From: Azonexus sp.
GTDB lineage: Bacteria; Pseudomonadota; Gammaproteobacteria; Burkholderiales; Rhodocyclaceae
DNA: 42,813 nucleotides
Assembly (NCBI GenBank): GCA_030691385.1
Contig: JAUYEI010000033.1
Location: forward strand, 1 to 42,813
Direction: 5' to 3'
Within the stretch, counting starts at the first letter, position 1; every line of letters starts with the position of its first letter. Shown piece by piece: positions 1 to 42,813 of this stretch. The notes under the pieces are model-generated. The model made no database searches, was not told the origin of the DNA, and saw only the letters and a list, made by a program, of their open reading frames with translations. A program made the position numbers and the translations under genes.

Positions 1-18
1 TTGAACATTCTGGCTGTG

Positions 19-102
19 CTGGCGGGCGCGCTGCGGCGTTGCCGGTCGCTTGCAGGGAATGGCCATGCGGCGCGACCGGCGCCTTGCATCGCATCCCGCC
101 AG
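19..102. repeat. Imperfect inverted repeat in non-coding left edge
   Basis: The two 31-base arms (19-49 and 72-102) each carry CTGGCGGG and, after 14 bases, GCCGGTCGC, in opposite orientation, around a 22-base centre. The intervening 14 bases are only partly complementary. No gene is convincing in 1-260: the short open frames there have no recognisable product. It may be a transcript end or a degenerate palindromic repeat; nothing in the sequence decides. Confidence 0.45.
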
Positions 103-147
103 CGCACCCCTATTTGTCCAACTTGTTATTTCTCGGCTCCTAAGTTC

Positions 148-183
148 GGTCCAGGAGCACTTGACGGGAGGTGTTCCTGGACC
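148..183. repeat. Hairpin beyond the 3' end of czcC
   Basis: Arms 148-160 and 171-183 match at 12 of 13 positions around a 10-base loop, giving a stable GC-rich stem about 80 bases downstream of the czcC stop. There is no T-run on either side, so it is not a standard intrinsic terminator. It could protect or end the czc transcript by another route. Confidence 0.4.
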
Positions 184-260
184 AAGTAGCTACGAAAGTG
201 AGAAGGCGGTTTTTGGCTACCACGTAAGTCTCAAGTGCTACGCGCAAGGCTCATTCGCCA

Positions 261-1487
261 TTACGGAGCGACAAGTTCTCCACGCGATGCCTGAAGCCGC
301 AACTGCGCTTCCATTAAACCAGCTATCAATTCAAGCTGGCCAAGTTGCGTTTCGTAGCGAGTGCGTGTCGCATCCAGCAGCTCGATGATGGAACCCCGGC
401 CAAGGCGGTAGGCGTCCTCGGCCATTTGTTTCAAGGCTGGCAGTCGCCCGACCATGCGCTCCCTGAACTGCTCCAGCGCTGCGCTGCGTCGCTCGACCAG
501 GGCCTGGTAGCGATTCTGGTCGGCACGCACGCCGGCTTCCGTCAGTTGCACGCGCAGTGCAGCGGAATGCGCCTCGGCCCGTGCCTTGTCCACAGCGCCG
601 GCCCGGGTATCAAGAATGGGCACTTCAACGGCCAGACCCAGCACATTGGCCGAGCCATACGGCTCGCTGGTCCAGGTGCGTCCGGCGTTGAGCGATAGCG
701 CGGGAAAGCGCTCACGTCGCGCCACGTCGGTCAACGCCTGGGCCGCCGATTCTTCCCTGCGGGCAGCAGTCAGCGACGGGTTTTCGGCAGCATTCTTGTT
801 AATCCGCACGTCCAGCGGCTTGAGTTCGCCCACGGCCAGCGGGCGCCATCCCGGGAAGCCGAGCAGCGCGGCCAGTTGTCCCTGACGGTCAACAAATTCT
901 GCGTCTGCTTCCGCCGTACGTGTGCGCCAGGCTTCAAGCTCGACATCGACCCGCAGCAAATCGTATTGGCTTGCCATGCCGCTGACTTGCCGCCCGGCAA
1001 CGATGTCCCGCATCCGGCTCAGTTCAAGGAGGCTCGTGTTAAGAAGAGTTTTCTTTTCCTGGGCAGCCAACAAAGCGATGTGTGCGGCGCCGGCTTCCGC
1101 AGCCAGTTCGTTTGCCGAAGCACTGGCTCTTGCCCTGGTGGCATCAATACGCCGGTCGGCGGCCTCGACGCGGGCGCCACGTTGCCCGGCAATCAACAAG
1201 GGCAATTCCACGGCAACATCCTGCTGCCGCTTGCCATCGAACAGCGGGTTGCCGCTGCCCGGTCGTTGCCGGCCATAGGACAGCGTGGGGTTCGGGAAGG
1301 CACCGGCAGTTCGCCGTTCTGCTTCGGCAATGGCGATTTTCTGCCGCTCCAGCGCCAGGCGCGGGCTGCTTTCCCGTGTCAAGGACAGCACGGTCGCCAG
1401 GCTTACCTGGTCAGGCGGTGTTTGCGCCTGGACTGGGCTGTTGAAGAGCAGGTAACTCAAGATAATTAGGATGATGCGCGGGTTCAT
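261..1487 (-). CDS. czcC: Heavy-metal efflux outer membrane protein CzcC
   Basis: The 408-residue protein starts with a signal peptide (hydrophobic residues 4-16, likely cleavage after VQA at about 21). The rest is alpha-helical with two internally similar halves rich in Ala, Glu and Arg, typical of TolC/OMF-family outer membrane factors. In the family, a trimer forms the outer membrane channel of an RND metal exporter. It is the last gene of the set: its start overlaps the czcA stop by 4 bases (ATGA), so it is translationally coupled. The order B-A-C differs from the C-B-A order of the Cupriavidus czc operon. The family call is firm; the metal is inferred from CzcA. Confidence 0.9.
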   Translation of the reverse strand: MNPRIILIILSYLLFNSPVQAQTPPDQVSLATVLSLTRESSPRLALERQKIAIAEAERRTAGAFPNPTLSYGRQRPGSGNPLFDGKRQQDVAVELPLLIAGQRGARVEAADRRIDATRARASASANELAAEAGAAHIALLAAQEKKTLLNTSLLELSRMRDIVAGRQVSGMASQYDLLRVDVELEAWRTRTAEADAEFVDRQGQLAALLGFPGWRPLAVGELKPLDVRINKNAAENPSLTAARREESAAQALTDVARRERFPALSLNAGRTWTSEPYGSANVLGLAVEVPILDTRAGAVDKARAEAHSAALRVQLTEAGVRADQNRYQALVERRSAALEQFRERMVGRLPALKQMAEDAYRLGRGSIIELLDATRTRYETQLGQLELIAGLMEAQLRLQASRGELVAP

Positions 1488-4400
1488 GCGTCAGCCTCCT
1501 CGGGCGACTGCAGGCGCGTCGGTGTGATGTAGCTGTAAATCACGGGCAGGATGAATAGGGCAACAAACAGCGTGGTCAGCATGCCGCCGACCACCACCAG
1601 GGCGAACGGCCGTTGCGTTTCGCTGCCGACTCCGGAGGATAGCGCCATGGGGAGCAGACCGAACAACGCCAGGAACGACGCCATGAGCACCGGCCGCAAG
1701 CGCTCGGCGGCGCCCTCAAGCAGTGCCGGCATCAGTTCCTGACCGGCATGGCGGCGAGCTTCCGCCGCCGAGAGCAGCAGCACACCCATCAGCGAAACCT
1801 GGCCGAGCAGGGCAATGAACCCGATGGCGGCACTCACCGATAGCGGGATGCCGGCAATCAGCAAGGCAAAGGCCCCGCCGGTCAGCGCAAACGGCACAGT
1901 GGACAGGATGGCGAGGGCACTGCGGCCGCTGTTCATGGCGGCATACAGGAGGCCCAGCACGAGCAGCACGGCAACCGGGACCACCAGCTTCAGACGTTTG
2001 GCGGCACGCTCCTGGTTCTCGAATTCGCCACCCCAGACAAAGTAATGGTTATCAGGAGCTTTGACCTTGTCCGTGACGACGGCGATAGCATCCTTGACGA
2101 CGGACCCCATGTCGCGGCCTTCGACGTTGAACTTGAGGGCCAGGAAACGGCTGTTTCCTTCACGGGTGATGGACGCCACGCCATTGGTGACTTCAATTTG
2201 AGCCAGTTGCTTGAGCGGCACGTTGGCGCCTGTTGGCGTCGGAATGACAACATTGGCGACCTTGTCCAGGTCATCGCGCGCTGGTTTTGGCAACAGCAGA
2301 CGCACTGGAACGGGCCGTTCGCCCTCCCAGTACTCCGTCACGATACGACCAGCCAACGCGGTTTCGATGGTCTTGGCGGCATCCTCGACCGGTACACCGG
2401 CGCGAGCCAGGGCCTGGCGGTCCAGGCGGATGCGAAGTTGTGGCGTCGAGGCATCCCGGTAGAGGTCGAGGTCGATGATGCCGGGAACGTCCTTCAATAC
2501 CCCCTTGGCGTTTTCCAGCGCTTCGCGCATGGCCGGGATGTCGTTGCCGAAGACCTTGAGCACAACCTTGCCGCGCACGCCGCTGACGGCTTCCTCGACG
2601 TTGTCCTTGATCGGTTGCGAGAAATTGAAGCGGACACCGGGGATTTCGGTCAGCGAGTCACGCAGGGCCTGGATGAGTTGCGGCTTGGTCCAGCCTGAGA
2701 GCCACTCATCTTGGGGTTTGAGGCGGATGAAGGTCTCCGACATATTCACGCCTTCGTTGTCGGTACCATCCTCCGGGCGGCCATGTTCGCTGAGGGTTTC
2801 CTGGACTTCCGGGAAGGCGATGATGCGTTTTCTGACCTCGAGCAGAATGTCCTGGCCTCTCTCCATGGCGATACTCGCCGGCATCTCGACGAAGACCACG
2901 ATGTCGCCCTCGTCCAGTTCGGGCAGGAATTCAGTGCCAAGGCGGGTCAGGGTCAGCCCGCCGGCCAGCAGCAATCCGCCGGCCAGCAACAAGCTTGCCT
3001 TGCGCCGCGACAGGGCTTTGTCCAGCAAGCCGCGATAGGCCAGCCGCAACTTCTCGGCCCAGGCCGGTTCGGCCAGCGAGGCATGTTCCGGCTTGAACAG
3101 GAAGGCACACAGCGCGGGCACGACAGTCAGCGCGAAAACCAGCGCCCCACCCAAAGCGAAGGCGTAGGTCAGTGCCAATGGACGGAAGATACGTCCCTCG
3201 ACCGATTGCAGGGTGAAGACCGGCAGCAGGGCTACGATGATGATGAGCATGGCGTAGAAGGTCGGGCGGCCGACATCGAGCGCGGACTTGATGACCAGTC
3301 TGATGACCGCCTTGCGGTTGGCCGGACGTTCGTGTCGTATGGCATGAATGACGTTCTCGACCAGCACCACGGCGCCATCGACCAGAATACCGAAGTCGAT
3401 GGCGCCCATCGAAATCAGGTTGGCCGGCATCCCCAGCGCATGAAGGCCGAAAAAGGCGACGAGCAGCGACAACGGAATGACGACGGCGACGATGCCGGAG
3501 CCGACGATGCTGCGCAGGAATAGCCAGACGATGCCGACCACCAACAGAAAACCATGCAGCAGGTTTTCATGGACGGTCGACAGCGTGTGTCCGACCAGCG
3601 CGCTGCGATCGTAGAAGACCTCGATTTTCATGCCGGCGGGCAGGATGGCCTTGTTCAGTTCCTCGATTTTCTGGTGTACGCCGTCCAGAACCCTGGACGG
3701 GTTCTCGCCGCGGCGCATCAGCACGAAACCTTCGACGATGTCCTTGCGGTCGTTCCAGCCGACGGAGCCACGGCGCGGCGTCGCTGCCATCTTGACGTCG
3801 GCGACATCGCCAAGGGTCAGCGCCGAACCGCCCTTGGCGCGCAGGACGACCTTCTTGATGTCCTCCACCGACTCGACATATCCCACGCCGCGAATGGTCA
3901 GTTCCTGATCGCCATGGCGCAGGAAGCCGCCGCCGACATTCAGGTTCGACTTGTTGATCGCCTCCTCGAGCGCGGCCAGCGTCAGCCCGGCCGAATGCAG
4001 TCGGGCCGGGTCGGCCTCGATATGGATTTCCTTCAGATAGCCGCCTGTTGCGATGACGTCGGCCACCCCCTGAACCTGGCGCAGGACGCGGGTGACGTTC
4101 CACTGCATTTCCGAGCGCAACTGGTAGAGGTCATGCCGGTCGCTGGTCAGCCGGAACTGGTAGATCTCCCCGAGGGGCGTCGCCTCCGGGGCCAGGGCGG
4201 GTGTTACGCCTTCCGGCAGGCCGGCCTGGGTCAGGCGCTGGGCGACCACCATGCGGGCGTTGAAAGGGTCGCTGTCATCGTTGAAGGTCAGGGTGACCAG
4301 CGCAAGACCAAACAGGCTTTCACTGCGCAGCAAGGTCATGCCAGGCGTGCCATTCAGGGCGCGCTCGAGCGGCACGGTGATCTGGCGCTCGATTTCCTCG

Positions 4401-4573
4401 GCCGCATAGCCCGGCATCTGGGTGATGACGGTCACCTGGGCATTGGTGACATCCGGGAAGGCTTCAATCGGGGTTTGCAGATAGGCCCGGAATCCGAAAA
4501 TGGCAATCACCGCTGTGATGAACAGGGCGGCGACCCGGCGATGAACGCTGCTCTCGATAATCAGGTTGAGCAT
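1484..4573 (-). CDS. czcA: Heavy-metal efflux RND transporter CzcA
   Basis: A 1029-residue inner-membrane proton antiporter of the HME-RND family. I place the start at MLNLIIESS (4573), 7 bases after the czcB stop; the open frame extends 20 codons upstream but those residues are not family-like. TM1 is near residues 12-30 and a large periplasmic loop follows. The TM4 motif DFGILVDGAVVLVEN (393-407) has the charged residues D393, D399 and E406 expected of the HME1 (Zn/Co/Cd) subgroup, as opposed to the Cu/Ag type. A second half repeats the fold, with a second loop and transmembrane bundle from about 860 onward. It should form CzcBAC with its neighbours. Specificity is inferred from the motif. 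Confidence 0.93.
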   Translation of the reverse strand: MLNLIIESSVHRRVAALFITAVIAIFGFRAYLQTPIEAFPDVTNAQVTVITQMPGYAAEEIERQITVPLERALNGTPGMTLLRSESLFGLALVTLTFNDDSDPFNARMVVAQRLTQAGLPEGVTPALAPEATPLGEIYQFRLTSDRHDLYQLRSEMQWNVTRVLRQVQGVADVIATGGYLKEIHIEADPARLHSAGLTLAALEEAINKSNLNVGGGFLRHGDQELTIRGVGYVESVEDIKKVVLRAKGGSALTLGDVADVKMAATPRRGSVGWNDRKDIVEGFVLMRRGENPSRVLDGVHQKIEELNKAILPAGMKIEVFYDRSALVGHTLSTVHENLLHGFLLVVGIVWLFLRSIVGSGIVAVVIPLSLLVAFFGLHALGMPANLISMGAIDFGILVDGAVVLVENVIHAIRHERPANRKAVIRLVIKSALDVGRPTFYAMLIIIVALLPVFTLQSVEGRIFRPLALTYAFALGGALVFALTVVPALCAFLFKPEHASLAEPAWAEKLRLAYRGLLDKALSRRKASLLLAGGLLLAGGLTLTRLGTEFLPELDEGDIVVFVEMPASIAMERGQDILLEVRKRIIAFPEVQETLSEHGRPEDGTDNEGVNMSETFIRLKPQDEWLSGWTKPQLIQALRDSLTEIPGVRFNFSQPIKDNVEEAVSGVRGKVVLKVFGNDIPAMREALENAKGVLKDVPGIIDLDLYRDASTPQLRIRLDRQALARAGVPVEDAAKTIETALAGRIVTEYWEGERPVPVRLLLPKPARDDLDKVANVVIPTPTGANVPLKQLAQIEVTNGVASITREGNSRFLALKFNVEGRDMGSVVKDAIAVVTDKVKAPDNHYFVWGGEFENQERAAKRLKLVVPVAVLLVLGLLYAAMNSGRSALAILSTVPFALTGGAFALLIAGIPLSVSAAIGFIALLGQVSLMGVLLLSAAEARRHAGQELMPALLEGAAERLRPVLMASFLALFGLLPMALSSGVGSETQRPFALVVVGGMLTTLFVALFILPVIYSYITPTRLQSPEEADA

Positions 4574-4580
4574 GGCAAGC

Positions 4581-5684
4581 TCAGAGCAGTTGTTCGGCTT
4601 CGGCGTCGAGCAGCAACGCGCCGCGCACGACAACCTTCTCGCCAGCCGTCAGTCCCTCGAGAATGCTCACCCGACCTTCACGGGAGAGGCCGGTGCGTAC
4701 CGTGCGTGCCTCGAACTTGCCTTCGGCATTCTGGATATAGACGATACGCCGGCTGCCATCCTTGATCAGGACGGCAGTTATCGGCAGGCTCAGCGCTGCC
4801 TCGGTGGCGTCAGTGAGACGAATTTCGGCCAGCATGCCGGGTGTCAGCTTGGGTGAGGCTCCTTTTAGCGTGAGGTAGATGGGCAGGCGTCGCCGTTCTC
4901 CATCCACCACCTTGCCGACGCCTTCGACGACTGCCTCAAAACGGGCATCGACCCCGGGTACGCGGATTTCGCCTTGGCGGCCAACGGCCAATCCAGCGAC
5001 CTCGCTCTCGGGCAACTCAGCCACCACCCAGAGTTTGCTCGGGTCGCCAATTTCAATCAGAGCCTCGCCGCCCGAGGCAACGACTGCCCCGACCGACGCC
5101 TTGACGGCAATGACCACACCGGCGCTTGGCGCACTCAGGGAGAAGCGGTCTCCCGAACCGCCACCTATCATGGCGACCGCGCTGCGCGCGTGTTCCAACT
5201 CGGCGCGGGCTTCACGGGCGCGGGTTTCGGCCTCAAAGCGCTCGACCTCCAGCCCGACGCCTTTCTTGAGCATTTCGTTCTGGCGCTTCAGCAAGTCCTC
5301 GGCCGCCGCTGCTTTTGCTTCAGCTTGCGTCAGCGATGACCGCAATCCGGCGACTTCACCGCCCTGGAGGACCATCAAGGATGCGCCTTTCCTGACGACA
5401 TCTCCGGGGCGAACCTCAATCGACAGCACGCGGGCTGATACCGGAGCCCCGATGGCCGCATAGGCTTGCGGGCGAAACTCGACACGGCCGGGAATCAGGC
5501 CGCTCAAGGCACCTCTTCTCGTACCCGCTGCCTCAACTTCAAGGAACTTCATCGCCCCTTCGGCCAGGCTGAGCCCGGGCGTCTTGGTTTCAGAGGCCTT
5601 GGTTGGCAGTGGTTTTTCGGAGCAGGCCATCAGGGCGGCACTCATGACGAGGGCCAGTGCCCAGCGTGCTGGTGTGGAAGTCAT
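4581..5684 (-). CDS. czcB: Efflux RND periplasmic adaptor lipoprotein CzcB
   Basis: This 367-residue membrane fusion protein links the RND pump to the outer membrane factor. It begins with a short signal sequence and a lipobox (LMAC, Cys21), so it is probably a lipoprotein. A barrel-sandwich (lipoyl-like) half follows at about 75-105, then a coiled-coil hairpin (about 110-165, rich in Ala/Glu/Arg), the second lipoyl half (about 175-205), a beta-barrel domain and a membrane-proximal domain ending near 360. It lacks the His-rich N-terminal metal-binding segment of Cupriavidus CzcB. It lies 6 bases after the corC-like gene and 7 before czcA, so all four genes are probably one transcript. Confidence 0.9.
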   Translation of the reverse strand: MTSTPARWALALVMSAALMACSEKPLPTKASETKTPGLSLAEGAMKFLEVEAAGTRRGALSGLIPGRVEFRPQAYAAIGAPVSARVLSIEVRPGDVVRKGASLMVLQGGEVAGLRSSLTQAEAKAAAAEDLLKRQNEMLKKGVGLEVERFEAETRAREARAELEHARSAVAMIGGGSGDRFSLSAPSAGVVIAVKASVGAVVASGGEALIEIGDPSKLWVVAELPESEVAGLAVGRQGEIRVPGVDARFEAVVEGVGKVVDGERRRLPIYLTLKGASPKLTPGMLAEIRLTDATEAALSLPITAVLIKDGSRRIVYIQNAEGKFEARTVRTGLSREGRVSILEGLTAGEKVVVRGALLLDAEAEQLL

Positions 5685-5690
5685 CTCTTG

Positions 5691-7022
5691 TTACGGGTTT
5701 CCTGAAGAAACCGTATTGTCGGCAACGACTATGGCAGAAAGAAGAACCTTGTCTACACGGTTCTTGTCCATGTCCATCACCTCGAACCGCCAGCCGGCTG
5801 CGTTAAAATGGTCCGTCGGTGCAGGAATGCGTCCGAGGGCGTGCATGATGAAGCCACCCAGCGTATGGAAGCCATTTTCCTCTTCTCCGGGTAGTTCGTC
5901 CTCAATGTCGAGTACCGATTTCATCCGTTCGACACCCACGTCGCCATCGACCAGCCAGGAGCCGTCCTCGCGCTGAATCATGTCGCGCTCTTCCGGTTTT
6001 TCCGGCTCGGAGAGCTCGCCCACAATGGCCGACATGACGTCAGTCAAGGTCACCACGCCCTGAACATCACCATATTCATCGACGATGAGGGCAAACTGGA
6101 GGCGCGCCCGACGGAAGTTCTCCAGCAACTGGGTTGTGGTGACTGTTTCCGGCACATACAACGGCGGGTGGAGAACAGCCTCAATGTCAACAGCGGTGAT
6201 GCAGTGACCACCCGGCAGTGCTTTCTTGAGAAGGTCCCCGGTCTGCAGGATGCCGAGCACATGCTCCATGCCGTCCCGACAAACGACAACCCGCGAAAAC
6301 TCGGTTTCAATGATTCTTTGGCGAGCGACCTCATCGCCTTCGTCAAGGTCGATGACGAACATTTCGCGACGCGGCGTCATGATGGCTGCAATCTTTTGCT
6401 CATCGAGACGCAGGACGTTGGAGACGATTTCCTGCTCGCTCTCGTGAAAGACGCCAGCTTCCGCGCCTTGCTCCATCAGCACCTTGATTTCGTCGTTGGT
6501 GACAGGTGGTTCTTCCTTGCGTCGGGCACCGAGAATACCCAGAATCGCGGTCGAGGAACTGGACAATATAACCACCAAAGGATGCGTTACCTTGGCCAGC
6601 AACATCATCGGTCGGGCAATCAGCGAGGCGATGCCTTCAGGCGCCAGCATGGCCAGGCGTTTCGGCACCAACTCGCCCACCACAACAGAAAAATAGGTCA
6701 GCGTAATAACCGTGATGGTTAATGCAACAGTCTTGGCGTAAGGCTCAAGCAGGGGAAAGGCAGCCATCCAGGCGGCCAACGGGTCGGCAAGCGCAGCTTC
6801 ACCGATGGCACCGCTCATGATGCCGACGGAGGTGATGCCAACCTGGATCGTGGACAAGAAACCGGAAGGTTCCTGATGCAGGGATAACGCGGCTTCTGCT
6901 CCCAGGCTGCCGTCGTCTGCCAGATTCTGGAGTCTCGCCTTGCGCGAGGAGACGACTGCTATTTCGGACATGGCGAAAACGCCATTGACGAGGATGAGAA
7001 CGACGAGAAGTAATATATCCAT
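5691..7022 (-). CDS. Hemolysin/CorC family protein (DUF21, CBS pair, CorC_HlyC)
   Basis: The 443-residue inner-membrane protein has an N-terminal DUF21/CNNM transmembrane domain (about 1-190, four hydrophobic segments including the first 20 residues), a tandem CBS pair (about 205-335) and a C-terminal CorC_HlyC domain (about 350-435). Relatives (YtfL/PaeA, CorC, MpfA, eukaryotic CNNM) are linked to divalent-cation or polyamine efflux; the old hemolysin name is misleading. It opens the czcBAC run, with only 6 bases before czcB, which suggests a role in metal homeostasis. A hairpin just upstream appears to hold its ribosome-binding site. Confidence 0.88.
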   Translation of the reverse strand: MDILLLVVLILVNGVFAMSEIAVVSSRKARLQNLADDGSLGAEAALSLHQEPSGFLSTIQVGITSVGIMSGAIGEAALADPLAAWMAAFPLLEPYAKTVALTITVITLTYFSVVVGELVPKRLAMLAPEGIASLIARPMMLLAKVTHPLVVILSSSSTAILGILGARRKEEPPVTNDEIKVLMEQGAEAGVFHESEQEIVSNVLRLDEQKIAAIMTPRREMFVIDLDEGDEVARQRIIETEFSRVVVCRDGMEHVLGILQTGDLLKKALPGGHCITAVDIEAVLHPPLYVPETVTTTQLLENFRRARLQFALIVDEYGDVQGVVTLTDVMSAIVGELSEPEKPEERDMIQREDGSWLVDGDVGVERMKSVLDIEDELPGEEENGFHTLGGFIMHALGRIPAPTDHFNAAGWRFEVMDMDKNRVDKVLLSAIVVADNTVSSGNP

Positions 7023-7026
7023 GGTT

Positions 7027-7062
7027 GAAACCGCCCTACGCAGTCATCGTGCGTGCGGTTTC
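7027..7062 (-). promoter_or_regulatory. Leader hairpin holding the corC-like Shine-Dalgarno
   Basis: On the minus strand GAAACCGC-ACGC pairs with GCGT-GCGGTTTC, a 12-bp stem with a 9-base loop and one 3-base bulge. The bulge plus the next G spells AGGG, the only purine-rich ribosome-binding candidate before the ATG at 7022, 11 bases away. The structure would limit translation initiation when folded. Whether it responds to metal, temperature or nothing is unknown. Confidence 0.45.
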
Positions 7063-7080
7063 GGTGTTGATAGGCCGCCG

Positions 7081-7089
7081 AGTATAGCA
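7081..7089 (-). promoter_or_regulatory. Possible extended -10 promoter for the corC-czc operon
   Basis: The minus strand reads TGCTATACT, matching an extended -10 element (TGN followed by TATACT), about 60 bases upstream of the corC-like start. I see no good -35 hexamer. It is tentative. Confidence 0.3.
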
Positions 7090-7163
7090 GTTGCCGTTGC
7101 CTGTGGTCTCCTGACTCGGCCGCACTTCGTGCGGACCATCAGCATGAACGCCAGGTTCGCCCA

Positions 7164-7212
7164 CAAGTTTGGCCATTTTCACATTTCACGTCATAAAACC
7201 GGTTGACCGTGG
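7164..7212 (-). repeat. Dispersed motif, copy 1 (non-coding)
   Basis: The 14-mer core CCACGGTCAACCGG lies on the minus strand at 7199-7212. Its downstream flank (7164-7198 read backwards) is A/T-rich and carries AATGGCCAAA, but 24 bases from the core, not the 7 seen in the other copies. It sits between the corC-like promoter region and the PEP-CTERM gene terminator. Confidence 0.75.
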
Positions 7213-7249
7213 CAGTCCGCTTTCGATTTGCCGCCGGCACCCGAAAATG

Positions 7250-7277
7250 AAGAAGCCTGCCGATCGGCAGGCTTCTT
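7250..7277 (-). terminator. Intrinsic terminator of the PEP-CTERM gene
   Basis: A perfect palindrome (12-bp arms AAGAAGCCTGCC and complement, GATC centre) lies 29 bases past the stop codon at 7307. On the minus strand it is followed by CATTTTC, a weak T-run. Symmetry would let it act in both directions. Confidence 0.65.
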
Positions 7278-7306
7278 GTGGTGCAGTTCGGTGCTGCCGC
7301 TATGAA

Positions 7307-7828
7307 TTAGCGTGCAGCCCGGCGGCGGGCGGCGGCGCCGATGATGCCCAGGCCGGCGAGCAGCATGGCGTAGGACTCCGGTTCAGGAACCGGCAAGGTT
7401 GATACGGCGAACACGTATTGCCCACCGAGGCTGCCGGTTCCCGTGCCTGAGACGGTGAAGTAATAGTCGTTGGCCGGGGTAAACACCCCGGAGCCGACTT
7501 TATAGTTGGCGGAGCTGCCTGCATTGCCATCAAGATTGACGAGCAAGGTATTGGTGTTGTCATACAACTGTACGGAAAGACCGCTGATGTTGTAAAGGTC
7601 GCCGATATTTTGAATGGAAATGTTCAGATTGCTGACTGAGCCACCGGAGAACAAAGTGGTGGGGATGTCAAATATCCATTGGTCGGAAAAGCTGCCGACG
7701 GCGACCCCGACAACCTGGGAATAGGTCGATGGCGCCGTGACCGTTCCCAAGTCGTAAGTCGCAGCATTCGCGCCGGCAACAACACCCAGGCCCAAGGCAA
7801 GAGCGACTACAGATTTCTTGATATTCAT
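7307..7828 (-). CDS. PEP-CTERM sorting domain protein, function unknown
   Basis: The 173-residue secreted protein starts at MNIKKSVVALALG (7828), with GGAG 9 bases upstream; the longer open frame to 7897 lacks both a signal sequence at its start and a good ribosome site. Signal peptide residues 1-22, likely cut after ANA. The middle is Gly/Ser/Thr/Asn-rich and probably beta-structured, with no domain I recognise. The C-terminus is a classic PEP-CTERM tail: VPEPESYAMLLAGLG, a short hydrophobic helix, then ARRRAAR. In known systems such tails are processed by an exosortase (XrtA/EpsH or relatives) during export. No matching exosortase is in the window. It is monocistronic. Confidence 0.85.
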   Translation of the reverse strand: MNIKKSVVALALGLGVVAGANAATYDLGTVTAPSTYSQVVGVAVGSFSDQWIFDIPTTLFSGGSVSNLNISIQNIGDLYNISGLSVQLYDNTNTLLVNLDGNAGSSANYKVGSGVFTPANDYYFTVSGTGTGSLGGQYVFAVSTLPVPEPESYAMLLAGLGIIGAAARRRAAR

Positions 7829-7935
7829 GAGCTTGAACTCCAAATAAGTGAAAAGCATCGCCCGCATGTGCGAAAACCCAAAATGGATCTTCATCATGAT
7901 CTTCTAATGTTGCAATGCTTATGGCGAATAGATAG

Positions 7936-7959
7936 AAAAAAGTAGTCCGTTCGGACTAC
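7936..7959 (-). terminator. Intrinsic terminator after the deaminase/small-protein pair
   Basis: On the minus strand, GTAGTCCG-AA-CGGACTAC (7942-7959) is followed directly by TTTTTT (7936-7941): a textbook rho-independent terminator for transcription arriving from 8054. It isolates the deaminase pair from the PEP-CTERM gene. The remainder of 7829-8053 shows nothing beyond the presumed PEP-CTERM promoter region. Confidence 0.85.
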
Positions 7960-8053
7960 CTCGGTGGCATTTTGAATCTGGTCAGATAGGCCGGTCGCCG
8001 GGGAGCTTCTGCTTCGCTGGTCGCGGGATGCAGCTTTTGGCTGTCGGGCCCGA

Positions 8054-8371
8054 TTAGCCGAATACCGTGATCTTGAGCTTTTCCAGAAAATTGAGCTCGG
8101 CCCACCAGGCCAGTCCTCTTTCCCGGAACTCGCAGCCCTTTTCAGTCAGCGCCAGCTTGATGGCGCCGAACTCGGTTTTGCCACTGTCGGCGATGAAGCC
8201 GGAATCCATCAGGAAGCGGGCGATGGCGGGTTGCACTTGCTCGCCGGAGAGCGTCCACCGCGAACCGTAGCCTTCGTCGTCGCCGCTCAGCATGAGAATG
8301 GGTTCGAACGGGCCCATCAGGCGAAGCACCTGCAGGGTTTGGGCGCGTTGCGGGATGGTGTCGGAATGCAT
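8054..8371 (-). CDS. Uncharacterised 105-residue protein
   Basis: I do not recognise this family. The protein is mixed alpha/beta, acidic overall, without signal peptide or membrane segment. Its middle (WTLSGEQVQPAIARFLMDSG) and end (LALTEKGCEFRERGLAWWAE) resemble the spacing of a small winged-helix or DNA-binding fold, but no motif proves this. I start it at MHSDTIPQ (8371), preceded by AGGG; an upstream ATG at 8389 is an alternative. It follows the deaminase by about 22 bases and shares its terminator, so the two are likely cotranscribed. Confidence 0.6.
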   Translation of the reverse strand: MHSDTIPQRAQTLQVLRLMGPFEPILMLSGDDEGYGSRWTLSGEQVQPAIARFLMDSGFIADSGKTEFGAIKLALTEKGCEFRERGLAWWAELNFLEKLKITVFG

Positions 8372-8393
8372 GGTCTTGGCCCTGAACATCGAA

Positions 8394-8867
8394 TCAATAG
8401 GGGATTCGACCCGGATTGGCCGCCCAGTGTTCCAGCGGTTCGAGTGCGCCGGGTATGGGGTGGTGTTCCATAACGATGCTGCGCGATGAAAAATGGCGGT
8501 TCAGCTCGCTGTACAGTTCGTCGTCGCAGAAGCCGATAGCCGCCGCTTCGGCCCGGCTGTTGGCGAAGACGATGCGGTCGATGTGCGCCCAGTAGGCGGC
8601 GGAGAGGCACATCGGGCAGGGTTCGCTGGAGGCGTAGAGGGTGCAGCCATGCAGGTGGAAGTTGCCGGCGCTGGCGCAGGCGGTTCGGATGGCGCTGATT
8701 TCGGCGTGGGCCGTCGGGTCGTGGCTGGCGACGACGCGGTTCCAGCCTTCGGCGATGATCTGGCCGTCGCGCACGATGACGGCGCCGAAGGGGCCGCCTT
8801 CGCCGTTTTCGCTGCCGTGCCGGGCCAGTTCGATGGCGCGGGCGAGAAACTGGTCGTCAAGGTTCAT
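8394..8867 (-). CDS. Nucleoside/guanine deaminase, zinc-dependent (CDA superfamily)
   Basis: The 157-residue cytosolic enzyme has the cytidine-deaminase zinc site: HAE at 54-56 and PCPMC with C84 and C87; E56 is the proton shuttle. GGPFGAVIVRDG (24-35) and the C-terminal LYSEL...R segment match bacterial guanine deaminases (B. subtilis GuaD type) better than TadA, so guanine to xanthine is the likely reaction. Start chosen at MNLDDQF, with AGGA upstream; the frame continues 11 codons further. A TATAAT on the minus strand at 8918-8913 is a candidate -10, about 46 bases upstream. The product would enter purine salvage or catabolism. Confidence 0.82.
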   Translation of the reverse strand: MNLDDQFLARAIELARHGSENGEGGPFGAVIVRDGQIIAEGWNRVVASHDPTAHAEISAIRTACASAGNFHLHGCTLYASSEPCPMCLSAAYWAHIDRIVFANSRAEAAAIGFCDDELYSELNRHFSSRSIVMEHHPIPGALEPLEHWAANPGRIPY

Positions 8868-8920
8868 CGGAACGATCCTTCCTGAGGGCAGGGCGATCAA
8901 ATAGTCGATGTTATTATACG

Positions 8921-8949
8921 GCCCCCATCATGGCGGGGGCATGTGCCCC
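8921..8949 (+). promoter_or_regulatory. Alternative hairpins in the smc leader
   Basis: Three GC segments overlap in pairing: GCCCCC (8921-8926) can pair with GGGGGC (8935-8940), or GGGGCA (8936-8941) can pair with TGCCCC (8944-8949). The two stems exclude each other. The second ends 13 bases before the smc start. This is a pairing observation only; no ligand or factor is evident. Confidence 0.35.
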
Positions 8950-8962
8950 GCCGGAATCAGGC

Positions 8963-11900
8963 ATGCGTCTTACCAAACTCAAACTCGCCGGCTTCAAGTC
9001 CTTCGTCGATCCGACCTCCGTTGCCGTTCCCGGCCAGCTCGTCGGTGTCGTTGGCCCCAATGGCTGCGGCAAATCCAACATCATGGATGCCGTGCGCTGG
9101 GTGCTGGGCGAGTCGAAGGCTTCCGAGCTGCGCGGCGAGTCGATGATGGACGTCATCTTCAACGGCTCGTCGAACCGCAAGCCGGTGTCGCGGGCTTCCG
9201 TCGAGCTGATTTTCGACAACCTGCTTGGCCGGGCGCTCGGCCAGTGGTCGCAATACACCGAATTGTCGGTCAAGCGCACGCTGACCCGGCAGGGGCAGTC
9301 GGACTACTTCATCAACAACCTGAAGGTCCGGCGCAAGGACATCACCGATCTGTTCCTCGGCACCGGCCTTGGCCCGCGCGCCTACGCCATCATCGGCCAG
9401 GGGATGATCTCGCGCATCATCGAGGCGCGGCCGGATGACCTGCGCGTCTTCCTCGAAGAAGCGGCTGGTGTCACGCGTTACAAGGAGCGGCGCAAGGAAA
9501 CGAACGGCCGTCTGGAAGACACCCGCGAAAACCTGCTGCGCGTCGAGGATATCCGCCAGGAACTCGGCAACCAGATGGAACGGCTCGAAGCGCAGGCCGA
9601 AGTGGCGCGCCGCTACCAGGGTCTGAACGAACAGCTAGTGCTGCGCCAGCAGGTGTTGTGGCTGCTCAGGAAGCATGAAGCCGAGGCCGAGCGGCAAAAG
9701 CTGTCGCTCGATGTCGAGCGCGCCGTGACCGAGCTCGAAGCGCAAAGCGCCGCACTGCGCGAAACCGAGGTGCGAGCCGAGGAAACGCGTGAAGCCCATT
9801 TTGCTGCTGGCGACGCCTTGCACAACGCGCAGAGCGACATGTACTCGGCGAACGCCGAGGTGGCGCGGCTGGAAGCGGAAATCCGGCATCGTCGCGAATC
9901 GCGCAGCCAGCTCGAAGCGCGCCTGACCCAGCTCGAAGACGAGCTCAAGCACTGGAGCGACACGGCCGAAAAGCTCAGCGAAGATCGTCTGAAATGGGAA
10001 GAGGCGCAGGAAATCACCAGGCTGCGCGTCGAGGAGGCCGAGGCGAAGCTGCACGAGCAGATGAACATCGCGCCGCAGGTCGAGGAAGACCACGCCCAGG
10101 CGCAGGAAGAACTGCAACGCCTCAAGACGCGGACGACCAACGGCGAGCAGAAACTGGAAGTCGAGCTGACCAACAAGTCGCACGCCCAGCGCGCGCTGCA
10201 GGCCATCATCCAGCGCCGCGAACGGCTGCGCGAGGAAACCGGCGGGATCAACCCGCCGGACGAACTGGATCTCGCCGAGAAGGAAGAAGAGCTCGCCCTG
10301 CTGCGTGAGGAACTGGCCGGCGATCAGGATCAGCACCAGCAATTGCAGCAGGAAATGCCGCAGCTCGAGGCCTGCCGCAAGGAAGCGCAGGCCGAAGTGC
10401 AGCGTATCGAACGCGAATTGGCGGCCGGTCAGGCCCGCCGCGCCGCGCTCGAGCAGATGCAGGCGCGGACGCAGCAGAGCGGCAAGTTGCCGGAATGGCT
10501 GCGTCGCCACGACCTTGAAAAAGCGCCACCGCTGTGGCAGAAGATTCACGTCGAAGCCGGCTGGGAAGAGGCGGTCGAAGCGGTATTGCGCGAGCGTTTG
10601 AGCGCCATCGCCTGCGACGATCCGGCCAAGCTCGACGAATGGCTGCACGACCGGCCGGAAGCGCGGCTCAGCGTGGTGCTGCCGGGCGATTTCAATTTTG
10701 GCCCAAATTTCCGGTTGACCGTGGAAGTGCTCTCGGCGCGGGTGCGCAGCGATTCGCCGGCCATCCAGGCCGTGCTTGACGACTGGCTGGGCCAGGTGCG
10801 CACGGCGGAAACGCTGGCCGAGGCGCTGGCCGTGCGGGCCGACCTGCCGCCGGGGGCGGTCATCGTGACGCGCGGTGGCGATCTGGTCAGCGCCGCCAGC
10901 GTCACCTTCTTCGCGCCGGATCAGGGCGAACACGGCCTGCTCGAACGTCAGCGCGAGATCGAAACGTTGGGCGAGGGCATCGCCATGGCCGAGGAAAAGG
11001 TCGACGCCATCCGCGAGCAGCTAGTCATGTTCGACGAGCAGGTCGAGGACAAGCAGGCCGAAATGGGTGAGATCCGGCAGTACGTCGCCGACCGCCAGCA
11101 GCGTGTGCATGCCGTGCAGATGGACGTGCTCAAGCTGGCGCAGGCCATCGAGCGCCACAAGGAGCAGAAGGAACGCCTGCAGGAGCAATTGGCCGAACTG
11201 GCCGAGGAAGAAGAGGGCGAGCGCGAACGCGACATGTCGGCCGACGAGCGCATCGTGGAAATCCGCGATGGTTTGAGCCGCATCCGCGTGCTGGTCCACG
11301 GCGCGCAAACGCGGCTCGACGAATGCGAACGCGCCGTGCGCGCCGAGCGCGAGCGCAATTCCGATCTCGACCGCGCCTTGCGCGAAGCCCAGTTCTCGCT
11401 GCGCGAATGCGACGGCAAGCTGCAGGACGTCTTCGCCCAGCAGGCGGTGGCCCAGCGCGAGCTGAGCCGCATCGAAAAGGACCGCGCCCAGTGCGCCGAG
11501 CAGGTCGAGGCTGCCCCGCCGGACGTCATGGAAGGCGCGCTGCAGGTGGCGCTCGAAGCGCGGCAGGCGGCAGAAAAAGTACTGGCCGAAAAGCGCGACG
11601 CGCTCGAAGCGGCGACCAACGCGTTGCGTGGCTTTGAGGAGCAGCGCTTGCGCATCGAGCAGGGTTTGGAGCCGTTACGTGTGCGGATCGGCGATTTGAA
11701 ATTGAAGGAGCAGGCGGCGGCGCTCAATGCCGAGCAGTTCGCCATGCAACTGCTCGAAGCCGGCGCCAATGAAGAGGTGCTGCAAGCCGAACTCGGCAAC
11801 GCAAAGCCAGCCGGCCTGCAAGGCGAAATCACCCGGCTGACCAACGCCATCGCCGAACTTGGCGCCGTCAACATGGCCGCCTTGCAGGAACTGGAAACGG

Positions 11901-12475
11901 CGACCGAGCGCAAGGGTTACCTCGACATGCAGGCAGCCGACCTCAACGAGGCCATGGAAACCCTGGAAAACGCCATCCGCAGCATCGACCGCGAAACGCG
12001 TGAGCTGCTGAAATCAACCTTCGATACGGTCAACGGCCATTTCGGCCAGCTTTTCCCGGAACTCTTCGGTGGCGGCCGGGCCGAGCTGGTGATGACCGGT
12101 GACGAAATTCTCGATGCCGGCGTCCAGGTCATCGCCCAGCCGCCGGGCAAGAAAAACTCGACCATCCATCTGCTCTCCGGCGGCGAGAAGGCGCTGACGG
12201 CCATTGCGCTGGTCTTCTCGATGTTCCAGCTCAATCCGGCGCCGTTCTGCCTGCTCGACGAAGTCGATGCGCCGCTTGACGACAGCAATACCGAACGTTT
12301 CTGCACCATGGTGAAGAAAATGTCAGGTGCAACGCAATTCCTGTTCATTTCCCATAATAAAATCGCCATGGAAATGGCCGAACAGCTGGTCGGCGTCACC
12401 ATGCAGGAGAGCGGCGTATCGCGCGTGGTGGAAGTGGATATTCAGGAAGCTTTGAAAATGAGGGATGCGGCTTAA
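8963..12475 (+). CDS. smc: Chromosome segregation protein SMC
   Basis: The 1170-residue SMC ATPase organises and compacts the chromosome, normally with ScpA and ScpB (not in this window). N-terminal Walker A GPNGCGKSN at 31-39. Long coiled coils rich in Glu/Arg/Gln (about 165-495 and 660-1000) flank a hinge near 500-650. The C-terminal signature LSGGEKALTA and Walker B FCLLDEVDAPLDDSN lie near 1070-1120. Start chosen at MRLTKLKLAGFKSF, the conserved SMC N-terminus; the frame runs 11 codons upstream. The stop directly abuts zipA. A copy of the dispersed 14-mer motif lies inside it at 10711. Confidence 0.97.
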   Translation: MRLTKLKLAGFKSFVDPTSVAVPGQLVGVVGPNGCGKSNIMDAVRWVLGESKASELRGESMMDVIFNGSSNRKPVSRASVELIFDNLLGRALGQWSQYTELSVKRTLTRQGQSDYFINNLKVRRKDITDLFLGTGLGPRAYAIIGQGMISRIIEARPDDLRVFLEEAAGVTRYKERRKETNGRLEDTRENLLRVEDIRQELGNQMERLEAQAEVARRYQGLNEQLVLRQQVLWLLRKHEAEAERQKLSLDVERAVTELEAQSAALRETEVRAEETREAHFAAGDALHNAQSDMYSANAEVARLEAEIRHRRESRSQLEARLTQLEDELKHWSDTAEKLSEDRLKWEEAQEITRLRVEEAEAKLHEQMNIAPQVEEDHAQAQEELQRLKTRTTNGEQKLEVELTNKSHAQRALQAIIQRRERLREETGGINPPDELDLAEKEEELALLREELAGDQDQHQQLQQEMPQLEACRKEAQAEVQRIERELAAGQARRAALEQMQARTQQSGKLPEWLRRHDLEKAPPLWQKIHVEAGWEEAVEAVLRERLSAIACDDPAKLDEWLHDRPEARLSVVLPGDFNFGPNFRLTVEVLSARVRSDSPAIQAVLDDWLGQVRTAETLAEALAVRADLPPGAVIVTRGGDLVSAASVTFFAPDQGEHGLLERQREIETLGEGIAMAEEKVDAIREQLVMFDEQVEDKQAEMGEIRQYVADRQQRVHAVQMDVLKLAQAIERHKEQKERLQEQLAELAEEEEGERERDMSADERIVEIRDGLSRIRVLVHGAQTRLDECERAVRAERERNSDLDRALREAQFSLRECDGKLQDVFAQQAVAQRELSRIEKDRAQCAEQVEAAPPDVMEGALQVALEARQAAEKVLAEKRDALEAATNALRGFEEQRLRIEQGLEPLRVRIGDLKLKEQAAALNAEQFAMQLLEAGANEEVLQAELGNAKPAGLQGEITRLTNAIAELGAVNMAALQELETATERKGYLDMQAADLNEAMETLENAIRSIDRETRELLKSTFDTVNGHFGQLFPELFGGGRAELVMTGDEILDAGVQVIAQPPGKKNSTIHLLSGGEKALTAIALVFSMFQLNPAPFCLLDEVDAPLDDSNTERFCTMVKKMSGATQFLFISHNKIAMEMAEQLVGVTMQESGVSRVVEVDIQEALKMRDAA
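10691..10727 (-). repeat. Dispersed motif, copy 2 (inside smc)
   Basis: The minus-strand core CCACGGTCAACCGG (10711-10724) is preceded by CTT, giving the 17-mer CTTCCACGGTCAACCGG. It is followed by AAATTTG, then GGCC and AAAATTGAAAT. On the coding strand it gives the peptide FRLTVEV in the hinge region of SMC. Confidence 0.85.
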
Positions 12476-16516
<4,041 letters not shown>

Positions 16517-16536
16517 ACAGAACTAAGGAATCCGAA

Positions 16537-17406
16537 ATGAAAAAAGTCAGAAAAGCAGTGTTTCCGGTTGCCGGCATGGGTACCCGTTTTCTACCGGCGA
16601 CCAAGGCCAGCCCGAAGGAAATGCTGCCCATCGTCGACAAGCCCTTGATCCAGTACGCCGTCGAGGAAGCGGTCGCTGCCGGCATTACCGACATGGTTTT
16701 CGTGACCGGCCGTTCCAAGCGCGCCATCGAAGACCATTTTGACAAGGCCTACGAGCTGGAAAGCGAACTCGAAGCGCGCGGCAAGAGCGAATTGCTCGAT
16801 TTCGTGCGCAACATGATTCCCAAGAACATCAACTGCATCTACATCCGCCAGGCCGAAGCACTCGGCCTTGGTCATGCCGTGCTGTGTGCCAAGCCGGTGA
16901 TCGGCGACGAGCCGTTTGCCGTGATCCTTGCCGACGACCTGCTCGACGGCAAACCGGCCGTCATGAAGCAGATGACCGATACCTACGATTACTACCGCTG
17001 TTCGGTGCTCGGCGTGCAGGACGTGCCGCGCGCCGACACGCGCAGCTATGGCATCGTCGATGCCCGCGCCGTCGCTGATCGCGTCGAGCAGATCAATGCC
17101 ATCGTCGAGAAGCCGAAGCCCGAGGATGCCCCGTCGACGCTGGCTGTCGTCGGCCGCTACATCCTGACGCCGCGCATCTTCCATCACCTCGAAAACGTCA
17201 AGCCGGGCGCCGGCGGCGAAATCCAGCTGACTGACGGCATCGCCTCGCTGCTTAGCGAGGAGCAGGTTCTTGCCTATCGCTACGACGGAACGCGCTACGA
17301 TTGCGGTTCCAAGCTGGGCTACCTGCAGGCGACGGTCGTTTTCGGCCAGCGCCACCCGGAAGTCGGTGCGGAATTCGACGCTTACCTGAAGAGCCTTGGA
17401 GGCTGA
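16537..17406 (+). CDS. galU: UTP-glucose-1-phosphate uridylyltransferase
   Basis: A 289-residue cytosolic nucleotidyltransferase making UDP-glucose from UTP and glucose-1-phosphate, for envelope polysaccharides. The N-terminal [17 protein letters not shown] (residues 8-24) is the nucleotide-binding signature; [19 protein letters not shown] follows, and later [19 protein letters not shown] and an [12 protein letters not shown] loop match the family. Length is normal. Base composition returns to the high-GC norm at its start, marking the right edge of the atypical ligA segment. AAGGA lies upstream. It abuts the hpt gene. Confidence 0.95.
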
Positions 17407-17955
17407 ATGGATTTGAAAAAAGCACAGGCCATGCTGGCCAATGCCGAACTGATACACAGCGAAGCGGCTGTCCAGGGCGCGGTGGCCGAAGTCGCCGCCG
17501 CCATTCGTGAACGGCTGGCCGACAAATACCCGCTCGTACTTTGCGTGATGACCGGTGGGGTGGTCTTCTGCGGTCAACTGCTCACCAAGCTCGATTTTCC
17601 GCTCGACTTCGACTACCTGCACGCCACGCGCTACGGCCCGGAAACACAGGGCGGCAAGATTTCCTGGCGCTCGGCACCGTGGACCTCGGTCAAGGGCCGC
17701 TCGGTGCTGGTCGTCGACGACATCCTCGATGAAGGCGTGACGCTCGCCGCCGTCAAGGAAAGCCTGCGCCGCATGGGCGCCGAAGAAGTCCTCACGGCCG
17801 TTTTCGCCGACAAGCTCAACGGCAAGGAAAAGCCGATTGCCGCCGATTTCGTCGGCCTGACCGTGCCCGACCGCTTCGTCTTCGGTTTCGGTATGGATGC
17901 CGGCGGCGTCTGGCGCAACCTGCCGGCCGTCTATGCCATGAAGGACGACGCGTGA
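17407..17955 (+). CDS. hpt: Hypoxanthine-guanine phosphoribosyltransferase
   Basis: The 182-residue purine salvage enzyme transfers hypoxanthine (or guanine) to PRPP, giving IMP/GMP. The PRPP loop VLVVDDILDEGVTLAAVKES (about 99-118) is diagnostic for type I phosphoribosyltransferases. PLVLCVMTGGVVFCGQLL (about 41-58) is the N-terminal PPi-binding loop region. It starts directly after galU and overlaps the following methyltransferase (GTGA). Two genes downstream sits a methylthioinosine phosphorylase, which releases hypoxanthine, so the pair would form a salvage route. Confidence 0.88.
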   Translation: MDLKKAQAMLANAELIHSEAAVQGAVAEVAAAIRERLADKYPLVLCVMTGGVVFCGQLLTKLDFPLDFDYLHATRYGPETQGGKISWRSAPWTSVKGRSVLVVDDILDEGVTLAAVKESLRRMGAEEVLTAVFADKLNGKEKPIAADFVGLTVPDRFVFGFGMDAGGVWRNLPAVYAMKDDA

Positions 17956-18653
17956 GCGGTGCGACGGTCGCCGAGTTCATCGGCTACTGGGAAAACGAAG
18001 GACAGGCTTACGTCCGGCGTGGCGATTACGACTGGATGGCGGCGCTGGTCCCCGGCCAGCGCGTGTTGGAGATCGGCTGCGGCGTCGGCTTCGCCACGCA
18101 GGCGCTGGCCAGGCGGGGTTTGACGGTGCTCTCCATCGACTCGCTGGTCGAATGTCTGGACCTGACGCGGCAACGCGTTGAAGGCAGTGATGTGACACTG
18201 ATGCAGGCCGATCTGACTGAACTCTCAGACGAGCAGCGCGCCGCCATCGAAGCCTTCGCGCCCGATGCCGTTGTCTGCTGGCTCATGGGCGCGCCGGCCA
18301 AAATAACGGGCGCGGTGGCAACGGATTCCGGCCGGGCGGTGATCGCCTATCGCGAGAAGTTGCATCGTCTGGTCGCCGAACTGGTGGCCTGCCTGCCGAC
18401 CGTGCAGGCGCTGCATTTCATCGACCGCACGGCGATTCCGTGGCAGGCCAAGGACATCGGACGCGATACGCTGGTCAATTACCATGCAGGCAAGACGCTG
18501 CTCAATCTACCGTTCGTTGCCGTACGGGCCAATGCTCTATATCGCAAGCTGGGCGACGATACGGTCAACAACGCCCCAAACCGTAAAACGCACCCATCGC
18601 TCAAGGGCGTGGTGCCGACGCTGGCTTCGTTGCTGGCGGAAAGGAAAAAATAA
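17952..18653 (+). CDS. Class I SAM-dependent methyltransferase, substrate unknown
   Basis: The 233-residue protein starts with GTG overlapping the hpt stop. GQRVLEIGCGVGFATQALARRG (about 34-55) is motif I of Rossmann-type methyltransferases, followed by the acidic VLSIDS strand (about 58-63) and a plausible motif II/III (DVTLMQADLTEL). The C-terminal half has no domain I recognise. Position between hpt and the phosphorylase suggests a role near methionine/purine salvage, but that rests on context alone. Confidence 0.7.
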   Translation: MSGATVAEFIGYWENEGQAYVRRGDYDWMAALVPGQRVLEIGCGVGFATQALARRGLTVLSIDSLVECLDLTRQRVEGSDVTLMQADLTELSDEQRAAIEAFAPDAVVCWLMGAPAKITGAVATDSGRAVIAYREKLHRLVAELVACLPTVQALHFIDRTAIPWQAKDIGRDTLVNYHAGKTLLNLPFVAVRANALYRKLGDDTVNNAPNRKTHPSLKGVVPTLASLLAERKK

Positions 18654-18654
18654 T

Positions 18655-19425
18655 ATGCTGGCAATCATCGGCGGCAGCGGCCTGACAACGCTGTCCAATC
18701 TCGACGTTTCGCATCGTGAAGTGGTTCGTACGCCTTACGGCGAAGCATCCGGCGCCCTTGTTTTCGGGCAGATATCCGGCCAGCCGGCGGTTTTCCTGCC
18801 GCGCCATGGCTACGGCCACACCATCCCGCCCCACATGGTCAATTACCGGGCCAACATGTGGGCCTTGCACCATCACAAGGTGACCGGCATCATCTCGGTC
18901 GCTTCGGTCGGCAGCATTCGCCCCGACCTGCAGCCGGGCGACATCGTCCTGCCCGACCAGATCATCGACTACACCTGGGGGCGCAAATCGACGATGTTCG
19001 ACGGCAACGGTACGCCGGTAACCCACGTCGACTTTACCGAACCCTACGATGCCGACCTGCGCCGGCGCATTCTGGCAGCCGGCCAGCAACTGAGCATCGA
19101 CATCAAGGTCGACGCGGTCTATGCCGCAACGCAGGGGCCGCGTCTCGAAACCGCAGCGGAAATCAATCGCCTGGAGCGCGACGGGGCCGATGTAGTCGGT
19201 ATGACCGGCATGCCGGAAGCCATCCTGGCCCGCGAACTGGGCTTGCCCTATGCCGCCATCAACGTCGTGGCCAACCATGCGGCGGGCCGTGGCAGCAGCG
19301 TCAACGGCATCCACTTCGAAAGCCTGGAGCACGTGCTGCACGCGGCGATGGGGCGGGTCAAGGCGATTGTCGAGAGGCTGGTCGGCAGTACGGACAGTAG
19401 CCAGCCGATGGGGATGTCGGTCTAG
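18655..19425 (+). CDS. S-methyl-5'-thioinosine phosphorylase (MTAP family)
   Basis: A 256-residue nucleoside phosphorylase. IIGGSGLTTL (residues 3-12), FLPRHGYGHTIPPHMVNYRAN and TQGPRLETAAEINRLERDG followed by VVGMTGMPEA are PNP/MTAP motifs. They resemble the Pseudomonas MTIP (PA3004 type) more than adenosine-specific MTAP, by memory of that sequence. It would cleave methylthioinosine to hypoxanthine and methylthioribose-1-phosphate. I start it at ATG 18655, 1 base after the methyltransferase stop, with AAGGA upstream; the frame extends upstream but those residues are not family-like. Likely last gene of the galU run. Confidence 0.85.
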   Translation: MLAIIGGSGLTTLSNLDVSHREVVRTPYGEASGALVFGQISGQPAVFLPRHGYGHTIPPHMVNYRANMWALHHHKVTGIISVASVGSIRPDLQPGDIVLPDQIIDYTWGRKSTMFDGNGTPVTHVDFTEPYDADLRRRILAAGQQLSIDIKVDAVYAATQGPRLETAAEINRLERDGADVVGMTGMPEAILARELGLPYAAINVVANHAAGRGSSVNGIHFESLEHVLHAAMGRVKAIVERLVGSTDSSQPMGMSV

Positions 19426-19540
19426 GCTTCCGGACTGAACTTAAGCAAATTTAACCTGCTTCTGTTTCGATTCGACACTTTGTCGTAATGCGCGGTGGCT
19501 AATCTGGGGGTTCAAATAACTTCCAGCATTCAGCACCGTT

Positions 19541-21754
19541 ATGAACAATCAAAGCCCTTCCCGCAGCGCGCTTCGGGAGATTTCAGGCGGTCCTCCTGTT
19601 GGCGCTGATGGCAACCAGCGTGTCGCCTTCCTGTGGCGGACTGCATATTCGTTTGTCCTGACATTCGCTCTGCTCGGCACCGCCGATCAAGTGGTGGCCC
19701 AGACGACTGACGGACGCATTCCGTCGAAGGTCCGCAGTCAGCTCGAGCGCGAAGAGCCTGCCAACGTGCTTGTGCACCTCGCTGAGGATGTCGCACTGCT
19801 GCCGGAATCCGGACGCAAGGCGGCGGGTACCCGGCCAGCGCTCCGTCGTGCCATCAAGGAGCAGATGCTGACTGCCCTTGTTGGCAAGGACCTGGAACGC
19901 CTTAAAACATACGATCAACTGCCGATGCTGGCGGTGCGCGTGCGCAATATCGCTGCGCTGGAACGTCTGGCTGCACGCAGCGAAGTTCTCGAAATTTACG
20001 AGGACATCCCGCTTTATGCCATCCTGAGCCAGAGCCTGCCGCTGATTGGCCAGCCGACGGCCAGCGCTGCCGCGCAGCAGGGGAGCGGGACGGCGATTGC
20101 GGTGCTGGATACCGGGGTCGATTACACCAACGCCCAATTCGGCAGTTGCACGGCGCCAGGAACGCCCGCCGGATGCAAGGTGGCGGTCGCCCTGGACACC
20201 GCGCCCGACGATGGTGTGCGGGACGCCAACGGCCACGGTTCAATGGTGGCCGGCATTGCTTCCGCCACGGCGCCGGCCGCCAACATCATTGCTCTGGATG
20301 TCTTCGACGGTAGCAGTGCTTCAAGCGTCGATGTCGTCGATGCCATCAACTGGGTGATCGCCAATCGGACCGCTTACAACATCACGGCCATCAACATGAG
20401 CCTCGGTGGCAGCACCAAATACACCAGCACGTGCACCGCCGGTAATCCATTTCGCGTGGCGATTCAGGCGGCGCGTGCCGACGGTATCGTCAGTTTCGTT
20501 GCCAGTGGTAACGATGGATACCCCGATGGCATTTCCATGCCGGCGTGTACCTCGGGTGCGGTTGCGGTGGGCGCAGTCTACGATGCCAATGTTGGCAATG
20601 TGAACTGGGGTGTATGCAGCGACAGCACCACGAGCGCTGACAAGGTAGCCTGTTTCTCCAATAGTGCCAGCATGCTTGCTCTGCTCGCCCCGGGGGCTTT
20701 GATCAGCGTGCTCGGCTCGTCGGGCGGTGGTACCTCTTTTGCCGCACCGCACGCGGCCGGGGCCTATGCCGTCCTGCGCGGGGCGCGCCCGGCAGAGGCC
20801 TCTGAGACTGCGTTAGCTCGCCTGAGCAACTACGGTGTGGCTGTCACCGATAGCCGAAACGGCTTTACCTTTCCGCGCATCAATCTGGTGGCCTCCCTGC
20901 AACTACCGGCCAATGATCTCTTCGCTGCGGCGACGGTCATTTCGGGTAGCAGCGGTTCGGTTTTTGGCAATTCCGAGTTGTCGACCGCAGAAGCCAGCGA
21001 ACCGGCACATGCCGGAGTTTCGCCCAACCGCTCGGTGTGGTGGAAGTGGACGGCGCCGGCCGGCGGCGATGCAACCTTCACCACCAGCGGCAGCGGATTC
21101 GACACGGTACTCGCCGCCTATACCGGCAGCGCGGTTGGCGCGCTGGCCTCTGTCGCCACCAACAATAACGAATCGGGCACGGTCGTGACCAGCAAGATCA
21201 CCTTTCGCGCCCTGGCCGGGACCACCTATTACCTGGCCGTTGCCGGCAATGCCGGGGCCACAGGTGCCGTCTCACTGAACTGGAGCCTGGTCGAGCCGGT
21301 GGCAGATCTGTCCGTGACCTTGATGGCAACGCCCGATCCGGCAGTGGCCGGTAGCGATATCACCTACACGGCGACGGTCACCAACAACGGTCCCTACATG
21401 GCGGAATCGGTGCTGCTCAACATCACGCTGCCGGTCGATGCGACCGTTCGTTCGGCCAGCAGTGGCTGCACGGTGGCGGTTGGCGCGGTCGCCTGCGTGC
21501 TTGGCAACATGACGGTGGCTCAATCGCTGACCCGGCAGGTTGTCGTGCTGGCGGCAGCGGCCGGGAGCCTGACGCTGTCGGCCAGTGTCGACGGGGCATG
21601 GAGCGATCTGGTGGCGAGCAACGATAGCGCCAGTGGTTCGGTGGTCGTTGTCGCAGCGCCGAGCAGTGACAATGGTGACGTACCCTTGCCCGCCTGGAGC
21701 CTGCTGTTGATGGTGGTGGCCCTGTGGCGCGGCGTCGTTACGAGCCGGCGCTGA
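19541..21754 (+). CDS. Secreted S8 subtilisin-like protease with exosortase-type tail
   Basis: The 737-residue protein has a long signal peptide (hydrophobic about 34-48, cut near VAQ at 54), a propeptide-like segment (about 55-165) and a subtilase domain with D190, H232, oxyanion N324 and S399 (GGGTSFAAPHAAG). Next are a PPC-like beta-sandwich (about 455-575) and a DUF11-type repeat (about 587-680). The last 27 residues form VPLPAW, a short hydrophobic helix and TSRR, similar to IPTL-CTERM sorting tails. An exosortase H-like gene faces it. I infer that it is exported, sorted by XrtH and released or anchored at the cell surface. Its stop overlaps the facing gene by 17 bases. Confidence 0.87.
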   Translation: MNNQSPSRSALREISGGPPVGADGNQRVAFLWRTAYSFVLTFALLGTADQVVAQTTDGRIPSKVRSQLEREEPANVLVHLAEDVALLPESGRKAAGTRPALRRAIKEQMLTALVGKDLERLKTYDQLPMLAVRVRNIAALERLAARSEVLEIYEDIPLYAILSQSLPLIGQPTASAAAQQGSGTAIAVLDTGVDYTNAQFGSCTAPGTPAGCKVAVALDTAPDDGVRDANGHGSMVAGIASATAPAANIIALDVFDGSSASSVDVVDAINWVIANRTAYNITAINMSLGGSTKYTSTCTAGNPFRVAIQAARADGIVSFVASGNDGYPDGISMPACTSGAVAVGAVYDANVGNVNWGVCSDSTTSADKVACFSNSASMLALLAPGALISVLGSSGGGTSFAAPHAAGAYAVLRGARPAEASETALARLSNYGVAVTDSRNGFTFPRINLVASLQLPANDLFAAATVISGSSGSVFGNSELSTAEASEPAHAGVSPNRSVWWKWTAPAGGDATFTTSGSGFDTVLAAYTGSAVGALASVATNNNESGTVVTSKITFRALAGTTYYLAVAGNAGATGAVSLNWSLVEPVADLSVTLMATPDPAVAGSDITYTATVTNNGPYMAESVLLNITLPVDATVRSASSGCTVAVGAVACVLGNMTVAQSLTRQVVVLAAAAGSLTLSASVDGAWSDLVASNDSASGSVVVVAAPSSDNGDVPLPAWSLLLMVVALWRGVVTSRR

Positions 21755-22406
21755 ACGGCTTGGTTTCTGTTTCCAGAGATGCTGGTCGGTGGCACCGTCG
21801 GTCCTGAGCGAGCGCCAGGATCGTCATGGCGCCGAGTGCGACGCCGATGCCCAGGCGGCCGCCACCGTGGAGGAAGCGGTGTGCCGTCATCAGCGGCGAG
21901 AAGTGGCCGGGATCGTAGGCGGCGAGAAACATGTCCCAGACGTAGGCGTGCAGGGTGAGCGGGATGTCGATCAGCATGAAGAGCAGGCCGCCGGCGCTGG
22001 CCAGGGCGGCGCGCACGAGTCGCCGGCTGATTCGAGCCGGCCAGGCGATGGCCAGGCCAAGGCCGATGGTCAGCGGTTGGAGCATGGCGCCAACTGTCGT
22101 GGTGACTTCCAGCCAGCCCTTGGGGTGTGGTTGGATCACCTGCGTGCCGACGACGAGCATGCGAAGAAGATTGACCCTCAGGCGAATGACCGTGTCCTGG
22201 CTTGTGTGGTCGATACCGAGAAAAAGAATGGCAAAACGGTTATCGAGCCAGACGATCAGTGCTTGGGTCAGTGGTAGCAGGAGTTCAACCAGATGCCGTC
22301 CGCCGAGTGCGGCCAAGGCAATCGACAGGGTGAATCCGGCAAGCAGCCCGGTAATGGCGACGGCGGGTTCAGGCCACGCGGCGGCGGAGGGCGTGCAGGA
22401 TGGCAT
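21738..22406 (-). CDS. Exosortase H-associated membrane protein
   Basis: The 222-residue protein has about four to five hydrophobic segments (near 17-37, 41-55, 108-122, 130-150, 188-203) and no catalytic motif I recognise. It follows xrtH with a 38-base overlap, so coupling is very likely; an internal alternative start would shorten the overlap. XrtH genes are commonly paired with an uncharacterised polytopic protein, and this fits. A role as exosortase cofactor is inferred from the pairing only. The 3' end is convergent with, and overlaps, the protease gene. Confidence 0.65.
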   Translation of the reverse strand: MPSCTPSAAAWPEPAVAITGLLAGFTLSIALAALGGRHLVELLLPLTQALIVWLDNRFAILFLGIDHTSQDTVIRLRVNLLRMLVVGTQVIQPHPKGWLEVTTTVGAMLQPLTIGLGLAIAWPARISRRLVRAALASAGGLLFMLIDIPLTLHAYVWDMFLAAYDPGHFSPLMTAHRFLHGGGRLGIGVALGAMTILALAQDRRCHRPASLETETKPFSAGS

Positions 22407-22935
22407 AGAAGTAGCCGGCAGTCAGCGCAACGAGGACGGCAGGCAGGACGGCAGTGTGCAGGATGTCGAACCAGCCGCGGTCAGTGCGGAAGGTGTAAAA
22501 GAGCGTCAGGATACGGGCCTGATTGAGCAGAAAAACCCAGCCGAGGCCGGCGCCGAGTGCCAGCAGTCCGCTGCGCCAGGGCATGCGGGCGGCGACAAAG
22601 GCGGCAATCAGCAGAAACATCACTTCGGTCCCTTCGCAGCCGTTGAGGATATTGAGACCGCCGCCTGGAGCCTTGATGCTTGGCCCGTTCGCCTGGGCTG
22701 CAATCTCCGGAGTCAGGGTGCGGACCAGCATGGCGGCTGGAGCGACGGTGGCCTGATCAATGACCAGCCGCTCGACCCAGGTGCCGCGCGCCGAATTCCA
22801 GCCCCACTGCAACAGTGCGAATACCGCCAGGAAGAGAACAAGCGAGTGGCTTGCCGGGCGTGGCGGACGGGACTCCGGAAGGTCGGCGATTCCGTCGGGT
22901 AGGTAGGTTGTGCCGGTGGGTGAGTGCGGAGGCAT
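22369..22935 (-). CDS. xrtH: Exosortase H-like transpeptidase/protease
   Basis: The 188-residue inner-membrane protein shows the exosortase catalytic triad: C100 in NGCEGTEVMFL, R141 in NQARILTLFY and H160 in FDILHTAVLP, each at the edge of a hydrophobic helix (segments near 31-45, 103-116, 122-139 and 162-181). The short length and NGCEG form match the XrtH group, which processes IPTL-CTERM proteins. The nearby protease tail is the obvious substrate; the PEP-CTERM protein at 7307 would need another exosortase. A palindrome lies about 50 bases upstream, and glnD ends 63 bases before it. Confidence 0.83.
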   Translation of the reverse strand: MPPHSPTGTTYLPDGIADLPESRPPRPASHSLVLFLAVFALLQWGWNSARGTWVERLVIDQATVAPAAMLVRTLTPEIAAQANGPSIKAPGGGLNILNGCEGTEVMFLLIAAFVAARMPWRSGLLALGAGLGWVFLLNQARILTLFYTFRTDRGWFDILHTAVLPAVLVALTAGYFYAILHALRRRVA

Positions 22936-22983
22936 GGGGACGAAAAGATGAGTATCTCCACATGCTGACGGAATCGCATGACA

Positions 22984-22998
22984 AACTGGTGACCAGTT
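22984..22998. promoter_or_regulatory. Perfect palindrome AACTGGTGACCAGTT, possible operator
   Basis: Two 7-base arms flank one central base, between the glnD stop (22999) and the xrtH start (22935). The TGGT/ACCA halves resemble GntR/FadR-type half-sites, but no regulator gene is near. It is well placed to control the xrtH pair. Confidence 0.35.
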
Positions 22999-25557
22999 CT
23001 AGACTTTCAGCCGCTCCATCAGCTCGGTTTCCAGGCGGATGCGTTTGCCGGTGTCGCGCAGGTCGCCGCCGCTGATCAGGAAAACGTCTTCAGCCCGCTC
23101 GCCGAGCGTCGTGATCTTGGCGGTATGGAGGAAGGCACCGTGTTCGGCCAGCGTATTGGCGACGGTGTAGAGCAGGCCGGGGCGGTCGGCGGCGACCAGC
23201 GAGAGGATGAAATGCGAACCCTTTTCGTCGCCGCGGATGCCGACTTCGGGCTTGATCGGGAAATGCTTGACCTGCCGCGACAGGCGCCCGGTTGACGGGA
23301 TATCCGGCGGCATCTGGTGCAGCAGGCGCTGTTCCAGTTCGTGTTCGATGTAGGCGACCATTTCGCGGTCGTTGTCGCGATTTTCGACATCCAGGACGAC
23401 GAAGCTGTCGAGCGCGTAGCCATGCGCCGTCGTGTGAATCTTGGCATCGACGATGCTGTAGCCGGCGCGGGCGAAGAAGCCGACGATACGGGCGAAAAGG
23501 TCGGGCTGGTCCTGGGTGTAGACCATGACCTGGAGGCCTTCGCCTTCCTGATAGGGGCGGGCGCGGACGACCGGCTGGTTGTTGTAGATGCGGTAGTGCA
23601 GCGAGCGCGTGTGCCAGGCGATTTCTTCGGCCGAATGGCGCAGGAAGTAGACGGTATCGAGCTGTTTCCACAGTCGCTCGTGAACGGTGTCGGAAAGGGC
23701 GAAGAAGCGCAGCAGGCGCATCGCTTCGGCCTGACGTTCGGCAATCACGCCGTGCCCGGCCGGGGCGTTTCCGCTCGAGAGGTGATGCAGCGCCTGGTAA
23801 TAGAGGTCGGCCAGCAGCTTGCCTTTCCAGTGGTTCCAGACTTTCGGGCTGGTGCCTCGGATGTCGGCATGGGTCAGCAGATAGAGGGCCTGCAGGTGGC
23901 GGATGTCGCCGACCAGTTTGAGGAATTTGTCGATCACGTCCGGATCGCTGAGGTCTTCTTTTTGCGCAACCTGCGACATGACCAGGTGGTTCCTGACCAG
24001 CCAGACGACCAGTTCGGTGTCTTCCACGGTCAACCGGTGATTTTGGCAAAATTCCAAAGCATCGACGGTACCGAGCTCGGAGTGATCGCCGCCGCGGCCC
24101 TTGGCGATGTCGTGGAAGAGGGCGGCAATGTAGAGCAGCCACGGGCGGTCGAGTTCGCTGACGATGCGCGAGCACAAGGGATATTCGTGGGCGAACTCGC
24201 TCATCGTGAAGCGGCGGATGTTGCGCAGAACTTGCAGGATGTGCTGATCGACGGTGTACACGTGGAACAGGTCATGCTGCATCTGGCCGACGATGCGTCC
24301 GAAGTTGGGCAGGTAGGCGCCAAGAATGTCGAGCTGGTTCATGCGCCGGAATTCATGAATGATGCCGCGCTCGCTTTGCAGCAGCTTCAGGAACATGGCC
24401 CGGTTGACCGGATCACCCCGGAATTCCGGGGTGATCTGTTCGCGGGCACGCCACAGGGCGCGCAGGGTGCGCGTGGTCATGCCGGAGAGTTCGTGAGTTT
24501 CCTGCATGACGAGGAAGCTGTCGAAAATGGCCGACGGCTGTTTTTCGAACAGGGATTCGTCCCGGATGTCGAGCAGGTTGCCGACCATCTGGAAATGGTC
24601 ATCGAGCGGCTGCGGTGTCTGTTCGTTTTCCGGGGTCAGCGCCGCCGCCATGTTTTGCAGCAGGATGGTATTGAGCAGGCTGACCGTTTTTGCATTGCGG
24701 TAATAGACCTGCATGAGTTGCTCGGACGCACGCTTTGCTTCGTTCGAGACAAATCCGTACTTGGCGGCCAGGTTGCTCTGGTGGTCGAAAAGCAGGCGAT
24801 CTTCGCGCCGCCCGAGCATGAAATGCAGGCGTATGCGCAGGTGCGACAGGTATTCCTGGCATTCTCTGCCCTGGATCATGCCCTCCAGGGTGATCATGCC
24901 GTTTTTGTGCAGTTCCGCCCAGGTCGAGCCATATCCAGCCGCCTTGGCTATCCAGAAAATGACCTGAAAATCGCGCAGGCCGCCCGGGGAGTCTTTGCAG
25001 TTGGGCTCGAGGCTGTAGGGTGTTTCGTTGAAACGGAGGTAACGCTCCTGTTGCTCGATCTGCTTGGCTTCACAGAAGACGAGTGGATCGAGATGACCGC
25101 GCAGGCGTTTCTCGAAAGTCGCGAAGAGCTTGGCATTGCCGGTCAGCAGGCGAGCCTCAAGCAAGGCAGTCTGCACCGTGATGTCGTTTTCGGCTTCTTC
25201 CAGGCAGTCCAGGATGGTGCGGACACTGTGCCCGATCTCGAGGCCGATATCCCAGAAGGAGCCGATCAGGCGTTCCAGCTTTTCCTGCAGCGCGCTGTTC
25301 GCCTCCTTGGGCAGCAGGATGAGCAGGTCGATATCGGAGGCCGGGTAAAGTTCGCCGCGACCATAGCCGCCGACGGCAGCCAGGGCCAGAGTGGCCGGAA
25401 AGTCGAACGATCCCCAGAGTTTTTCGAGAACGCTGTCGACTTCCCGACAGCGTTCGCCGAGCAGGGCATCGGCATCGCCGGTTCGTTCGTAATTTTCCTG
25501 AAGGCGGATCTGGGCCGCCTTGACTTCAGCCCGCAGGGCGGCGACATCGCAGGGCAT
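22999..25557 (-). CDS. glnD: [Protein-PII] uridylyltransferase/uridylyl-removing enzyme
   Basis: An 852-residue bifunctional nitrogen sensor that modifies PII (GlnB/GlnK) in response to glutamine. N-terminal nucleotidyltransferase with [15 protein letters not shown] (63-77; D75 and D77 bind metal), a GlnE/UTase linker, an HD domain with [16 protein letters not shown] near 495, and two C-terminal ACT domains (about 670-750 and 780-850) that bind glutamine. Start [11 protein letters not shown] overlaps the map stop (ATGA), so map-glnD are coupled. A copy of the dispersed motif lies at 24024, where the coding strand gives [10 protein letters not shown] in the HD domain. Confidence 0.96.
24021..24058 (+). 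repeat. Dispersed motif, copy 3 (inside glnD)
   Basis: CTTCCACGGTCAACCGG (24021-24037) is followed by TGATTTT, then GGCA and AAATTCCAAA. Core and 5' CTT equal the smc copy; the spacing of 7 to GGC is the same. On the glnD coding strand it gives RLTVE, also found at the smc copy. Confidence 0.85.
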
Positions 25558-26357
25558 CAGTTGATCCAGTCAGGTTTGGCGCGGCCGCCGGCAGAAAGCG
25601 TCATGATTTCGTAGCCGGTCTCGGTGACCAGTACGGTGTGTTCCCACTGCGCCGACAGGCTGCGGTCCTTGGTGACGATAGTCCAGCCATCAGCCATTTC
25701 ACGGATGGCGGCCTTGCCGGCGTTGATCATCGGCTCGACGGTGAAAATCATTCCCGGCTCCAGCTTCGGCCCGGTGCCGCCCTTGCCGTAGTGCAGCACT
25801 TGCGGATCTTCATGGAATTTGGCGCCGATACCGTGGCCGCAAAACTCGCGGACGACCGAGCAGCCATTCTTTTCGGCATATTTCTGGATGATCGCACCGA
25901 TATCGCCGAGATGGGCGCCGGGCTTGACGACCGAAATGCCGAGCCACATGCATTCGAAGGTGATTTCGCACAGGCGTTTGGCCTGGATCGAGCCTTCGCC
26001 GACGATGAACATGCGGCTGGTGTCGCCGTGATAGCCGTCCTTGATGGTCGTGATGTCGAGATTGATGATGTCGCCGTTCTTCAGCACGCGTTCGCCGGGA
26101 ACGCCGTGGCAGACCTGCTGGTTGACCGAGGTGCAGATTGATTTGGGGTAGGGGTTGTAGCCCGACGGCGCGTAGTTGAGCGGGGCGGGGATGCAGCCCT
26201 GCACATCGACCATGTAGTCATGGCAAAGCTTGTCGAGCTTTTCCGTGGTGACGCCAACCTTGACGTAGGGGGCTATGTAGTCAAGGACTTCTCCGGCCAG
26301 ACGTCCGGCAATTCTCATTTTTTCGATTTCTTCCGGGGTCTTGATGCTGATGCTCAT
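25557..26357 (-). CDS. map: Methionine aminopeptidase, type I
   Basis: The 266-residue metalloprotease removes initiator methionine. The family metal ligands are visible: [19 protein letters not shown] holds the two Asp ligands, [15 protein letters not shown] the His, and the Glu ligands lie in VEPMINAGK and near the C-terminal [11 protein letters not shown]. Start [14 protein letters not shown] (26357) is chosen on family homology; 26 upstream in-frame codons are not family-like. It is divergent from rfbD; map is often beside rpsB but here rfbD intervenes. Confidence 0.95.
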
Positions 26358-26473
26358 GGCTGCTGCTCTGTGGTGCGTTGGCAAAGAGGAAGGATAAAGG
26401 ATGGGGCTGGTTTCGCAAAGCTGACAGCGCCCCAAGTGGCATACTTGGCGTTTTCGATTTGACGGATTTTCCG

Positions 26474-27385
26474 ATGACGATTCTTCTGCTCGGCAAGGAC
26501 GGCCAGGTTGGCTGGCAGCTACAGCGTTCGCTGGCGCCGCACGGTCCGGTCGTGGCTTGTGCCCGCGCGCAATGCAATTTGTCCGACCCGGAGCAGATTC
26601 GTTCCGTTGTTCGTCGGGTGCGGCCCTCGGTCATCGTCAACGCCACCGCCTACACCGCTGTCGACAAGGCCGAGTCTGAACCCGAGCTGGCGCACCGCAT
26701 CAATGCCGAGGCGCCGGGCATTCTGGCCGAGGAGGCCGCCATGCTCGGCGCCTTGCTCGTCCATTATTCGACCGACTATGTCTACGACGGCAGCAAGGCC
26801 TCGCCTTATGTCGAAACCGACCCGACGGCGCCGCAGAGCGTTTACGGGCGGAGCAAGCTGGCCGGCGAGGAGGCGATTCGCGCTGTGGGCGGCCGCTCGC
26901 TGATCTTCCGCACGAGCTGGGTATTCGGCGCGCGCGGTGGCAATTTCGTCAAGACCATCCTGCGTCTGGCGCGGGAAAAGGACAGCCTCAATGTCGTCGA
27001 TGACCAGATTGGCTCGCCGACGCCGGCGGCGCTGATCGCGACGGTGACCGGCGTCGTGCTGGCCATGGTTCGCCACGGTCAACCGGAAAAAATGGCCAAA
27101 AATGAAATTTACCATCTGGCCGCGGCACGGCCCGTTAGCTGGTGCGAGTTTGCCCGGACCATCGTCGGCCTGGCCGGGCAGGCGCCGGGCTTCGATCTGC
27201 GTCTGAAACCGGAGGCGATTCGCGCCATCACGACAGCGGAATATTCGACCGCGGCCCGGCGCCTGGCCAATTCGCGTCTCGACTGCACCCGTCTCGAAAC
27301 TGACTTCAGCTTGCAGATGCCCGACTGGCAAGCTTATCTGGAGCGCATGCTGCAGTTGCTGGCGCTCAAGCAGAACGGTTATTGA
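26474..27385 (+). CDS. rfbD: dTDP-4-dehydrorhamnose reductase
   Basis: The 303-residue NADPH-dependent SDR-family enzyme performs the last step of dTDP-L-rhamnose synthesis. N-terminal ILLLGKDGQVGWQL binds cofactor; VHYSTDYVYDG and the YGRSK active-site pair (Tyr/Lys) are present, as is the RTSWVFG motif. rfbA, rfbB and rfbC are absent nearby, so it is isolated. Start at MTILLLGKDG (26474); an upstream extension is not family-like. A dispersed-motif copy at 27073 codes HGQPEKMAKNE just before the conserved YHLAA, a stretch that seems a few residues longer than in RfbD proteins I know. Confidence 0.9.
   Translation: MTILLLGKDGQVGWQLQRSLAPHGPVVACARAQCNLSDPEQIRSVVRRVRPSVIVNATAYTAVDKAESEPELAHRINAEAPGILAEEAAMLGALLVHYSTDYVYDGSKASPYVETDPTAPQSVYGRSKLAGEEAIRAVGGRSLIFRTSWVFGARGGNFVKTILRLAREKDSLNVVDDQIGSPTPAALIATVTGVVLAMVRHGQPEKMAKNEIYHLAAARPVSWCEFARTIVGLAGQAPGFDLRLKPEAIRAITTAEYSTAARRLANSRLDCTRLETDFSLQMPDWQAYLERMLQLLALKQNGY
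27073..27108 (+). repeat. Dispersed motif, copy 4 (inside rfbD)
   Basis: The core at 27073-27086 is followed by AAAAAAT, GGCC and AAAAATGAAAT. It matches the copy at 42612 at 35 of 36 positions. The A-rich tail stands out from the GC-rich gene around it. Confidence 0.9.
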
Positions 27386-27387
27386 GC

Positions 27388-27416
27388 TTCCGGAATGCCT
27401 GTTCTGCTGCTATAAT
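27388..27416 (+). promoter_or_regulatory. Probable rpsB promoter
   Basis: A perfect TATAAT (27411-27416) is preceded after 17 bases by a weak TTCCGG -35. It sits just after rfbD and about 160 bases before the rpsB start, leaving a long leader as expected for an autoregulated ribosomal protein gene. Confidence 0.7.
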
Positions 27417-27423
27417 CCGCAGG

Positions 27424-27478
27424 TTTTTCTCAGCCGTTATGGCTGAAAAAGATGGTTGTCGGCACGGTGCAGGCAACC
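27424..27478 (+). promoter_or_regulatory. Structured rpsB leader
   Basis: A hairpin pairs TCAGCC (27430-27435) with GGCTGA (27441-27446), extended by T-run/A-run pairing. A second pairs GGTTG (27454-27458) with CAACC (27474-27478). Ribosomal protein S2 is known to repress its own operon through the leader in E. coli; the same is inferred here, not shown. Confidence 0.4.
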
Positions 27479-27574
27479 AAAATCCACACATCCGCCGATT
27501 AAGGGTGTCTGCCAGAGTTCAATAATGGCGGGCGTTTCAGGCGGGTGGAGGTACAACCCTTAAGGAGTTTTACA

Positions 27575-28321
27575 ATGTCCGTTACCATGCGCGAAATGCT
27601 GGAAGCCGGTGTCCACTTCGGTCACCAAACCCGTTTCTGGTCCCCCAAGATGGCCCCGTATATCTTCGGCGCCCGCAACAAGATTCACATCGTCAACCTC
27701 GAAAAGACTCTGGCCAAGTACAACGAAGCCATCGCTTTCGTGAAGAAACTGTCGGCCAATCGCGGTTCCGTCCTGTTCGTCGGCACCAAGCGCCAGGCCC
27801 GCGAAATCATCGGCGAAGAAGCGCTGCGCGCCAATTCCCCGTTCGTCGACCAGCGCTGGCTGGGCGGCATGCTGACCAACTTCAAGACCGTCAAGACCTC
27901 CATCAAGCGTCTGAAGGACATGGAAGTCGCCGTTGAAGCCGGTGAACTCGAAAAGATGCCGAAGAAGGAAGCGCTGACCTTCCGTCGCGAACTGGAAAAG
28001 CTCCAGAAATCCATCGGCGGCATCAAGGAAATGGCCGGCCTGCCGGACGCCATCTTTGTCATCGACGTCGGCTACCACAAGATCGCCATCACCGAAGCCG
28101 AAAAGCTCGGCATCCCGGTCATCGGTGTGGTCGATACCAACCACTCCCCGGACGGCGTTGCTTACGTCATCCCGGGTAACGACGACTCTTCCCGAGCCAT
28201 TCAGTTGTACGCCCGTGGTGTGGCCGATGCCATCCTCGAAGGCCGCAACCAGGTCATGCAGGAAATTGTTGCCGCCGGTAGCGATGACGAGTTCGTCGAA
28301 GTGGTCGACGCGGCTGAATAA
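27575..28321 (+). CDS. rpsB: Small ribosomal subunit protein uS2
   Basis: 248 residues, normal length. [22 protein letters not shown] at the N-terminus, [11 protein letters not shown] and the [35 protein letters not shown] region are S2 signatures. It begins at ATG 27575 with AAGGAG 7 bases before it; an in-frame upstream extension is ruled out by that ribosome site. It heads a translation-factor and envelope operon. The following gene is tsf, the near-universal partner. Confidence 0.98.
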
Positions 28322-28330
28322 AGTTGTAAC

Positions 28331-28357
28331 GGCGGAGCGCTAAGCTCCGCCTGTTTT
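28331..28357 (+). terminator. Hairpin between rpsB and tsf
   Basis: GGCGGAGC and GCTCCGCC (8-bp arms, 5-base loop) are followed by TGTTTT. It resembles a weak intrinsic terminator or attenuator that would lower tsf and downstream expression relative to rpsB. Confidence 0.6.
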
Positions 28358-28377
28358 AAAAGCTCAGGAGAAAAAAT

Positions 28378-29277
28378 ATGGCGGCAATTACCGCAGGCAT
28401 GGTGGCAGAACTGCGCGGCAAGACCGACGCACCCATGATGGAATGCAAGAAGGCACTGACCGAAGCCGATGGCGACATGGTCAAGGCTGAAGAGATCCTC
28501 CGCATCAAGCTCGGCAACAAGGCGAGCAAGGCAGCAACCCGTATCGCCGCTGAAGGCATCGTTGCCGTCAGCATCTCCGCTGATGGCAAGCAAGGTGCCA
28601 TTATCGAAGTCAATAGCGAAACAGACTTCGTTGCCAAGAATGACGAATTCATCGCCCTGACCAATGGTTGCGCCCAACTGGTCGCCGCCAACAATCCGGC
28701 CGATGTCGCAGCGCTGTCTGCGCTACCGATGGGCGAAGGCACGGTTGAGTCGACCCGTTCCGCACTGGTCGGCAAGATTGGTGAAAACATGTCGATCCGC
28801 CGCTTCGCCCGTTTCGAAGCCAAGGGCAAGCTGGTTTCCTACATCCACGGTGGTGCCAAGGTTGGCGTCATGGTTGATCTGGTCGGTGGTGACGAGCAAC
28901 TGGGCAAGGATCTGGCGATGCACATCGCTGCCTCCAAGCCGAAGTCTCTCGATGCCTCCGGCGTTTCCGCCGAGCTGCTCGACACCGAGCGCCGCGTTGC
29001 CATCGAAAAGGCCCGCGAAGCCGGCAAGCCGGAAGCGATGCTGGAAAAGATCGCCGAGGGCACGGTTCAGAAATACTTGAAGGACGTTACCCTGCTTGGT
29101 CAGGTCTTCGTCAAGGCTGCTGACGGCAAGCAGACCATCGAACAGTTGCTGAAGGAAAAGGGCGCTTCGGTTGCCGCCTTCACGCTGTACATGGTTGGCG
29201 AAGGCATCGAGAAGAAGGTTGACGACTTCGCTGCCGAAGTCGCTGCCCAGGCTGCTGCCGCTGCTGCCAAGAAGTAA
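28378..29277 (+). CDS. tsf: Elongation factor Ts
   Basis: The 299-residue nucleotide-exchange factor for EF-Tu. An N-terminal UBA-like domain with [19 protein letters not shown] (residues 11-29) and the EF-Tu-contacting [13 protein letters not shown] motif near 80 identify it. The C-terminus is Ala-rich. AGGAG sits upstream of ATG 28378. The rpsB-tsf hairpin separates it from S2. Confidence 0.98.
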
Positions 29278-29292
29278 TTGAAAGGAACGCCG

Positions 29293-30009
29293 ATGTCTGC
29301 ACCCAAGTACAAGCGCATCCTCCTGAAACTCTCCGGCGAGGCCCTGATGGGCAATGATGCCTACGGCATCAACCCGCAGACCATCGCGGCTATCTGCGGA
29401 GAGATCAAGGCGGTCGCCGACATGGGGGTGGAAATCGGCGTCGTGATCGGCGGTGGCAACATCTTCCGCGGCATGGCCGGTACGGCCACCGGGATGGATA
29501 GAGCCACTGCGGATTACATGGGCATGCTGGCCACGGTAATGAACGCCATGGCGCTGTCCGACGCCTTCCGCCAGTGCGGCCTGAATGCCCGCGTGCAGTC
29601 GGCGCTGAACATCGAGCAGGTTGTCGAGCCGTATATCCGCGGCAAGGCCATCCGCTACCTTGAAGAAGGCAAGATCGTCATTTTTGGTGCCGGTACCGGC
29701 AACCCCTTCTTTACCACCGATACGGCCGCAGCATTGCGCGGCTCGGAAATTGGCGCTGAAATCGTCCTCAAGGCGACCAAAGTGGATGGCATCTACTCGG
29801 CCGATCCCAAGAAGGACCCGCTGGCGACCCGCTACGACAAGATCAGCTTCAACGAAGCGATCTCCAAGAATCTGGCGGTCATGGACGCGACCGCCTTCGC
29901 GCTGTGTCGCGACCAGAAATTGCCGATCAACGTGTTTTCCATCTTCAAGACCGGCGCGCTGAAGCGCGTGGTCTGTGGCGAAGATGAAGGTACGCTGGTC
30001 TATTGCTGA
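29293..30009 (+). CDS. pyrH: Uridylate kinase
   Basis: The 238-residue hexameric UMP kinase of the amino-acid-kinase fold makes UDP, feeding RNA, UDP-sugar and lipid A precursor pools. [14 protein letters not shown] near the N-terminus, [12 protein letters not shown] (phosphate binding) and [18 protein letters not shown] are characteristic. Start [10 protein letters not shown] is preceded by AAAGGAA; an ATG 15 bases upstream is less likely. It is 15 bases after tsf. Confidence 0.97.
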
Positions 30010-30022
30010 GGGAGACTAAAAA

Positions 30023-30580
30023 ATGATTCCTGAACTCAAGAAAACTGCTGAAGCGAAGATGCAGAAGTCGCTGGAAGCGCTGCGACTCGATCTCCAGAAA
30101 ATTCGCACCGGCCGCGCCCATACCGGCCTGCTCGATCACGTCCAGGTCGATTACTACGGCTCCATGGTGCCGGTGAATCAGGTGGCCAACATTACGCTGG
30201 TTGACGCCCGTACCATCGGCGTTCAGCCTTGGGAAAAGGCCATGCTGCAAAAGGTCGAAAAGGCGATTCGCGATTGCGATCTCGGCTTGAATCCGGCTTC
30301 GCAGGGCGAACTGATTCGCGTGCCGATGCCGGCACTGACCGAAGAGCGTCGCAAGGAAATGATCAAGATCGTCAAGACTGAAGGCGAGGGCGTCAAGGTG
30401 GCCATTCGCAACCTGCGTCGCGATGCGATTACCCATCTGAAGGATGCGCTGAAAAAAGGCGAAATTCCGGAAGATGACGAGCGCAAGGCCCAGGACGACG
30501 TCCAGAAACTGACCGATCGCTACATCGTCGAAGTCGACAAGATGCTCGCCGCCAAAGAGGCCGAGCTCATGCAGGTTTAA
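30023..30580 (+). CDS. frr: Ribosome recycling factor
   Basis: The 185-residue factor splits post-termination ribosomes with [27 protein letters not shown] at residues 14-37 and the C-terminal helices containing RREAIT-like [34 protein letters not shown] are typical of RRF. Length is standard. It follows pyrH by 13 bases in the canonical order. Confidence 0.98.
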
Positions 30581-30607
30581 GCCGGTTCCGCTCGGGTTCC
30601 CGGCTGC

Positions 30608-31369
30608 ATGGCCCTCTTTTCAAGTTCAACACGACAGGTTCCGCCAGCAGCGGTCGTGCCCCGGCACGTCGCCGTCATCATGGATGGCAATGGCCGCTGG
30701 GCAAAAAAACGCTTCCTGCCGCGCGTCACCGGCCACGTCAAAGGCGTCGAGCTGGTCCGCGAAATGGTTCGCGCCTGTCTTGAACGCGGCATCCAGTACC
30801 TGACACTCTTTGCGTTTTCGTCCGAAAATTGGCGTCGACCGCAGGATGAGGTTTCGCTGCTCATGCAGCTCTTCGTCAAGGCGCTTGAGCAGGAGGTGGA
30901 CAAACTGGACCGCAATGCTGTTCGCCTGCGCATCATCGGCGACTTGTCGCGTTTCGAGCCCCGTCTGCAAGAGCTGATTCGGCAGGCCGAGGCGAGGACT
31001 GCCGACAATACCCGTCTCGACCTGACCATCGCCGCCAACTACGGCGGACGCTGGGACATCATGCAGGCGACCAATCACATGCTGGCCGCCCAGCCCGAAA
31101 AGCGCGATGGCTGGCAGGAGAGTGATCTCGAGCCGCATTTGTCGATGAATTTCGCGCCGGAACCCGATCTGTTCATTCGCACCGGCGGCGAGGAGCGGAT
31201 CAGCAATTTCCTGCTCTGGCAACTGGCCTACACCGAATTCTATTTCACGCCCATTCTCTGGCCGGATTTCGACACGGCCGAGTTCGACAAGGCGATCACG
31301 TCGTTCCAGCAGCGCGAACGGCGCTTTGGCCGAACCAGCGAACAACTGACGGAAAGTCCGAATGCTTAA
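30608..31369 (+). CDS. uppS: Di-trans,poly-cis undecaprenyl-diphosphate synthase
   Basis: The 253-residue cis-prenyltransferase makes undecaprenyl diphosphate, the lipid carrier of peptidoglycan and O-antigen. [16 protein letters not shown] (residues 20-35) contains catalytic D26. [14 protein letters not shown] and the C-terminal [23 protein letters not shown] are family signatures. The reading frame overlaps cdsA by 8 bases. The 27-base gap after frr has no terminator. Confidence 0.97.
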
Positions 31370-32192
31370 AACACGCGTCATCACGGCGCTGGTCCTGATG
31401 GCGTTGCTGTTGCCCAGTCTGTTCTATTCATCGCAGGCCGGCTGGGCCTTGCTGGTGGCCGGTTTCATTGGCGTCGCAGCCTGGGAGTGGGGCGCGCTGC
31501 TCGGCTGGCCTGGCACCCGCCGTATCATTCTTGGCGTAGCGACAGCCCTGTTTTGCGCGCTGCTCTCCGTCATTGTTCCGGATGTGATCGGCGCCGGCGA
31601 ACTCGCTGCGCCAGCGCAGCCCTGGGTGCTGCTTGCCTATGCAGTGGCCGCCGCTTTCTGGTGCCTGGTCATGCCGCTCTGGCTGAAAAACAAGTGGTCG
31701 CTCGGTGGTTTCTCCGGCCTTCTGGTCGGGGCCGTGGTCCTGTTGCCGACCTGGCTGGCCATGGTCCAGTTGCGGATGCTTGGCGCCGGTGCGCTGCTTG
31801 GCATTTTTGCCGTCGTCTGGATGGCTGATATTGCCGCCTATTTTTCCGGAAAAGCCTTCGGCAAGCACAAGCTGGCGCCGACGATCAGCCCCGGCAAGAC
31901 CTGGGAGGGCGCCATAGGTGCCGGCGTTGGCGTGGTTATTTACGGCCTGGTGGTTCGCCAGCTATTCGGCCTGGAGTTTATATCCTTGCCCCTGTGGATC
32001 GCTGCGCTGGTTGGTGTGACGGCTGTCAGCATCGTCGGCGACCTCTACGAGTCACTACTCAAGCGCAAGGCCGGCATCAAGGACAGCAGCAACATTCTTC
32101 CCGGCCATGGTGGCGTGCTTGATCGCATTGACAGCCTGACCTCAACGCTACCTGTTGTGGCTCTGGTCTGGCTGTTGTTCGCAGCCCGGTGA
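31362..32192 (+). CDS. cdsA: Phosphatidate cytidylyltransferase
   Basis: The 276-residue polytopic inner-membrane enzyme makes CDP-diacylglycerol, precursor of all phospholipids. Seven or more hydrophobic segments are visible. The C-terminal [28 protein letters not shown] is the CDP-diglyceride synthase signature (K-R-x4-K-D, HGG, DR-x-D). It is fused by overlap to uppS upstream and to dxr downstream (GTGA). Confidence 0.96.
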
Positions 32193-33385
32193 GCGCGACC
32201 TTGCAGAACATCACCGTACTCGGTTCGACCGGCTCGATTGGCGTCAGTACGCTGGATGTGATCCGGCGCCATCCGGATCGCTATCGGGCTTTTGCCCTTT
32301 GTGCACATAGCCAGGTCGACAAGTTGTTTGAGCAGTGCGTCGAATTTCGTCCACGCTTTGCCGTACTCTGTGATGCCTCTCTGGCAGCCCAGTTGGCTAA
32401 GCGTTGCCGTGCCGCCGGGCTGGATACGGAAATCTGCCACGGCGTCGAATCACTCGTTGAATTGTCGTCCCTGCCGGAAGTCGATGCGGTGATGGCGGCT
32501 ATCGTCGGCGCCGCCGGCCTGGAGCCAACGCTCGCCGCCGCGCGGGCCGGCAAAAAGGTCATGCTGGCCAACAAGGAAGTGCTGGTCATGGCCGGCGAGT
32601 TATTCATGCACGCCGTGCGTGGGCATGGCGCCTCGCTGCTTCCTGTTGATAGCGAACACAATGCCATTTTCCAGTCGCTGCCCGGTGATTTTGCGCGGGG
32701 TCTCGATCAGTGCGGCGTCCAGAAGATTTTGCTGACCGCATCCGGTGGCCCGTTCCGCAACACGCCCTTGGCCGATCTGGCCAATGTGACACCGGATCAG
32801 GCCTGTGCCCATCCAAACTGGGTGATGGGACGCAAGATTTCTGTCGACTCGGCGACCATGATGAACAAGGGTCTGGAGGTCATCGAGGCCCGCTGGCTGT
32901 TTGATGCGCCGCCGGAAATGATCCAGGTCGTCGTTCATCCGCAAAGCGTGATTCATTCCGCCGTCCAGTATGTCGATGGTTCGGTCCTGGCGCAAATGGG
33001 CAACCCTGACATGCGGACACCCATTGCTTGTGCGATGGCTTGGCCCGAGCGCATTGCCGCCGGGGTAGAGCCGCTGGACCTGTTCAAGATTGCCCGTCTT
33101 GATTTTGTGGCGCCGGATTTCGAACGATTCCGTTGCCTGCAACTGGCCTATGACGTGCTGCGTGAAGGCGGCACAGCACCTGCCATCCTGAATGCTGCCA
33201 ACGAAGTCGCGGTCGCCGCTTTCCTCGACGGAGCTCTGCCGTTTCTCGGTATTGCGCAGCTCGACGAAACGGTCCTGCAAGCTTTGCCGGCTGGCCCGGA
33301 GGGTAGTCTGGCCGATGTGCTGGCGGCCGATGCCGAGGCACGTCAATTGGCGAACAAATTGGTTCGGGAACGCCGTTTCGCGTGA
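32189..33385 (+). CDS. dxr: 1-deoxy-D-xylulose 5-phosphate reductoisomerase
   Basis: The 398-residue enzyme catalyses the committed step of the MEP isoprenoid pathway. The N-terminal [16 protein letters not shown] binds [30 protein letters not shown] (metal and substrate) and [17 protein letters not shown] are family motifs. It starts with GTG overlapping the cdsA stop and ends overlapping the rseP GTG. Supplying isoprenoid precursor beside uppS is the usual arrangement. Confidence 0.97.
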
Positions 33386-34749
33386 ATAACATCCTGTTTT
33401 ACCTCGCTGCCTTTCTGGTGGTGCTTGGTGTCCTGATTGTCTTTCATGAATTGGGGCATTACCTCGCGGCACGGCTGTGTGGCGTGAAGGTACTCAGGTT
33501 TTCCGTCGGCTTCGGGCGCATGCTGTGGAAAAAGCGGCTGGGAAAAGATCAGACTGAATGGGCGATCAGTCTTTTTCCGCTGGGCGGCTATGTGAAAATG
33601 CTCGACGAGCGCGAAGGCAAGGTCGCGGCAGAAGAGGTCCATCGCGCCTTCAATCGTCAGGGTGTCGGCAAGCGTAGCATCATCGTCGCAGCCGGGCCGC
33701 TGGCTAATTTTGTGCTGGCAATCCTGATCTATTGGGCGGTGTTCATGCATGGCAGCGAGGAATTGCTGCCGGTGCTGGGTACGCCACCTGTTGGTACGCC
33801 GGCTGCCATGGCTGTCATCGGAAACGGCGAGCAGGTCAGGACAGTTGATGGTCAGCCGGTAGCAACCTGGAACGACCTGCGCTGGATACTCTTGCAAAAG
33901 GCAGTTGATCACGAAAGCGTAGCGCTTGAAGTGATCAACGAGCGCGACGAAATAGCTGTTCGCCATCTCTATCTGGCGGCCGCCGGTGAACAGGGTTGGG
34001 AAGGTGATGCGCTGGAACGTCTGGGGGTGCGCTTCTATCGCCCGGATCTGCCACCGGTGATCGGCAAAATAGTGGCTAACGGTGTCGGCGAGCGGGCTGG
34101 CTTGCTGCCTGGCGACCGGATTCTGTCGGTTGCCGAAAAGGAAGTGTCCTCCTGGTATGAACTGGTTGCGATCATTCGTGACTCGGCGACAAAGTCTCTC
34201 CATCTAGAAGTAGAGCGCCAAGGTGAGATTGTTGCGGTCGACGTGATTCCTGAAGCAGTTTCGGAGCGCGGACAGATGGTCGGCAAGATTGGCGTGGCAG
34301 TCGCCGACGGCCCAAAACCTCGGCGGGAGGTGAAAACCTTCATCAGCTACGGCGTCGTTGCGGCGGCCGGCAAGGCGCTCGAAGAGACCTGGGACAAGTC
34401 GGTATTCAGCCTGCTCATGATGGGCAAGATGCTGACCGGTGAGGTTTCATGGAAAAACCTCTCGGGGCCGGTCACCATTGCCGACTATGCCGGTCAATCG
34501 GCGCGTCTTGGGCTCGATTATTACCTCAAGTTCATGGCGCTGGTCAGTATCAGTCTGGGTGTCTTGAATCTGCTGCCCATACCGGTGCTGGATGGTGGGC
34601 ATTTGTTGTATCATATGATCGAAGTCGTCATGCGCAGGCCGCTCTCGGAGCGAGCCATGGAAATTGGGCAGCAAGTAGGCATGTCCATTCTCTTCGCCTT
34701 GATGGCTTTCGCCTTTTTTAATGACTTGACCCGCCTGTTTTACGGCTGA
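33382..34749 (+). CDS. rseP: RIP metalloprotease RseP (site-2 protease)
   Basis: The 455-residue inner-membrane zinc protease cleaves anti-sigma factor RseA and spent signal peptides. HELGH at 22-26 in the first transmembrane helix gives the zinc His pair; [15 protein letters not shown] near the C-terminus carries the third ligand (Asp). Two PDZ-type domains occupy about 125-290. It starts with GTG at 33382 overlapping the dxr stop. It directly precedes bamA, linking envelope stress and outer membrane assembly. Confidence 0.95.
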
Positions 34750-34752
34750 ACG

Positions 34753-37038
34753 ATGAAAAAACCCCTGTTGTCCATCCTGATTGCCAGCCTGTTTTCGACA
34801 CCTGTGCTGGCTTTCGAACCTTTTGCGGTCAAGGACATCCGGGTCGAAGGCATACAGCGTACCGAAGCGGGTACGGTTTTTGGCTACTTGCCTGTCAAGG
34901 TCGGCGAAACGCTGACTGACGAAAAGGCGGCGCAGTCGATCAAGGCGCTATTCGCCACCGGCTTCTTCAAGGATGTACGGATTGAAGTCGAAAAAGATGT
35001 CATGGTCGTTGTTGTCCAGGAGCGGCCAGCCATTGCGACCATTAATTTTGTCGGACTCAAGGAGTTTGACAAGGACGTCATTGTCAAGGCGCTCAAGGAG
35101 ACAGGTATTGCCGACGGGCGTATCTTCGACCGCGCCTTGCTGGAAAAGGCCGAGCAGGAACTCAAGCGCCAGTATCTGACGCGTGGCAAGTATGCCGCCA
35201 ATATCACGACAACCGTAACGCCGCTCGAGCGGAATCGTGTCGGCATCAATTTCAATATCGAAGAAGGTGTTGCCGCCAAGATCAAGCAGATCAATCTGGT
35301 TGGTGCCAAGGCCTTCTCCGAAAAAGAGTTGCTCAGTCAGTTCGAACTGACGACGCCCGGTTTGTTGACCTGGTATACCAAGAACGATCAGTATTCCCGG
35401 CAGAAATTGTCGGCTGACCTTGAAAAGCTGAAGTCCTTCTATATGAATCAGGGCTATCTGGAATTTGCCGTCGAGTCGACACAGGTTTCAATTTCTCCAG
35501 ACAAGCGGGATGTCTACATCACCGCCAATATTGTCGAAGGCGAGCGTTTCCAGGTTTCATCGGTGAAAATGGCAGGCGATTTTTCGATTTCCGAAGAGGA
35601 GTTGAAAAAGCTGGTCACCATCAAGCCGGGCGATGTCTTCTCCCGCGAAAAGCTCAATGGCACGACCAAGGCCATCAGCGACCGTCTTGGCAAGGAGGGC
35701 TATGCCTTCGCCAACGTCAATGCTGCGCCGGAAATCGACAAGGAGAAGCGCAAGGTGGCCTTCACCATTTTCGTCGATCCGGGCAAGCGGGTTTATGTCC
35801 GTCGCGTCAATGTCACCGGCAATACCAAGACGCGCGATGAGGTCATTCGTCGTGAAATGCGCCAGATGGAAGGCGGCTGGTACGACGCAGACAAAGTGAC
35901 GGCCTCCAAGCAGCGGCTCGACCGCTTGGGCTTCTTTGGCGACGTCGCTATCGAGACGCCGGCGGTATCCGGTACGGCGGATCAGCTAGACGTGAACGTC
36001 AATGTGACCGAGAAGCCGACCGGAAACCTGATGCTGGGTCTTGGTACATCCAGTGTGGACAAGATCATCGTGTCCGGTTCGATTGCACAGAACAATTTCA
36101 TGGGTAGCGGCAACAATGTTGCCATCCAGGTGAATTCTGCCAAGACCTATCGGACCTATGTGTTCTCCTACACCAATCCGTATTTCACGCAGGATGGCGT
36201 CAGCCAGGGTTTCGATCTCTATCAGCGGACGGTTAACACGAGGACCACGGCGATCGCGGCCTATAGTTCCTCGTCTTATGGTGGCGGCCTTCGGTTCGGT
36301 TTCCCGATTGGCGAGAAAGAGTCTCTGGGTGTTGGTCTGGGCGTCGATTCGACCACGATCACAACCTATGACTCCAGTCCTGGTTATTACAAGGATTACG
36401 TCAGCAAATTTGGCGCGACCAATCTCTCCATTCCGCTTACCCTGAGTTGGGTCAGCGATGGCAAGAACAGTTTCTTCTTTCCGACGCGCGGGACTTTCCA
36501 AAGGGCATCAGTTGAGGTTGCGCTACCTGGTGGCGATCTAACCTACTACCGCGCCAGTTACCAGTTGCAGCATTTCATTCCACTCACTTCGAAGTTTACT
36601 TTGATGCTGAATGGTGAAGTGGGTTATGCCGATGGATATGGTGATTCCGGTCTGCCCTTCTTCAAGAATTTCTATGCGGGCGGTATTGGCTCCGTTCGTG
36701 GCTACAAGGCTTCAAGTCTTGGCCCGATTACCCGGGATGTCAGTACTGGTAACAACTTTCGCATCGGCGGCAATCGCCGCGTAATTGGCAATGCCGAGTT
36801 GCTGTGGGGTATCCCCGGCATGGAAAAGAGCTTCCGAATGGGTTGGTTCTTTGATGCCGGCCAAGTTTATGGAAATGATACAGCTCAGTTGTCCAGTGGC
36901 CTTCGCTATTCGACAGGGATTACCGCATCGTGGATTTCTCCCATAGGTCCGCTAAAATTCAGTTTTGGTCGGCCGCTTAACAAGCAGGCAAGCGACAGGA
37001 CAGAGTCTTTCCAGTTCCAGATGGGCACCACGTTTTAA
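34753..37038 (+). CDS. bamA: Outer membrane protein assembly factor BamA
   Basis: The 761-residue Omp85 protein inserts beta-barrel proteins into the outer membrane. A signal peptide (1-20, cut after VLA) precedes five POTRA domains (about 22-420) and a 16-strand barrel (about 430-761). VRGYKASSLGP is the conserved VRGF/Y barrel motif; the protein ends with Phe (MGTTF), as barrels do. It is 3 bases after rseP and followed by skp. Confidence 0.97.
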   Translation: MKKPLLSILIASLFSTPVLAFEPFAVKDIRVEGIQRTEAGTVFGYLPVKVGETLTDEKAAQSIKALFATGFFKDVRIEVEKDVMVVVVQERPAIATINFVGLKEFDKDVIVKALKETGIADGRIFDRALLEKAEQELKRQYLTRGKYAANITTTVTPLERNRVGINFNIEEGVAAKIKQINLVGAKAFSEKELLSQFELTTPGLLTWYTKNDQYSRQKLSADLEKLKSFYMNQGYLEFAVESTQVSISPDKRDVYITANIVEGERFQVSSVKMAGDFSISEEELKKLVTIKPGDVFSREKLNGTTKAISDRLGKEGYAFANVNAAPEIDKEKRKVAFTIFVDPGKRVYVRRVNVTGNTKTRDEVIRREMRQMEGGWYDADKVTASKQRLDRLGFFGDVAIETPAVSGTADQLDVNVNVTEKPTGNLMLGLGTSSVDKIIVSGSIAQNNFMGSGNNVAIQVNSAKTYRTYVFSYTNPYFTQDGVSQGFDLYQRTVNTRTTAIAAYSSSSYGGGLRFGFPIGEKESLGVGLGVDSTTITTYDSSPGYYKDYVSKFGATNLSIPLTLSWVSDGKNSFFFPTRGTFQRASVEVALPGGDLTYYRASYQLQHFIPLTSKFTLMLNGEVGYADGYGDSGLPFFKNFYAGGIGSVRGYKASSLGPITRDVSTGNNFRIGGNRRVIGNAELLWGIPGMEKSFRMGWFFDAGQVYGNDTAQLSSGLRYSTGITASWISPIGPLKFSFGRPLNKQASDRTESFQFQMGTTF

Positions 37039-37053
37039 TTCAGGAGTGTCAAG

Positions 37054-37557
37054 TTGAAAATCAAGTCCGTAGTTCTCGCATCGTTGATCTCTGCGCTGTT
37101 CGTAACTGGCGCGGTTGCCGCCGAATTGAAAGTTGGTTACGTCAATACGCAGCGTATTTTCCGTGATGCGCCGGCTGCCCAGAAGGCTGCGAAGAAGCTG
37201 GAAGGCGAATTTGCCAAGCGCGATCAGGATCTTCAGCGCATGGCCAAGCAGTTGCAGGGCCTGCAGGAAAATCTGGAAAAGAATTCTGTGACCATGGCGG
37301 AAAGTGAACGCCGTACGAAGGAAAAGGAATTCGGCGAGATTTCGCGGGAATTCCAGCGTCGTCAGCGTGAGTTCCGCGAAGACCTGAATCTGCGCCAGAA
37401 CGAAGAAAACGCGGCGGTCATCGAGAAGGCCAACAAGGCGATCAAGCAGATTGCCGAAAACGAGAAGTATGACCTGATTCTGCAGGATGTCGTTTGGGTG
37501 AGCCCCCGCCTCGATATCACGGAACGTGTGATCAAGGCCCTGTCGGAAGGCAAGTAA
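37054..37557 (+). CDS. skp: Periplasmic chaperone Skp/OmpH
   Basis: The 167-residue periplasmic holdase escorts unfolded outer membrane proteins to BamA. Signal peptide 1-22 (cut after AVA), then LKVGYVNTQRIF typical of OmpH, a long Lys/Glu/Gln coiled-coil arm (about 45-125) and a C-terminal strand (YDLILQDVVWVSPRLDIT). The start is TTG at 37054 with CAGGAG 7 bases before it; no ATG fits the signal peptide. Confidence 0.93.
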   Translation: MKIKSVVLASLISALFVTGAVAAELKVGYVNTQRIFRDAPAAQKAAKKLEGEFAKRDQDLQRMAKQLQGLQENLEKNSVTMAESERRTKEKEFGEISREFQRRQREFREDLNLRQNEENAAVIEKANKAIKQIAENEKYDLILQDVVWVSPRLDITERVIKALSEGK

Positions 37558-37558
37558 T

Positions 37559-38584
37559 ATGGCTGGTTTGGGTGAGACTTCTTATACTCTTGCCGACATC
37601 GCCGCCCAATTGGGCGGCGATGTGCTTGGAGACCCGCAAACGCGCGTTTCGCGCGTAGCGCCGCTGGTTTCTGCCGCTGAAGGCGAGATTACTTTTCTGG
37701 CCAATCCGAAATTCCGGAATCAGCTAGCGACCAGCAAGGCATCGGCGGTTATTCTGCGCCCGGATGCTGCTGACGAGTTTTCCGGGGCGCGCATTGTCAC
37801 CGGCAATCCTTATGCCTACTACGCCCGGGTTACCGCACTGCTGAATCCTCAATCTGTCGGCTTCAGCGGTGTTCACGCCAGTGCCGTGCTTGAGTCTGAA
37901 ATTCCCGCTAGTGTAGACATCGGCCCGAACGTGGTTATCGGCCACGGGGTGATATTGGGTGAGAACGTGGTCATTCATGCCGGTTGCGTGATTGGCGATG
38001 GTGTCTGCATCGGCGATGGCTCGATGCTTTATCCCAACGTGACTGTTTATTACGGATGCAGCATTGGGAACAGGTGCATCCTGCATTCCGGCGCCGTAAT
38101 CGGTGCCGACGGATTCGGTTTCGCGCCGGATGGGCAGACCTGGGTAAAGATTCCGCAGATTGGCGGAGTCGTGATTGGCAACGATGTCGAAATCGGGGCC
38201 AATACGACGGTTGACCGTGGTGCTCTGGAAGACACCGTGGTTGGCGAGGGTTGCAAGATCGACAATCTAGTCCATCTCGGCCACAACTGCCGGATCGGTG
38301 CCAACAGCGTGCTGGCCGGATGTACTGGCGTTGCCGGTAGTACCGTATTCGGTGAGCACTGCATTGTCGGAGGTGCCGGCATGATTTCCGGGCACCTCAA
38401 TATCGTTGGCGATACGACGATTTCCGGTGGTTCGACTGTCATGAAGAGCATTATGAAGCCCGGTGTTTACACGAGTGTTCAGCCGCTCGATACGCATGAA
38501 GACTGGTTGCGTAATGCATCGCATATTCGTCGGCTCGCCAAACTTGCAGACCGTATTGCTGAACTTGAGAAAAAACTTAAATAA
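37559..38584 (+). CDS. lpxD: UDP-3-O-(3-hydroxyacyl)glucosamine N-acyltransferase
   Basis: The 341-residue trimeric acyltransferase performs the third lipid A step. An N-terminal uridine-binding domain (1-100, EITFLANPKFRNQL) precedes a left-handed beta-helix of hexapeptide repeats (about 105-300). NTTVDRGALEDTVVGEGCKIDNLVHLGHNC contains the catalytic His region. A C-terminal helix follows. It starts 1 base after the skp stop. Confidence 0.97.
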   Translation: MAGLGETSYTLADIAAQLGGDVLGDPQTRVSRVAPLVSAAEGEITFLANPKFRNQLATSKASAVILRPDAADEFSGARIVTGNPYAYYARVTALLNPQSVGFSGVHASAVLESEIPASVDIGPNVVIGHGVILGENVVIHAGCVIGDGVCIGDGSMLYPNVTVYYGCSIGNRCILHSGAVIGADGFGFAPDGQTWVKIPQIGGVVIGNDVEIGANTTVDRGALEDTVVGEGCKIDNLVHLGHNCRIGANSVLAGCTGVAGSTVFGEHCIVGGAGMISGHLNIVGDTTISGGSTVMKSIMKPGVYTSVQPLDTHEDWLRNASHIRRLAKLADRIAELEKKLK

Positions 38585-38606
38585 AACTATACAAGGGGTT
38601 GATTAA

Positions 38607-39041
38607 ATGGATATTCAAGCAATCATGGAACACCTGCCGCACCGCTACCCGTTCCTGCTGGTCGACCGTGTTGTGGAGATTGAACTGGGCAAGTCTATCC
38701 ATGCCTACAAGAATGTAACGATCAACGAACCGTTTTTTATGGGCCATTTTCCCCATCATCCGGTGATGCCGGGGGTGCTGATCATGGAAGCGCTGGCGCA
38801 GGCGGCAGGCATTTTGTCCTTCAAGTCGATGTCCGAAAAACCATCGGCCGATACGGTTTTCTACTTTGCCGGCATTGACGAGGCGCGTTTCAAGAAGCCG
38901 GTACTGCCGGGGGACCAGTTGCACCTGCACGTCGAGATCGAGCGCCGCATGCGTGGAGTCTGGAAATTCAAGGGCGAGGCGCGCGTTGATGGCCAATTGG
39001 CGGCAGAAGCACGCCTGATGTGCGCCCAGCGGAAGCTCTAA
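38607..39041 (+). CDS. fabZ: 3-hydroxyacyl-ACP dehydratase FabZ
   Basis: The 144-residue hot-dog-fold enzyme dehydrates 3-hydroxyacyl-ACP, competing with LpxA/LpxD for the same precursor. [20 protein letters not shown] contains H47 and E61, the catalytic pair. [12 protein letters not shown] at 11-22 is the family start. Only 1 base separates it from lpxA. Confidence 0.97.
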
Positions 39042-39042
39042 A

Positions 39043-39813
39043 ATGATCCATTCGTCTGCCATTGTCGATCCGGGCGCCAGGATCGGCGCCAACGTCGAGA
39101 TCGGACCTTATTCGATCATCGGTCCGCATGTCGAGATCGGTGACAACACTGTCATCGGTCCGCATACCGTGATTCGGGGTCATACCCGCATCGGTCGCGA
39201 TAACCGGATTTTCCAGTTCTGCTCGCTCGGCGAAGCGCCGCAGGACAAGAAATATGCCGGCGAGCCAACCCGTCTGGAGATTGGCGACCGCAACGTGATC
39301 CGCGAGTTCTGCACCTTTAATCTCGGTACCGTGCAGGATGCGGGTGTCACGAGGCTCGGTGACGACAACTGGATCATGGCTTACGTCCATATCGCGCACG
39401 ATTGCCAGGTTGGCAACAAGGTTACTTTCGCCAACAATGCCTCACTCGCCGGCCACGTTGTGGTTGATGACTGGGCCATTCTCGGTGGTTTTACCGGCGT
39501 CCATCAATTCTGCCGTATCGGCGCGCACGTCATGACTGCCGTCAGCACGGTGATTCTGCAGGATGTGCCGCCTTACCTGATGGCGGCTGGCAATACAGCG
39601 ACGCCTTACGGCATCAACGTCGAAGGCCTGAAGCGTCGCGGCTTCACGGCGGATTCGATTACCTCGCTCAAGCGTGCCTACCGGACGCTCTACAAGTCCG
39701 GGTTGTTGCTCGAAGAAGCCAAGAGCAAGCTGACAGAGGACGCCAAGACGCAGCCGGATATTCAACGTCTGGTCGATTTCCTTGAGGTTTCCAAGCGCGG
39801 CATCATTCGCTGA
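39043..39813 (+). CDS. lpxA: UDP-N-acetylglucosamine acyltransferase
   Basis: The 256-residue trimer transfers 3-hydroxyacyl from ACP to UDP-GlcNAc, the first lipid A step. Hexapeptide repeats fill 1-180. [14 protein letters not shown] carries the catalytic His (H119, equivalent to E. coli H125). [17 protein letters not shown] lies in the acyl-chain-ruler region; the chain length cannot be read off safely. A C-terminal helical domain ends the protein. Confidence 0.97.
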
Positions 39814-39814
39814 T

Positions 39815-40963
39815 ATGGGTCAAGCCGTACGGATTGCCATGGTGGCGGGGGAGGCTTCCGGAGATCTTCTGGCCAGCCACCTGATTGCCGCGTTGAAGGA
39901 GCGTCTGCCCGATGCCGTGTTTTTCGGCATCGGCGGGCCGCGCATGGAAGCCCAGGGCTTTGATGCCTGGTGGCCGATGGAAAAGCTGGCAGTAATGGGC
40001 TATGTCGATGCCCTGAAGCATTACCGTGAAATTTCCGGTATTCGCCGTCAGTTGAAGAAGCGCCTGCTCGATATCAAGCCGGACATTTTCATCGGCGTCG
40101 ATGCCCCGGATTTCAACCTGGGCCTGGAAACCGACCTCAAGTCGGCTGGCGTCAAGACCATCCATTACGTCAGCCCGTCGATCTGGGCCTGGCGCGGCGG
40201 GCGCATCAAGAAGATCGGCCGCGCGGTCGACCGCGTGCTGGCGCTGTTTCCGATGGAGCCACCGCTCTACGAAAAAGAGCACATTCCGGTCACTTATGTC
40301 GGCCACCCGCTGGCTGACATCATTCCGCTGCAGACCAGCAAGCAGGCGGTCCGCGAAAAACTTGCCATGCCCAGGGATGTCCCGGTTTTTGCGCTGTTGC
40401 CGGGGAGTCGCCAAGGCGAACTGGCGATGATGGCCGAGACTTTCGTGCAGACGGCCAAGATCATTCGTGATCGCTTCCTGCCCAATGCCTTGTTTGTCGT
40501 GCCGCTGACAACCCGTGAAACGCGTTTGCAATTCGAGATGGCGATTTACACGCAGCAGGCCGGCGATGTGCCTTTCCGCCTGCTTTTCGGCCATGCCCAG
40601 GATGCGCTGGGCGCCGCCGATGTTTCGCTGGTGGCGAGCGGCACGGCGACGCTCGAAGCGGCGCTGATCAAGCGGCCGATGGTCATCACCTACAAGATCG
40701 CCAAGCTTTCCTACTGGCTGATGAAGCGAATGGCTTATCAGCCCTACGTCGGGCTGCCCAACGTGCTGGCCGGGCGCTATGTCGTTCCGGAAATTCTGCA
40801 GGATGAGGCGACGCCGGAAAATCTGGCCGAGGCCCTGATCAAGTTGTACGAGGACAAGGAAAACGCCGAGGCGGTTGAAGAGGCCTTTACCGACATTCAT
40901 CTGCAACTGCGCCAGAACACTGCCGAGAAGGCCGCCAACGCGGTCATTGAATGCCTGAACTGA
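39815..40963 (+). CDS. lpxB: Lipid A disaccharide synthase
   Basis: The 382-residue GT19 glycosyltransferase joins UDP-2,3-diacyl-GlcN with lipid [18 protein letters not shown] near the N-terminus, [20 protein letters not shown] and [13 protein letters not shown] are family motifs. Start at MGQAVRIAM (39815), 1 base after the lpxA stop; the frame continues upstream inside lpxA. The end overlaps rnhB by 13 bases. Confidence 0.96.
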
Positions 40964-41541
40964 TCGTTCCAGTCGGCCTTGTCTGCGGCATCGACGAGGC
41001 CGGGCGCGGCCCGCTGGCAGGAACGGTGGTGGCGGCGGCAGTCATTCTCGATCCGTTGCGGCCGATTCCCGGCCTCAACGACTCCAAAAAGCTCAGCGAA
41101 AAGAAGCGCGACGCGCTTGCCGTGCTGATCCGCGAACGGGCCGTGGCCTGGGCGGTGGCCTCGGCCTCGGTCGAGGAAATCGACCGCCTGAATATCCTGC
41201 ACGCCACCATGCTCGCCATGCAGCGGGCGGTCGCCGCTCTGGCCGTGCGGCCGACCAGTGCGCTGGTTGATGGCAATCGTTGCCCGAAGCTGGACATTCC
41301 CAGCGAAGCGGTGGTCAAGGGCGATGGCAAGATCGCCTCGATTGCCGCCGCATCGATTCTGGCCAAAACGGTGCGCGATGCCGAAATGCTGAGCTTGCAC
41401 GGGCAATACCCGATGTACGGTTTTGACCGCCACATGGGCTACCCGACCGCGGCGCATTTTCAGGCGCTGGAAGAATACGGTGCCTCGCCCGTGCATCGCC
41501 GCAGTTTTGGCCCGGTGGCGAAACAGCTTTCCCTGCTATGA
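40951..41541 (+). CDS. rnhB: Ribonuclease HII
   Basis: The 196-residue nuclease cleaves RNA at RNA-DNA junctions, removing misincorporated ribonucleotides. [12 protein letters not shown] (about 12-23) holds the first Asp/Glu pair; [19 protein letters not shown] and [13 protein letters not shown] carry the remaining family motifs. The start lies inside lpxB; the stop overlaps the next ATG. The lpxB-rnhB order is common. Confidence 0.96.
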
Positions 41542-42308
41542 AGCTGATCCAGTCGCGTGACAACCCGTTTTTCAAGTCGCTGAAACGGCTGGCCGAATCC
41601 GGGCGCGAGCGCCGGAAAACCGGGCAGACGCTGCTCGACGGCGTGCATCTGGTCGAGGCTTACGAGGCCGTGTTCGGGCCGGTGGAAACCTTGATCGTTG
41701 CCGAGTCGGCATTGGCTGGCGGCGAAATTTCTGCCTTCGCTGAAGGCCGGGAAACGGTCGTCCTGGCCGATAGCCTGCTGCGCGACCTCGGGCTGGTCGA
41801 TACGCCGAGCGGTTTGCTGGCGGTGGCGAAGATGCCGACCGCGATTGCTGCGGTCGACGGCAAAAAAGACGCAATTTTGCTCGACGGCGTACAGGACCCC
41901 GGCAATGTCGGCACCTTGCTGCGTACGGCGGCGGCCGCCGGCATTGAGCAGGCGCTGCTGGCGCCGGGCTGCGCCTCAGCCTGGTCGCCCAAGGTTTTGC
42001 GCGCCGGGCAGGGGGCGCACTTTGCTCTGGCTATCCATGAAGAGTGCGATCTGGCTGGCTTCATGGCCGGCTACGAAGGCACGACGGCGGTTACCTGTCT
42101 GGACGGTGCCACGTCACTTTATGCGGCGCGTTTGGATGGACCGATTGCCTGGGTATTTGGCGCCGAAGGGCTGGGGGTGCGGAGTGAACTGATCGAAGCG
42201 GCTGGGCTTCGTATCAAGATACCGATGCCCGGTCCGGTCGAGTCGCTGAATGTGGCTGCAGCCGCGGCGGTTTGTTTGTTTGAGGTTGTGCGGCGGCGGC
42301 TGGGCTGA
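41538..42308 (+). CDS. SpoU/TrmH-family RNA 2'-O-methyltransferase
   Basis: The 256-residue enzyme has an N-terminal substrate-binding domain (about 1-95, [21 protein letters not shown]) and a C-terminal SPOUT knot. The three motifs are visible: [31 protein letters not shown] and [17 protein letters not shown]. It methylates ribose in rRNA or tRNA; the target cannot be told from sequence (RlmB-like and TsnR-like members look alike). It overlaps rnhB (ATGA) and is the last gene of the operon. Confidence 0.92.
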
Positions 42309-42358
42309 GGCTGTATTACAAGGTAATTGGCTTGGGTTTCCGCCTTGCTGGCGGGCGT

Positions 42359-42386
42359 ACTTTCTTTTGCTTCGCCAAAAGAAAGT
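42359..42386. repeat. Perfect 11-bp hairpin after the operon end
   Basis: ACTTTCTTTTG (42359-42369) and its exact complement (42376-42386) flank CTTCGC. It lies 50 bases past the last gene. There is no T-run after it on the plus strand. From memory, the hairpin sequence with the trailing TAGCCAAAGG is a frequent intergenic repeat in proteobacterial genomes. Confidence 0.6.
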
Positions 42387-42443
42387 AGCCAAAGGCGGGG
42401 TTCATCGCTAGCGCAGCTAAAAGGCGACCCCGAGGGCGGCGCC

Positions 42444-42813
42444 GGCTTTGCCGGTCCCTTGCGCTACTCGGCAGGCCGGGCGGCTGCGGAACTCGGGCTA
42501 CGCCCTCAGACAGTCCTCGCCGAAGGCCCCCGGCCTACCTGCGTTGCTCAGCGCCTTCCACGGGGGCCCCAAAGGCGTCCACGCTCGACTGTCGTTCCCA
42601 AAAACCGACTTCCACGGTCAACCGGAAAAAACGGCCAAAAATGAAATCTGTTATTCAGGCACCCAAGCTCAAACCCGGATTGTTTCACCGGGCCCCTTGA
42701 GAGGTGCCGAGCAAAGCAGGGGCTGGCGGAAAAAGGGCGAGGACTGTCTGAGTGCGCATCCCGAGTTCCGCAGCCCCCGCCAGACCCGAGTAGCTCAGGG
42801 AACCGGCGCAGCC
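42444..42813. repeat. Long inverted repeat, right arm cut by window end
   Basis: Left arm 42444-42521 and right arm 42736-42813 are inverted copies with most of 78 positions matching (for example GGCGAGGACTGTCTGAG is exact), around a 214-base centre that holds a copy of the dispersed motif. The right arm reaches the window edge, so its true length is unknown. 42309-42813 shows no gene: open frames there are low-complexity Arg/Pro/Gly/Ala translations of the repeat. It may be a non-autonomous repeat element. Confidence 0.7.
42609..42647 (+). repeat. Dispersed motif, copy 5 (in the inverted-repeat centre)
   Basis: CTTCCACGGTCAACCGG is followed by AAAAAAC, GGCC and AAAAATGAAAT. It is nearly identical over 36 bases to the rfbD copy, though the wider surroundings are unrelated. 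Confidence 0.9.

Follow-up and report, generated by a model that had tools for sequence, protein, structure and literature searches.

A dispersed CGGTCRAC motif with phased A/T tracts as a candidate DNA uptake signal in the Dechloromonas/Azonexus group

Introduction

Two families of mostly animal-associated bacteria, the Pasteurellaceae and the Neisseriaceae, provide the known reference systems for self-DNA uptake signals, and the reasons why such signals evolve are still debated. The uptake signal sequences (USS) of Pasteurellaceae comprise a core (Hin type AAGTGCGGT, Apl type ACAAGCGGT) and two A/T segments, whereas the DNA uptake sequences (DUS) of Neisseriaceae (ATGCCGTCTGAA and its dialects) are recognized by the receptor ComP. 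In the USS, the two A/T segments are spaced roughly by single helical turns, and the sites are not insertions and number about one copy per kb (PMC1626085). The DUS fall into eight dialects around an invariant CTG core (PMC3630211), and a further article names ComP as the DUS receptor and PpdA/ComN as the predicted USS receptor (PMC12616744). Uptake bias combined with recombination is described as leading to sequence accumulation, with the shape of the A/T tracts affecting uptake (PMC7811141). Further material on such signals is given in PMC12236230. As of 2006, no uptake signal was known from transformable bacteria beyond these two families (PMC1626085), and a 2020 study named the same two (PMC7811141).

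Here we analyse a dispersed motif in a 42,813-nucleotide stretch (the window) of an Azonexus sp. genome of 3,448,501 bases (3.45 Mb) in 129 contigs, referred to as G000. A sequence-only reading of the window had pointed to a repeated 14-mer, CCACGGTCAACCGG, as a possible uptake sequence or other genome-wide signal. We compare the motif with the described systems, follow it through the genus, which is probably the Dechloromonas/Azonexus group (Azonexaceae in NCBI), and weigh other explanations for it.

Results

All five exact copies of CCACGGTCAACCGG that had been reported were recovered, at 7199 and 10711 on the reverse strand and at 24024, 27073 and 42612 on the forward strand (Table 1). Their excess over chance also held, as the window contains 7 matches with at most two mismatches against 0.54 expected and none of 100 shuffles reached 7. 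The 5' CTT described for three copies is common to those at 10711, 24024 and 42612, and the layout of an A/T tract, GGCC or GGCA, and a second A/T tract is present in the four of five for which it had been described, the copy at 7199 being without it. Three copies lie in coding genes as proposed, named by Pfam as an SMC gene (10711), glnD (24024) and rmlD (27073), and the two called non-coding (7199 and 42612) fall under no open reading frame of at least 150 aa. In rmlD, the peptide encoded by the motif adds about four residues relative to two solved RmlD proteins, with no 12-residue insertion. The proposed density of one copy per 8.6 kb stands as a figure for the window but not for the genome, where the exact 14-mer occurs once per 15.6 kb.

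Table 1. Motif copies, generalised sites and host genes in the window
Feature	Position	Strand	Remark
Exact CCACGGTCAACCGG at 7199-7212 with degenerate A/T tracts, non-coding	7177..7212	-	
Full element CCACGGTCAACCGG-AAATTTG-GGCC-AAAATTGAAAT, antisense in SMC gene	10689..10724	-	one mismatch to consensus
Element CCACGGTCAACCGG-TGATTTT-GGCA-AAATTCCAAAG, antisense in glnD	24024..24059	+	orthologous site in G147
Perfect-consensus element CCACGGTCAACCGG-AAAAAAT-GGCC-AAAAATGAAAT, sense in rmlD	27073..27108	+	
Perfect-consensus element, non-coding, within ~500 bp dispersed repeat	42612..42647	+	
Generalised site CGGTCAAC-N15-WWWW (TGCGGTCAAC form), phosphoribosyltransferase gene	17571..17597	+	
Generalised site CGGTCAAC-N15-WWWW, methyltransferase gene	18562..18588	+	
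Generalised site CGGTCGAC-N15-WWWW, subtilase-family gene	20961..20987	-	
Generalised site CGGTCGAC-N15-WWWW, uppS (undecaprenyl diphosphate synthase)	30815..30841	-	
Generalised site CGGTCGAC-N15-WWWW, SpoU-family rRNA methylase gene	41851..41877	+	
SMC gene, host of 10711 site	8930..12475	+	
glnD, host of 24024 site	22999..25557	-	
rmlD (dTDP-4-dehydrorhamnose reductase), host of 27073 site	26378..27385	+	listed ORF start; RmlD domain from residue 33

Across the whole genome the motif is no mere handful of copies. G000 holds 221 copies of the exact 14-mer (118 forward, 103 reverse), against 1 for the reversed pattern, and 790 sites of the generalised form CGGTCRAC-N15-WWWW, or one per 4.4 kb, against 15 in the reversed control. 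Alignment of 35 copies gave an element of about 36 bp, consisting of CCACGGTCAACCGG, AAAWWW, one variable base, GGCC, AAAAWT, G and AAAT, with T at -2 in 32 of the 35 and no consensus in the flanks further out. This 36-mer pattern, with at most three mismatches, had 234 matches and none in the control. Counted from the first C in six sampled motif-rich genomes, A/T peaks stand at about +13 to +15 and +24/25 and GC dips at +19/20 and +28; the window dialect has an extra A/T peak at +30. The longer element has a CGGTCRAC core ahead of A/T tracts that are spaced by about a helical turn, and CCACGGTCAACCGG represents one of its dialects. A second over-represented word, TTGAAACCTCAG, occurs 14 times in 430 kb of G000 (L055-L074 plus the window) against 0.04 expected and is unrelated to this motif.

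The exact 14-mer proved to be a local form. Among 150 genomes of the family including G000, only G000 contained hundreds of copies, and the three other members of the genus in that set contained 0, 5 and 11. A k-mer count without a preset motif in a relative, G147, gave CACGGTCGAC as the top 10-mer (104 in 400 kb against 7.4 expected). Its copies keep the plan of the element around an altered core, the A tract spanning +14 to +17 and the W tract +24 to +28. The stretches of G112 yielded no comparable over-represented word by k-mer counts. The top 12-mer excess in this motif-poor genome (L095-L114) came from GTCATTCCCGCG repeats, which we take to be REP-like. Samples of 200 kb from each of four further genomes showed the window dialect in G336 and G305, TGCTGCGGTCAAC and GGTCAACCGGAAA in G281, and GCGGTCGAC in G222. 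The part common to these dialects is CGGTCRAC, 15 free bases and then A/T.

Counting this generalised motif against a reversed control in all 76 genomes of the genus separated 40 motif-rich genomes, with 391-1785 sites, from 28 with at most 60; eight were intermediate at 88-159, and no control count exceeded 31. The maximum was 27 sites (G031, control 5) in 285 family genomes of other genera and 37 (G645, control 13) in 291 further genomes of the order. A narrower search with CACGGTCRAC misses the dialects without CAC, finding 66 and 56 sites in G062 and G201 (controls 27 and 24), which carry 989 and 994 generalised sites. At least 102 stretches contain the window dialect, under record titles that include Dechloromonas sp., Azonexaceae bacterium and Rhodocyclaceae bacterium, or only Betaproteobacteria, Gammaproteobacteria or Proteobacteria bacterium. 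Outside the genus, G031 and also G125 (21 against 9) show a weak excess of the generalised motif, and locus L032 of G125 has one full-length copy of the window dialect; occasional transfer out of the genus is possible.

Set beside the Pasteurellaceae USS, the motif is similar in having a short GC-containing core, two 3' A/T segments roughly one helical turn apart, and hundreds to thousands of copies that occur in both orientations and in genes, are largely not insertions, and differ in type between subclades. The dialects of G222 and G281 contain GCGGT, which also ends both Pasteurellaceae cores, although five shared letters may be coincidence. It differs in its core, CGGTCRAC with 5' dialect bases, in the bacterial class in which it occurs, and in density, as the 40 motif-rich genomes carry a site every 2 to 8 kb or so, compared with about one per kb. 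Points in common with the Neisseriaceae DUS are the occurrence in Betaproteobacteria, the confinement to a single clade, the existence of several dialects whose inner core does not vary and, in one species (G147), head-to-head pairs near gene ends. Unlike the motif described here, the DUS has no flanking motifs (PMC1626085).

The described cores themselves were not clearly enriched. The USS cores AAGTGCGGT and ACAAGCGGT occur 1 and 2 times in 430 kb of G000 against 3.2 expected each, and 3 and 4 times in 800 kb of G147 against 6.0; the highest of the seven samples was G222, with 4 against 1.6 expected. The DUS core GCCGTCTGAA was found 3 times in G000 (1.0 expected), not at all in G147 (1.9 expected) and at most twice in each of the other five samples, and two other DUS dialect strings had 0-1 copies in the seven samples. 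Thus, we do not class the motif as a member of either system, although, to the extent that sequence can show, it behaves like them.

Sites are spread through the chromosome in a manner that bears on several explanations. In the complete chromosome of G147, 40 stretches of 20 kb hold a mean of 7.0 sites each with a variance-to-mean ratio of 1.06, which is near Poisson, and give no indication that sites are confined to the terminus or origin region. Leading and lagging strands, assigned in this one complete genome by the GC skew of each stretch, carry 138 and 142 sites, so there is no replication-strand bias. A replication- or recombination-polar signal of the KOPS, Chi or matS kind would also be short, frequent and genome-wide, as this motif is, but the balanced strands and near-Poisson counts of G147 speak against it, and KOPS, Chi and matS are unlike the motif in length and A/T tracts; we regard such a signal as extremely unlikely. 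Spacing is more even than random in the best-sampled genomes. Its coefficient of variation is 0.70 in both G147 and G000, against 0.91 and 0.88 for random placement, with 0 and 2 of 500 random sets as even. Evenness is also clear in G281, where 5 of 500 random sets matched it. By the same measure, in samples of 200 kb each, it was marginal in G305 (37 of 500) and non-significant in G336 (325 of 500) and G222 (111 of 500).

More than half of the sites are genic in five of six genomes, the exception being G336, and coding sites occur in both orientations. The counts, for which genes were called by a simple codon-usage script, are 60 of 98 in G000, 166 of 280 in G147, 15 of 32 in G336, 30 of 53 in G305, 46 of 60 in G281 and 58 of 65 in G222. 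As about 80-86% of the DNA is coding, intergenic DNA is enriched for sites in all of these genomes except G222. Narrower patterns gave 18 coding and 20 intergenic sites in G000 and 96 and 53 in G147, the coding share in G000 falling below that of the generalised motif.

Head-to-head pairs with a common palindromic core and outward A/T tracts number 34 in G147 (L075-L094, L281-L300), 21 of them being intergenic. Intergenic sites in this genome favour convergent gene ends (41 of 109) over divergent promoters (7 of 109), each of which accounts for 19% of intergenic bases, so the head-to-head sites may double as bidirectional terminators. These two patterns are what could be expected if the motif were a set of transcription terminators or regulatory sites that share a core by chance. 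However, the mainly genic location of sites in five of six genomes and the rarity of such pairs in the other genomes (1 in G000 and G281, 2 in G222, 0 in G336 and G305) leave this explanation with hardly any probability. Use as a terminator looks secondary, as it does for the DUS pairs of Neisseria.

Evolution at orthologous places was followed in stretches that were not picked site by site, replacing an earlier, biased set of 108 ortholog pairs in which many loci had been chosen by the motif. With motif-rich target genomes, 153 of 223 comparisons showed an intact core at the aligned position, twice the rate of control 8-mers, although these are not independent since one orthologous pair may count from both sides. 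Control 8-mers, allowed the same transition, were intact in 7264 of 20912 cases (34.7%) at 83% flank identity; we prefer this control to one using the core at shifted positions (0 of 1549), which is too easy. The conservation in relatives that the sequence-only reading had looked for is therefore seen. In G112, an intermediate, motif-poor target (98 sites, control 13), the core was intact in 10 of 52 comparisons and controls in 1439 of 4904 (29.3%), the former being not clearly below the control rate. These rates suggest that sites are held in motif-rich species and not in this one motif-poor species. The dialect can also switch at one place, as at the SMC site, which reads CTTCCACGGTCAACCGG in the window and CTTTCACGGTCGACGCC in G147.

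Where an orthologue lacks the core, the net length over 155 bp is the same in 61 of 103 comparisons, which again are not independent, and in 423 of 487 control segments; the carrier is at least 24 bp longer in 9 of 103, against 3 of 487. Most differences are thus substitutions, while the greater frequency of indels at lost sites than elsewhere suggests that a part of the sites may be gained or lost through indels. Spread by insertion, as a short REP- or MITE-like mobile repeat, would fit these longer carriers, and some non-coding copies (window 42612, L001, L005, L015) do have common flanks, being part of a dispersed repeat of about 500 bp. Against such an origin are the absences without length change, the genic location of most sites in five of six genomes, the flanks, which lack a consensus except in repeat-borne copies, and the viral contigs, none of which matched the exact window dialect. 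The A/T positions take either A or T, which would be more in keeping with selection for DNA shape than with copying. We consider a mobile repeat very improbable, and the confinement to a mobile element that had been held out as a counter-indication was not seen, given 60 genic sites among the 98 sampled in G000 and 0 matching viral contigs. Likewise, unit insertion, shared ends and a mainly non-genic location, which would characterize a REP/MITE element, were not what we found; a minority of copies lies in the dispersed repeat.

The repeat that holds the 42612 site occupies about 490 bp of the window (42325-42813), is non-coding and has internal inverted parts. Its relatives, at about 75-92% identity, occur on other G000 contigs, in G336, G305 and G147, and in named MAGs.

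Competence genes, which the sequence-only reading had proposed to look for, are present in G000 and also in motif-poor relatives. G000 encodes ComEC (C34:34528, an open frame of 782 aa), DprA (C105:52435, 360 aa) and type IV pilins, with 16 matches to the type IV N-methyl signal, 15 of them over the cut-off and none assigned as ComP. By names read from their sequences, these matches include a PilA-like protein, a fimT-pilV-pilW-pilE-like cluster on C103, an MSHA-like cluster on C3 and type II secretion pseudopilins. FimT/GspH is present in G000 and in 69 of the 76 genus genomes, motif-rich and motif-poor alike, and its C-terminal residues, compared by eye at 30 loci, did not separate the two groups. 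The comEC gene of G000 itself carries a perfect-core copy of the motif (L280, G000:C34:28001-40000), with an ungapped variant at this site in G177 and small gaps in the alignment of two others.

ComEC was detected in 71 and DprA in 75 of the 76 genus genomes, motif-poor ones included; DprA was not found in motif-rich G346. A ComEC match was absent from motif-poor G308, G328, G354 and G360 and from motif-rich G331 (74% complete). The gene is split, truncated or edge-cut in motif-poor G313, G343, G303 and G306 and in motif-rich G293, G323, G346 and G311, being interrupted or in pieces in G323 and G293. As both groups include genomes with incomplete or missing comEC, we rejected its presence or integrity as the cause of the difference between motif-rich and motif-poor genomes. 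In G323 (C33:109525-144033) and G343 (C1:2218607-2251879), a gap of about 33-34 kb separates the pieces of comEC, which break at the same domain position in both genomes (model positions 28/26 and 29/26); the first G323 piece falls below the cut-off, and both splits look like insertion of one kind of element.

The main rival explanation is that a nucleoid or chromosome-organising protein specific to the genus binds the motif, with phased A/T tracts bending DNA inside the cell. Genome-wide spread in G147 without strand bias, even spacing in some genomes, A/T phasing of about 10 bp and conservation at orthologous places would fit this explanation equally. However, it does not readily account for several dialects within one genus or for the scarcity of the motif in 28 of 76 genomes, most of which retain comEC and dprA. 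Additionally, the distribution in G147 gives no hint of a limitation to terminus or origin, and architectural proteins usually tolerate degenerate sites. We judge such a protein site unlikely.

Discussion

We propose that the Dechloromonas/Azonexus group has a DNA uptake signal of which CCACGGTCAACCGG represents the local dialect, a reading to which we assign a probability of roughly 0.8. The USS-like interpretation first offered for the window is thereby favoured as the best explanation, on evidence drawn from genome comparison; the system of dialects, the core common to the genus and its scarcity in some of the species were beyond what the window by itself could reveal. We also think it probable, with slightly less confidence, that the motif marks a further self-DNA uptake-signal system that evolved separately in Azonexaceae, outside the Pasteurellaceae and Neisseriaceae. 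Such a system would combine a genus-wide CGGTCRAC core and phased A/T tracts with several dialects, which would have diverged as sites at shared orthologous positions were converted; between about a third and a half of the species would have lost it or never acquired it. We infer preferential uptake, a receptor and competence itself in these bacteria, and the motif-poor species probably lost the signal rather than never having had it. The earlier statement that no such signal is described in this group is consistent with our search of titles and abstract starts in the open-licence literature, where none of the papers listed concerned the signal or the letters CGGTCAACCGG; nor was there a report of uptake or transformation for these bacteria among those listed.

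A plausible mechanism would begin with a receptor associated with type IV pili that binds double-stranded DNA carrying CGGTCRAC and dialect-specific 5' bases. Bending or melting of this DNA at the outer-membrane pore may then be aided by the A/T tracts, which lie a helical turn from each other at about +14 and +24, a role modelled on the proposal for Pasteurellaceae USS. ComEC and DprA would import a strand and pass it to recombination. Sites born by mutation could spread and persist by molecular drive, because signal-bearing fragments would be favoured in uptake and recombine at the homologous locus. Such drive would produce hundreds of spaced copies in both orientations and within genes. A receptor that altered its specificity would bring about a shift of dialect, and sites would decay once uptake had been lost.

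If this explanation is correct, the motif represents a separate case of self-DNA recognition outside the Pasteurellaceae and Neisseriaceae, in environmental bacteria of water and sludge. The co-existence of motif-rich and motif-poor species and of several dialects within one genus would amount to a natural experiment on how uptake specificity originates, changes and is lost. It would also offer a comparative route to the receptor, through pilins whose sequence tracks the dialect across about 40 species. The Dechloromonas/Azonexus group includes wastewater denitrifiers and phosphorus accumulators that are known largely from metagenomes. A working transformation signal could, if the proposal holds, help to make these bacteria genetically tractable.
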